Positions 1 to 64,000 of a stretch of DNA of 64,000 bases are shown piece after piece; the first letter of the stretch is position 1, and each line of letters starts with the position of its first letter. A program made the translations under genes and the position numbers. The DNA comes from Mesaphorura yosii (lineage: Eukaryota > Arthropoda > Collembola > Poduromorpha > Tullbergiidae). The notes under the pieces are model-generated. The model was not told the DNA's origin and made no database searches. It saw only the letters and a list, made by a program, of their open reading frames with translations. The stretch is taken from NCBI GenBank assembly GCA_009869945.1, contig WIXG01000194.1, positions 87,718-151,717 on the forward strand, written 5' to 3'.

Positions 1-188
1 TTACATTAGAAATTACGAAGCGGAAGTGAGACTTCGGTTGTTCACTTGCAGGGACTTGTGGTGTTCGTCCAATTCAAGTCCGAAGTACTACTGTACTACG
101 CAGCTATAACTTGACCATTAAACTAGCAGGGCAATATATTAATTGTGGTCTTAACACGTGCCTTTAACATTAGTGGTAAAAAGTGAAG

Positions 189-1747
189 ATGACATTGCCA
201 ACTCCAGGGCGGCGTCGCTCAATGCAGTTCCGACAGTTATTTGCTGAAGAGGATGATGATTACTGCTTGTCCTCTCTTTTCGAGGACGGTGACCACTCCA
301 ACTCCAACCAGAAGCTCTCCTTCGGGGACCGCAGTTTAGATGAATACAGAAGCCGGAAAAGGATTAAACTGGACCCGACATGTTCGAATGCTGATGCTGG
401 TACAGGCAACAACAAGGGTCGGATTGGAATTAAGGGTAGCCAGAGAAATTCCAAGTCCCAGAAGACATGGGACTGCATTGGTTAGGTTAGGTTAGGTTGC
501 ATTCGCCAACACAACACAACCAACATTGTGCAATGCGGTGCACTAGGGGCTGGCTACCCTTAACTCCAATTTAACAAGAACAATGTCCAACAGAACGTCC
601 AAGTGTCGGACTCTGAACGGTCATTTACAGAAATCGTCAACTCCGAATTACCTTTTGCGAAGATTTTCGAAGACAAAGCAATGCCAAAGATTCGGCTCGT
701 ATTGAGTAAGCAGGAAATATTCATCAAATCGCTTGGAGAATGGTATAAGGGGCTGACAACTTCAAAGAAGATTACATTAAGCAAGAAGGCTTTCAAGAGG
801 AAGGCTGTGCAGGAGGCGTTCATACTTAATCTGGAAGTTAAAAGAATTCCCACCAACTGGCTGGATATCCTGTGGAACGATTATGGGTTAGAATTTTACA
901 AGCGAAGGAAGAACTTTTCCTACTTGGCTGATTTCAAAGCGAGATTCAATACGACACGAACTGGCAATCCTGGTGACAGCAGCTTCACAGGGGTAATTGC
1001 GTAAATTGGTCTAATGTAATGTAAATGTACACAAACTGCAAATAATTAAGTGTTGTTTCACCTTGCTTTATTTGTTGATTCAAGACATTTACATCTTCTG
1101 GACGAAAAAGTAAGCCTCCTGAAATACTCAATATCAATGGATTTTCAAAGTCGAGGGTCAACGATTCTGCCAGTTCATTCGAAACTTCAATGCGTCCACG
1201 TAAAGTTGTAAGTCCACACCATCTGAATCTTTCTTATCCTGTGGTCTCAATGTTGCGTGTAAATTGCAGATTGATTTATCTGATGAACTGCCTCCAATTT
1301 GTTGGATTGAACAGTACTACAAGACAGGCGTTGCTCCTCCGAGAGAGCTGACACTTCTTTCCACGTTTAATCGGGATATCATCTTCTATAATTACAACCT
1401 TCCTGCTGACCATTATTCAAACTTCCACAAAGTAAACGAAGATTGACCGTACTTCCACTTTCTCTCGTTAATTCTTACCTTTATTGCAGGAAAATGCAAA
1501 CATGGGTGCAAAAATGTCAGAGCGAGAGCCCGCAGCCGTCTCAGGTCCACAAATTAAATACGCTCATGAAGGAAATGCGTTTAACTGGGCAGGACGGCCA
1601 CGAGTTCAACGGAGTGAAAGCGACAAGAAGGTGGATGTGATCGAAATATGTGAGCTACAATGCCAACGAACTGGAAAATCTCAATTTTCCTCCTTGAATG
1701 GTTTCAAGAAGTTAAATAATGCTGCAAAGTCTAGACGTGTACGTTAA
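189..1747 (+). CDS. Unrecognised five-exon gene, about 407 aa, basic, probably nuclear
   Basis: Proposed exons are 189-480, 604-992, 1085-1207, 1270-1431 and 1490-1747. All junctions are GT..AG and the reading phases (1,0,0,0) agree, which supports one protein. The N-terminus begins MTLPTPGRRRS and has an acidic patch (EEDDD) followed by a basic stretch (RSRKRIK) that could be a nuclear signal. The middle is Lys/Arg-rich, and exon 4 reads LPPICWIEQYYKTG. The C-terminus ends in a basic AAKSRRVR. The first ATG is at 189; an in-frame GTG lies six bases earlier. I recognise no domain. Intron 1 carries a TTAGG run, so read-through past exon 1 would stop at once at the TAG inside that repeat. The first junction is the least certain. 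A cell-cycle or chromatin protein is possible, but that is only a guess from composition. Confidence 0.55.
426..567. repeat. Inverted repeat (18 nt arms) enclosing a TTAGG run
   Basis: The arm at 426-443 and the arm at 550-567 are reverse complements at 17 of 18 positions; the 14-nt core TTAAGGGTAGCCAG is exact. The left arm is in exon 1 and the right arm in the intron of the first gene, so the transcript could fold across the splice donor. Confidence 0.8.
480..497 (+). repeat. Interstitial telomere-type repeat (TTAGG) flanked by a 6-bp direct repeat
   Basis: About three and a half units of GGTTA run from 480 to 497. TTAGG is the canonical arthropod telomere unit. TGCATT occurs directly on both sides (474-479 and 498-503), as expected for a target-site duplication or a repaired break. 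Confidence 0.75.
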
Positions 1748-2353
1748 GGCTAAATTGGAGGGGAATGGCAGTGAAGACTTTAATGGGCGAATAAGTTTGA
1801 GCTAAAATGACATGAATGTGTCAAATTTTGTCATCCCTTTCGAAATTTTCGACTTGGTTAAGTTTTTAAATTCAAGTTTTTGTTAATTCCTTGTGTAACT
1901 GTTATTCATCTTATTAATTATACTAGAGCCATGCTCCAGCGTGTGTTTCACATTTTGGCCTTGAAATTATTCTTAATTATTGCTAATTTTACCATCTAAC
2001 GATTTTTTCCGTTACGTTCAAAATTCACTGGAGTAATGGACGTTCAACATTTACTGTTTACTGTAACTGCCAATGTAATCAATGTAAGTATCATCTAATA
2101 AAATAAAATTGTAATTTTGTCAGCTCACAGTTGTTTCTTTCGCCAGTTGTTGTCAGTTGGAAGTCGGAGAGGAACCTTGGGCTCTTTAAGAATTAATGAC
2201 CACGGCTCTAAAATCAGGTGGGCTCTAATACTGATTCGTCTCACGATTCCTTGTGCAGCACAGCGCCAATAATATTTTTCATTCTCTTTACTCATACGAA
2301 AACCGCATTGAAAGTTTAATTCCAAAAAAGTTCAAGTAAACAAAAGATTCAGG
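1748..2353. other. Intergenic, 3' flank of first gene and 5' flank of GTPBP10
   Basis: AT-rich sequence with no open frame that resembles a protein. It should hold the first gene's 3' UTR and the GTPBP10 promoter; no TATA box stands out. Confidence 0.5.
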
Positions 2354-4231
2354 ATGCGTACAATTAACCATACATTCAAATCGTGCTCAGTGATTGCTTC
2401 TACTGGTCACCGGGCCGCGATTACTTATTTGTACAAGCAATTCGCAAGGCATGTTGGTGTCTGCACTGGATCAGCGACAGCGACGGCCAGTGTTCCTCAC
2501 ACTTGCAGTTATGCAACGGGCAATGCCGGTGGTGGAACTGTCGAACCTGAGGCGAAGGCTCCGAGGGTGAAGGTAATAATGAAAATGAATGCGGCTCGAG
2601 TTCTATCGCGGTCATCTAAATGAGCTTGTGTGTGATATCGTAGAAATCTTCCAAACAAAGAGGACGTTTCATCGATTCGTTGCGCATCCACGTGAAAGCA
2701 GGGTCAGGAGGACGTAAGAACGGCTTATAAATTTCACTATATCTTAAAGTCTGGATAGCGACAATGTTTATCATACTGTAATCCTTTAGACGGTCTCCCT
2801 GCAAGAGGTGGTGTTGGAGGTAGAGGCGGCGATGTACTCCTTCAAGGCAAAAAAGGTAATAACTCTCTTCTGAAATTGTCCGCTTTACCGAAGGTTCTAG
2901 ATTTTCATCGATTAACTTGATTTAAGCAATCAAGTTGAACACCGTCGTGGAAAAATTTCCGTCAAAACGATTTTCCGGAGTCAGAGGAGCAGATGCAAGC
3001 TATTTCTGTGTCAATGGAGAGTCAGGATCTCCTACGACCATCGAAGTACCACTTGGAATCAGTGTTATCTCCGAAATGGGGAACAAAATGGGTAAGGCAA
3101 TATATGATTTTAGAAATTCTTTCTCAGTAAACAAGCCACTGTTTTCATTCGACCAGGTGAGATAAACGAAGAGGGCGATAAAATTATTGTAGCCAAAGGT
3201 GGAGCCGGTGGATCACCTACAAATGGATTTTGCGGAATGAAAGGAGATACACAAACAGTTGTGCTAGACTTGAAACTAATCGCCGATGTTGGGTTCGTTG
3301 GCTATCCAAACGCTGGGAAATCAACACTTTTGAAAGCAATCTCCAGAGCGAGACCTAAAATTGCGTCGTATCCGTGTAAGTGATGACTTCCTAATATTTT
3401 ACGCATAATTTGCAATGGTCTATTATTCTATGCGCTAAACTCTGATTTTGCAGTCACCACTCTTAGGCCAAATGTGGGAGTCATCGAATTTGAAGACTTC
3501 CGAAAGATCTCGCTTGCGGATCTTCCGGGTTTGATTCAAGGAGCACACATGAATTCTGGAATGGGACACAAGTATGAGCGGTGCATTGTCGGCTGCTAAC
3601 TGTAGAGTTTAATTTTTGTACTGATTTGTACAGATTTTTGAAGCACGTGGAGCGAACAAAATTGATTCTATTCATCGTTGACATCCATGGATTTCGACTC
3701 GGGCCCAAATATAAGAGTCAAAATGCTCTCGAAACTATCATTACGCTAAATCGAGAGTTAGAGCTTTATATGACCGACCTGGTGGAAAAGCCAGGTGAGT
3801 TTGTACTATAAATTCGAGGACCACATGCATCCACTGGAACTCATTAAACCAACTTCCCCTTAATGCAGCAATGCTGGCCTTGAACAAGATGGATTTGCCG
3901 GACTCGTATCCCATAATAGAGTCAATACGAGAGACTTACAAATCTCGGGAGTCAGTCAAGAGTTACGTAAAAACCCTTCCCGCAGAGTACCAACCCGAGC
4001 ACCTAATTATGTAAGAAATACTGAGTTACGCTCTTCGCACCTGTGATGGTTATTGAGCTTAAGAAAGTATTATTGCCATGCAGGTTTCAAGAAATTTTAC
4101 CGATATCAGCAAAGACAAATGGAGAATCCGTGAATCGGCTGAAAGAAGCCCTAAGAAAGTTAATAGATGTAAACGAGGACATCAAGAGGGAGGAAATCGA
4201 GGCGCAAATAAAAGCGACTAAATCTAATTAG
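2354..4231 (+). CDS. GTPBP10: Obg-family GTPase GTPBP10, probably mitochondrial
   Basis: Nine exons: 2354-2572, 2644-2713, 2790-2855, 2927-3091, 3157-3375, 3454-3571, 3634-3794, 3869-4010 and 4084-4231. All phases agree and give about 435 aa. The N-terminal ~75 residues are Arg/Lys/Ser-rich without acidic runs, as in a mitochondrial presequence. The Obg fold follows, with [15 protein letters not shown] and a glycine-rich [10 protein letters not shown] segment. The G domain shows P-loop GYPNAGKST (G1), [10 protein letters not shown] (G3), ALNKMD (G4) and ISAKT (G5). The vertebrate orthologue is a mitochondrial GTPase that helps assemble the large ribosomal subunit. Human GTPBP10 is close in length (387 aa), and the phrase [17 protein letters not shown] is characteristic. 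Nothing suggests damage. Confidence 0.95.
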
Positions 4232-4267
4232 TCGACCTGCGTGTAACACAATCTGATTTTTTGACGA

Positions 4268-4273
4268 AATAAA
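4268..4273 (+). terminator. Polyadenylation signal AATAAA of GTPBP10
   Basis: AATAAA lies 37 nt after the GTPBP10 stop codon. This is the expected place and orientation. Confidence 0.6.
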
Positions 4274-5089
4274 ATAGCTCAGCATAATTTTCACATCCTC
4301 TCCAGTCTTATCATTAAACAGTGCAAAAGGCTAAAAAGTTGTGTTCATTTCCGGTACGCACGTTTCGTTGCTACTTGCGTCGCGTGTCCACTCGTAGTCG
4401 TGCAGTTTTTTATAAATTCAGTGGAATTTGTGGAATGAGGATTGTAGAACTTTATTGCGACTTACTTTCATGTTTACAAACTTGCGTGAATGTAAACAAA
4501 GCGGAAAATTCTTTGTGGCACGAACCTTGAGACGGCACTTCAACAACTCGTCCAAGTGAAAGGTACTGTTCAAAGTCAAACCTCAACTTCAACACCTGAC
4601 ACGGATAGCCCTTCCTTAACTTACACTAATTTATTTTAAGTTAACGTTCAAATGTGTTGTGAATTAATTAGTAATTTACGCCGCCCTTAGTACTTGTTTA
4701 ATTCTTCCAAGTTTAATAGTGACTAGGATTTGGGTTTGACTAAATTCCAACAAGTTCGACCCTTTGCGTCGCATTTTTCGATTTAAGCCTGGTCGTCTGA
4801 TAATCCGGTAAGCTGAATGATTAATCACTTTTGCACAAAAGTTCATCTATTCGTTGCAGTTTATATGGTGTGCTTGGTTGGGCTCACAGATTGACTTAAT
4901 TGATTTATTCTTGACTATCCAGACTCGCCACTCACCCTTCGTCTTCTCTGTTCGTCCAGCAAGACAACTTCAAATTAAGTTATTGACAACTAAAATGAAT
5001 GTCTTACGAGGTACCCACATTTGTAAATACTCAATTTTCAGATCCGATGGCCATAATATTGATGCTAATGCTTCATAGATTTTCTGCAC
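4274..5089. other. Intergenic and probable 5' UTR of the AKAP7-like gene
   Basis: Short open frames at 4321-4530 and 4854-5078 show no recognisable protein features. The region probably holds the promoter and leader of the gene that starts at 5090, possibly with a leader intron; no clear TATA box is visible. Confidence 0.45.
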
Positions 5090-6958
5090 ATGTTTTCCTA
5101 CCCGTACTCTCTGGTGCGAAGGATTACAAGCGTAACATGGTCCCTCGTTTGGACTCGAGGACTTGTAAACGTCCTACCGTTCGTCCAGCGACGTTCTATT
5201 GAAGATTCCACACCGAGAACTAACCGTATCAAATTCGAGGCATCAAGCGCCCAAACTGCTAACGCTGGAATGAGCTCGAAAGAGGATCTTGAAACTGGTA
5301 TCGTGTCTTCTGATGAGACAAGACCCAGTGGCACTTTGTCCAGCGAGCATTTATTAAGTACCACCGACTTAACGGCGACAGTGGTGGTTGAAAACAAAGC
5401 AGGTTCTTCGACTTCGAAAGCAGAAGCTGTTCACGGTCAACACCTAAACTCTATTGGCTCCTCAGATTCGCAAGTAAAAGATGACAATAAGGAACGAGAA
5501 CCGCATTCTCCGCAGGAACACACCGACAATCATTCCCCTCTGCCTTTGCGTGCAAAACGGAATTCAACAACGTTAGAAGAGGACAGTATCTCAGAACTTG
5601 TTTTCGAACACGAAGGGAAGGCCCCTGGAATTGAAAATAAATTAGACGAGGTGCTCCTTAACCACATTTCCAAAAAACCGAAATTGGAATCACCAAAACC
5701 GATGCCCCGCAGTCGTGAAGCTTCTGAATCCGACGGTTCAAAACTGAAACACAAACTGAATTCTAATAAGAACAAAAGAAACAGACATGGTAGTGGAAGT
5801 CGTGACCGTCCAGAAGTCAATCACTTTATTGGCATTCAGATAACAAACCCAACAGTGAGTTATTGTCAGAGAGTTTAAGTACGAATTTAAGGTTCATGTT
5901 AAAGTTCATATATTCTTATGATCATATATTTTTGCAGATTCACTCTAGACTTGAAGAGGTCCAGCAGCAGATGCTTGAGAAAGGATTGCACAATACTTCG
6001 GTTAGAAAGCTCCAAAAAGGCAGCTTCTTTTCAGAAACCATGGTGTCAATTAAGAAATCGCATGTCACATTGCACGTGTTTCACATTGAGAACGAGGAGC
6101 AAATGGAGGCGTAAGTTGCAACATTCTTCATCATAACCGTGATGATGTAGAAGTCATTAATCATTATCATTATATTTCCTAGAGCCAAGACTGCAATACA
6201 GAAAGTGTGGGAGAGACATCAGAATGAGTTCGAGCCGGAACCAGTAACTTTAAAAGGTAAGTTCTGGTCCGAAACCTCGAAAGCTTTTCACTTGGTCCTG
6301 TGTAATTGCGCTTTTCGATTTCAGTTGAAGGCGTTGGACATTTCAAGCACTCGGTGAGCTTCCATTTCGCTTGAACATTAGTGCACTAACCTTGAACCTT
6401 AAACTTTATTCAACGACTTTATTTGCTTATTTTCGGAAGGTCCTGTTCGCAAAAATACAAGGAGAGAAAGAGCTAGAAAAACTTTGCAAAATCAGTGATG
6501 CCATCAAAGAGGAGTTCAGGCAGTTGAACATTTATGGCGACGACAGTAAGCCGTTCAGACCGCACTTGACATTGGCGAAGCTGTCCAAAGTTAAATGGAA
6601 CAAGGATTTTAAGAAACATGTAAGATCTTTGAATTGAAGGGTTAATTTTGTCCCACTTGTCTTTTCACTGTCGTCCCTTTTGATTGGAATTCTGAAACTG
6701 GTTTGACAGAATATCCGCTCATTTCCGCGAGACTTGTGGCAAGACCAGGAATCCACGTTCTTTGGCAAGCAGCGGGTGGAGAGTTTGCAGCTTCTGAGTA
6801 TGCGTTCAAATGATGAGACTGGATACTACGAAATAGTTGAAACATATCCGTTCAATATCAAAAACGCCATTCATGACGATGGTCAATGTCTGAAGACTGT
6901 CCAGACCAGTGAAGACGAAGGCAAGGCTGAACTGGATACTAACGAAAATAGAAACTAA
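5090..6958 (+). CDS. AKAP7-like 2H phosphoesterase-domain protein
   Basis: Exons are 5090-5854, 5938-6110, 6183-6256, 6325-6353, 6440-6619 and 6710-6958, in consistent phase, giving 489 aa. The first ~240 residues are low-complexity with Ser/Glu-rich and Lys-rich stretches, including KKPKLESPK as a candidate nuclear signal. The C-terminal half matches the AKAP18/AKAP7 2H fold. It starts NHFIGIQITNPT and has the two H-x-T/S motifs, HVTLHVF (exon 2) and HLTLAKLSK (exon 5), with the family phrase FRPHLT. It ends with LCSML-like SLQLLSM and GYYEIVETYPF. AKAP7 isoforms anchor protein kinase A, and the 2H fold binds nucleotides such as AMP. I cannot identify a PKA-binding helix here, so anchoring is inferred from the family. 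An ASCC1-type protein is less likely because no KH domain is visible. Confidence 0.85.
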
Positions 6959-8336
6959 AGCTGAGGTGAACGGAGAACGTTTCCCTTCCATACTTTTGTA
7001 TTCCTCTCAAGCATAAGAATAAGCGTAGTAGTAACTTAAAGCATGCTTATATTTATTGTCAGCTAAAATTAAACATGAATGTACTGTTTTCTTGATGACG
7101 CATTTGCAAGTATTTCTAATTGTGATTGAATTTGTTCCATGGAATACCAGCTAGTCTAGAATATTAACTCAAGTTTCTAATCGATATTTTGCTGCAGCTG
7201 CAGATCTATGACACGAGAGTCGTCTTTATATATGCATTTATGTAGACGTGAAATAAAATCTTGGCATTTGCTGAAATTTCTGCGTTGAGAGTTGTGCTTG
7301 CGTGCTTCGAGATTGAATTTAATTGTTCTATAAATAGGATTCTTTTTCATAATTGCTCGTCGCTCTGAATCATCATGCAATTGGAAAGTACCAGAAAACA
7401 ATGACAATGACAAGGAAGACGGTACGAAGATGAAGTCGTCAATTTTGAAGGCTAAGCTGTGAATGAAATTAAAATTAGCAATAATTATCACGTAATGAAT
7501 GAGTACCTCTTGCAAGATACTGCATTTTCCTCATAACTTTTGCGCGAACTGGTAATAAAATTCACTCATCTTCGGTTCGTGGAACTAAAACTTCCATGAA
7601 TTAGAAATTAGCAAGTTATACTCTGCTCGTAAATACGAAATCTGAGTCATGCTCGTCTGAACTTGAGTTTTTGACTGAGAAGCTCTCACAGGTTATAAAA
7701 TCTTGATCGCTTCGCTTCACCGGCCAAGTTTCTTCCTTCCCTTCATAAAATCCAAAACCAGCATCAAGATTTATTTCTCATCAATCACTTTGAAGGTTAA
7801 AGAGCCATCAACAGCAAGACCAGCATGAAATTGGCAATTGCGCGGTGGCTTTGTTATGGCTGCCAAAACTAAACGTCTTTTCCATTCATTGTTATAGTCT
7901 GCATCAAAATCCCATCCGCCATTCGTCATTCGTCTGTAATCATGAGTACAAAAATAATCATTCACATGGCACCAAAATTGCGCATATGACTCAAATTCTG
8001 GCTCTGCCACTTCCTACCAAAATTTTTCCATGTTATTCGCTCAGTGCTCCTGGCGTGTCCTTTGTTATGCGCATTATTACGACATAGACCTGCCAGGAGT
8101 TGATTTGTTGTCGTTGCTGTACGAAGCGATTGTTGGTAAATATGCTCATCACATCACAATGATCACATAATCACAGTACCACTTATGATACTGATGAAAA
8201 TGAAGATTTGGACGAGTTCTGTGGATTGAATTTAAATTTTCAATTCATTCACTATCTAAACGTACAGTGATTAGTGATTCATTCTAAACCTGTCTGCATA
8301 ATTACCTTTTATGTGTTTACGCATGCAACGCGAGTT
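6959..8336. other. Long intergenic stretch; one possible minus-strand coding fragment
   Basis: No firm gene. The minus-strand frame at 7771-8010 (about 79 codons, ending VDGSLTFKVIDEK just before an AATAAA) has protein-like composition and could be a terminal exon. A second minus-strand frame lies at 7177-7515. I could not link them by matching splice sites. Confidence 0.3.
7771..8010 (-). CDS. Possible last exon or remnant of an unrecognised minus-strand gene
   Basis: This frame translates to about 79 residues. It begins MAEPEFESYAQFW and contains GGWDFDADYNNEWKRR and FHAGLAVDGSLTF, an aromatic and acidic composition more like real protein than random DNA. An AATAAA overlaps the region just after its stop on the minus strand. 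A weak acceptor (TTTTGGTAG) lies just upstream of its methionine. No family is recognised and no upstream exon was found, so it may be a relic or chance. Confidence 0.25.
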   Translation of the reverse strand: MAEPEFESYAQFWCHVNDYFCTHDYRRMTNGGWDFDADYNNEWKRRLVLAAITKPPRNCQFHAGLAVDGSLTFKVIDEK

Positions 8337-8372
8337 TATAAAACGAGAAGAATTCTCGAGTACGCTTCAGTT
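8337..8372 (+). promoter_or_regulatory. TATA box and initiator of the secreted Cys-rich gene
   Basis: TATAAAA at 8337-8343 is followed 30 nt later by TCAGTT at 8367-8372, an arthropod-type initiator. The spacing is that of a focused core promoter. A leader intron probably follows (8435-8506, CAG|GTTAGT..CACAG), placing the ATG 14 nt after the acceptor. Confidence 0.7.
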
Positions 8373-8519
8373 CATTCTATTCTTTGATTACGTGCCAACT
8401 GATCTCTACACAGACAGACCGCGAGTTGTCTCAGGTTAGTGCTTCAGTGCATATCGTTACCTGAATTATTTCCGTAACCATACTTTTGCATTTCCCATTT
8501 GCACAGATTCAGCATCACA

Positions 8520-9314
8520 ATGAAGTACAGTACACCTTTTGTCCTGCTGCTGGCTCTATCACTGACCTTCGCCTTACCGACCACAACACCAGAGCCAGAG
8601 TCCGATGACTCGACGACGGCGTTCCCCGACAGCGAGCCCACAACCCTACCTGCCTCCGAAGAAGCAGCAGAGACTCCAGCGGCACCGGAAATAAAAGATC
8701 GGAATTCAGACGCAATGAAGCATCCCGGCTTCAGCCGCGATTGTACCAACTCCAACGACTGTCAATATCATAATGCTCTTGTCAAATCTGCGGCGTACCT
8801 CAACTGCGCAAACCGCGTCTGCATCTGCGAAAACAACCGCTACATCGTTGACGTCTCGGTCTGGAAGTTGGAATGGAACGGGACGGCATGCGCCATCGCC
8901 GTGTCTGGACCTTGTGGTACTGACTCCAGGAACGGTGGCGAGCTGACCATGCACTGCCAGACCGGGTTGGAGTGCGTGGAGGGACGATGTCGCGACCCAG
9001 CCAAGATGCGGCAGACTCCGCTGAACCACTCGTGCCATGAGACCATCGATTGCCTCGAGGGGCTCGTCTGCAAAGTGACGGCTTTCTATTTTGGGCCATC
9101 GAGCACGTGCGTGGCACCTGACACGCCAGCTCTGAAGGGGTTTGAGGAAGCAGAAACCACGACTGCGTCGACGACAGGTGCAGCAGACCCAGACAGCTTG
9201 TCGTCGACGACAACCGGTACGAGTTCGACTACGAGCAGTCCGGTCACGACCACATCTTCCCCTTCAACGAGCACACCGGACGAGACGACGAAGGAAGGAG
9301 AGATGAAGGAATGA
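8520..9314 (+). CDS. Secreted Cys-rich protein with mucin-like Thr/Ser-rich ends
   Basis: One coding exon of 264 aa. The methionine at 8520 is preferred over the upstream in-frame codons because they fall in the leader intron. Residues 1-19 are a clear signal peptide (YSTPFVLLLALSLTFALP). A Thr/Pro/Glu-rich linker follows to about residue 60. About 130 residues contain some 14 cysteines in spacings reminiscent of small EB-type or EGF-like disulfide domains (CANRVCICE, CQTGLECVEGRC, CLEGLVC). The tail is Thr/Ser-rich (TTTGTSSTTSSP), likely O-glycosylated. It should be extracellular, perhaps in cuticle, gut or haemolymph. I do not recognise an exact family. The strong TATA/initiator core promoter fits a regulated, tissue-specific gene. 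Confidence 0.8.
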   Translation: MKYSTPFVLLLALSLTFALPTTTPEPESDDSTTAFPDSEPTTLPASEEAAETPAAPEIKDRNSDAMKHPGFSRDCTNSNDCQYHNALVKSAAYLNCANRVCICENNRYIVDVSVWKLEWNGTACAIAVSGPCGTDSRNGGELTMHCQTGLECVEGRCRDPAKMRQTPLNHSCHETIDCLEGLVCKVTAFYFGPSSTCVAPDTPALKGFEEAETTTASTTGAADPDSLSSTTTGTSSTTSSPVTTTSSPSTSTPDETTKEGEMKE

Positions 9315-9725
9315 GTGTCGTAATGACGCCTCGTTGACTAGTTGACTTGACCTGTAGTAATTACGTTTAGTTCCTGTGTTGAATAATTATGTAGCCAAAG
9401 TTAATGGACGTTAGTAAATTTTATACAATTTCGTCGAAAAACTTTGTATGTAGCTATATCACCTCCTCCGTCTGACATAAGAGAAACACGACAATACAAT
9501 TTGTCGATTCTGTTTCTTTGAAAACAAAAATTTATTGGTCTTCAATCATCGTGAAAGCCCAATTTGATGGCCCAGCAGATGAACTCGGGTTCTAACAACT
9601 ACTGCTGCACAACAGACTGCAATCACTGCAATTGCCTTCATTATAATATAATTAAACTTCAACTGAAAAGTTCCGCATTTAGTCCATTGCCATTTATCTT
9701 TTACTGGACTGAATAAACTCCAATC
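9315..9725. other. Intergenic between secreted gene and SAXO-like gene
   Basis: AT-rich with no coding signal seen. It must hold the 3' UTR of the secreted gene and the leader of the next gene. Confidence 0.5.
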
Positions 9726-12190
9726 ATGGATTTCGGGCCGTATCTCTCCGAACGCAACACCGGCTGCTACAACAGTGTCCCCATGCTGCCCGTCCAGTCG
9801 GTCCCCGAACAGCACCACCCGTCATGTGCTACACCCAAATGCTGCCGCCAGAACAAACAACAGTGCTTGGACATGATGAAAGAACGCTGGAATACGCTGC
9901 GCGTGGACCCGTGCCAACCTCAAAAGGCAGAAGCATTTGACGCGCGCGGAGACCCGGCCAGCAAGTCTGAGCTTCGGACACAGTACAGGACCGTGCCAGA
10001 TGTTTGTGGGTTGCCTGAGTGGACCAAACGCGTATCTCAGTACAAGAAGGATTACAAGTTCCCCGTGTCGCATAATGCAGTTGTAAGTTGGCACAAAAAA
10101 TATTGATGACCAGCGGCTAGGCGTGCCATTCGAAGGAATTCAAATTGATTAAATGAATATCCTTCAGGATGTTTGCTGCCACGCTCCATGTCCGTGTCTC
10201 GACAAATTCCCAGAACTTCCTTCCAATCTGTCGTACCTCTGTACTCCGCCTCCCGCACCTCCCGCTCCGTTGGATGACTTGACCACGTACAATTACTTCT
10301 ACGTGCCCCATGATGTCCAGCCGCGTTATAGACATCCATCAGGACACTATGACCCCTGTGAATGTGCATTTGAGGGTACGTCCACTAATAATTAAGCTAA
10401 ACTTAAACCCGAATGGCACGTTTACGACATTTCTCCGTCCACAGAGTGCACGATCACAAAATCAGACTACACGGAGAAGGAGCCGATTCCAAACGGTCCA
10501 CCCTGCGCACAACTCACCCGACACGGTCTCGGGTCCAGCGATCAGCTTTGCAAGGAGTTTACAGACTCAACGACGACCGCGGAAGAGATTCCGGAGAAAT
10601 GCGGAGAGAAGCGGCGTCCATACTTGTCGAACCACAACTTACGAGTGTCGAATGCTCCAATGCGAGGCTCTGAATCCCTCACTCGATCAGATTATCCACC
10701 GAAGACCGGTGAGCAAGTTGGCTTCCCTGCCTGGATAGAAAATGAGTATCACAAGCCAGAGACGGAATTGGAGCGTTGCACAACGTACAAGCACTTTTAT
10801 CGGCCGTATCCGATCCCATTGCCAGTATGTCTCAAAGCCATCACACTTTCTTTTGAACTTCCGGTTCGGCGCTACCAACTGGCATTCTTTTTTACATAGC
10901 TTCAGTCTGTAAAAGTAGGCTCACCCTACGCAATCCCATTCTGCACGTTGAACAAATTGTGCTACTCATGTCATGACCCGATTCCAAATCAAAAACGCCG
11001 GTAGAAATGCGGGACAATGATCCCTGGCCTTATGTTAAACCAGAACCAATTCGTTATCAGGACAATCTACACGTAAGACACCCATTTTATGCAAAAAGGC
11101 GAAAATCAAACCATCGCTTCCTGTTGCATTAATCTTTCAGGTTGATCCTTGCGCTGATTTCTGTGATTTGACAATTTACAAGACCAACTATTACCCGAAG
11201 TCAATGTGTAAACGAACCGAAAGCTGCAAACCAATTCACGGCTACATCGAGCCGACAGTTCCTTTAAACGGTAACTCGTCTGTAAATATCAACCATTTTG
11301 ATTTTGCCGTTCGCGTGAACAAACTTGGAATTGCTTGTTTCAGACAATACCACCAACCGCATTTCGTATCGTGCTTACAATAAAGACGAGTATGCTGCCG
11401 CACTTGGAAATGCTGGAAACCCAAGTGGAACCGATTGGGGTCTATTCTACTGCCGTGAGAACGTAGACAAATGCCAGTCAAGATTTCTGGCTCCATACGG
11501 ACATACGCTCAAACCATTTCTTAACGTTAGTTCTTTTATTCGTTACTCTACGAAATGAAGTTCACAAAATCTGTCTTGAGAAGAATGTATGACTTGCTGT
11601 TTGCAGTCTCGTGACAAATGTCCATGGGGGCCATTCGACAATCGTTCCACGTACAACCAAGACTTTCGGTTCCGAAACCAAGACATTGTTGCAGGCGTGG
11701 TCGCTGAACGATGCCAGGAACCCAATGTTGCAAAGGGGGTTTCGCTGTCACGATTCGACTACGTGGAGCAAGTTGGGAAAAAGGCAGCGACAATGCCACC
11801 GCCCAGATCGAAAGCCAATCGCTGCATTCATCCCTGCAACATCAAACCCACCGACACTCTTTATCGAGTCGATTATCACGACTTCTGGAAACCGTAAGCA
11901 CAAGGCTATTAACATTAAGACACGTTTCCCGATTACATGAGAATGAGACTCTTGTTTTCAGAACGGAGCGATCGAATTTGGAACTTTATCGAGGCAAGCC
12001 AACTATTCGCACACGCCGTTCATCTGAACCTACACCGACGGCGGACGACGCAGCTGACGGAGGAGACTTGCTAGTCTTTCAACCAATTTGTATGAAGAAA
12101 CACGGGAAGAAATGCACGACAATTCACGGCAACGAGAAGCCAAAGTACTGGAAGTGTTCAAGCAGGAGGCGTGAACTTCCTGTCTCCTGA
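9726..12190 (+). CDS. SAXO-like axonemal/ciliary repeat protein, probably frameshifted in the fourth exon
   Basis: Exons are 9726-10082, 10168-10375, 10445-10824, 10900-11072, 11141-11270, 11344-11525, 11607-11893 and 11962-12190. The protein is Cys-, Tyr- and Pro-rich with recurring modules of the kind found in stabilisers of axonemal microtubules: ITKSDYTEKEPIP, LTRSDYPPKTGEQ, LTIYKTNYYPKS, and TTYKHFYRPYPIPLP. Such proteins sit inside or along ciliary doublet microtubules, in arthropods mainly in sperm tails. All junctions keep phase except within 10900-11072. There the frame entering the exon meets TAG at 11002, while the frame leaving it (MRDNDPWPYVKPEP) is one base out. A lost A in the AAAAA run at 10991-10995 would explain both. 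The family call rests on repeat style, not on a full match. Confidence 0.55.
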
Positions 12191-12352
12191 GCATTAGCGC
12201 TGTCGTGAGATTCCCTACTCTGGACAAGACATTCTCGATCGTCCACCGCCAGAAGTCAGCCACATCAGCAACGGGTACAGACAAACTATGTACCAGACAA
12301 ACGAAAGAAATACACTTTATTAACTTGTACAATATTGTTTACATGTCATCAT

Positions 12353-12358
12353 AATAAA
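12353..12358 (+). terminator. Polyadenylation signal AATAAA of the SAXO-like gene
   Basis: AATAAA about 160 nt after the stop. A minus-strand AATAAA also occurs at 12316-12321, so the 3' ends of this gene and SRSF1 may overlap. Confidence 0.5.
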
Positions 12359-12608
12359 CCATGGAATTAAGTGTGTATCAGAATCATTTAATTAGTTAAC
12401 TACAAAATATGCAAGTACTTCAAGTAGTGTAGTCAATTTTGGAAGTCAATAGTCAATTAACGGAAAATCAAATAAGAAACTATAATACAAAATCAACGTA
12501 TGTTCTTGTTTTTGCATCAATCTAGTTGTTCAAAAAAGCGACCACTTAATTAGGTCATAGCAAGCCTTAATGAAAACTAGTTTGGAATCTCTCGTCATGA
12601 CCTGACCT

Positions 12609-14551
12609 TCAGTCATGTGGCGAACGAGAACGCGAGCGTGATGGTGAACGGCTACGCGATCTCGGTGCCGGTGAACGTGACCCCTCACGCTCGCGAGACT
12701 TGCTGCGTGACTTCGACTTTGATTTAGATTTGGATCGTGGAGAACGCGAACGAGACTTTGATCTTGACGATGATCTCTTCGCCGAGCGACTGCGGCTACG
12801 GCTGCGAGACTTGTCGCGTCCTTTCCCACGATCTTCCTTCACACGAATGTAGCTTGTGTCACCCTGAAATGGAAATAAAAAGTTATAAAGATGGAAATGC
12901 TGCAAGATATTGAGTTAACGAAAATTACATTATTCAACCCACCTCGTGCGACCGGAACTTTGTGTCGTTCAATTTCTTGATGGCGTATCTCATGTCTTCT
13001 TCACGAAGAAACTCAACAACGCCAGTACCATCCTTGTAAGAGTCGGCAAAACAAACATCACCCGCTGGAGAAAGACAATAGAGCTTAGATTAATTTTACT
13101 GCAAAGACGCAGGCTGATAGACTCATAAGAGGCAAATTAGAGAATGGTTGTTACCTTCACGCATATGATCCTTCAGATCTTGCCAGCTCCCAGAGAGCGG
13201 AAGTCCTGTATGATTGAACAGCTATGTTAAGGGTGGGTGGTGAAATCGACTTACTTATAAGAACGCTAATTGCACTTGAACTAAATCAGGAGCAATTGCG
13301 TATGTCATCGTCATGAGTTTACAACCTGGTACGAACTTTCGTTAATCTGGTTGAAAATTAGGCAGCCGTTCCAATTAAACGCAGAATATTTCGTTGGTAG
13401 TTTAGCTTAACTCTTTAGTGCTTCGACGCGGCTTACAAGGATTCCGGAAGATTACGTATGAATGTGATCCTTAACGCTTCCTTATTTCGTCTATTCGTCC
13501 TCAACGCTCATGGTTCACGTCATTCCTTTCCAACTCAAGGCAAGCAAGGGTCACTCCGTATGTTCCTTCGCGCCATCCACTCCCGGCTCTCCCGGAGAAC
13601 GCGATTCCAGAAAGGGGCTCAAAAATATCCTTTATCTCGAAACTCGATTCGACTAAAAGTCCTCCCACGAGTGAAGTAGGTGAGTTGGCGAATTTATGAT
13701 CGTCCTTTATCCCGCCATGTCCCGGGGCCACGCGGAAAGTAAAACATCCCTCCTCGAGTCTGTTCCCCCAATGAGAAATCTAGAACTTGGATTCTCGAGA
13801 CCCATTGTTATCAGAATGGCGGCGAAAATGGAGAGCTCGTTAAATTCAAGGAGAAAGTAGAATCCCTCATTCTTTCCTTCCGTTCCATGAAATATTTCAA
13901 ATCCGTAACTCCAGTTGCCAGAGGAAGCATAAATATCCTTAACATGGCATAATGAGCTTACTTTATGCATATTTCAGCCAAAAGCGTGTGTTAATAGGTC
14001 AAACCTGTTATAAGTACGCGGTATTGTGACCGACGGGTTTGGCCACGTCCTCCGCCTCGATCAAATCTTCCTCCGCCGCCAAAGCCACCACGACCTCCAC
14101 CTCCACGATATCCATCGCGATCCCTTCCGCCACCGTAACTGCCACCGTCTCTGCGTCCACCTCTCGGAAATTCGACCCGAAGTTTGTACCCGTCATAATC
14201 ATAGCCATCTCGTTTATCAACAGCATCTTCCGCATCTCTAAAACAGGACGATAAGTTAACCTGCGTCTACAAAGAAGGCAGGTAAAAAAGTATCATACCG
14301 TGGGTCATCGAATTCAACAAAAGCAAATGGAGGGCCTGAATAAAGAATAAAAGACCAAGCTTGATTAAAATAAACTTCAAATGGGGTAGTACTGAAAGCT
14401 ATTGGGTCTACTGACCACGACGGTTCTTCAAATCCACGTTGCTGATCTTTCCATACTTGTGGAAGATATCTTCAACGTCTTTGCTGCGAATGTCTGGGGG
14501 CAGATTTCCGACGTACACGCGACAATCATTCTTGCCAGAGCTTCGAGACAT
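12609..14551 (-). CDS. SRSF1: Serine/arginine-rich splicing factor 1 (SF2/ASF)
   Basis: Six coding exons on the minus strand: 14551-14416, 14335-14299, 14237-14005, 13205-13155, 13064-12943 and 12863-12609, in phase, 277 aa. RRM1 starts at residue 11 ([24 protein letters not shown]2) and its RNP1 is [12 protein letters not shown] Gly/Arg-rich linker of about 30 residues follows. The pseudo-RRM2 carries the hallmark [19 protein letters not shown]. The RS domain at the C-terminus has many RS dipeptides but also an unusual run of alternating Lys-Ser. The protein binds exonic enhancers and recruits U1 snRNP and U2AF in the nucleus. A leader intron (14669-14581) precedes the ATG. The gene is divergent from the C2H2 gene at 15024. 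Confidence 0.97.
13206..14004 (-). other. Large SRSF1 intron between RRM1-linker and RRM2
   Basis: At 799 nt this intron is roughly ten times longer than its neighbours. SR protein genes often carry an ultraconserved poison exon in a long intron for autoregulation; I could not delimit one here. Confidence 0.5.
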
Positions 14552-15023
14552 GATTGATTAATGATTATGATTTGCTGTTCCTACAAAGAAAGGAATACGT
14601 CATTCAATTAACTTATTAAACGCTAGTTAAGGTTCAAGTGCAATAAATTGTTTGTGAACTGTTACTTACCTCAGACAGTGAGTAAGAACTCTAAGCAAGA
14701 ATAAACTTCTTGTAATTGAAGGTGCCGATGTCGTACGTAGCTGATTTAATTTAATTAACTTTTTCAATGCCTACTCGGCGTTCGGCGTGGTTGATGTGGT
14801 CGTGTTGTACAAAATGAACCTCACAAAGAGAAGGCAAGGCAGATGGTAACGCGACGCGTAATAAAATGCACACTTCTAAAGCGCCCGGTCGCTCAAAACC
14901 AAGTAAACATTTCAAGAAAAGCTCAGTAATGAACCCCGTTTTGCAGTTCAAATGAGGAAGTTCTCACAGGTGCGCAGAACGTAAACATTCTGCTGATAAA
15001 CTGTAAATGACGGCGAATCAGCG
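14552..15023. promoter_or_regulatory. Shared divergent promoter region of SRSF1 and the C2H2 gene
   Basis: The two start codons point away from each other, 472 nt apart, with the SRSF1 leader exon and intron inside. No TATA box stands out, as is usual for housekeeping divergent promoters. Confidence 0.5.
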
Positions 15024-17356
15024 ATGGCACATGTGAGCGTGTCAAACAATTTGTCCACGTGCCACGGCAAGGTCACGTCACTGTTCCAGCAGCAATGGGA
15101 GTCCGATTTACAGATGATGGAAAAGCGTACATTGGAACAGAAATGTCCAGGGTCAAGTAGCAGAAATCGTAGCTCCAGCTATGACCACGGGACAGACTTG
15201 AACGCTCCAAACTCAGCTGAATTCCTGAAGCTGTGTGATCGCGTGGATCTGTTGGAAGCCAAGCTCAGCGCGGTGAAAGCGGTGCTTGAGGAAGTGCTGA
15301 ATACGCTGAGTCTGAACAGCAGTGCCCTTGACAAGCACTTTCGTCAGTGTCAGAGTCCCGTGCCGGGTCCGCCATCCGAAGCTGCAAAGGCATCTCGGAA
15401 TAAGAAAGATAAGGAGGCTGATCTCTTGAGCTATCAAGATATACAACCGCAGCAGTATGAGCCGGGTAATCAGGACGAACAGGAGTTCATCGGTACGTTT
15501 GATGGCATCAATGAGAACGGGAGCAATTGAAATGCAAGACTGAGACAGAAAATTCACACATTGGAATTATATTTCCAGGTGCGGAGGATGAGGACGGAGA
15601 TGACGGCTGGTTGTTTGACGGAGTTGAAGCTGCGTACGACGATAATGAAGACGAAATGGTTGACATGAAGCCATTTATCGACACACTTGCGACAAATGAC
15701 TCTGAACTGTGGGAGCAAACAGAAGATGTGCCAAAAAGAAGCGTGCGTCCGAAAGTAAATACGAAGCCGGTGATGGAACTCAATAAAATTCAGGATCCAT
15801 TAGGACTAGGTAAGTACACGAAAAGGGTCTTCAGTGCCAGCAGTCCGTAATTCTGTCCGCGGTAATTGACTGAGGCGCTCTTTCGTAGAATCTCAAATGA
15901 GATGTCCACCACTGGATTCAAATTCATTGGAAAAAAATTTCGCAACCAATATGTTTGAATGCCCGGTTTGTCACAAAGAATTCAAAGAGAGAACCAAAGT
16001 GGAGCGGCATTACGTAGTACATTCCGGGGTAAATTACTAAGTACTGTGGTCGTTTTTATCAACAAAACACCGAAGCGTATCATCTGAATTATCAGAGATT
16101 GAACCTTCGCTTCTTGCTTGCAGGAAAGACCGTTTGCGTGTGTCAACTGCCAGAAGACTTTTACGAGGAAGGATAAGCTCACAGGTAAGTCCGTGCAAGG
16201 TTTATTCTACTCCGTCAGGCTATTTAATTTATGACTCCTAATTGCTGTTGGAACAGAACATTATAGATCCGAGCATCCGATAAATATTCCACCTGAGCAT
16301 GGTAAAAAAAAATATGCATAATAGTCTGACTTATTCAGAACCGACTGATGATTAGGGATTCCTCTATTTCCAGTATTTGAGAAGAAGGAAAAGAAGACAT
16401 ACACCTGTCCGGATTGTGGGAAGGTGTCTGGAAACAGGGGTAACCATGAAGATCATTTGAACGCGTGCCGAGGAAATAAGCCCCACATTTGTCCTCACTG
16501 TGGAAGAGGATTCACTCAAAATGCTTCGTTGCGCACCCACATTCACTGTGTTCATCAAAAAATAAAGCGCTTTCTATGCCACGATTGCGGCAAAACGTTT
16601 TCTATTTCAAGTAAGTTTCTGCCGGCCATTTTTCAAATTTTTCCTTCATCTGCAACCCCTCGGTTGGAGAAATTATTTTCCAACCTGATTTTTGTTTTTT
16701 ACAGCGAGCTACGAACGCCACATGAGGATGCACCGAGGTGAAAGACCATATGCTTGCAAATATTGTGACAAGATGTTCTCAGAGAGTTCCGCCCTCAGTC
16801 GACACCACAAGGCTCATGCTGGAATAAAGACTATAAAGTGTCATCTGTGCGATCTCACCTTTTACAAATGCTACGCCTTGAATCAACACATGAAGACTCA
16901 TACCGGTGGTAAGAACTTTGTCTAAACTCGCGTTATTTTATGGATGACGAAGGAAATGCTTTAATTTCAGAAAAAGAGTTTGCTTGTGACGAGTGTGGCA
17001 CTATGTTCGGACAAGTCGGAAGCCTGAACAAGCACAAACTCCTTCATCTCAATAACGGAAAAGTGAGACTCAGGAAAAGTTATCAGCGGAAGGCTCCGTA
17101 CAAACCCAGAGAGCCGAAGGTGGCTTTCATACCGGAGTTAAGTGAACGTGTCTCTTCATCACAAACTCAATCCAGCAAAGCATCTGGTGCGGGTTCTGCC
17201 ACTGTCACAGAAGAGCAGTTCGTTCTATCGGTGGATGACCAGATCTTGCAAAAGAGCAATCCCCTTTCTTTCACTCCTACGTCGTCAACCAGTTCATTCT
17301 CATTAGATTGCAATTTTGAACCGGGATTTCTGTTTCGGCGGCAGAGCCAACCATAA
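15024..17356 (+). CDS. C2H2 zinc finger protein with eight fingers
   Basis: Exons: 15024-15492, 15579-15809, 15889-16028, 16124-16184, 16257-16301, 16374-16610, 16705-16908 and 16971-17356, in phase, 590 aa. The N-terminal third has a short leucine-rich helix (LCDRVDLLEAKLSAVKAVLEE) that may be a coiled coil, then an acidic segment (EDEDGDDGW). Eight fingers follow. The first is FECPVCHKEFKERTKVERH; the third is degenerate, with Cys replacing the second His (CPDCGKVSGNRGNHEDHLNAC). The last four are regular with TGEKP-like linkers (HRGERPYAC). A basic and Ser-rich tail ends the protein. It is probably a nuclear DNA-binding transcription factor. No ZAD or BTB domain is present, so I assign no orthologue. 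Confidence 0.9.
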
Positions 17357-17457
17357 CCCTCAATTCAGTCAATGCTTTCTCAATAACTCAGTTTCAGAGT
17401 CGTCTGCTCTGCTTAACAATGTTTAACCTTTACTACATTAGATTTTTGTATTTCTAT

Positions 17458-17463
17458 AATAAA
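17458..17463 (+). terminator. Polyadenylation signal AATAAA of the C2H2 gene
   Basis: AATAAA about 100 nt after the stop codon, in sense orientation. Confidence 0.55.
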
Positions 17464-18124
17464 CGGGATCCAGAGAAGACCAGCCGTGCGAGTTCCATAA
17501 TTGACAAAATTATCAAGTCAGTTCATTCCATTGTGTTGCTGCTTCAAGGTCAAACTCAATGTTAATTATGCGTCATAATTCATCGCGAATCTGGGCTCAT
17601 GCTATACTAGCTCCTTCGATATAATTATGCGCAATTGCCTTGTTCTCATATTCGTCGATTTATCCTCATTATATGCTGCCAGCCTGAACTAGACATGTAG
17701 GTGATATTTATAGCTCCTTATGTCATTAAAACTTACCGAGAATTGAAGCTCTTGAAGTGTTTATACAACCTCATTCATAAACATGGCTCGATGACTCACT
17801 GCTGTATTTTGCTAAGTTCGTTCTAGAGACTCTGAGTAAAGAATTGCCTTGCCGGCATTGCATTGGTAAACACAGCTACGCCACGCTGCTACAGCTTACC
17901 ACGAACCAACGGAACCCTTTTCATTCTGCGTCTGGCTGGCTTGGCTTGGCTTCGTTTCGCATGGTCATCAGATTCCCGTTGGCTCCACTGACTGTGCTAC
18001 GATTGACGCATTCTTTCGTCATTTAGTCATTTTGCAATATTGTTGCTGTCTCCTGGAGTGTTCATCGTTCTAAACTGCGAATTCAATTGACACTGAAAAT
18101 CAAGATTCTCGAGACCGCGATACA
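17464..18124. other. Intergenic, 5' flank of annexin
   Basis: No coding signal. The stretch should contain the annexin promoter and leader; the open frame at 17844-18026 looks like noise. Confidence 0.5.
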
Positions 18125-19517
18125 ATGACGTCTTTTGAATACTTTGTAAGTAAGCGATAGTATTGCTTACCGTAAAATTTTAACTGTAGAATCGATGCAT
18201 CTGGTATACTGTAGGACCCAACAGTGCGTCCTGTGCCAAACTTCAACGCTCAAAATGACGCCAAGTCACTTCGGAGTGCCATGAAAGGACTTGGAACCAA
18301 TGAGAAGGTCATCATTGACATTTTGACCCAAAGATCGAACTTCCAGCGTCAAGAGATTATCGCTGCTTTCAAGCATGAATTTGGTCGTGTAAGTCCTTTA
18401 ATTTCTAATTAGGAGGTTGGTTAAATGGCCGAGACTGGAAATTATTTTCTATTATCAGGATTTAATTTCTGACCTTAAAAGTGAGCTTGGTGGGATTTTT
18501 GAGAAATTGATTTTGGCATTGATGGAAACTCCACCGAATTACTTGGCTCAAGAAATCCACAACGCTACTGCAAAGATCGGCACCGATGAAGACGTTTTGT
18601 CTGAAGTAAGAAAGCATGACCTTCTTTCAAGAAGTTAACAACTTCTATGCACATGTGTCAAAATGTTGTATTAGATCTTCTGCTCTCTGAGCAACAATGA
18701 TCTTGCGCTACTCGCCAGCGCGTACGAAGCTCGCTATGGAAAGTCGCTGGAGAAGGTTATTGAGAGCGAGGTTTCGGGAGACTATAAACGCTTGCTCATT
18801 CTTCTCGTCAATGTGAGTCCAAACTGTTTACGTGGGCAACTCCTTTAAGTTAATGTATGCATGACTATTTACACTATGCCGTAGCGAGTCCGAGACGAAA
18901 ACAAGTTTGTTCCGAATCGAGCTCGTGAACAAGCACATAATTTGTACAAAGCTGGTAAGCGACTTATCTTTTTCGGGAGAAATACTTCATGCTAAAGTGA
19001 TCCTTTCAATTCTGAACTATAGGGGAAGGAGTTCTTGGCACTGATGAGGAGAAATTCGTGGTCATGCTGACTCATGAGTCCTTCGATCAGTTGCGCTACA
19101 TTCTGGAAGAGTATCACAAGATTTCTGGAAAAACTTTGGAACAAGCTGTCAGCTCTGAGTTCTCTGGGTATTTGAAGACATCTATTTTGACAATCAGTGA
19201 GTGGCTGACCGGATCCAGCACTGACAAATTGCCGCGTTTCTCACATTGCGATCATATTTTCTCGTTTTTGTGCTTTAGTTAAATGCGCACAAAGCCGTGC
19301 CCAGTATTTTGCTGAAAAGCTGGAGAAAGCAATGAAGGGAATGGGGACGGACGACAATGCGCTGATTCGGATCATCGTATCACGTTCTGAGTTGGATTTG
19401 GGAGCCATTAAGAAGGAGTACCAGACTTTGTACCATCGCACTTTGTACAGCGCTATCAAGTCGGAAACTTCTGGTGATTACAAGGCTGCCATGTTGGCCC
19501 TGATTGGAGAAGCTTAA
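18125..19517 (+). CDS. Annexin (four-repeat, arthropod annexin B type)
   Basis: Seven exons: 18125-18145, 18215-18388, 18459-18605, 18675-18812, 18885-18954, 19023-19196 and 19279-19517, in phase, 320 aa. That is the usual annexin core length. The four repeats are marked by the type II calcium loops: MKGLGTNE (repeat 1), KIGTDEDVL (repeat 2), VLGTDEEKF (repeat 3, a variant loop) and [16 protein letters not shown] (repeat 4). [11 protein letters not shown] and [14 protein letters not shown] end repeats 2 and 4. The N-terminal tail is short ([17 protein letters not shown]), and its first seven codons sit on a tiny separate exon. Annexins bind acidic phospholipids in a calcium-dependent way at cytosolic membrane faces. 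The tail resembles the insect annexin B9 group, but paralogue choice is uncertain. Confidence 0.97.
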
Positions 19518-19896
19518 AAACTCGACTAACTGTTCATGTGTTCCAGCTCGTATTAACTTTTCATATTTTATTGTCTGATTCTAAGAACAACGACTTATTA
19601 AAATGTTGGTGCATTAACATTAAGTTCAGCAGAGAGTTTTGTTTTATTTTCGCAAGTACGGGATGGTATGCATTAGTCATGGTGATTTTAACTACAGTGA
19701 CAAAGAAAAAAGGTGTGTGAAAACACATGCACCGGGAATCCTTTAAACTCTTCGGTGATACTTCACTTTAACTTGAATGCAATCTGATTACTTTACAACT
19801 TTCAAGTGAGCAATTAACCGAACTACGGCGATTGCAGTTCTGACAGGAAGAAGCTTAGTAGGAGTCACCAGTAAGGCGAATTTAGTCAATTTAGCT

Positions 19897-20933
19897 ATGG
19901 AGGCAAGTTCGCCCCGAAAACCACCGATAATCGCACCAAAGCCAGGTGAGTGAATCAATCGAAGGTATACTAATCAGTCTGGGACTCGATTAACGTCTCT
20001 TGTAATTTTATAAAGATGAACGTTTTCGACTCTTTCAGGCGTCGTCCACGTCTTTCGCGCACTATACGACTACAACGCTGAGCAAGTAAGTTCCAATTTC
20101 TTGTAGCACACCAATTGTTAAACACGTAAAGAAATTACCGGAAACCTGGGGCAGGTTATTTTTTAAACTCAAATGTTTTAGGAGGACGAGTTGTCATTCT
20201 CCGAAGGTGACATCCTTTATGTGACAGAGGGCATTGATAAGGATTGGTTGAAGGCTCGATGTGGCACGAGACAAGGACTAATTCCTGCCAATTATGGTAA
20301 ACAAGAATCAGAACCATTGACTCATTTTTCAACATCGGGTCTGAAGCCATTTTACCGTTGTTGTTTTAGTTGAGCAGAAATTAGATTCGTTGGAGAATCC
20401 GATTCACGATGCTGCCCGCAGGGGAAACCTGGCCCTTTTAGCAGAACTACTTGAGAACCGAGTTTCACCAGGAAGCCTTGACTCTGCTGGAAACACTGGT
20501 TTGCACTGGGCCGCAAGAGGAGGCCACGTGGAATGCTGCCAAATTCTACTAAAGTATTCAACTGGTCAACAGGTGCCATTGACAGATGTCAAGGTAAATT
20601 GGTCCACCGTGTGTCGTACCGCTTGACTAAAATCTTCGTCCACCTAAAGATAATTTTGGCCTGATTCACTAGAACAAGCTCGGAGAAACAGCCCTTCATC
20701 TTTCTTCCTGCAAGGACCACCTGCCAGTTGTCAAATTGTTGTTGGAATCTGGTGCTAACCCTACAATCAGAAATCTGAACAATGAGAAGGCGCTTGACCT
20801 CGCACAAGAAGCAGATATCAAAATGGTGCTGCGGCAGAGTGAGTTGGCCGTGAATGACCAGGCGGGCCAGGAGGACTACGACTACGAGAACGATTCCGAC
20901 GATGATGATGACGGTGCTGTAGTTGGAGATTGA
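19897..20933 (+). CDS. OSTF1: Osteoclast-stimulating factor 1 homologue (SH3 plus ankyrin repeats)
   Basis: Five exons: 19897-19945, 20039-20085, 20182-20296, 20370-20593 and 20673-20933, in phase, 231 aa (human 214). A Pro-rich start (SSPRKPPIIAPKP) leads to the SH3 domain at about residues 17-72, with ALYDYNAEQEDELSFSEGD and the closing GLIPANY. Three ankyrin repeats follow: NPIHDAARRGNLALLAELL, SAGNTGLHWAARGGHVECC and KLGETALHLSSCKDHLPVV. The tail is very acidic (DYENDSDDDDDG), as in the vertebrate protein. OSTF1 is a cytosolic adaptor linked to Src-type signalling. The neighbour upstream is the annexin in the same orientation, 380 nt away, which looks incidental. Confidence 0.95.
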
Positions 20934-21014
20934 TTCGACTTGACTGTGACTGTTTTGAGTTTTAAGTATTTTCGCCACCAAACTTTTGTAATCAAGAGTA
21001 CGCCATATTCCTAC

Positions 21015-21020
21015 AATAAA
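21015..21020 (+). terminator. Polyadenylation signal AATAAA of OSTF1
   Basis: AATAAA about 80 nt beyond the stop codon. Confidence 0.6.
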
Positions 21021-23333
21021 TGACCATGCACATTCCTTTCACACGGGCGTGAAAGCAGAGGCAGAAAAGATCCGAGTATATTACCACATACGTAGCCAAC
21101 CCTGGCATAGTGTTGTAATTTGATCTGTCAGTGTCAGACTCTATTCAATTACGGATCAATGACCGCTGGCTGAAGTCGAGTCTCGTCTTCATATTCGTGG
21201 CGAGTTATTAATAATATGATGTGACACTCCTGCATGCGATGAAAAGGGATTTGAAGTTGGTGCCGTGCATCTGCGGTTGACATGAAGCACCCGAGGTGAT
21301 ACCTCATGAAAGTCGGGAAAGTCGGGTTGAATAGGCAGACGGATGTATGGTTTCCTAAAAAACTGTTTCATGTACCAAATTTTTTTTACGGCTACGGTGA
21401 GTTTGCTTTCTCGTACTCGCAGTCATGAAGTTAAAAAACAGGCTTAAAAAGGTTAATCGTCATTATCGTGGATGAAATTTGCAAGAAAACGTGCAAGGTG
21501 AAAGTCACACCGCAGGCGTCACATCAAGCCTTCTTGATACTGATGTCTGGATGTCTGTAAGTTTGAAGATGAGATAATGAGTTTCTGCCTTCTGCTCTGC
21601 TCGTTCGTGCAGAGAAATAATCCCATCACCTGCGTCGTCTTGTTAAAATTCATGGAAGAGTGCATCGCAAGTCCCCGCATCTGCGCCCAAGCCCACAATG
21701 TGAAAGACGTGAACAGAATCTTTACACTTTGGGCAATTTCTCCTTCTTTATACCAATTTCTTACGCCAATCCTATTCGTTTGGCACTTGCACTATTAAAG
21801 TTCGTTAATTACTAACATTAATTTATTCATTACGCTGAACCCTGCCAAGAAGGCAATTTCTGAGTTGCCTTTGCCCTGCTCCAGGCTTCTTTTTCCAGTA
21901 AGAAAGGCGATGCTCTGCATTATTCATGGAATTTTAATCTCGTTAGACAGATCAGAAGCAGCTCAAGACAAGACAGTTTACGCTTTCACCGGCGGCATAA
22001 ACATTCTCAGCACAACTTTTCACGAACACGCATATAGAGACGACGTCGTGCGCAAAATATTAGCAGGCAGGAAGACAAAAGGTTGAGCAGAGAAAATCGG
22101 ATACAGTGAAAGGTTTCACATGAGTCCCTGGAGGAAGTTGTGCGAGAAGTGCGAGTTGCGTCAATCCAGGAGGATCACAAAAGTATTAATCACTTAAATG
22201 CTTCGCATCAGTCAAAATGATTCAGGAGATGAAATTCAGAGTCTGAATTCCAGACTCCAGACTCGACAAGAAGCTCAAACATACTGTGCAGAAGCACAAT
22301 TCTTCGTTTGGCTTTGGTATTCTTCTTGAGTCTATTTTGCTTGGAGGCAACACGTTTTGTTCCGAATGGGTGAATTATTTGTGGTGCTTACGTCTGCTTG
22401 TTGCTGCCTTCATCAATAATTTCTTCCATTTGTTTCTCTGATTCTTCACTTCACGGCTCGCAGCCTTCTTGCGAACACGATTTTTATTGTTCCGACCCTT
22501 CAGTAAACCGATCAAAAGCTCTGCACGCCCCACTTTGACTTCGGTCTGGCAAGTTCTCTACGAAATGAATTGCCAATTCCACGATTTTATTAAAATTATT
22601 TCTTCTATCGAGGCTTTTTGAGATTGCTGCCAGATTCTTTGGAATTCTGTTTGATCATCTCTTATTGTCGGTAAACACGACGCAATTTGGTCTAATCTGG
22701 TCTGGCCATGTACGTTTGACATCGCGTGCATGTACTTTGGTCGTTTGCTCGGCTAAGCATCCTCATCCTCGTTACACGATGCGGAACAGAAGCAATAATC
22801 ATCTACATGGCACGAATTCAAAGAAAGTTCCAAACTTTTGTTCCCTCTCCATTCTTTCCGTACGTTGCTTTGGCCTAGAATTTTTTTATTCCTCTTCATT
22901 TTCACAAAACTTTGGCTCCATACACCAGGAAGGTTGTGAAAGTAGAGTAAAAGCTCAGCATCCGAAGCCTGGACCCAGCAGTCAAACATTGGTGCTCCTA
23001 CGAATCAGACCAGAACTGAGACGTGGGTGCTTCACAACAACGGACAACGAGCTCGTGCATCATGCAAGTTTTCTGGTGAAAGTTGTCTGCAGACTGCTGA
23101 AGTGAAAGAGAGCTCGTGTAAAGTTAATTTAGTTGTACCAATTGTTATGATGTTCCGGAAAGAAAGTTGCGTGCTGAAAGTGTTACGTCTTGTGGAAAGT
23201 TTTCAGGTGGCAGAATCTCAGGACGTACGAATCTAAATCTCATTTCAAGTTCTTCAAGCACTTGATCGACCTGTAGGCTCTTCCACCATGTAATTAAGCA
23301 AACATTCGAGTAACCTGCGCAGTTCACATTACA
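21021..23333. other. Intergenic region of 2.3 kb
   Basis: Several open frames of 60-146 codons lie on both strands (for example 22665-23105), but none has signal sequences, domains or splice context. I see no gene, repeat or RNA in it. Confidence 0.45.
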
Positions 23334-23875
23334 ATGGCCCTGAAGCTGTTTCGCTTCAAACACTTGAAGGATCACACGGCTGGGAACCGTAGACGGGATT
23401 CTGACCCGTTTTCGGTGGCCATTAAAGACCACGTGCTGAACACAAAGTACGGAGGCTCATCCGACAAAATTTGTCCAGTCTTCTTGCTACCATTGCTCAT
23501 TACCGTGATTTTTGTATTCACAATTGCTCAAGTAAGCAATTCGTCAATCGGAATCTTTGAGTGTTTACATTTCTTTAAGCAATTTTTGGAAATATATAAT
23601 GCATTTCGCGTCTCGCCAATTTTGCTTTACAGATTGCCCTGATTCATCGAACGATTGAAGCGTACAAGCTCAGAGACCAAGCCTACAGAGATTGCTATTA
23701 TCCAAACGAAAATGGAGGTCACAAGAATGGGACTGGAGTGACCAATTCAACTTTGGCATCCGCGAATTCCACATCGACAGGTTTGAATTCCAGTTGGACA
23801 TCAGCTGTACCATCCAGCAGCGGTGCCGCACTCGACCACAAGCCTCTGGTCCTGCCAAAAGCCAACTACGATTAA
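23334..23875 (+). CDS. Small single-pass membrane protein, unrecognised
   Basis: Two exons, 23334-23531 and 23633-23875, joined in phase 0 (CAA|GTAAGC .. TTTACAG|ATT) to give 146 aa. Residues 1-47 are basic and His-rich (FRFKHLKDHTAGNRRRD). A single hydrophobic segment covers about residues 47-70 (ICPVFLLPLLITVIFVFTIA), followed by a polar domain with four N-glycosylation sites (NGT, NST, NST, NSS) and a Ser/Thr-rich stretch. Positive charge before the segment and sequons after it suggest type II topology (N-terminus inside), with the C-terminus outside or in the secretory lumen. I know no family for it. It stands alone between two intergenic regions. Confidence 0.7.
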
Positions 23876-26800
23876 GGTCGGAGCAGCATGCACAGCACAC
23901 GCTTCAATTAGAGACCCTGATATTTGATAGTGTCGATCAAGACTGATGTTCTTGTACCATTTATCGTCACCGTTCCAAAATAGTGCAAGTTATGCTGTCA
24001 CTGCATCGATATTACGTAATATAACACGTAAAGGAAGGAAATCACAAATATTTTATGCATGCCAGTATTATAATTATACGAAAGCCGTATATCTGCTTAG
24101 ACTTTAAAAATAACCATAAGAAAGTTTCGAGGCGATAATAAAGTTCAAGCTTGCGTGCTCTGAAGCATTTGAAACGCAGAATTTTTGCCAATTCATCCGT
24201 CACGTTTTCAATTATTAAGAAGATCCCTTGTCGTGTCATGTCGCGACTTGTGAGACAACAAAAGATTGGCAGTGTGTCCCAGAGCAGAAGAACAGTAGAA
24301 TTGGATGTCAGACTTTTTTAGAGTTCTAGTAAAGTACATCAAAAGATCAGAATCATTGAACATTTCAGTCACAGGTCGACAATACGAGAAATGATGGACT
24401 TAATTTTCCGTACAACTGCAATTTCTTTCAGGCTTTCCTGTCCGCAACTCGAATTTTACAAGTACAACGACCGGGCACATAATGAAAAATTTCAGCTAGA
24501 AATTACGTCTTCACCGCCTTCAAGCCCACAACAGAATAACAAGTCCAAGTCCAATAACGCGTACGTGACCTGAATTCGAGACGAATGAAGTTTCGGGATG
24601 GACAAAAACGCGACCCGTAATTTGAATTGTGTTATTCGTAAGGGAGAGTACGCGCTTTTGAGCTTATCTACACGAAATTGACATTTATTACTTTGCGTTG
24701 GCTAGAAACACTGCAGGTCAAAGCACAGCCTCCACACCTATGACAGTATTTGGAGTTCTCCATTTCTGTTCTGCTCGGGTGACGGCTTGCACATAAATAA
24801 TGCATTATCACTATTGTTGGGGTTTGTTCCTAATTCTGGAAGGGATTGACGATTGGCCACGCCGAACTACATCTTGCATTACTCTGAATAAATCGCTATG
24901 TATTCTTAGCGTATACCGAAAATCGTGCATCAATCAGATGTCAGTTTCAAATAGGGTACAAACGCTTTGTCGAGTCAAAATTTGATTAGGAGTAGCGTCT
25001 TTATAAGTTTACCAATTTGCCATTTTCATGACATGTAAGCAAGCAGTATTATCTCAGGGGAAACGCCAGCATCTGTCACTCGTGAGTTATTTTGGCTGCC
25101 ACTTTAAATTGTCAAAGTTCCTGGTATGCAGCATCTGCAGACGAGAGCCATCGCGATACCCGACAGCGAGAAAAGGCAAGTGCGAATGTTGAAACAAACG
25201 ACACAATGAATCTCGTCGCCCGCTAGTAGTGTAAGTTGTAAGTAACATGACACAATTCGAAACAGTGAACATAAGGTTCAAAGAAAAGTCGTCTGGTTCA
25301 TCAAAGATAAAAGACAATTCACGGCAGCTGGCTGGAGAGCGAAACGACACATGATAAGTTGAACAGGCGCAGAACAAAGGGAAGTTAATGCATTAGTTAT
25401 GTAATTGCGCCAGCAGTCAGTGCTTGAGTTGGTGGCGGACAGCGCACATGTGAGGCAAAGACAAAGCCGCGCTGTATATTTAATTCATACTTCAACCAAA
25501 GCTCAGGGTTTGGACTGGGAACGGTGAAAGCATTCATACTCATTGCGAGAATGCCAACGCCACAGTTCAGTGGAAGATTTGCGTCGGTCGTCGGGAGGAA
25601 CGGAGAAAGTCATCCAGTGCCCATGAATCGTGACCTGAATCGACAATGATTAATGACGCTGCTAATGCATAAAGATGGTAGAAGGAAGAGTAAAAGAAGA
25701 CCTGTCAATCATGATGAAGGGAAGAGCGGAAGAAAAGCCATTAGCTTATCAACCAAACCGTCTCCGTCTTCATTGACATGGGGTAAGGTCGCCTGCCTGG
25801 GAGCTCGACTCGCTGGAGTCTAATGTGAGAGTCTGATACGACCTAAGCATACCTCGGGCCTCCCTCGCATGTTGTCATCCTGCACTGGAATTCAATTCAA
25901 TCAAAGCAACGGAACTTGAAGTATTATCGGCGCAAAAGCAGTGAAGTAATTAATCTCAATGACCAGAACCGTATATCTTCTCATTTTACTTTGCCCTTCT
26001 ATTCGATATCATAAACTATTTTACGGTGTCGATGAGCTATCCTGTTCTTACGATGTTAGCGTTAGTCAATCCAATTTCTAGTTTACTGAACCGGTCGGAA
26101 CTCGGCCTAAGCCTGCTTGCAAATAGCCATTCGTACCACTTGCTTCGCCTTCGTCACGAGTAGAAATTTATAACGATAATGGCATTTATTTTACTGCTTA
26201 CAGGACATAAAGTTACAGTAATACTGCTAACCATTAATCGTGAGCTTCGCAGTCAGATCTTTATGTACCGTGACAAATACACATAAATTCACTCCATTAA
26301 TTCAACTTTCACGAGCCTTAGAACCTGCACAAGCGAGTGTCCGCATTTTCAATTGCACTTGCCTGAGCAGCACTGGGCTTTGTTTTATGAGGATTGCTTT
26401 GAGTGTTGGTCGAAAGAGTTCCACTTGAAATTCAAAGAAATGATGGGCAAAATATGAAGGATTGCTGGTTCTCGTTCTTATCACTTTCGCACATGATCTG
26501 TTCAGAGTTTTCTGTTACGCCTGGTCGACCGATTCAACTGAAATTCGAATCTGTGCCGATGATGGTAGACTAGCATTCAGCTCAGCTGCGTTCCAGCTCC
26601 GATCATGCGATGAATACAAAGTTTCTGTCATGAATCGTTAGATTACGTGTAAAGAGACGAGGAAATTTTGGTGAAATTTCCGGTGTGTGAAGGAACAATG
26701 TAGTGCTAGGCATGTGAAAGTAATGGAGTCCATGCCGCTTCACTACCAACTTCTTCTGAGCACTTTATTCTACAGATTCACAAATTCAATTGAACGCTTC

Positions 26801-27900
26801 TTAATCTTGATTTAGAAAGCTCGATCTCTCGTTTAGATTGCATCAGGCGACATTACAATGGCAGTAGTTGGGTTATTAAATTACCCTCGGACAATTAAGC
26901 AGTATCAGCTGGACTCCGGAATTTATACAGATCGCCTCCTGTCTTAAGTTTACCCAGAAAAGTAGTGTCACAGACATTTTCAACCCCGTTAAACGAAATG
27001 AGGCGGCATTTCGTCGCAATCTTGCAGTTTCCGAACTTTATTTTCCTTCCTCTTTGCGTCAAACTTTTTTATTCCATTTCTTCCGTTTTGGACTCAACCT
27101 CAGCTCCAATCCGACGGGTTTCGCTTCATGGAGGAAAATCGAGACATTTTACTCAAACTTTGGTGCTTGAGCGAACCCAAAGAACAAGACTTCAAACGTA
27201 TAAGTTTATAAGTAAGTTACAAGACCAATTCTTGCAAACTTCAAGTTTTCTCCGCTGACATGAAAGTGAAACTCATGTAAACTCAATTCAGCAGAAAGCA
27301 AGTACATTTAGTACGTGTTGACTAAAAGTGTTAAAACTTTGTAGATGGATGTGGACGGCTTCAGTGATCTCCGACTCCAATCTCTTCGCACATGTGATTA
27401 AAGATCGATACTCCACAAAGCGTTCAAAATTAATGTGTTTCTAAAGATTGCAACGTGATGGAATCCGTATCTTTACTGTGTCGCAAAATTTCTACTAGCC
27501 CCGTTATTCATTTATTCACTAACTGAGCTGCGCTAAATCACACTGCTAAGTTGTAATTCGGTCACCTGTAAATGAAGCATTGCATTGCCACAAATAATAG
27601 TTTAATAAAATGGATGGTGTAGCCGATAACTGAATTCATCGATTCGACGAGTAATACTGTAAATACGTGATGTGTCACCTCTGTTGCGTTTCTTCCATTC
27701 TGGAAAACCCATACAAGAAAGGGTGTTGTTTTAAGAGCCGGTAGAAGTATATCAATTGGCTGTGAATTTGATTTATTTCGAGCAGTAAGTCAAGTAATTA
27801 ACAAATCAGTAGAACAATACAGTTCACATTAGCAGTTGAAAATTGAATAAGTAAAAATAATCAAAAGTCAGTAAAAAACATTGGAAGGGATAGGAAAGTA
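23876..27900. other. Intergenic desert of about 4 kb
   Basis: No open frame with protein character and no obvious tandem repeat. It may hold distal regulatory DNA for the small membrane protein or transposon relics too decayed to name. Confidence 0.45.
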
Positions 27901-27911
27901 TATGCAGACAA

Positions 27912-29300
27912 TTACATCCTAAGAAATGCTTTTGTGGTGCCTTTTGGTCTCCCTCGCTTACGCTTCCGACATAGTGGGACAGTTTTACATGCATCAGGAA
28001 ATGTGACAAGCTTATTTTGAACTGCTACACCGAAAATGTGTTTACATGTATAGTTTTTCAGGTAGAATGCACATGTGCATGACATTTTCCAATTCTCTGG
28101 ATTGAAAGCAATTTTGTAGGCGGAGAAGTAGGATTTCTTGAATATGTCGAACGATTTGTGACGAGTGGTGAATATTGCTCGTATCGGTATTTGTCCACCA
28201 GCTGAGGCGTAAATGTTCTGAAGATTGGAGTGCACGCTCTCAGTCAATAGGTTACGCTTCAGCTTGACCCATTCATAAGCAGATGTCATGACCTGATGAT
28301 CGTATGAAACTTCTTTGACAACAGGCTTGGAATTCACTTTAGCTAGACCTCTTTCACACGACCACTTGTTCACGGTTGTCAACATTGTTTCTAGGAATTG
28401 TCCTATGCAGAAAATTTATATTAGAAAATCCTTCATTTTAACCTTTATGCTGCGGGGTCAAATGAAGGATTAGTGCCCACAGGGCGAGATTAGTTAAATT
28501 AATTGGTTGCCAATAGCGAGAAGTTTTCTTTAAAACAAATCCGACAGACTAGTCAATTTCAAGGCGAACGTACGCCGATAATAATTTTTGCAAAGGTACA
28601 TGACAATCACGTAGTTTTCGTCTTCCTCGTATTGCTCTTGAATTACATGACAGTCATGTATTTCGTCTCCTGCAGCGGAGCGCTGAACTACATGACATTG
28701 ATGTAAGCCGTCTGTAAAGTTTTATTTCAAAATACGTAGAAGTCATGTATTCCGGACTTAGGAACTAGCTTGGCATTCCATGACATTCATGTACTTCGTA
28801 GACTAAGGGTATTGGTGAAAAAAGATATATCCAAGGGATCGGAGATTGTCTTCATCCTTCACCACCCTGTTGCATGACTCGAGTTCACTCTTTGTCGATG
28901 GGTGACCAAGCGCATGGCCCTCGTACCATCCTTCATTGTTGTCCAGCCACTGATCTTTGAAATACGATAGAAACCCGCTTACCCCTTCCCCATTTCGCCG
29001 TTGCCATTTCCGTACCCACAATTGTGATGCATGTTGAAATATCTTGGTATCACTGCATGAGTGAAGCAGGTGAATTTTGGCATTCAGTTCATCTCGAAAT
29101 TGCTTTGTCTCTAATCCAAACGAGCTTCTTTTCATAGGCCCTGTTCACATGTGCCCAACTACTGCTTAGTGGCCAATTCCGCTGCTTCTTTTGTCGCAAA
29201 GATCGTTTTAGCAGTCCATTGGCACTTTGATTTTCGACTCTTTTTTGGAATCACTTCGTCGTCACAGTCATGTTCGGATGCCGACGAATATTGCAACTGA
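27912..29300 (-). mobile_element. Decayed Mutator-like (MULE) transposase with SWIM zinc finger
   Basis: Two minus-strand frames belong together. The frame from 29135 to 28803 begins MKRSSFGLETKQFRDEL, reads YFKDQWLDNNEGWYEGHA, and ends near SELESCNRVVKDEDNLR. The frame from about 28400 to 27912 reads FLETMLTTVNKWSCERGL, then the SWIM finger CTCAFYLKNYTCKH (CxCxnCxH), and a basic AT-hook-like KRGRPKG near its end. This order is typical of the C-terminal half of MULE transposases. Upstream on the minus strand, a short SKCQWTAK fragment near 29210 looks like the N-terminal zinc-finger part, so most of the DDE core seems deleted. The halves are split by about 400 nt of unrelated DNA containing a palindromic repeat array. 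The element is dead. Confidence 0.75.
28597..28793. repeat. Five copies of a 17-nt palindrome-like motif at 44-47 bp spacing
   Basis: The motif TACATGACANTCATGTA occurs at 28597-28613, 28644-28660, 28689-28705, 28733-28749 and 28777-28793. Start-to-start spacing is 47, 45, 44 and 44 bp. Copy 2 is an almost perfect palindrome; the others carry one to six changes. The sequence between copies is only weakly conserved (often a TTCGTC-like stretch). It lies inside the DNA that interrupts the MULE transposase. Confidence 0.85.
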
Positions 29301-30399
29301 GACAAGCTTAATGCCATGTCTGATCACGAGAGGCAGAGCACCACTGAATACAGGATAGTAGATACATTAAGCTTTCATGCAAGTGGCATTCAAACCAGTG
29401 CTTTCGACTTTTGTATTGACAGTTTCGTGGAACGAATTAGTAAACGACTGAAGTTCATGCTTCTTTGATTTCGGCGTTTTCGAATTTGGATTTATTGATC
29501 AATGTCATCGTCCGAACTAATAAACTCCAACAAATGGCAAGTAAGCAGCAAAGTACAATTCCTGGTTGAAGCCACGGGTGAGATGAACGCGACTTTGCAA
29601 CCGTTTATTGTAATGGGAATGAGAAGTAAAATGAAACGGATTATTCAGTTTGAGTAGTCTTGATGAGGGTAGACTGGAGGTTTACAGATAGCAAAATCTG
29701 ATTGGTTTCCATTAACAAGGAGTGTCAGGACGTAAAGCATTTCATTGGAACCTGCTAGCCCACGACGGCGAGATAATGACAGTCGCCGCGTGACAAATGC
29801 GGGTGCGGGCATCCAACCCATTCGTCTCGTACTTGAACGAATTTTACGACCCGATAACAGTAACCGTAAATCGCGTTGTATTCGTGAAACGCAAATCGTA
29901 TTGTGCATGGGTGGATATGGAAATGGAATCAGATTCGGAATTTCTTTGAGACCCTCGACCGTCGAAGAACAGTCTCAATTCTCAGCGGAGCGTCAAAAAA
30001 TAGTAACGAGCCACGACGCGATCAGATGAATGAACGCTCCGTATAGCGTCCTGTACAGCTGAGTGCAGCCACTTCGCCGAGGTCGTGGCTCCAGTCTCTC
30101 GTGTACCATAACTTACTTATGCAAACTTCTTTCAGAGTACCAAGGCGAGCAACATTGAATAGCGGTCTAATAACGTTATAAATCTTGAGCGCGTTGAGGA
30201 AGATATCGAGAAAAAGTTGTGAGTGAAAGTTTTACAACTTTTTCGCAACACGACCTCCTTTATCTCTACTCTACTTTTGCGAATTTTGCATGCAGCGTGT
30301 ATGCTAATGCTTGTGCTAACTAGCAATGCTTAGAAGTGGTGGCATGAAACAAAAAATTCCAGGAGTGTGAGGTTCAGGAATTTTAAATTCATTCATTTT
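29301..30399. other. Probable transposon-derived intergenic DNA
   Basis: Long open frames overlap on both strands at 29645-30029 without recognisable domains. The position between two transposon remnants suggests decayed mobile DNA, but nothing specific can be named. Confidence 0.35.
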
Positions 30400-31925
30400 T
30401 TCAACAGCGATGGTAAAAGCTTTTCTACAACAAGCTCGAAAAATATGTCACGCACAAGAAAATCCTCTCAATATAACAGTTCGGTTCTCGGAAGGGGCTT
30501 TCAACTGACCACGCCATCATTGCCATGACTGACACGATTTACAAGCATCTTGACAAAGCTGGAGTGTGTGTACTAATTGCCTTTGATTTTGCTAGCGCCT
30601 TTCTCAGCGTAGATCGTGAACTCCTGATGCAAATACTACTCAAGTACAGTATTTCAGACTTTTGGATCCGCGACTTCTTACATGAACCGAGGTAATTCAG
30701 AACTGTTGCAGGCACCGGTTCTCGGTGTTCCACCTGATACTATTAATGACCCTTTACTGTTTACTTTGTTTATTAATGGTTTACACGATGCAATTCGTTA
30801 CTCCTTTCCATACCTTTTCGCAGATGATTTCACCTTGCTCTTCTTTAGCGACAAGGCCGACACCGAATCACTACAACAGCAGTTCAGCCAGGATGTTGAG
30901 AAGGTGCTGCATTGGTCGACCGACAACAGAAGAATCTTCATGACAAGAAGACTAAAGTAATCGTGCTCGCACCTCCGTCAACCACAATGGAGCTGGCACC
31001 AATCACATTTAAGTTTGGTGACACCCTGATTGTATCTGAACATGGGCTAAAGATTCCGGGTGTCACATTCGATTCGAAGCTAACTTGGGCGAGCCATATT
31101 GACCGAATAACAAAAACGTGCTTTCTACGGATTTGCTCATTGTATAGTATAAAGAGCTATTTTAATGAACAAACTTTGTTACTTATAGGCCAAGTTTTTG
31201 TACTCTCAATACTCTCGTAAGTAATAACTGTCCGGGGATGTACGTTTGACAAGTACCTGCAGCCGGTCGAGAAAGTAATCAGGTGTTTAGCACAGCTAAT
31301 TCTAAAAAAATCGAGAAATGATCCAATTGCCTCTCTAATTTCGCAGGACTTTAAAATGGTTGATTCCTCAATATCTCTGTGCTTTCAGAACATTATGTCT
31401 AACTTTTAAGCTCTTAAATCTGTCCAAAGTGGATTTTTTCTCGGACTACTACAAGTATGTTACGGAGGTGCATGTTCACAGGACACGACAAAGGAACCTG
31501 CTGTTTGTAAACTGTAATTGTACTTCAAGTTATGCTCGTGCTTCCTTTCAATTTAGCTCAATTAAAGCATGGAATGATCCTCCTGAACATATTCATAAAA
31601 TAACTTCGTATGGTAGGTTTAAAACTGAACTTAAAACGCATCTGATAAAGCTACAAACAGATAAGTTCAATATGATGTAAAATTGTGTCCTTTAAACTAT
31701 AACTTTTAACTTTTAATCTCTTATTGTTAATTTTAAGCTCTTACCTTTGTAATTTTTACTATAAGGTTGAAATATGTGTGTGTTAAGTTTAATTATTCAT
31801 GTCTAAATTACGAGTCTGAAATATGTAATAACCCTACAATGGGATGTATTCTTGTAACTTCCTTGTGCAATGATTTCATGAAAATAAGTGTGAAATTATT
31901 ATTATTATTATTATTATTAAATAAA
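30400..31925 (+). mobile_element. Broken non-LTR retrotransposon (reverse transcriptase part), Jockey-like
   Basis: The translation, spread over several frames, follows a LINE reverse transcriptase. It starts near KLEKYVTHKKILSI, then QFGSRKGLSTDHAI (30479 on), IAFDFASAFLSVDRELL, LGVPPDTINDPLLFTLFINGL, and the catalytic box as FADD in YLFADDFTLLFF. It then reads GVTFDSKLTWASHI, a conserved late-RT segment, and a C-terminal part in yet another frame (30912-31220, 31360-31680). A stop after HEPR near 30692 and at least two frameshifts make it inactive. No endonuclease or ORF1 is visible, so it is 5'-truncated. It ends in an ATT microsatellite at 31896-31920, a common LINE tail. Confidence 0.8.
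31895..31921 (+). repeat. (ATT)n tail of the LINE
   Basis: About eight ATT units, immediately followed by AAATAAATA. It marks the 3' end of the retrotransposon copy. Confidence 0.8.
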
Positions 31926-34900
31926 TAGTACGCGGATGACGACGTCGTAAACTTTCTTCAAACAGCGTCTTTAAATTCGCAGTCGCTTCTCACTTATGCG
32001 CTGGTGCTTGGAAGTGGAATTCATCCTGCGTAATTTCCCATACATTTTTATTTTTTATTACATCTCTGTTCTGGACGCTATTCGTTGGCTCAACGCAATA
32101 AACACGACATATGAGAACTTCCGGACACACATGCAATGCACGTAAAAGATCCCGAAGAATTCCGGCCCGAACGCTATCAAGAAATGAAGCGCAGAATTTT
32201 TATCTCCTCGAATTGGAGGCTCTTATTTTAATCTCGCACTGGAATCTCGTTTTATTGCGAATTGCAGCAGTAAATTGTGTCTTGAGAATTTTTCTGCAGT
32301 ATCAAATGGAAGGGAACGAAATAGCTGGAATCTGGCACGAATGCGTGATTTTGCTGGTTTATGACGGAAGCAGAAGTGCTCATCTACAGCCTGCAGAAAA
32401 AAATGAATCGGACATTCTCTTGTCAAGTCAAGGAGTCGAGGCACAGCACAGGTACAAAACTTCTAATTCGAGATGGCTGACTCGGGCCTTTGCGTCTGCT
32501 GCCTCTCGAACTCTTTTGCTGCATAAACGTTTCCAACCGTTTTTCGCTCCACGCTTGTTTTCATGAATAATTTCACTTTTTCTTTTGTTTTTGTATTTCT
32601 GCCTTTCCTTGCGTTCATTTTGTTTTTGGATTTCATCCCATTTTTATTATTTCTCCAAGCATAAGTGAAAGCACTCGAGTCAGTCGTCCTGAATCCGGAA
32701 TCTAGAGCGCTAGTAAAGTAAACGGATCAATATTTTTTATCCTACTTTACGTCGAATCTCTGCGAGCACTCTCTGATTGCGGCGCGGTATGGAGATCTTC
32801 ATTCATTGCGACGCGCGACGCTAACGCGCGGCTTTATTAATGCGCCTTCGTTGTGATTGTCCTCGTTTGGTCTTCTTCTTCTTCTTGAACGTCCGACATT
32901 CCTGGCCTGCTTTGCCCATGTTTCTTCCTTCCTGTCTGCGTCGGTAGTCGACTGTCTACCACACGCCGTACATGATAAAGTGTGGCACGAGCTCCAGCTC
33001 GGGAACGGGACGGGACGGCAGAAAGACCTTTTATGGATGAAGATGCCATTTCGTTTCTTCATGCTGGAATTCCACTTTGATCTTCCTTCGCTTACTTCCT
33101 CTTAAATAAACAGCACAGTGCCGTTTCCGAAGCGGTCTTCTATTTACCTACGAAAGGAACAATAATCAACTGCCGCGTTACATTTTCGGATGGAAGAAAT
33201 TCGAAAAGTTTTGTACCTCGTCTCGCTTCCTCGCTCTTTTCATCTTTCATCACCGCAGCATGCCATGCCAAGTTGGCTCCATTAAGCACCCGGCGGTGAA
33301 AGTTGTGGAATTCGCACAGAAAATGAGTTCGTACCTCTCCAAGCCGTAGTGAAAAGCCAGTCAAGCGAAAGAGCACAGAACAAACACACAACATAAATTG
33401 TAGTTCAGGATATTCATCTCATTTGTGATGTGCAAGAGCACGACGCACGACGACTGGGAACATTTTAGATTAATTTAGTTCCTTGCTGAGCGCTGTGCAT
33501 TCTGTGGTGAAAGTGTTCCATTACAATCGTTCAAATGTTAAGCATTCTCATAATGCCTCAGTGTGAGCCCAAGCCCAAGCCAAGTGCATTGCGAATTCGT
33601 TTCTTACTATTCTCACGGTCGCAGTCCGTGTCTGCACAAATATCCCTTTCATATGGCGAAATTGAATCCAGTCCTCTGACTTTAGCGCAACTTTGGCACA
33701 GGGATGTTGTGATTTCAAGTTTGTGGCTCTCTGGAGTCTCACTTATGACGGTGAGGACAGAGTCGGGTCCTCGAAATAAATACCTGCATTAATTCAGCCA
33801 GAAGAGCATTGCTGTCTGTTGAGAATGTGAATCTAGATCTGTTTTGCATAAAGTAATTCGAAATGTCTAGAACGTCGAACGTCCATATTTGCATTTCATA
33901 AAGAGGAGATGACCAACGGCGAAAATTACGAAATTCCACGCGCCGATCTGGTCACTGAATGAGACAGGATTCCTAATCTGTCGATTTTGCATCCATTAAA
34001 CCATTGCATCAATACAAGTCCTATTGGCCAACATCTTCAGCATTACACACGGCACGACACAGCAAGCAGGTTTCCCTGACCGATGCAGATGGGAAAGTAC
34101 TGATTAACTGCATGGGCAAAGATTTACGAAATCGTTGCTTTGAACTTGACGTCCTCATGCCTTGAAATTATATAATGTTTACGACAGCTATCGAAGGTTA
34201 GCACGTGGACAGAAAAGCAAGAAAAAAATTACACCCAATGATCAGTTGACTCTGACTTATTGTTTATCTGGAACTTTTCCTTCCTGACTTGCTCGTGCCG
34301 GGCCGTGGCTCTCACGTACTCTTCCTACTCGACTTTTACATGATTTATACAGAAAGTGGACGAGTGCAAAAATTAGACTCAGCGAGTACTCTTGGGTTGG
34401 GTTAGTAAATTCTGTTGACATCTCGGATCGCGACGGCTGTTGAGCTATTGCGTCGTGCCCTCGTGCCCTGCCACCAATGAAAAATCGACAACCGCAAGAA
34501 AATAATATGTATCTTCTAGACGTCTTTAGCCTTTAATCTTCTTAATGATGTGTGTTCGTGACATCTTGTCCGAATCTGTTGCAGCATCTCAGCAAGAAGA
34601 AATATTCCGTCAGATCATTGTACAACATTCAGATCTGGTTCTGGATCTGGAAAGGTTTAAAGGACACACAAATGACAAGTTCAACCTGATGCGAGTGGGA
34701 GTGGATCTTGATCTGCGTTAATCCTTTCTTCCCATATCGCTCTGATATTTACGAAAGGCCTTCTCCGTCGCAGACGCAAATTGCAAAGCTAGGTCCAAAC
34801 AACTGAAGATTAAAATGTTTGTGCCTATTTCATCAGTAGATGATTCCAGTTGTGCATATGGAAGTATTTTGCAATCTCAAAATTCGTGGCAAGTCGATAA

Positions 34901-35369
34901 AAATGGTGTTCACCCAGGATCAGTGCTTAGTTGTGTCTTGACCTTTGCCTGGGCTTGGTTCTATTGTTCTCATTGTGCTACTTCTTAACACTTGGCAATT
35001 GAACTCCAGACTGCGGACTATTATCTTCATTTTCATCCTCATCTTCTTCGGCAATCCTCCTGCTGGCAATTATAATTCAAATGATATGTGCCTCAGTACA
35101 AACATTTTATCGACAGATGTTCATAGCCGTGAATCCTTTGTGAAGATTTAACTCTTTCTTCATGGCTAATTCAGTTGTCACTCGGAGATTTGGAGGCGAT
35201 CTACGCTGCATCGTTACTCCACCCTCGCCTGCGCTGGCGTTCTAAACTTTGCTGGAATCGTGAAAATTGTGAAGTAGTGAATCGCACGAGTTAGTTTCGT
35301 TAGTAAATTCACGTCAGTTTTCGTTTCGTAAGTTTTAAAAAGTGCCCTCACATCCAGAAATCGCCCAAA
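31926..35369. other. Intergenic region upstream of the GPCR gene
   Basis: About 3.4 kb with only incidental open frames (the longest at 32111-32566, 151 codons, without domains). A short CTT microsatellite lies near 32869-32886. The last few hundred bases should contain the receptor promoter and leader. Confidence 0.45.
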
Positions 35370-37668
35370 ATGGATCCCGCAACTCTCTTCTTGCCAGTCG
35401 CCGCCAATTCAAGTTTCAACGGAAGCGTCGACTACCTGTCAAATTCCAACACCGAAGTGTCTTACGATTTGATCGAATCCACTCCAACTCCAGACCCCCT
35501 CGTACCGCCGATCGAATTCCTGGAAGTTAACGAACGCTCCCTTCACAACATCATCGCCTATTCGGTCCTTTTCCTCTTTGCCGCGACGGGAAATCTCACC
35601 GTCTTCATCTCCATACTCACCAACAATTACAATAAGATCTTAAAGGGTTCTGCCATAGGACTCAATTCCAAATCTCAGATAACGCACGCGCATGTTACCG
35701 GTTCACCGACAAGGACGCTTGGAGGCGGCTTCAAAAGCCGAGGGAAACCCTACTCGAAAATCACGCTCCTCATTCTGAATCTCTCGCTAGCGGACCTCAT
35801 CGTCACATTCTTCTTGATGCCAATGGAAATCTTTTGGCGAATTTCCGTCAGATGGGTTGGCGGAAACCTGCTTTGCAAGACGTGCCAGTTCGGACGAGCA
35901 TTCGGACTGTACTTAAGTTCAATGATCATCATTTGCATCAGTTTGGACCGGTACTTGGCCATCATGTACCCACTCAAGCAGATTGATGCCCAACGGAGGA
36001 TTAAACGGATGCTGATTGTTGCATGGATCGCGGCCGCACTCTGCTCAGCGCCACAGGTAAGCACATACCGACTGACTTGGCGATTTCATAACTTCAGAGG
36101 CACAATTTCTATTGTTGCATCGAAATACAAGATCAAAGTTCTAAAATACGCACAAAGGATCTGCGAGTTCGATTTCACCTTTCATTCGTTCAAGGTGAAA
36201 TTGTGTAATCCGTTCCCAACTGGGATTCAATGTGTTGGTTCATTTCAGTCACTTTGCCTGGAAAAATCCAGAGATCTTTGCGATAGGCCAGAATTAACTA
36301 AACACCTCTTGCTATGTTGCAATACATTGCACTGAAAGACCTGAAAGACGAAATAAAGCGAGATGACCGGGTTTCCCATTCCGGCCAGTCTCTGGAGGGC
36401 AACAAAATCTTTCCGCTGCCGCTGCTTTTAAAGTCCAGAACGTTAAAGCAAATGCAATGTTGGACTTTGTACACTTGAACTCTGTCTTTCAAGCCGCGCA
36501 AGCACATTTCCATATTGGATTGACTCAATTGACCTGACTAACCCGCATTTCCGTTTCTTTCACATTACAGAGTTTCATATTCAGTGTCAAAAGCCACCCG
36601 GTCTACACAACATTCGAGCAGTGTGTGAGCATCGGCTTCTTCTCCAGTCATGAGCAAGAGATTCTTTACAATGTCTTCTCGCTGAGCGCCATGTATTTTG
36701 TCCCGATCCTCGTCATCTTGTTCACGTACTCGATGGTACTCTGGAAACTTGCGCGCAAGACGAAGGAGCATCAGCAGATCAGCGCCAACGTGAGCAATAG
36801 TTTAAGGGACTCGCATTGCAGTGTATACACGATTCAGCCGACGGAGACACCCTCGCCTGGGATGATGGACTCCAGCAAAAAACAGAACCTGACGCTGCGG
36901 ACGAGTGGCAACGGACTCACGACGTACTCTCGAGCCAAGACACGTACCCTGAAGCTGACACTTGTGATTGTCATCACGTTTCTCCTCTGTGCCGTGCCTT
37001 ACATCTTCATCACACTCTGGTAAGACGCCTTTAAGCAGGGATTAGTCTTTAAGCTATTAAGCGTCATAAGCGCCTTAATTACGCAACGTTGTACTGGTTG
37101 CTGATGAAATTTTCTTTTGATTTTCAGGTACATGTTTGATAGGGAATCCGCTCAGCAAGTTGATGGACGTTTGCAGGATTTCTTCTTCATGATGGTCGTG
37201 GCGAACTCTTGTATGAATCCGCTTATCTACGGCAGCTTTGGCAATGGAAATCTGTTTGGGTGGTGCAACATTTGTCCAAGAACGAAGGATGACTCAGGCC
37301 CAGGCGCAAGGAAAGTGAGCGCAACGTTGGCTATTATCCTGCCAGCTCAGCAGCCACAGCAACAACGTGATTGGCAGGAGAGACGAAGGCAGGAGCAGCT
37401 CCACCCGACGCTGAGCACGACGCTCTCTTCAGCGACGATGATTGCAGGAGGAGCCCGTACGCCTGCACACACGCATTACGCCAAGAAAAAGCTCACCGTG
37501 GTCACGCTGTTCCTTCGCAAAATGTTTACATGTCTAAATCTGACAAATCACTACTTTCACGATAACATCGTGAACCATCACCACTCAACGCTTGTTGTCC
37601 GAGTTGTTGGTGATGTGGAAGCAGCCACGCGTCCCGTACCTCCAAGACCAGAATTTCCGACTTACTAA
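35370..37668 (+). CDS. Neuropeptide GPCR of the AKH/ACP/corazonin (GnRH) receptor superfamily
   Basis: Three exons, 35370-36056, 36571-37019 and 37128-37668, in phase, 558 aa. Seven hydrophobic segments are visible. The N-terminal ectodomain (~55 residues) has sequons NSS, NGS. TM2 reads [17 protein letters not shown], as in AKH receptors. The DRY motif is [11 protein letters not shown] (residues 193-203). ECL2 has [16 protein letters not shown]. After TM6, [15 protein letters not shown] matches the AKH-receptor phrase before TM7, and TM7 has [10 protein letters not shown]. It should respond to an adipokinetic-hormone-like or ACP/corazonin-like peptide and signal through G proteins. Odd points: the first intracellular loop is about 40 residues (86-128) instead of about ten, and TM6 has CAVP (369-372) in place of CWxP. 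The C-terminal tail is long and Gln/His-rich. Confidence 0.87.
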
Positions 37669-37981
37669 TCCAAATGTCAATATCGTGACCTCCTGATTGA
37701 ACTTTCTCTCAGTACTACACGTAATTCGATCAAAATTTGTGAGTTCGAAAGGCGTCAACCTCCCACCGTTTGTATTTTTACATTGTACATAACAATTCAA
37801 AGCCTAATTTAAAGATACTTTCTGCGGTGAAGTTTGTTAGGTAATTTAAGGCAAGGCATTGTGTTGCATGAACTTTTAATATTCTATTCTCAGGGGGCCA
37901 GTCTAGCTGTATTAATCCATTGTGGTGCCACTAAATAAAATGTGTTATATCAAATGTACATTTCTGCTTAAAACGCTCACA
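37669..37981. other. 3' flank of the GPCR gene
   Basis: Non-coding 3' flank of the receptor. An AATAAA at 37934-37939 is the likely polyadenylation signal. Confidence 0.4.
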
Positions 37982-38942
37982 TCACATATTTTTCATTGCA
38001 ATATTGCAAATCTGGATTTGGCTTGGATGAAACGAGGTTAAAAAATTACGCAGTTTCTTTAACTCCTGCAGAAAGTACTGATCGAGCAGTATTTCGCCTT
38101 CATCTGCATCCTTGATCATGTCCTTACAGATGAGCACGCGAATACTGAGACTGTTATTGTATGAGGACGCTGCAACTGTCATTCCAGTATTCTTCCATTG
38201 ACGACCGGCGACTGGCACGACCTGCACGAGTTTCCCTCCACAAAATTCCATGTCTACACCTTCGGGCGGCCCGGGAAGGTTCACATATCCGATAGCGGTT
38301 CCAATCTACGCTCGAGCCAAGCGCTTTCAGACCAGGTTGGGTATGACATGTTGCCGCTTTGTGATTGCTATGTGGATCTGCGGCTGTCCAGGCTCAAGAA
38401 CAGAGCTATACTTTTCGGCCACAGATTTCAAGGTGGTGAGCTGGTCTGAATTTCCACATGGCGTTCCAAAGATTGCATGCGTTCTGGAAAGAAGCAGCAT
38501 TGCATCACTTTCGATTTATAAGTTTCGCAAGTCAGTTTAAGATTAAAATGACCATTGATTGCAAATAGTGCCGACGATGCGACCCGTTGTCAATCGGAAG
38601 CGATGCAGCGACCTTGGCATGTGAAGGCAGGTTCTTGCTGTCGAGTCGTCTATGCTCCAGCCAGAAGCGTGTGGGTGCGTCGAATTCATGAATCCAATTG
38701 CTCCTTTTGGCGAGTTAAAGAAATCGTCGTTTGCGAATCCGACGTCGAGCCCAAGCATCGGTGACATGATTGTACACGTGCTGGTCGCTGCTCTTCTGAT
38801 TCCGCCCAATCCATCTGCAATCAGCCGGTGCACGACGAATAGCAGGAAAAGCAGAGTCGAGTCAAGCGAAAATGATCGACAGGGCACACCACGCCGAGAA
38901 GTAAACGAGAAACTGGGTGAACTTTCTCATTTTGAATGCTGA
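37982..38942 (-). pseudogene. Broken wax-ester synthase/DGAT-like acyltransferase
   Basis: Pieces on the minus strand resemble one protein. Near 38931 a start MRKFTQFLVYFSAWCALSII runs into TGA, and a shifted frame continues TLLFLLFVVHRLIADGLGG, a plausible second membrane segment, then GLDVGFANDDFFNSPKGAIGF. Further down, NSDQLTTLKSVAEKYSSVL appears, ending at TGA and TAG near 38330. The last piece is IGTAIGYVNLPGPPEGVDM to ILLDQYFLQELKKLRNFL, like the C-terminal NxPGP block of the WSD1/DGAT family. The central catalytic part (HHxxxDG) is not found. With a frameshift, stops and the missing middle, I call it a pseudogene. Such acyltransferases make wax esters or triacylglycerol at the ER. Family identity is moderately sure; a mis-spliced live gene is the alternative. 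Confidence 0.45.
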
Positions 38943-39145
38943 AGTGTTCGAAGATTTCAAGACAGGACTTAGACTTCAACGAAATTTCTGTTTGCGTGAG
39001 TTTAAGAGAATAATGAAGTATGAGGCTTCCTCATAACACGTCAAGAATTACGAAATCCTTGCCAAATCTAATTGCTTATCATAAGTAGGAAGCGGACACC
39101 ACAATTGAAATTGCTGATAAGTATTCCAACCTACAAATTATTAGT

Positions 39146-39151
39146 TTTATT
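39146..39151 (-). terminator. Polyadenylation signal AATAAA of the ING3-like gene
   Basis: TTTATT on the plus strand is AATAAA on the minus strand, about 100 nt after the ING3-like stop. Confidence 0.5.
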
Positions 39152-39253
39152 TCAAATGGAATCCCATTCTAAACTACAAAAAGAACAATATGGATTATAA
39201 CATAACAATTGTAGCAGTTGAAGAGTTAATTCATGACGCAATGAATAAAGGAA

Positions 39254-41611
39254 TCAACAACACCCATTGCAAAGCGAGTGTGTGAAACCCCCTGAAGGCC
39301 TTGGCGACTTTCGCAAATAAGATCGACGTCGCCTTCGCTCCTTGCCGGGCACCGCCGACGTCTGTGAACAGTTCGCACAATACCAGTTTCCAAGCGGGGC
39401 CATTTTGATTCCAATACATTGAAAATGAAACCACTCGTACGGGCACTGCAATTTAAAAGTATTGAACTCATATAAACATCAACGACACACAAATAATGGA
39501 CAAAAAACTTGTCTCACATTTTCTCCGTCACAAGCGATCATTTGCCCAAAGGCTTGTCGTCCGCATACGCAGTATATTTGTGGGTCGATTCCAGCCTCGT
39601 ACAACTGCGGAGTCTCTGACAAATTCAAGCCGACGTCTTCAATGACTTGCGGGGGCGGTACTGAGACCGTTGTAGGGACAGGAGTGGATTCACAATCGCT
39701 GATTACATTCATGATCGACGACACGTCTTCATTCATGTGCGGTTCCTCCAATTCTGTTTCTGGTTGTGGCCGTCTGTAAGCCGACTTACTGGAACGTAAA
39801 TTAGAAAGAAATGGGATGAGAACAGAATTACCTGCTAAAGAACATAGAAACTAACGTTTTTCGGAAGTCATAATAGCAAGGCCTTGTTTTAACTTCATTT
39901 ACTTCATCGATTTTAACAGGAGTGTCAGTGACGTGGAGTGGGGACTTCACGGCATTCTCTTTGTTTTCAGTCTCAAGCCTAGTTAGCTGGACCACTGGAG
40001 GAATTCTCAGTTTATTATCAACAGTCGATGGTATTGGTGGCGCCGTGAACAGAGCTATGTCTTGACTTGCTGAATCATTAGGCCGTAACTCGCTTCTGCT
40101 TCTGGTAATTCGACCTTTCACATCTTTCAACTCTTCCGAGAGAATGGAAGCCAAGGCTGTATTTCCACTCCATGCCCAGGTGTTAAATGTTCCTGAATCC
40201 ACCCCGAGGTTTTTCAGAATCCTGCTCGTTCTTTTTTGTGCATTAATCGAGTTGACAGAGGTCTTCGTCCGCCCTGCACCCGAGATCTTTTGGTTCTTCT
40301 GCCCTGCCTCAGTCAATGCCGGCACCACGTATTTTTCAGGGATAGTTGGAGACGATTGATGTTCTTGTCGCACTGTCACAACATTGTCACACTCAGAGCT
40401 AGACTTCCGAGACTTCCGCACATGTAGTACAGTCCCAGTCCACCTCTTCTTCGTAGCCTGAAATTATTATCATCACACCAAATTAGTATTATCACTTTCA
40501 TCACACTTGTGCACACTAACTCACCTGTTGAGATACTGCCAATGGTGTCGGTAACGCTGTTATAGTGGGAGCCCATGTCTTCTGAGACTCCTGCTTCATC
40601 TTTTTCTGAACATCGATGGTACTTCGTTCTCTTGCCTTTCCAGTCAACTGTCTTTTCGCTTTTCGGACAAGTAAGGCCCCATAATTCACTGCAAATGGTT
40701 TCTTTTGCTTTGGAGGGCGACCACGCCTACGTTTGACCACTGCATGAAGAGTATTATGGAAATTTTCTTGTTCCGAATCTGGAGCTCCATTTAGTACTCC
40801 TAGGAATTAATGAAGTAGTTTAAGACCATGCTTATTCACTAAACCGCCACGCAAGGTACGTTTCTTTCTTACGGTCTTCAATGACAGTCGTTATTCCCGG
40901 CGTCGTTGCTTCCAAATGTTCAGCAGCTCTCGCCAGCCTCTGCTCCAAGGCACGTAGGGATCTCCGAGCGTACGCCTCTATCGCACTGGCGACATGAACC
41001 TTCTTATCTGTAGTTTCACAAACAAAAGGTGCAAATATAATTTACGAGTCTGGGGCCAAGTACTAGTGGTGCAATTAGTAGCTAATACTTTACTTGCTGC
41101 AATTAAGGTTGGAATCATTTCTTTTTTGATATTATTGAGACCACATTTGCGTCTAACAAACGACTCGTTCTCGAATTCTCGAAAGTACATTTCCACATTG
41201 TTATCGAAGTTAGCACTTCCACCTGCACATTTACAAGATTCAAGAAGATAAGATGCTTACTATGAACCATGAATCATGCAAATAGGGAAAATAATTTACT
41301 TTCAGTCTCTGCGTCTAGTCGCTCAAGTTCATCAAGACCATAGCGCACGTCCGGGTTCAGAGCCTCAATATCCTCAAGAGCTACAAGCTCGGAAGCCGTG
41401 AACAAAAGTCGAGTTTAAGACAAGGCAAAGATAAGAGACATATCGTAGAATCTGAATACCAATTAGTTTTTATCATACGCGATATACCTTCGCAATACTC
41501 CTCGGTAGCGCCTCTACTTTTCGAGGCGGCGAGTGCACGTTGTTGTGCCTGTGTCCTTGTTGCCGCTCGTCTTCCACGTGATCTCGGTGTTGAAGGACCC
41601 GGCACAGGCAT
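39254..41611 (-). CDS. ING3: Inhibitor-of-growth family protein, ING3-like, with AT-hook and PHD finger
   Basis: Eight exons on the minus strand: 41611-41488, 41380-41300, 41222-41094, 41007-40873, 40799-40525, 40457-39832, 39788-39518 and 39445-39254, in phase, 610 aa (human ING3 418). The N-terminal ING helix region follows an Arg-rich start: [21 protein letters not shown], then [21 protein letters not shown] and [12 protein letters not shown], which align with ING3 QIYDLVDRHLRKLD and AGITEILERR. An AT-hook ([13 protein letters not shown]) sits in the linker. The PHD finger near the C-terminus is C4HC3: [30 protein letters not shown], and WYCANC. ING3 is a subunit of NuA4/TIP60 that reads H3K4me3. 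The start was chosen because TAA lies upstream in frame across a leader intron. ING1/2-type members are less likely given the ITEILERR-like segment. Confidence 0.85.
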
Positions 41612-44600
41612 CGCTGCAGTTAAACGTTAAAACGTTGTTAATTAACTTCCCTAATTACTCTATGCACACCACCCTCATTATCAATTTTGCCAATACAACT
41701 TACCCGTTACGTTCTTCTCTTTATTGACCACCGTACATTTCACAGTCGGCGGCACAATTTCCACCTGATCCGGGTCTGATATCCCACGCTGTTGGCAAGA
41801 TGGACCTTTGACGGCTTTGAGCAGCCCGAATGCTGAGTTAATTCGTGATAGTGGCTACCGGCACGTCACAATCCAATCGACTTCGCGTTGTAGATGCACT
41901 GAACATGTAGTAATTGCAAAATAAATGTGATATTTAATCAAAAAAACGGATGGAGTAAAACCAGTAAGCAGGAATGTGCATCTCAGTCTGCTCTGATAGA
42001 AATACAAAACAAGCATCTGTTTGCGAAACAAGGGCAAGGGCAGCATAGCATTTGAAAGACTTTAATGACGTAATGTAACAGGATTTATCATGTAAACAAA
42101 GGAAGTCGAAACAGTAGAAAGCCGCAAATCGTCGGCCGAGCTCGTGTGAGAGCGTTTGCGTTTTTTCGCCCCTCTTTGTCGATTGGAATTTCACGTTTCG
42201 CAATCTTTGTTCTGTCTCACGTTTTGTTCAGCAATCTGGTTTTCAAAAAGGAAGGTTCCACGAAATTCGTCCTGTAACTTAGACTTATCTCCAATAAATT
42301 ATCGCATGTAACAATGTGCCTATTGTTGAATGTTGAGGAATCGGTCGCATCTCGTTCCCAGTCCAGTCCCAGGTGCCTAGTTAAGTCAATCTACCCACTT
42401 TCTCCTCGCCTGCGTAAGTTCTATATGATTCACCCGGAGCCCTTGAGTTGACTGAACATCTTCCCATTGTTCCCGGTAGAAAGTTGATCCAACCCCAGCC
42501 GGTATCCAGTTCTCACCACCAACGCCCATTCTGAATTCAAAGTGGACAAATGACACAACAATGCAACGGCGAGACGAGACGATGGAGACAATAAAGCCTT
42601 TGTTTTGTTCAACTGTCAGCGGAACGGTCGTTTGAATTAACTCTTTTCATGGAGAATTGATGGATTGGCTTGTCAGACAATTGGGAGAGAGATCAATTCC
42701 CTTATTTATGGCACAGAGGTCAGCCGTGAAATCAAAGCCATTCAATATGAACTCCCTCAATTATCATCACAAAATGGTACTGCGAAATTGACTTTAATTG
42801 TTTAATTCAATCATGATTACTTGGCCCTATTGATAACTCAAATTTATTGATCGTAAATTTAAATCTCTGAGAATCCTGGTCGGAGCCAGCTGTCAATTGT
42901 ATCGACTCCTATTCTTGACTTGGCCGTAGCAATTCGGAGCTATTTTTGCACCTGCGGCACGTCAAACGCTATTATTATCGTGGCCATCTTCAGACAACCA
43001 TCAACCGTGTCGTGTCAGCAGGTCAACCCGTCGAACAACTTTTTTCAGCTGAGTGAGGAGCACACGAAGCAACAACATCAAACAACCTTAATCCAGCCAC
43101 CAAAGACCAAGCTCTCAGTCTTCCACATCACCACCACCACCAGCAGCGAGCAGGTCGAGATCATAATCCCAGGTGGACAATGCATAGAAATGTACTTCTG
43201 CGGTAAACATTGCCGAATCAAAGAAAATGAAAGCGAAATGTAAATTAAATGAACCGATGTTATTAATTGTGTGTTATTGTGCGCTGCAGATCGCTGGAGC
43301 TCATGCGCACGTAATGGACGCGAGTTAAGCTGAGCGACTCGTGAGTTTTGAAGAACATAACGGGACCATGGCAGAAGAATGAAGATAATCTGCTGGACTC
43401 AGAAAAGAAAAGGGTTCAAGTGGAATTATGAGAAGACTGGCTTTCAAAGCAGACGACTGAAGAGACACGACATATGAGAACTTTATGGCCTGCATTGTTG
43501 AATGAATCTGGCTGGTGTGTCCCAGTTCCGGCTCATTTTATTGTTGTACAACAATGGCTCGCCGCTTGCAACAAATGAGGTATAAATCTTGCCAGTCATA
43601 ATGAAACGTGACTCTTCGTCTTCATCATGAGATTCGACTTCTTTTCACATTCACAGGCAGCTGATCTCAATTGCTGAGTATTGATTAAGTACTGAAAGGA
43701 CATGGAAAACAAAATCGCGCTACGTTCGTCGCTACGTGTGGGTCGTGGAAAGTTGGTTTGAATGGACCCGTGACGTGATACCTATCACGCGAAGAGCCAC
43801 TTCATTCGTTTCCGAAGACGCTCGAGAAGAGAGTCTGAAGGTGATCCCAAGCATGGGAGTAGTGAGAAATGAGATCCACCCTTCAATCATGGACACTAGA
43901 AGCGCTACATCGAACGACCTTTCTTTCACTTGTGATGATAAAATATGTCAATCAATCCCGTCCGACCTGTCAACGTCAACCTTCACCCGGTTAATTCGGA
44001 CAAAGGCAAATTCATGTCAGCAAGTCGAATCAGCTCGTCTGTCGGCCTCCCGTCCTTGACTGTAATTCAATTGATTGGCCTCGGATTCGGCAGTCGGATT
44101 CGCTTAATGCGTGGAAATTGAATACTGTGATAATAGCATTGACATGTCGAAGATTATTTGCTGGCTAAATTGCAAGCATAAATTAAAATGTTAAATTGCC
44201 TTGTGAAAGTGGCACGCTTAAATGAGTGATTCGATTGATTTGATCTCAAATGCTATCCTTTCATGAAAAATTAGTCGCGGAATTCATTTTCAATCATGAT
44301 ACATTACGCATTAGCACTCTATTTGCTCTCCATTACAGGGTCCAAGGCCACTGTGAATAAAGCACCAACACGAGATTATTTTCTCATGGATTTGAGCTTG
44401 AGTGGACAGACTTTCACAAACTCAAGATATAGAATATCAAGACATAGCATAAGTGTTGCGGTTCTCAGGACAGAAAGAAGTCATAAATTATTCACATTAC
44501 AAAAGAATGAAGAATGCAACTGCAACCTTCAGGTCTCAAGTCTCGAGAAATGTATGAGATGTGCCTTGCATGTAGCCTGCGCCTGCATAATTGAAATGGA

Positions 44601-45053
44601 TACAAATACAACAATAAAGTCATTATTACAACTTTTATTTTCATTCTTCGACCACTTGTCTTACATTACATTTATGTACTGCACCCTGCAACTGGATCCA
44701 TGTCCAAGCCTTGCAAGATCGCAACGCACGGCAGCACGGCACGACAACAAGGCTCGGGTGACACTTGAAATCAAAACCCATTTGCATGCTGCGTGCCTGC
44801 ACTGAAAAGGGTCACTGATGATGAGCAATAATCATTCCTTAATGCAGTTTCTCTTTCCTTTACTCTACTGAACTGGCTTGCATTCCTTTTGTTGTACGTA
44901 AGGAATGGACTCATTCACCTGAGCCCTTAACGTACGAGGAGCAGCGCAGAGTTCTTAATGCACCGTAAAAGGTGTAACTGTTTATTTATATCTATTTGGA
45001 CAACATTGCGTGGCACAGCAGCGTCCAGCCCAACAGCATTAGCACACTTTCAT
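41612..45053. other. Long intergenic region (3.4 kb)
   Basis: It starts with the ING3-like leader (donor at about 41704 on the minus strand). Open frames at 42920-43243 and 44296-44805 have no recognised domain; the latter starts with a hydrophobic MIHYALALYLLSI and has several Cys but contains an internal AATAAA and no splice context. No gene can be supported. Confidence 0.45.
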
Positions 45054-45059
45054 TATAAA
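45054..45059 (+). promoter_or_regulatory. TATA box of the first cuticle gene
   Basis: TATAAA 228 nt before the start codon, preceded by CAT, consistent with TATA-driven cuticle genes. The transcription start should be near 45084. Confidence 0.6.
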
Positions 45060-45281
45060 ACACCTGCACTCGCTCTGGAAAAGGGTCACTTTCGATTTCG
45101 AAACCGTTTCGGGAACAACGCTCTCAAAAAGGTGTCTGCCGTAAGTAGAGCACATCAGCGTCAGAAGATTGGAATTTTACCAGACAGGAGGTTCAGTATT
45201 TTTCCACATCCATTCAAAATCTCAAGAATTTCCGCAACGGTGACAATTGATTCAGTTCACAATTTAAAGCTGACAAGTAAA

Positions 45282-46956
45282 ATGGTGTGCAACAAGTTAG
45301 CGTTTCTTGCCTTCGCCATGTTCCTTGCTTGGAGCGGAGTGGCCTCGGCGCAACAACAGCCGCAGAATTTTGGAAATGGCAATCAGACACCACTGCCCCA
45401 CCAACAAGGATTGGATCAGCATTTCAAGAATTTCCAGCCTGGATTTGGCAAAAATGGCAATAGTTTGGATATGAACAATGACAACATGAAATTCCAACAT
45501 GTTAAGTATTCTGGAGCTCCCGGCTCGTCCCCACAACAAAGACAGCCCCAACCGCAGCAGCAACCGCAACAGTTCGCGAATATTGGAATGGGCACGTAAG
45601 ACAGGCGTCGCTTGGTGGTCATTTCAGCAAGCGCTAAGTCTTAAAAATGTTTTGTCCGCTTTAGCCAAGGAACGCAGCAGCCGCAGCCTGGAACCGGAAA
45701 CAGAGTACCAGTACGAGGAGGAGGTGGAGTATCAGGAGGACCCGTCAACGGAGGAGGACCAGGAAACGGACAATTCAATGGAAATGGACGACTACCAGTA
45801 CCCGTACGAAATGGGAACGGAAGACCCATGGAACAGGCCGGACAGACCCCATCACAGCCTCAGCAGGCAACCTTCGTCCCACCTGGCCCAATGGCAACTA
45901 TATCCTTTGGCTCGTCTCAGGCAGTACCAGCACAGCAGGCACAATCTCCCGCTACGTCGCCAGCGCATTTCACCGCCAGTAACAATGGACAAGGGAAAGG
46001 GACTCAAGAATGGCAAGCTAAAGGTCAAGCCAACTCTCATCAATTCACCGCGTTTCCACAATCCAATTCCAATGGGCTGTCTGTTCACAATCCCAATCTA
46101 CCATCCACTCTGGCAAAGAACACATTTGGGGTGCCTTCTCTCAATTCCTGGAACCCCCAACCTCATTTAGCTGGAGAGACTTTAAACGGAAACGGTAATG
46201 GGAATCGGTTCAAGGTCTCCTCTATTCAACCAAACAGCGATCGCGATGCTAAATTCAGCCAAAAGTAAGTACGGCTGATGCCAATGAGTTTTCTTTTTAT
46301 TCTTTCAAATACGTAAATTTAGGCCCTAGTTCTTTTTTTTGCAATCGCTTGACTTGTAATTTTTATGCAGCGCTTTGGATTCCAATGCAAAATTCAACTC
46401 TCTTCAAGGCCCCAAAGAGAACTCTGGCGCTGGCGTCGGAGGCTTCAAATTCCCCGTCGACGACGCTCCCGTACAAGACAATCGCTTCGGTCCATTTAAC
46501 GACGGCTTCGGCAACACCGGCTCCGCGTCGACAATGACGACCGTCAACTTTGGGACCGGAATCGGCGGCGCAGGTCCCAACATCAAAGGCAAAGGAAAGA
46601 ATAACACACTCAAGAAGGGCAAATTCAGTTGGGTGAGTCCGGAAGGTCAAGTGTACGAGATTTCATACGTCGCGGATTTGAAGGAGTCTGCCGCCAACTC
46701 GCCGGCAGCGCAGTCCCCACCAGAAGACTCGGGTTTCTACAAATCTGCGTTCCCATACCCAGCCACCTCAGTCTCCATCGGCATGGCCGAACCACCAAGA
46801 AACAGCCTGGAATTGTACGGCAGTGCGTCAGCTCCGTCAGACTATCTCGTGCACGCCAACTCGCGTACGCAATTCCAGCCATACGGCAGTGGTAACCAGA
46901 ACATGTTCACGATGCCGCCACAGCAGCAGAGATTCCTGCCAGGACGCGGCTTCTAA
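45282..46956 (+). CDS. Large Gln/Asn/Gly-rich cuticular protein with a divergent R&R segment
   Basis: Exons 45282-45595, 45665-46264 and 46371-46956, in phase, 499 aa. Residues 1-23 form a signal peptide (LAFLAFAMFLAWSGVASA). Exon 1 and exon 2 are Gln/Pro/Asn/Gly-rich (QQRQPQPQQQPQQ; GGPVNGGGPGNGQF). In exon 3 the segment KGKFSWVSPEGQVYEISYVAD corresponds to the core of the R&R chitin-binding domain (chitin_bind_4), whose consensus reads YSYTSPDGQ.Y.V.YVADE; the usual N-terminal part of the domain is weak. The rest is Pro/Ser-rich and ends RFLPGRGF. It is expected to be secreted by epidermis into the exoskeleton. An overlapping long frame at 45499-46170 is a shadow. Gene-specific function is unknown. 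Confidence 0.85.
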
Positions 46957-48987
46957 ATTATTCGTGCATGATGCTGGACATCAGCGAATCAACATCAACG
47001 AATCGTGAACTACGAGTATTTTGTTATGTTTTTATATTCTTGAGATTTTATGTCTTGTTTTTATTCTCTACTGTTTTGCCATTTACAATTTTGTTCTCGT
47101 AATAAAATAAGCGGAGTGATAAAAAGGTACTTGCGCGATCAGGTCTTCATTATGCCACTTTAGCTAATTGATGTCATTGTCACTTTTGTCACCTGTCTTT
47201 CATAGCATACATTTGTCTCGCCGTTTTGCGCAACAAGGCACGTGAGACGAGGTAGGTCGTCAAAGGATTCAAGCGTCTTTGCTTCATTTTGACTTGTCGG
47301 AATCCCAATCTAATCTCGAGCACTCTTGCTCAACGCTCCCCTGCTCTTATTAGGGCAATTATGGTCATTGTCATTTGTTAATTGCTGAAACATCTTGTCA
47401 CAAATCCCAATTGTACCATTTACATGAAAGATGTGTGCTATTTGTTGTCTGAAGATTCAATTACAATGGCACACATGAGAGCTGAGACGACTGGTGTGAC
47501 ACCTTTGCTTTTCTAAGCGTATGCAGTGAAAATGACCGACGCGCATTAAATCATGTTATCAGGCGATACAAGACAGGTGATGACATTATTGCAATTACGC
47601 GGCCCGACCCATTGTTGCACAATTTTAAGTCAAAAGAAAATGAATTCATTGCGGTTTGTGTCGCGTTCAGCTCCATCGTCGTTTACGTGCGTATATTTCA
47701 TTTGCATGAATCTTTTGGTTGCATTGCTGGTCCTTGATTCTGTAAAAATTCAGATGCGAGTGGTCTATGAAGCTAGTATTTTATAGCTGCACTTGCTGTA
47801 CGCTGGACATGTCCAGATCATGGATCATCAGACATGATTCGATCTGGACTGTCTAAACAGCTGGTGGGATTGAGTGTAGAATGCTGGGCGGTTGCAGAAA
47901 ACAATGGCTGGCAGCAGTTGGTATTCGTTCCCTCATTGATCTGTTCTAATTGACACGTTTTTCTCGCGGCACGAAGACTCTCACGCTTCAGTCGCAGTCG
48001 AGAATGACAAGACCTTAATTATGGCACGTACACAAGACAAAGGTTAAGCGTATTGTTCGCTTTCTTATCGTTTGGCATCATGCTGGTGCGAAATTCTTAG
48101 CTTATCAGACGCCTTACATGAGACTGAGAGATAAGGTTCTGATACTGGCTCTCGCACTCACTCTGCTAATTAGCGATGAGCAGATTACGCCACGTTTTCT
48201 TTAGGAAATGCATCGAATTTGGTTGATGAAGTAATTTCCTACGCCATACATTCAGAATCGGCTTTGCTTCGCTCAGTTCTCAACATCAACGCTGCGCTGA
48301 GCCAAACATGCTCCATTTTATAGCACCGAGCAACGATATGGCAGACCAAAGTGAAGACTCTATCGCACGATTTTCCTTTCATTTGTTTTGAGGCTAATCG
48401 TGAGTTTTTCTGCTGTCATTGCGTACTCGACACTCGTGAACTATAAAATAATTTCATGTAATATTCTTAACCTATATTGAAGTGCAACACAGCACAACAG
48501 GTGTGAAACTGAAACAAGCACCAGCCTTTAGACTAGACTGAGGAAAGGCTGTGAGTGAATCCTTTCATTAAATTCCAATTATCCACGTTGACGAAATACA
48601 AGAATTCTGCATTACGAAGATAAGTAAGCTCGCAGCTCACAAGGCGGTGGAATCCGCAATTGAAATCGCCGCTGGTGGTAATTTGCTGTTGTTTATGGTT
48701 AATTGTTTCGATGAAGTACGTAACTGCAATTAAATTGGACATTGAATTATGACGAAAGAAGACAGCGAAGGCGAAGACGGCGAATTAGTTCATTTTTGTG
48801 GTGGCATGGCGCGATGGGGAATGAAGAGGGGCTTGTCGTCTGCTGAGATATTGATATCGTAATTCATGAGTTACAAGTGACTTATGAGTTACAGTTTAAA
48901 TCACCATAAATTATTAAACGCCGTGTTTTCTTCACTCCTGTTGAAAGGCCAGCGGCTGCATTGGAGAATAGAGTGGGAGACGAAGCA
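46957..48987. other. Intergenic region between the two cuticle genes
   Basis: AATAAA at 47101-47106 should end the first cuticle transcript. The following 1.9 kb shows no coding signal; it may hold regulatory DNA for the second cuticle gene. Confidence 0.5.
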
Positions 48988-48993
48988 TATAAA
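48988..48993 (+). promoter_or_regulatory. TATA box of the second cuticle gene
   Basis: TATAAAAAG starts at 48988. A CAGTCA initiator-like site lies near 49019-49024, about 31 nt downstream, and the start codon is at 49113. Confidence 0.75.
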
Positions 48994-49112
48994 AAGGCCG
49001 TCGCCAGATAATTGCAGCCAGTCATCAATTTAGACAAACGATAAGTCACTTGTTAAGCTGAACAACGTGCATGCATCCCTACAGTTAAGGTTTCGTTGCA
49101 TTCACAATCACA

Positions 49113-49747
49113 ATGCAAAGCAGAATTCTCGTTTACGCGGCTGTGACAGTCGCCCTGCTGGACTTTGCCTCAGCCGCCCCTCAACCTCAACAGAACCTCC
49201 GTCCTCGACCCCGTGATCCCTTCGCCCAGCCTCAGCAGCAACAGCAGCAGCCCCAAGCCCAGTCGCAGGCTCCGTACCGTGAGTCCAACCGTGTTCGCCA
49301 AGATCCAATTCCCATTGTCCGCTTCGAGAATGTGAACGATGGCGATGGACGCTACAATTTCTTTTACGAAACCGGAAACGGTATTACACACGAGGAGAGT
49401 GGCTACCTCGCGAATCCGGGCACGGACAACGAAGCCCAGACGGTGCAGGGCTACTACCAGTACTACGGCGATGATGGAAGACTGTTCAAAACCGTGTACA
49501 AGGCCGATGACCAGGGCTTTCAGCCTGAAGGTAAGAGAATGCGCTTAAAATTGATATGAAATGTAGCTGGAGCTTACCTGAAATCAACCATTTTGATTTT
49601 GTAGGAGATCATTTGCCCACTCCACCACCAATTCCTCCAGAAATTCAGAAGTCACTTGCCATAATTTATGCTGCAGCAGCCAAGCAGCAGAAGAGGGCCA
49701 TCGAAAGCAACCGCCACTACAATGATGACAGAAATCGGTATTACTGA
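49113..49747 (+). CDS. RR-1 type cuticular protein
   Basis: Exons 49113-49530 and 49605-49747, in phase, 186 aa. Signal peptide at 1-21 (ILVYAAVTVALLDFASA). A Gln/Pro-rich part is followed by the R&R chitin-binding domain at about residues 70-140: GRYNFFYETGNGITHEESGY, then YYQYYGDDGRLFKTVYKADDQGFQPEGDHLPT. The end GFQPxGxHLPTPPPIP is the classical RR-1 signature of flexible endocuticle. The tail is basic and Asn/Arg-rich. It is secreted into the exoskeleton, where it binds chitin. TATA box, size and structure all fit; no defect is seen. Confidence 0.95.
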
Positions 49748-49963
49748 CTCGAAAATCCAGTACGCCTCCACCAGCGCCATTAATTCGTCCACGGACCTTT
49801 GACTCGAAATGCAATTCTTCAGCTTCCTAATTTCTTCTGTTTTATTCTCTTTTTCGCTCTTCTATGTCTTGTAGCTCTGGATATTTTCTCAGGTCCTATC
49901 TTGCGGGTCTCTCTGATACAGCGATCCAAAATGCTTTAATGACAACCAAAATGTGCCATGTTA

Positions 49964-49969
49964 AATAAA
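49964..49969 (+). terminator. Polyadenylation signal AATAAA of the RR-1 gene
   Basis: AATAAA about 215 nt after the stop codon, in sense orientation. Confidence 0.5.
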
Positions 49970-50638
49970 AGGTAGCAGTAATTACCGCTCGCTGATTTTA
50001 ATTATTCAATCAGCCGGTTATCTCAATCGGTTGTTTTCTATATTCTCATTCTCTCAATTTGTGTTACAATTTCAACGTACGTAGTCCATCTATCATCCAC
50101 ACCTCGGGATGGGGACGAAAATACAAAATATCTGCCGTGAAATACAGCTGAACTTGCTAGGCCAGCAAAGAAATAACAAACATTGAAAAGTGCACTAATT
50201 TAATTCATCTGATAGTTAATTAGTAAATTAGAACATTTCAAGTTGACCAGCGAATTGGTAAGTTGCATGGGACAGTACGTTTTGGGTCATTAGAAGCGTT
50301 CAATTCATTGAAAGGTTAATTACGCCACAATTGCAGGTCGATCATCAAATGGTTTGATGGAGATTGGCCGACTCTTGAGGAGATACTCTTTCATTACTCT
50401 GTACCCTACTGCAGTCTTGTTCGCCATTTACAGTGACTGGAATCGCACCAGATTGTGTAAGCAACTTTGGGTTTAATATCCGGAACCGAATATTTGATCT
50501 TGTATTTAAAGCGGATAAATTTTCGGATTTTCCAACCTGTAGGGAAATTGGAGAAGGAAAAACAAGGTCAAGCCAGCTGAACAACTTCAGAAGCTAACTT
50601 GCGCACCCTTCAGCCAAACTTTCTAATTAATACCAAAA
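49970..50638. other. Intergenic and leader of NDUFB1
   Basis: No coding signal; a minus-strand frame at 50345-50584 lacks any feature. Confidence 0.45.
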
Positions 50639-50812
50639 ATGGCCAACTTCATTGGTTTCACCAGACAGTGGTTTTATATCCTCGTCCCACTCACTGGCTA
50701 TGCCATAGGATGGCACTACGACCAGCTGGAGAAGGAGAGATCAACCGAATTTCGTGACAAGAGTATGCTTTATGGTAGAACTCTCGGACCTGATGAGAAA
50801 CCAAGTTGGTAG
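50639..50812 (+). CDS. NDUFB1: NADH dehydrogenase 1 beta subcomplex subunit 1 (MNLL subunit)
   Basis: A 57-codon intronless frame that a 60-residue cut-off misses. The protein has one hydrophobic segment (FYILVPLTGYAIGWHYD, about residues 12-28), then ERSTEFRDKSMLYGRTLGPDE, which follows human NDUFB1 (58 aa) in order and spacing: a tryptophan near residue 11, V-P-hydrophobic run, AFRNKSMLFKREL. It is an accessory single-pass subunit of mitochondrial complex I. It lies upstream of ACSF3 in the same orientation, 683 nt apart, with its own AATAAA at 50906-50911, so the two are separate transcripts. Confidence 0.92.
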   Translation: MANFIGFTRQWFYILVPLTGYAIGWHYDQLEKERSTEFRDKSMLYGRTLGPDEKPSW

Positions 50813-50905
50813 TTATTCAGACGTAAAATTGTTTTCATGCAAGGTGTAAATGTTGTGAGCGCCATGTACATGTGGCATTAGTCTATGATGATATCGAATC
50901 GGTCA

Positions 50906-50911
50906 AATAAA
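50906..50911 (+). terminator. Polyadenylation signal AATAAA of NDUFB1
   Basis: AATAAA 94 nt after the NDUFB1 stop, sense orientation. Confidence 0.6.
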
Positions 50912-51495
50912 CATGTAGTCATTGTTGAGTGAATGGGTGAGGATGTCATTTTAGTGATTTTAGTTCACAGAATTTTTTGGTGATCGTAACGATTCAACGG
51001 TGTCAGATACCTGCCTACCTGCTTCAAACATCAGCGACTTGATATGAAAATTCACACTTTTGTTGGATTTGAATCAACCAACTTGTTTAGTAAATTGGTA
51101 AGCTCAGTCTAATTGAGCTCTACGAGCAGTGAGCACGGATATACATCCTTCTATTCCGTTCCATTCGTGTGCACCACTTCACTTATCCTGTGAAATCATA
51201 GATTTCTGGATTTCGAGTTCGCCTGATGCAGTGGAAGTCACGTCTACTTGTGCTCTTGGTACGGTTCACCGTCTTTCCACTTGCATCTCACATGCTCATT
51301 TCAAGAGGTGCAAGACTCAAATCCAACAAAAACAAGGCTAATAACATGTTACGTAACCGAACCAGCGATGATAGTTATGAGAATAGGGGTAGAAATTTTT
51401 AATTCAGATGGAGAGTAGATTTAAAGTGTAATAGTTAATCGTGTACTATTATTATTCTGGATTCTGGCCGTGTGCTTTCGTACCAATAAATAATC
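50912..51495. other. Intergenic and leader of ACSF3
   Basis: Nothing coding recognised; contains the presumed ACSF3 promoter. No TATA box. Confidence 0.45.
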
Positions 51496-53479
51496 ATGAA
51501 GTTCGTCGTTGGAAGAGTGCTTGGCGCATCGTCCAAATTATGGAATCACAAGCTAAGTCATTGGGGACTGGCCGCCGGCAGTAGTCAGAAATACAAGAGT
51601 ACCCTGACCGGAATTCCTTTACTGGAGACCTCCTTCGATACGAAGACTGCTCAGCGAATAGCATTCACTGACCACCACGGTCAGAATCACACGTTCTCCG
51701 AAATTGGTGCTAGATCGATTCGACTCGCCGATGAACTTAAGCAGATTACCGGACAACAAGAGGAGCGGGTGGCATTCCTGTGTCCACGTGACATCGCCTT
51801 TCCAGTTACGCTCTGGGCTAGCTGGATCTCCGGAAATGTTGGTAAGTTTTGACGGCACAAATGCAAGTCAATATAAATTTAATACATGTTGCTATTTGTA
51901 GCCGTTCCACTCACTGAAAAACACCCGGACAATATGCTGGAGTACTTCCTGAAACACACCGAGTCGAAAGTGGTGGTCACCACGGCCCAGTACGCGGATA
52001 AAATGAAGAAGATTGCAGATACAGTCGGCACCAAGCTGCATGTGGTTGATTTCGAATCAATTTCCAAGCAGCCGATTGAGAAGTTCGAGCGGCATGTCAA
52101 AGTAGATAGTGGTCTCATTCTGTTCACCTCTGGAACTACTGGTTTGCCCAAAGGTCAGGAACGCAATCCAAACTAGCTTTATGCATTTGATTTGTAATTG
52201 GATCTTTAATAACTTTTCAGGAGTGCTGCTCACACACAAAAATCTGGAAGCGCAAGTCGAAAATATCTGCACAGCTTGGGAGATCACCAATATTGACACC
52301 ATGCTGCATGTTCTTCCACTTCATCACACCCATGGTCTGATACATGCTCTCATATCCCCATTGTCGGTCGGGGCTAGGTGCCATATGATGGACAAGTTTG
52401 ATGCTGCACGCGTATGGTCCGAACTATTGTCCACGAAAGAATTTCGGCCTAATGTGCTCATGGCTGTCCCTACGGTGTACTCCAAGCTGGTCGAGGAGTA
52501 CGACAAAAGTTACGCAAACACACCGAGCAAGGTCGAGTTCGTAAAGGCGACAATGCAGAGCAAAATGAGGTTTGTGTGGCATGACTCCCCAGAAAGATCA
52601 CGTGATTTAAGCTTTTCTTGAATACAGAATGATTTTGTCTGGCTCCGCGTCACTTCCGGTGCCTGTCCTGGAGCGAATGGAACAAATTACTGGTCACCGC
52701 ATCCTGGAGCGTTACGGAATGACTGAAATTGGAATGGCACTCACGAATCCGTTACACGGATTGCGGAAGCCAGGTCAGTATGCTAACGGAAATGAAAGTC
52801 GTATGTTGTCTTTTGAAAATGGGCACATACTAACGCAATGAGCGAAGTTAGTATACTGGATCGTCTTAATCTGGTACTTTGCTGCTGTGCAGGTTTTGTC
52901 GGACTCCCATTCCAGTCCGTGGAGCTGAGGATCGTGGACCTCGTCTCCCGCGACAAATATACGGTGCTCGCTGAGAGTAACATTAACGGGACGAAGGTTT
53001 TCGTGGGCAAGAACGAGAGCCCCATCGGAGACCTGCTGGTCAAGGGGCCATCCGTGTTCAGAGAATACTGGAAGAATCCGGAGGCCACGAAGAAGGAGTT
53101 CACACACGACGGCTGGTTCATTACCGGGGACACTGTCGAGTACACTGAAGGCTCGTACAAGATTCTGGGTCGCAAATCGGTTGACATCATCAAGAGTGGT
53201 GGCTACAAACTTAGCGCACTTGAAATCGAAACCCAGCTGCTGGCACTCGATGAAGTTCGGGAAGTAGCCGTGTGTGGGCTGAGTGACCCAACTTGGGGCC
53301 AGAAGGTCGCCGCGATGATTGCCTGGAACGGGAAAGAACTGAGCCTGAATGAGTTTCGGGAGCTTGCAAAGAAGCGACTTCCGGCTTATGCCTGTCCATC
53401 GGTCATCAAAACCATTGATGAGCTGCCAAAGAACCAACTCGGCAAAGTCAACAAGAAAGAGCTGGTCAAATTGTTTTAG
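51496..53479 (+). CDS. ACSF3: Mitochondrial malonyl-CoA synthetase ACSF3
   Basis: Five exons: 51496-51841, 51902-52153, 52221-52569, 52628-52773 and 52893-53479, in phase, 559 aa (human 576). The N-terminus is basic with few acidic residues, a likely mitochondrial signal. AMP-binding motifs appear in order: the P-loop [14 protein letters not shown] (exons 2/3), LPLHHTHGL (A4), [10 protein letters not shown] (A5), GWFITGD (A7), [21 protein letters not shown] (A8), and the catalytic-lysine end [13 protein letters not shown] (A10). The enzyme activates malonate (and methylmalonate) to the CoA thioester with ATP, feeding mitochondrial fatty acid synthesis. It is convergent with ZNHIT6, whose stop is 159 nt away. 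Confidence 0.95.
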
Positions 53480-53637
53480 AGCTGCAATATTTTTATTGGC
53501 ACATCGCACCGTTTGCTGTGATACACAATTCTGGAAAGAGTTACAGTTTTTAAATACTTAATCGATATTGATTGTTAGCAGAGATGAAAAATATATTTTA
53601 CAAGTCGTAAATACAATTATTTATCTGGAGCCGAGAT

Positions 53638-54962
53638 TTATTTCGTAATGAGATCTTTGTACGTCGTATTCGGTAGTGGCAGTCTTTCTTGGCCTCCGTC
53701 TTGCATTTCAACTGCATCGTCCGAGTCGCTGCTGCAGCTGACTTCTACCTGTTTTGAGTCTTTTGATAAAAGCAGGTTATTCCGATTGAATGGTCGGCGT
53801 TTGCTCGACCTTTTACTGTCATTCGCACAGTCCACCTGTTTGGCACGGTAAAAATCTTCGATGGCAAACAGCAATTGAGGGAACTCGACGATCGTTTTAC
53901 CAACTAAGTTCTCTGCCAGCGTTTTGCCCAGGTCAAGTCGATAAAATCTGAGGTGCAGATCAATATGTGATTAAGTTTCAATCCCGTCCGCCACCAGAGA
54001 AATTCTGAGGACACTTACGTCTTATTGGCTTCTGGAACTTTATCAGCCTTCAGCAACACGTGGATTTTTCCAACATCGACTTCTCTGTAGCATCGCAGCC
54101 GTGTGAATGCTGAAGGCGTTATGTCTTCAGGAGATGATTGAAGATATTTGTCAAATAGGTTCCGCAACGGGATATTGTCTGGCCATCTAAAATTTATAAT
54201 GAATTCAGGTAAATTGCAGTTGTGATCATTTTCTTACTCTTAATGAACTCACTTGTGCTCGTAGATTGTGAGCTTCTCTGCGTTGATGAATATTAACTGG
54301 AGTGTCCAGTGAACAACATTTGCCCAACTGTTCAGATACGACCTGTTCTTCGAATGACGGTCGAAGGTTTGCGGCAGGAACAAGACTCGCGTGCCAGTTT
54401 TCAGGAGATGCGACTTCAGTAGGTACAGTCTCTAAAATAAATGCTCAGGTACGTCAAATCTTATCAATTTGTTGCATGCTAAACTTGCAACTACCACTGA
54501 ATGTACCTTAGGAATATATGCAGTCGATTTATTAGCCGCTTTCTTCTCTTCCTGTTGTGATACTTGCACGGTCCGGTTAATTTCTTCTAACAATTTGTAA
54601 TCTAAGAGCAACGAGTTACAGGTTCGTATTCCTTCTCATAGCCTACACTTGAGAGATCCCCATTACCTTGATGGATATCAAAATCAGTCATGGCAGACAA
54701 CTTGCTAAACCTTGAGCGAGGTCGAATTCCATCGCAATCCTGTTCCATTTTGTGTTTCTTAACACAAGTCAGCGAACAACTGGTTGAATTGCATCCTGGA
54801 CATGTGTACTTGGCTTCAGTTATTCGACACACGTCACAAATGCCTAATCTGCAAGCACAGAAAATATTTGCAAATTCAGTAACCTACTCTATTTGAAAAA
54901 CAAAAAAAGCAGCGAATATTATAGCTAAATCGTTTACTTTACCTGCTTAATTGTTTCGCCAT
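53638..54962 (-). CDS. ZNHIT6: Box C/D snoRNP assembly factor ZNHIT6/BCD1
   Basis: Six exons on the minus strand: 54962-54943 (20 nt), 54848-54649, 54601-54507, 54431-54253, 54186-54019 and 53947-53638, in phase, 323 aa. The zf-HIT domain at residues 9-45 reads CDVCRITEAKYTCPGC, CSLTCVKKHK, with the paired Cys/His ligands. Then MTDFDIHQG and YKLLEEINRTV follow, as in BCD1 (TDF..LEEV.R). The C-terminal part has VLFLPQTFDRHSKNRS, WTLQLIFINAEKLTIYEH, and FYRLDLGKTLAENLVGKTIVEFPQLLFAI, which parallels the BCD1 I-x-E-Y/F-P end. The tail is basic and acidic-rich. BCD1 helps assemble box C/D snoRNPs in the nucleolus. The 47-nt second intron with a GTGTAG donor is unusually small; an AATAAA overlaps the stop codon. 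Confidence 0.88.
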
Positions 54963-55803
54963 CTTCGGAGTTTCGGTGCTTAACCACCTCTCACCTATTC
55001 AAGCAGCCTTATTCACCTAGCACGTTTGAGGTTGGGTTCCGAAATCCGAAATTGCCGTATTATAGTTCAAACAAGACTCCGCACCAGTAATGCAGTAATC
55101 GAAACAACCAAGAGCACATGTGAAATTTGAACGTACATTGGCATTGGCATTGCAGCCTCGTGCCATGTGAGTCGTGAGATCAAGACCATTGCTCTCTTCT
55201 TACAAAACAAAGAATCTGAAAATATCATCCTGATCCCCGGTTTGTTCTCCAATAGTTTTCGGTTCCCATCAATACCCATACCAAAGCTATTTCAAATGAT
55301 CGCCAAGTCATAGTTAGTTCATGACTATTTATAGCAGTTCTCAAATTGAATTAGTAGAAGTTGGTACGGTGCGACTTTCGTTCTCAAAGAGCGTAGACTG
55401 GACATGACTGAGAAGTGTCGTGGGGTCTTGGCCACGATGTTGATGTCTATATTAATTACGCATTCAATTAATTGCGTCGCCAGTCGACCGTGGCTTCTTT
55501 ATAGTGCCAAGTGTGCCAGTCTTAATTGAAGCTTACGTGATTCTTTAATCTATTTTTGTAATGCATTCCTCAATGCGAGTCTTGTAGTAGGATTATCAAA
55601 GAACAGAAGCATTTGGCCTAACTGCCTATAGTCATAGTCATGTCATGTAACTGCTTTGCTGCTTGAAGGCTAACTGCCAGCCTCAGCTTAATTGGAATTA
55701 AGTAGCCATCATTTCTCCAACTGTTGGCGCAACTCTTAACTTGTAGTGCTCGAGTACTCCACAGCCATTAATTTATCATGGATAAATAAACACGACTACC
55801 AAG
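54963..55803. other. Intergenic between ZNHIT6 and the small secreted gene
   Basis: Divergent 5' flanks of the two genes. No coding feature was found. Confidence 0.5.
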
Positions 55804-56342
55804 ATGAGAGCCATAATCAGCTGCAGTTTGGGCCATCTTCGTCCATTATTTTTCTTAGAAATCCTGATAAGTGAGTACCAACACAAAAATTGTCCGCCTG
55901 GCCTTAGAGTTCTTTAATTTTTGTTTCTGAATTCAGTTGTCTCAGGACTTGCTGCTGGAGCGAGCCAGACCGACGCGACTCCAGTCGACATTACGTTCTA
56001 CGAACATGAATACTTCAAAGGTAAGCCAACGCAAAGCCACATTTGCCTTGTGTAGTGCAGACGAAGATTATTCTTTGTCAAATTTTAGGTCAAGCGTACA
56101 AGATTTCCATTCTGCCCGGGGAATGCATTAACGTCAAGCAGGGCAAGACGTTTTCATCCGCCAAAATTAGCGACACGACAACTTGCGTGATTTTCTTCAA
56201 CGCGGATAATTGCAGGCAACGGCCAGTGAGATTCAAGAAGGGGAATGAAAGCAAGGGTCTGGATCGGTTTGCGAACGTTGGGGCCAACGACGACATTGCC
56301 TCAGTCAAGATCTGCCCGGTAGAAACAAAGAAGAAATCCTAG
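55804..56342 (+). CDS. Small secreted protein with a single beta/gamma-crystallin-like domain
   Basis: Exons 55804-55870, 55937-56020 and 56089-56342, in phase, 134 aa. Residues 1-30 form a hydrophobic leader (LRPLFFLEILIIVSGLAAGA), probably a signal peptide. The mature part begins VDITFYEHEYFKGQAYKISI, which resembles the first strand pair of a crystallin Greek key (aromatic residues, then G). It is followed by LPGECINVKQG, FSSAKISDTTTCVIFF, CRQRPVRF and ASVKICP. Four cysteines could form two disulfides. It has the size of a one-domain arthropod secreted protein; the tail is lysine-rich. The fold is my inference from pattern alone. Function is unknown. Confidence 0.65.
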
Positions 56343-56418
56343 GCCCGATTTGTGTCGGCTGATGGCTGATGGGATTTGCAGGATTTCTCATTTCTTAGCG
56401 TAGCGTACAGTTTAAGTG

Positions 56419-56424
56419 AATAAA
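56419..56424 (+). terminator. Polyadenylation signal AATAAA of the small secreted gene
   Basis: AATAAA 77 nt after the stop codon. Confidence 0.6.
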
Positions 56425-56911
56425 GGTCATGAAGTCGAGAAAACATCACACATCAAGTTAGTGATCTATTATCTGCCTCGCACTGAACGCTGACCTTGAC
56501 GTCGGAGTTACTTTCAGAGTCCATACGCGCATGTGTAGAAGTGGTAAAGGAATTATGAGACGGCAATTTCAGCCATTCCAAATACGACCAACGCCAAGGG
56601 CTTTCCCACGAGAACGCCCACCACATGCCGTCAGTAACTCATACCTTCAATCTAGGTGTGGCATCTGTTAACGAAAGGCATTTATTAGGCGAAAGGCAAC
56701 ACCATAAATGGTGTTGAATCAACCAAAGAAACTCAAAACTACTCTCTTTTAATTTGATCTTTCACATTTTTAATCGTAATCACAATTTAACAATCCACAT
56801 TATATCGCACTATTAATATTACTGGTACTGATAAAAATTGAGCAGGTACAATTTTAATTTAAGTGCATGTCGTAATTTCGTAAATCCGTAAATGTAAGAC
56901 GATAGGACGAA
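56425..56911. other. Short convergent intergenic region
   Basis: Lies between the 3' end of the secreted gene and the 3' end of the giant J-domain gene (minus). No coding signal. Confidence 0.45.
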
Positions 56912-59900
56912 CTAGTCTACAAACATGGTCTTATCCGTACTCGAACTGAGACGCTTGCGAATATTCGACGGGAGGATAACAGAAACATGCTCTGGGGCAC
57001 CGCGTTGGTCGTCGCTGACGCTGGCAAAGACAAATGCCGCCGAATACGTCGTGCTGGCGGATCTGCTGAGCGAATTAAATTTGGCCGAGTTGGATCTGTG
57101 CAGCGAACTGAAGCTAAAACTGGCACTCCGAGAGTACATCGAGTTGGAGCGCGTCAGAGCGTTGAGATGGTTGAAGTTCATGCCGTGAATGTAAAATTTG
57201 TCGAATTTGGGGTTCAATCCGTCGACGAATGGAGCAGCAACAGTGTCCGTAGGAGTGGCACCGATTAATTTCAGTTCCATTGTCAGAGGGCCATGATGCG
57301 GATCAGTGTACGCTTTGCCAATGCTGTACACTCCGCTCTGGATCAAGAATTCTTCAGTTTCACTGCTTGGGTCTGATTTGGTCTCTAATGAAAGTGACGA
57401 CTCTTCAGTGCTACTTGATTCTGACTCGGATTCAGCCTCCTCTTCACCTGGACTATCTTCTGCGCCTCCATCGCGCTTAGAATTTTCTGGTTTATCGCCG
57501 TAAAAAAGTTTGTAGTATATGTTCACTGCGCGCTTTGCCTTTCTGGCGGACCGGGTACGTCGCTTTTTTGATTCTGAATCGGAAGACGAGGCATCATCAT
57601 TTGATGAGTCACTGTTGCTGTCACTCGACTCGTCGTCCTCCGTAGAATATTCAGAGTTGCCGTCTTCCGAGCATGCGTAGCAGTCTTTCGTTTTATCAAT
57701 CACAATATGGAACACTCTCCAGAAGCTGACTTCCATATCACGGAGGTTGTAACATGGTGATGCTAGGGTTTTCTTACCCGGTTTTGCCAGTTTGGAACCT
57801 GTTTTTGATACTTCGAAGTACTTTTGACTGAATTGGTTCAGAAACTGTCGCTGGTCAACATTTTCGCAGGCTTGAAGGTCAGGCGCTGAAGTCGATTCAT
57901 CATGGCTGCGGAAACCGTTCACAATCACTGATCTGGAAGACATTGTGTCTGGTCCACAGCTGCCATTCAATGCCGGTACGGAAAAATATTTTTCGCTAAA
58001 TTTTGAAATAAAGTCATCTTGGTTCAGCTCAGTCTTGACGATTACTCGTTCTTGTGACGAGTCTTCAACAGAGAAGTCATCTTCTTCGTACTCGCCGAAC
58101 ACGTCAACGTCCCCAGCCCCAACACGTTCGTCGGACATGGACAAAGAATCAGACGAGGATTGAGACCTTATTCGACGCATACGCGAATTCTTTGCTCCCG
58201 GCCCGGTTTTTTGTGTTGCAGCGTCAGTGCTCATGACGTCTTCGAGATCTGAGTTCGTTGTCGTACTGCTGGTGCTGGTGTCCATTTCAGGATCGGGTTT
58301 AGGAGGTATCCGTTTGTAGACAAGTATGTCCTTGTAATATAGTTCTTCGGTCGATTGAATGAGCTTCCAGCAACCTGCAGGGCAATTATAAATTGAGACT
58401 CCAGAGAATTTGCTCAGAAAACATCATTCTTAACTTTTCTTACATGATTCTGGACTGAGATTGGTTTCAGCTGCTTGGTTCTGGCTTGACTCGAGCACCA
58501 ATTGATTCGTCGATTCAACTCGATCCGACTCCGCAGTGATTTCCGCCTTCTGCGTCCACCAACTCACGTCGCTGTTGCTGGCAACCGCATCTTTGATGAT
58601 GTTCGCAAACTGGTACGACTTCTGACACTTGACTTCAACCGTCACATCCACATCCATTTCAGCTGCCTTGTCGGGGCTCAAGAAAAATCGTAGAGCAGGC
58701 ACGACCTCGGATAGTGTGCAAACTGGTCCGAAGATGGGCTCTACGTCCAAGCACAAGCCACCGCCAACCGCATCGTCCGGATTGGTCCATAAATTATGAC
58801 AGCCAACCGACGGAATCCAGAGTGACCTTTCTTTCACCATCTCCCGCTCGAAGTTGGGTTCTGGGTCCGAAATCCCAAGTTTACGTATCGAAAAGCAGAG
58901 TTGACCCAGTCGGAAGATTTCCTCCTCGCTCTTCCCGTTCTGACTGATGGAAGTCATATTTTCAGCGAGAATCTGTCGTAATTTGCGGTACATGAGACTG
59001 ATTTTGTACAACTCTTTGAGCCGAGCCAGTTCTGGGTAGTAAAGACCGATTTCATCGTAGCTGCGCGAGAAATCGTGGGCGAATTGGGCGAGCGCCGGCG
59101 CGAGACTTTCACTACTTGCCTCTGGCACCAGTTCTGCCTGCACATTTCCAATCTTGTATGTGTATACTGGTTCGGAATCGCTTTCAAACTGATCTTCATA
59201 ATAAACTTCGCTGAATCGCAGCGAGAATCTGAATCCGGACTCCTCAAGTCTGCCTCGGAGTCTTATACTGCGGCAGAAGAATTGCAAATGCTCCGGAAGC
59301 CGAGACATGAGCCCGAGCTGTGCGTTGCGAATATAAAATGGGGAGGCTGCGTTCACTTCGACCCCTGCTGCAAAGTAACTGACCACCATCGCGACACGAA
59401 GTGCCGTCGCAGCGAATTCGGTTCCGACCAATCGTTCGAGGAGTTTCACTTCCTGGCACGGATGGCCCCGAGGGTCTTCAAATGTCAGATGCGCTCTGTC
59501 AATGCCATGCTCGAATATTTCGACCAGATCCTGTTCGCAGACAAGCCCACTGCAGCCGCCGGGGACGAGTTCATCTGGCCTCGTCACGAGGAATGAGATC
59601 GCACACGTTTCATAGTCAATCTGAAAGCCGTCGATGCTCCTGAACACCATTTCGGGGTCACTTTCGAACTGGAGCTGAATGGCGAGTACGTCAGTCCAGC
59701 CTTCAGGCGTAAACCGACCCACAGGCCACTTGAGCAGCTTTTCGATGTGGGAGTCTCTCAGCCGTTTGCTTGCCAGAAATGTTTGCATTGCCTTTTCCTT
59801 GGCCGTGTCGAAGTCCATCAGGTCACTGCGACCCTGGCGTACTTCGTTGAAGAGTATGTATGCTTGGAGATGTGCAGACGCTGTCGCTGTTGTCGTTGGG

Positions 59901-62836
59901 ACAGATGAGGCCGCTGATGCGTTAGCAGTCCCAGATATGTTCACTTTATCGCTGCAATACTGAAGCATAAACTGCGTCCAGACAGTTTCCACGTACTGCA
60001 GATCGGAGCAGTTAAGCGTCGGGATGTTGACAAGTGGCTCAATCTTCGGGAAGTGGACGATGCTGTTGAGGAAGTCCGAGATCAGCTGCGATTCGGAGTG
60101 CGTGATGAGTTGCGAAGAAGATTTTTGAAGACCTCTGCCAGTCCGTGAGTGAGATTGTAATTCTGAATCTGAGTCACTTGAATCGCCATCATTTAGCCAA
60201 TTATCGCCATTTTCTGGCTCCTGCTCCTGCAGTGCCCGAGACAGCTTCTGATTAGCCATCAGCATGATGGAAAACATGTGCTTGTGACTGAGGCAGCTCT
60301 GCACACTCGCCGAGCTCCCGGCCTCACTCTTCAGCTTGAACAGTGCTTCAGCCATCATCAGAATACAATTTCTGTACGCAAACAGTTTGCGGGGTTCGTC
60401 CTCCACCATGTCCATCGCACGGAGCAAGTGCGAGGCAGCCATAACCAGCGGGCCGTTTTGGTTCTTCGGCGGAAGTGCTTTGATCAGGTCCATGTAGCCA
60501 AATGCCGCATTGAGCGCCTGGTCCGCTCCGGAGCCCTGCACTTGCTCAATCGCCTTCTCATTTTTCGTCAGCGTCACGAGCGGTGTGTTCGTCTCGACAG
60601 AAGGCGGTGGGGCATCAGGCTGGTCGACCACAGGCTTTGCTTGGGGTTCCATTTGCTGCAATCGACCCGTCTTCTCGTCATACCCAAACTCCTGGCTGGG
60701 TACGGGGTCCGAGACAACGAGAGAGTCGACCGTCGAGTCGATTTCGAGATACTCTTTGAAGTCAAAGAACTCTTTCAACTGCTTCACTTCGACCTGAACC
60801 TTGGCGAGCACCGATTCATGAAAGAATTCGTCTTGCGTGAGCTTCGAGACACAGGGAACGAGTCTGTAGATACATTCAGGAGTGCTGAGCAGTGCCGTCT
60901 GATATGCAGACATGGATTCCAGCCAGTTGCACTTTACACGGTCGATTGTGCCCTGAATCAGGAGTCGCATGGCTTCGTTCATTACTTCCCCGTCGCAGTA
61001 GTCTTGCAGAACACACTCGGCTGCAGGCAGATTACGTTTCTCGAGATGCAGCAAACAGTCAGTCAGTGATTCATAGTCACAGGATTTAATGCAAGTTTCC
61101 AACTTTGATCTCAGCAGCCGTCTCGACTCCAGCCTCACGAAAGTGTCGTCGAATTCGGAAGGAGGCAGAAAATGGTAGGCTGCGACGATTTTTCGCACTT
61201 GGTCAAAACCACGGCACGATTTCTTCAGGACTCGAATTATGGCTCGATGCACTTCGTGGCACTCAATGGCTTCACGTGGATACAACGTAACTACAATTTT
61301 TATGCCATGAAGAAGTGACTCCGGCGTAAGTTTGCTCATAAATTCTATCAGTCGCTGCAAGTCGGTACAAAGTGACTGGGAGGAGGAAGACAAGTTTCGA
61401 AGAAGACTCTTGACTTCGGAGGAGTAGTAGACGACACGGTAAAAGTCCGGTTGGAGACCTGAGTCTTTGGGTACGTCCGGTCGAGCAAGCATGAAGTCCG
61501 GATGTGGACTGTTGAGCAGCCACTCTGCGGCTGCGTAGTGATTTCCCTTGGCTGCGAACGTGTCTGCAATATCACTCATATCGTAGCCTCCGATCAGGAA
61601 GCAGAAGTGGGCCAGAAGCGGGTCGCACTCGTCGTGGATTCGCATGCCAAGCTCAAACCAGTCTGGAACTTTTCGGTCGTCTCCGTCAGCCACGCCGAGA
61701 AGATTGCCCAGCATCGTCCAGAACATGGCGAGCTCCAGCTGCACGGCGATGAAGGCTTCTGATATGAGCTGGCGCAGGTCCAGCTTGTCTACCCGTTGCA
61801 TGACACACGCCATACAGAAGAGTGAGTCCATCTGATTCACTGCGAGCAAGGCACTCGCTTTATCCAACAATTTCTCCTTGCTCGTCTGATTTCGAAGCGT
61901 CCATACGACGATGTCAGACTCGGCGACCGTGAGACCTCGAGTGCGTGGGATGAACTTGTAGTTACGTTTCAGGTCTCCAACGTCCGACTTCAAATGATCG
62001 AGCGCTTGATTCACTTTACGATGCAGCTTCGGGAATTTAGCCCATGTTCGTGAATCGCCCCAAATGCTCGACGGTTTCGAGGGCAGATAGCGCGGCTTGA
62101 AGGCGAACAGGTCACCAACGAACTGCAGGAAGAAGTCATGGATACTTTGCATCGTCACTGTTACTTGTTCGTCGACTGATAAGAAACTGACGTACGGCGC
62201 GAGCATCGTATTCCAATGATGGGCTTCATTCAGGAAGCTCGAGTCACACAGCTTACACTTCCACGAGTTTGTTGAAGTGTCCGCGGGTTTGGAGTCATCG
62301 CTGGAGTCTATCACTTTGCTAAACACTCGAGAAAGAGACTCAAAGTAATTGTCGTCCACTTGTAACGCGTCAAACTCCGTTTCCCAATCCGCAATGCGTT
62401 GAGCGACGTGCCGCGAGAATTGTGCCTCGCCCACGTCGTAGCAAATGGCGCCCGCGACGTGCCTCGAGTTTCGAGCACGTTCAGCGAGCCGTCGTTCTGC
62501 GTTATACTGAGCTCGGAGCTTGGAAATGTCCAAGCCCAAGCCGTTGTCACCTGCATGTTCACTGAACAGGTGTCTGTACTTGGTCAGAAGTTCCTCGTCG
62601 GTGGGTAACCTACTGAGCTCTGTGTCACGGAGAATGTCGTACCGAGTTCTGGTCGCCTTGTTGGAGAGCACGCGGTATGCTTCGATCGTGCGATAACAAA
62701 GTTCTGTGTCTTGTCCCGGCGCTAATTTGTCGAGATGCACTTCGAGAATCCGTTTGCGGTAGGATCGGCGAATGTCGTCCTCCGAAGCGGCAGAGTTGAG
62801 GCCCAGTAGGCCGTAGTAGTCGATAGCGGCGTTCAT
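56912..62836 (-). CDS. Giant two-exon protein with a degenerate J domain, 1951 aa, family unknown
   Basis: Exon 1 is 62836-58444 and exon 2 is 58374-56912. The 69-nt intron (CAT|GTAAGA .. CTGCAG|GTT) joins in phase, and without it exon 1 stops within six codons. The start is the ATG at 62836; the open frame extends 14 codons further up only through non-ATG codons, with TAA beyond. Residues 4-75 form a J domain (IDYYGLLGLNSAASEDDIRR), but the HPD motif is HLD at 34-36, so Hsp70 activation is unlikely. A CxxC pair (CKLCDSSF) is near 210. The next ~1200 residues look mainly helical, without repeats I recognise. Around the junction lies CCWKLIQSTEELYYKDILVY, then low-complexity Ser/Asp/Glu stretches (residues ~1690-1790) and an Arg/Ser-rich end. 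I can assign no family. It is unusually large with a single intron, unlike neighbouring genes. Confidence 0.85.
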
Positions 62837-63688
62837 CTTCGGACTTGTACTGGCGTCGACTTCCGCCTGGGTCGTCAAGGGCGGTGGCGACGATGATTAC
62901 TCATACACGCAGCCGAATGACATCACGAACGGAGTGATCGTAATCGACTGAGATGTAATTCCGGCTTCTTGCGGCACCGAAAGTACTGAAAGCTATAATT
63001 AGATAATATATGGCAAAATGGCAAGGCAATGCGAATGAGATGAGGCACAAGCGTGTAGAATATGAGTCCAAATGAATATGTTATTCGAACTGGCAATAAT
63101 CCAACTGCTCCGGAATTCTGCTCATTTATTATGCTGTAATGCATTCCGAGCACCAAAGTCAACAAAAATTAGTCAGGCTCTTGCTCCCTGGCTTGGTTGG
63201 ATAGTCGTGTGGTCGTGTCGCGATCGCGATAAGGGCAGGCAGTCAGACAACAACTCAAGAATCAGAAAGAAACTGAACCGAAAGGCGGAGGTGGCGAGAG
63301 AGCATTTAATTAGAACTTTTACCTAAATACGAATACAAGTGGATGACGGAAGTTTTCAATCTACACAACCTTCCAGTACCTCTGACTGAGACAATGTCTT
63401 TCATTTTGAATTGGGAGCGTGACAAACGACAAATTGAGCATCTGCAGCGGATTTGTGTCAGAGTCAATGCCATGTCAGTCACGGCATACTGCATGAGTCA
63501 TGGTTCACGCTCCATACGCGTGGGCCGTGGAACCAGAAACGAATGCTTTCAATAATTCGTATTTATTTTCTAATTTGTAATTTTAGGAAGGTCGTATTTC
63601 ATATCAAAATTTTGTCATGTTATACCCATTAGAGTGTCCATCATTTGCCTTTGGTTGATAAAAGGAAGCCAGTCAGTCATGCCATCAC
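62837..63688. other. Intergenic, 5' flank of the giant gene
   Basis: No gene visible. It holds the presumed promoter of the minus-strand giant gene and the 3' flank of the mucin-like gene. Confidence 0.45.
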
Positions 63689-64000
63689 CTAGAGCCCGCG
63701 AAAACCCCTTGATTTGCGTAAATGACGACGCAACTGGAAATTTCTGGTCGATGGGAAATGGGTTGTCCCATTTGTTGGTTCGGGATAAGTTGTTGTCGGT
63801 GGAACTAGTGTACTGCCATTGGTCGGCCAGGGATTGTGAGTTGTGGGGGGATGGACTGTAGTTCCATTGGTCGGCCAAGAATCGTGGGTCGTTGGTGGAT
63901 AGATTGTAGTTCCATTCGTTGGCCAAGGATCGTGAGTCGTTGGTGGATGTACCGTGGTCCCGTTTGTCGTGCCATTTTCATTAGTCGTTGTGGGATAGAC
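63689..64000 (-). CDS. 3' end of a mucin-like Thr/Pro repeat protein (runs off the window)
   Basis: A minus-strand frame is open from the window edge to a TAG at 63689-63691 (103 residues). It consists of four 16-residue repeats of the type PPTTHDPWPTNGTTVH (repeat DNA at 63767-63958), with one N-glycosylation sequon (NGT/NGS) per repeat and many Thr for O-glycans. It ends in a basic, non-repetitive tail (RNFQLRRHLRKSRGFRGL). Extracellular peritrophic or mucin-like proteins look like this. The 5' part, including any signal peptide, lies outside. The longer methionine-started frame 63615-63926 in another phase is a shadow of the repeat. Confidence 0.6.
   Translation of the reverse strand, partial: VYPTTTNENGTTNGTTVHPPTTHDPWPTNGTTIYPPTTHDSWPTNGTTVHPPTTHNPWPTNGSTLVPPTTTYPEPTNGTTHFPSTRNFQLRRHLRKSRGFRGL
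63767..63958 (-). repeat. Four tandem copies of a 48-bp unit
   Basis: Each 48-bp unit encodes 16 residues ending WPTNG or EPTNG. Copies 1-3 differ at few positions; copy 4, nearest the stop, is most diverged. Confidence 0.85.

What the first reader, a model, noticed from the sequence alone, without database searches (positions are those of the whole stretch)
56912..62836. 1951-residue protein with HLD in place of the J-domain HPD motif
The sequence shows a J-domain start (DYYGLLGLNSAASEDDIRRSY) whose tripeptide is HLD; the codon at 62732-62734 is CTC where Pro would be CCN. The HPD motif is needed for J proteins to stimulate Hsp70 ATPase, so this is a J-like protein of another use. The rest, about 1880 residues, matches nothing I know, and the gene has only one 69-nt intron amid intron-rich neighbours. 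A retained regulatory or scaffold protein, perhaps lineage-specific, is the inference.
Basis: partly seen in the sequence, partly recalled or inferred. Interest (0 to 1): 0.75.

Follow-up and report, generated by a model that had tools for sequence, protein, structure and literature searches.

The report
Giant animal protein with J-like start
An animal gene encodes a very large protein that begins with a chaperone-partner (J) domain missing its key proline, and it proves to be one of a small family of such proteins in the same genome, one of which ends in what looks like a bacterial toxin domain.

Summary
Two exons (62836-58444 and 58374-56912, minus strand), split by a 69-nt GT-AG intron, encode 1951 residues. 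Residues 6-67 form a Pfam-grade J domain whose tripeptide is HLD; nothing else in it has a significant match in Pfam, NCBIfam or PDB sequences. The lost proline is not a private accident. The same 93-Mb genome holds two long paralogues (L015, L016), both HTD, and one decayed fragment; 38 of 38 other J-domain stretches read from this genome keep the proline. So this is a non-canonical (type IV, class C-like) J family lacking the proline, unnamed in the libraries searched. It has a Cys-Cys-His cluster, a most conserved core (residues ~1000-1295) and C-terminal tails that differ. L016 ends in a domain distantly related to bacterial polymorphic-toxin domains lying beside Imm30 immunity genes; L015's tail fits only a published URI-nuclease signature, unproven; the window protein has a Ser-rich, acidic tail. 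Best reading: J-like header, scaffold, exchangeable tail, with little or no Hsp70 ATPase stimulation, perhaps an intracellular conflict or regulatory family.

The parts
58444..62836 (-). exon 1 (residues 1-1464 and the first base of codon 1465)
58375..58443 (-). 69-nt GT-AG intron; the exon 1 frame meets a stop inside it
   Evidence: the join makes a C.W motif shared with paralogues
56912..58374 (-). exon 2 (rest of codon 1465 to the stop)
62636..62821 (-). J domain, residues 6-67
   Evidence: PF00226 41.9 bits, PDB J domains
62729..62737 (-). HLD in place of HPD (CAT CTC GAC)
   Evidence: paralogues HTD
62216..62257 (-). zinc-like C194-x2-C197...H207 cluster, invariant in the three paralogues
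   Evidence: zf-C2H2_jaz in L016 only at E 0.22, below cut-off
58952..59839 (-). most conserved core, residues ~1000-1295 (14, 22 and 17 invariant residues in the three hundreds 1001-1300)
56912..58300 (-). tail, residues 1490-1951: 18% Ser, 16% Asp+Glu; no second copy in the genome
   Evidence: no Pfam or NCBIfam match

Best explanation
The gene is a member of a small, strongly diverged family of giant intron-poor animal proteins. Each has an N-terminal J domain that has lost the proline of HPD while keeping H and D, a Cys-Cys-His cluster, a long middle, a conserved core and a tail that differs between members. Shown: the gene model by sequence, the homology, loss of the proline in all three members, tails without detectable likeness. 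Inferred: the J-like header still docks on Hsp70 or on another J domain but cannot hold H and D in the orientation that triggers ATP hydrolysis, so it tethers or competes instead of activating; the core is a family-specific scaffold; the tail gives each member its output. In L016 (and, on a signature only, L015) the tail looks like a nuclease domain of bacterial-toxin type, which suggests that the family acts in intracellular conflict such as defence, and the window member would be a regulatory version with a Ser-rich, acidic tail.
For: J domain over the Pfam cut-off in all three. Window vs L015: 21.7% over 1361 aligned positions, E 2.7e-55; window vs L016: E 1e-27 over residues 1009-1290; L015 vs L016: E 7e-63 over 761 positions. 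HLD, HTD, HTD in the family, against HP in 38 of 38 other stretches read (33 HPD, 4 HPG at a probable exon end, 1 HPS). Simulation of P34A: helix II runs on and H33/D35 lose their common orientation (PMC13012618, passages). J proteins with replaced HPD are a recognised type IV (PMC13254874, passages). L016 tail related to bacterial toxin domains beside Imm30; L015 tail fits the Tox-URI2 signature Y, KxG, [EQ]. A decayed copy on C739 points to gene birth and death. L016's contig also carries an NB-ARC frame, one of 52 NB-ARC match places in the genome, compatible with a conflict setting.
Against: No expression, structure or binding data; AlphaFold2 models without an alignment were unusable (pLDDT 34.9 and 42.0). 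In some systems HPD/AAA does not fully abolish stimulation (PMC13012618), so loss of function is not certain. The toxin-like domain is in a paralogue, not in the window protein; its database E-value is only 0.06, and no Pfam, NCBIfam, PHROG or PDB entry supports it. The URI reading of L015 has no sequence match. Imm30 was not found in the genome, though its control did not ring. T, T and L could be separate losses of the proline. With 52 places, the NB-ARC neighbour may be chance.
Confidence: 0.55

Rival explanations
1. A functional class C J protein whose HLD/HTD still activates a co-evolved Hsp70; the family is an ordinary co-chaperone family with unusual tripeptides.
For: H and D are kept in all three, and the window protein keeps Y-R-K in helix II where the genome's best canonical J domain has Y-R-K; an HPD/AAA variant can keep some stimulation (PMC13012618).
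Against: Other HPD changes abolish stimulation (PMC13254874, passages). Of the helix II pair aligned with the DnaJ contacts Y25-K26 (the equivalence rests on the recalled DnaJ sequence), L015 has Y-Y and L016 F-R.
Confidence: 0.2
2. The J domain is a relic without function, kept only as a folded cap; the protein works through the core and tail alone.
For: Pro lost in 3 of 3 members; the window loop after HLD is 3 residues longer than in the paralogues.
Against: Y8, L11, H34, D36 and Y66-D67 are among the invariant positions of three deeply diverged members, and residues 1-100 hold 15 invariant positions, more than any other hundred outside 1101-1300.
Confidence: 0.2
3. Assembly or base error, or contamination: the Pro codon or the whole gene is an artefact.
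For: One assembly only; no reads were available. L016's contig is short (17.6 kb) and, apart from homology to the window gene and an inferred intron, was not shown to be animal.
Against: Paralogues on two other contigs lack the Pro too; stop-free frames of 1488, 1640 and 1574 codons; animal-type genes near the window gene and trypsin and ABC-transporter frames on L015's contig; introns in the window gene and, by inference, in L016.
Confidence: 0.04

Closest known systems
Type IV (pseudo-) J-domain proteins such as Pam16 and DNAJB13
   Different: here H and D stay and P is lost; 1951 residues; no class A or B domain found by Pfam; likeness to DNAJB13 in PDB sequences is confined to the J domain and Pam16 did not appear among the 60 rows shown
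Bacterial polymorphic toxins: LXG toxins beside Imm30, and the HNH Tox-SHH/AHH group (PMC3482391)
   Same: L016 tail aligns over 89% of its length with a B. licheniformis LXG toxin C-terminus (28%) and, over 46 residues, with a Gloeothece relative; both lie next to Imm30 genes; constant front plus variable tail
   Different: the window member has no such tail; the header is a J domain; no Imm30 found in the genome, though the control did not ring; membership in Tox-SHH or AHH is not shown
HGT-chimeras of arthropods (PMC13389597, abstract and passages)
   Same: an animal gene with a bacterial-like interval in one protein (L016, if the tail homology holds)
   Different: no phylogeny made here, and that the host is an arthropod is not shown; the paper's main text has 0 occurrences of DnaJ, J domain, nuclease and chaperone; supplements not seen

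Membership tests
J-domain proteins (PF00226) | J-domain profile over the curated cut-off | tested here: met
   41.9 bits against 27.8; L015 45.1, L016 36.3
J-domain proteins (PF00226) | HPD tripeptide | tested here: not met
   HLD; paralogues HTD
J-domain proteins (PF00226) | stimulates Hsp70 ATPase | not testable with these tools
   needs purified proteins
Type IV pseudo-JDP | clear J domain with HPD non-conservatively replaced | tested here: met
   definition from PMC13254874 passages
Class A/B JDP | zinc-finger or C-terminal substrate-binding domains of DnaJ | tested here: not met
   only DnaJ found by Pfam over its cut-off
Bacterial polymorphic toxin | C-terminal toxin domain in the window protein | tested here: not met
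   no Pfam or NCBIfam match in exon 2
Bacterial polymorphic toxin | C-terminal toxin domain in paralogue L016 | tested here: inconclusive
   two-sequence bacterial profile scores it 25.4 bits, E 1.2e-6, best of 2000 shuffles 10.4 bits; tblastn E 0.06 in plasmids, none in phages; no Pfam, NCBIfam, PHROG or PDB support
Bacterial polymorphic toxin | linked immunity gene | tested here: inconclusive
   Imm30 not found in the genome, but no control genome rang either; other immunity families not searched

The most novel reading that the evidence does not exclude
Animals have their own polymorphic-effector family: a J-like header without the proline, a conserved scaffold and exchangeable C-terminal nuclease domains captured from bacterial toxin systems, deployed inside the cell with Hsp70 as docking site or quality gate; the window gene is a member that exchanged the nuclease for a regulated, probably disordered tail.
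Probability: 0.22. Interest if true: 0.8.

Novelty: new variant of a known kind. Interest (0 to 1): 0.47.

Why it matters
Whether J proteins with an altered HPD are accidents or selected devices is stated as open in a 2026 review (PMC13254874, passages). A family in which three diverged members lack the proline while H and D stay is a natural experiment on that point. If the toxin-like tails hold up, it also links chaperone-type headers to bacterial-toxin-type domains in animals.

Tried and rejected
Lone substitution in an ordinary JDP: not supported, the paralogues lack the Pro too. DNAJC13/RME-8: taken to be a separate gene on C602 with an HPD (L017/L060; the name is recalled). Bacterial or viral origin of the core: pattern scans of GTDB and IMG/VR contigs with alignment A2 gave 32 and 56 pattern stretches, 0 confirmed; tblastn gave 9 phage records for exon 1 of the window protein, all on the J domain, 34 plasmid records for L015, of which the 20 listed all begin at the J domain, and two chance-level plasmid hits for the L016 core, E 1 and 5. 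These scans use few, narrow patterns or few collections and do not exclude distant relatives. AlphaFold2 without alignment: pLDDT 34.9 and 42.0, so no fold search was made. Cox1 in the genome: none found. Rfam and tRNA scans of the window: nothing. Literature: nine searches; among the rows listed (lists were capped) I saw no paper on such a J family. The library is open-access PMC only; four papers were opened: PMC3482391 (passages and section 23), PMC13254874 (passages), PMC13012618 (passages), PMC13389597 (abstract and passages).
Full report
Gene model. The finding's coordinates are exact. A minus-strand gene starts at ATG 62836, has a first exon to 58444, a 69-nt GT-AG intron (58443-58375) and a second exon to the stop at 56912; the product has 1951 residues. 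The open frames (1488 and 503 codons) are far beyond chance. The start is plausible: no in-frame ATG lies in the 60 nt up to the upstream stop, and the J domain begins at residue 6, as it begins 9 and 14 residues into the first Met of L015 and L016. An upstream coding exon was not excluded. The splice is supported by sequence only: codon 1465 is split by the intron, and C1465 and W1467 fall on a C.W in both paralogues, in an otherwise weakly conserved stretch.

J domain. PF00226 scores 41.9 bits (cut-off 27.8), residues 6-67. The tripeptide is H34-L35-D36. No other Pfam family appears; NCBIfam hits are DnaJ-type models, all below their cut-offs. In the PDB comparison of the exon 1 protein, 59 of the 60 rows shown (of 63) fall on the J domain; the other is at E 0.17.

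Family. A search of the window's own assembly (93.0 Mb, 1127 contigs) found two relatives beyond the J domain: C420 (L015, frame of 1640 codons) and C877 (L016, 1574 codons). Pairwise: window-L015 E 2.7e-55 (21.7% over 1361), window-L016 E 1e-27, L015-L016 E 7e-63. Both have a J domain over the cut-off and no other Pfam family over its cut-off. A fourth locus, C739, keeps only short broken stretches, the best 57% identical to L015 over 44 residues. Conserved across the three: parts of the J domain, C194-C197-H207, and most strongly residues 1001-1300, with 14, 22 and 17 invariant residues per hundred. Only the best candidates are scored in such genome searches, so the family size is a lower bound.

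The proline. One search lists 44 J-domain match places in the genome. Three belong to this family: HLD, HTD, HTD. The other 41 lie in 38 fetched stretches; one place was read in each, and the 3 unread places begin at profile positions 31, 42 and 35 and look like the later parts of genes already counted. Of the 38 read, 33 show HPD, 4 show HPG at what looks like an exon end (a GAY codon split by an intron is the likely reading) and 1 shows HPS before a simple repeat. Thus 38 of 38 keep the proline and 3 of 3 family members lack it. Because the three share ancestry these are not three independent events; P to T and P to L are each one base change, so one or two losses are possible. Simulations report that Pro34 of DnaJ holds H33 and D35 in the same orientation and that P34A extends helix II (PMC13012618, passages). 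A review calls J proteins with a replaced HPD type IV and states that their purpose is open (PMC13254874, passages). The simulation paper also cites systems in which HPD/AAA does not fully abolish stimulation, so reduced rather than absent activity remains possible.

Tails. Searches with the L016 last exon (E up to 10) and the window's exon 2 (E up to 1) found only themselves in the genome; the L015 tail alone was not searched there, but the whole-protein search gave no match beyond its residue 1403 except itself. L016, after a Gly/Ser-rich stretch and an inferred intron, ends in a domain with an AHH motif. Its only plasmid hit at E up to 1 was the C-terminus of a B. licheniformis LXG polymorphic toxin (28%, 89% of the query, E 0.06), followed by two Imm30 genes; phages gave none. 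That toxin tail has one other plasmid relative at E up to 0.001, in Gloeothece, also beside Imm30. A profile from these two scores the animal domain 25.4 bits (E 1.2e-6); the best of 2000 shuffles scores 10.4. Two sequences make a thin profile; the animal domain matches no Pfam or NCBIfam model, and the Bacillus domain only two Pfam models below their cut-offs. A 2012 survey lists HNH toxin clades, Tox-SHH among them with Imm30, and a transfer of that clade to Daphnia (PMC3482391, passages); membership of our domain in that clade is not shown. L015's tail holds Y...KIG...E after a Gly/Ser-rich stretch, which fits the survey's Tox-URI2 signature, a very loose one, and found no relative. The window protein's last 462 residues are 18% Ser and 16% Asp+Glu.

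Setting. The window contig carries animal-type genes (rhodopsin-type GPCR, annexin, AMP-binding enzyme, zf-HIT: 4 of 10 frames tested); L015's contig carries trypsin, ABC-transporter and oxygenase frames. L016's contig carries a 1034-codon frame with NB-ARC and DUF7779 matches. The genome has 52 NB-ARC match places, many in long open frames on small contigs, so this neighbour fits a conflict setting but may be chance. Contamination is unlikely for the window gene and L015, less well tested for L016. The core was not found in prokaryotic or viral contigs by narrow pattern scans. No animal collection was available, so the family's spread is unknown.

Judgement. The mechanism (tethering or competition at Hsp70 or at other J domains, scaffold core, member-specific tail) is inference at about 0.55. 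The reading as an animal polymorphic-effector family is the boldest one not excluded, at about 0.22.

Noticed in passing
G000 C739, L076 5777-6162 minus: Decayed fourth copy of the family: short stretches similar to L015 residues ~896-960 and ~1198-1217, in different frames.
   Followed up: partly
L079 1628-4729 minus (C877), and 52 places in the genome: A 1034-codon frame with NB-ARC and DUF7779 matches lies upstream of L016; the genome has 52 NB-ARC match places, many in open frames of 400-1900 codons on small contigs. An expanded NLR-like set in an animal may deserve its own look.
   Followed up: partly
window 58024-57977 and 57856-57809, minus: A short motif, roughly F-[IL]-[SN]-[KQ]-F-S-[EQ]-K-Y-F-[SE]-V, occurs twice in the tail of the window protein (residues 1582-1597 and 1638-1653).
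   Followed up: no
window 57160-57041 minus (residues 1870-1909): Cluster of R-S-x-S sites in the tail, typical of basophilic kinase targets (by eye).
   Followed up: no
window 63709-64000 minus: Neighbouring frame with WPTNGTT..PPTTH-type repeats, mucin-like by eye, running off the contig end (the window ends where contig C194 ends).
   Followed up: no
L082 4345-5280 and 5744-6763 minus; L082 8801-9499 plus (contig C420): A 2OG-Fe(II) oxygenase frame (Pfam) with a similar frame beside it (by eye, isopenicillin-N-synthase-like), and a PALP-family enzyme frame.
   Followed up: partly
L055 (C420:13519) and L053 (C141:179165): A pair of similar J-domain exons; in the C420 copy HPD reads HPS and runs into a simple repeat.
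   Followed up: no
L059 (C15:226735-226908 minus): J-domain match with two in-frame stops that still keeps HPD: possible pseudogene or a frame across an intron.
   Followed up: no
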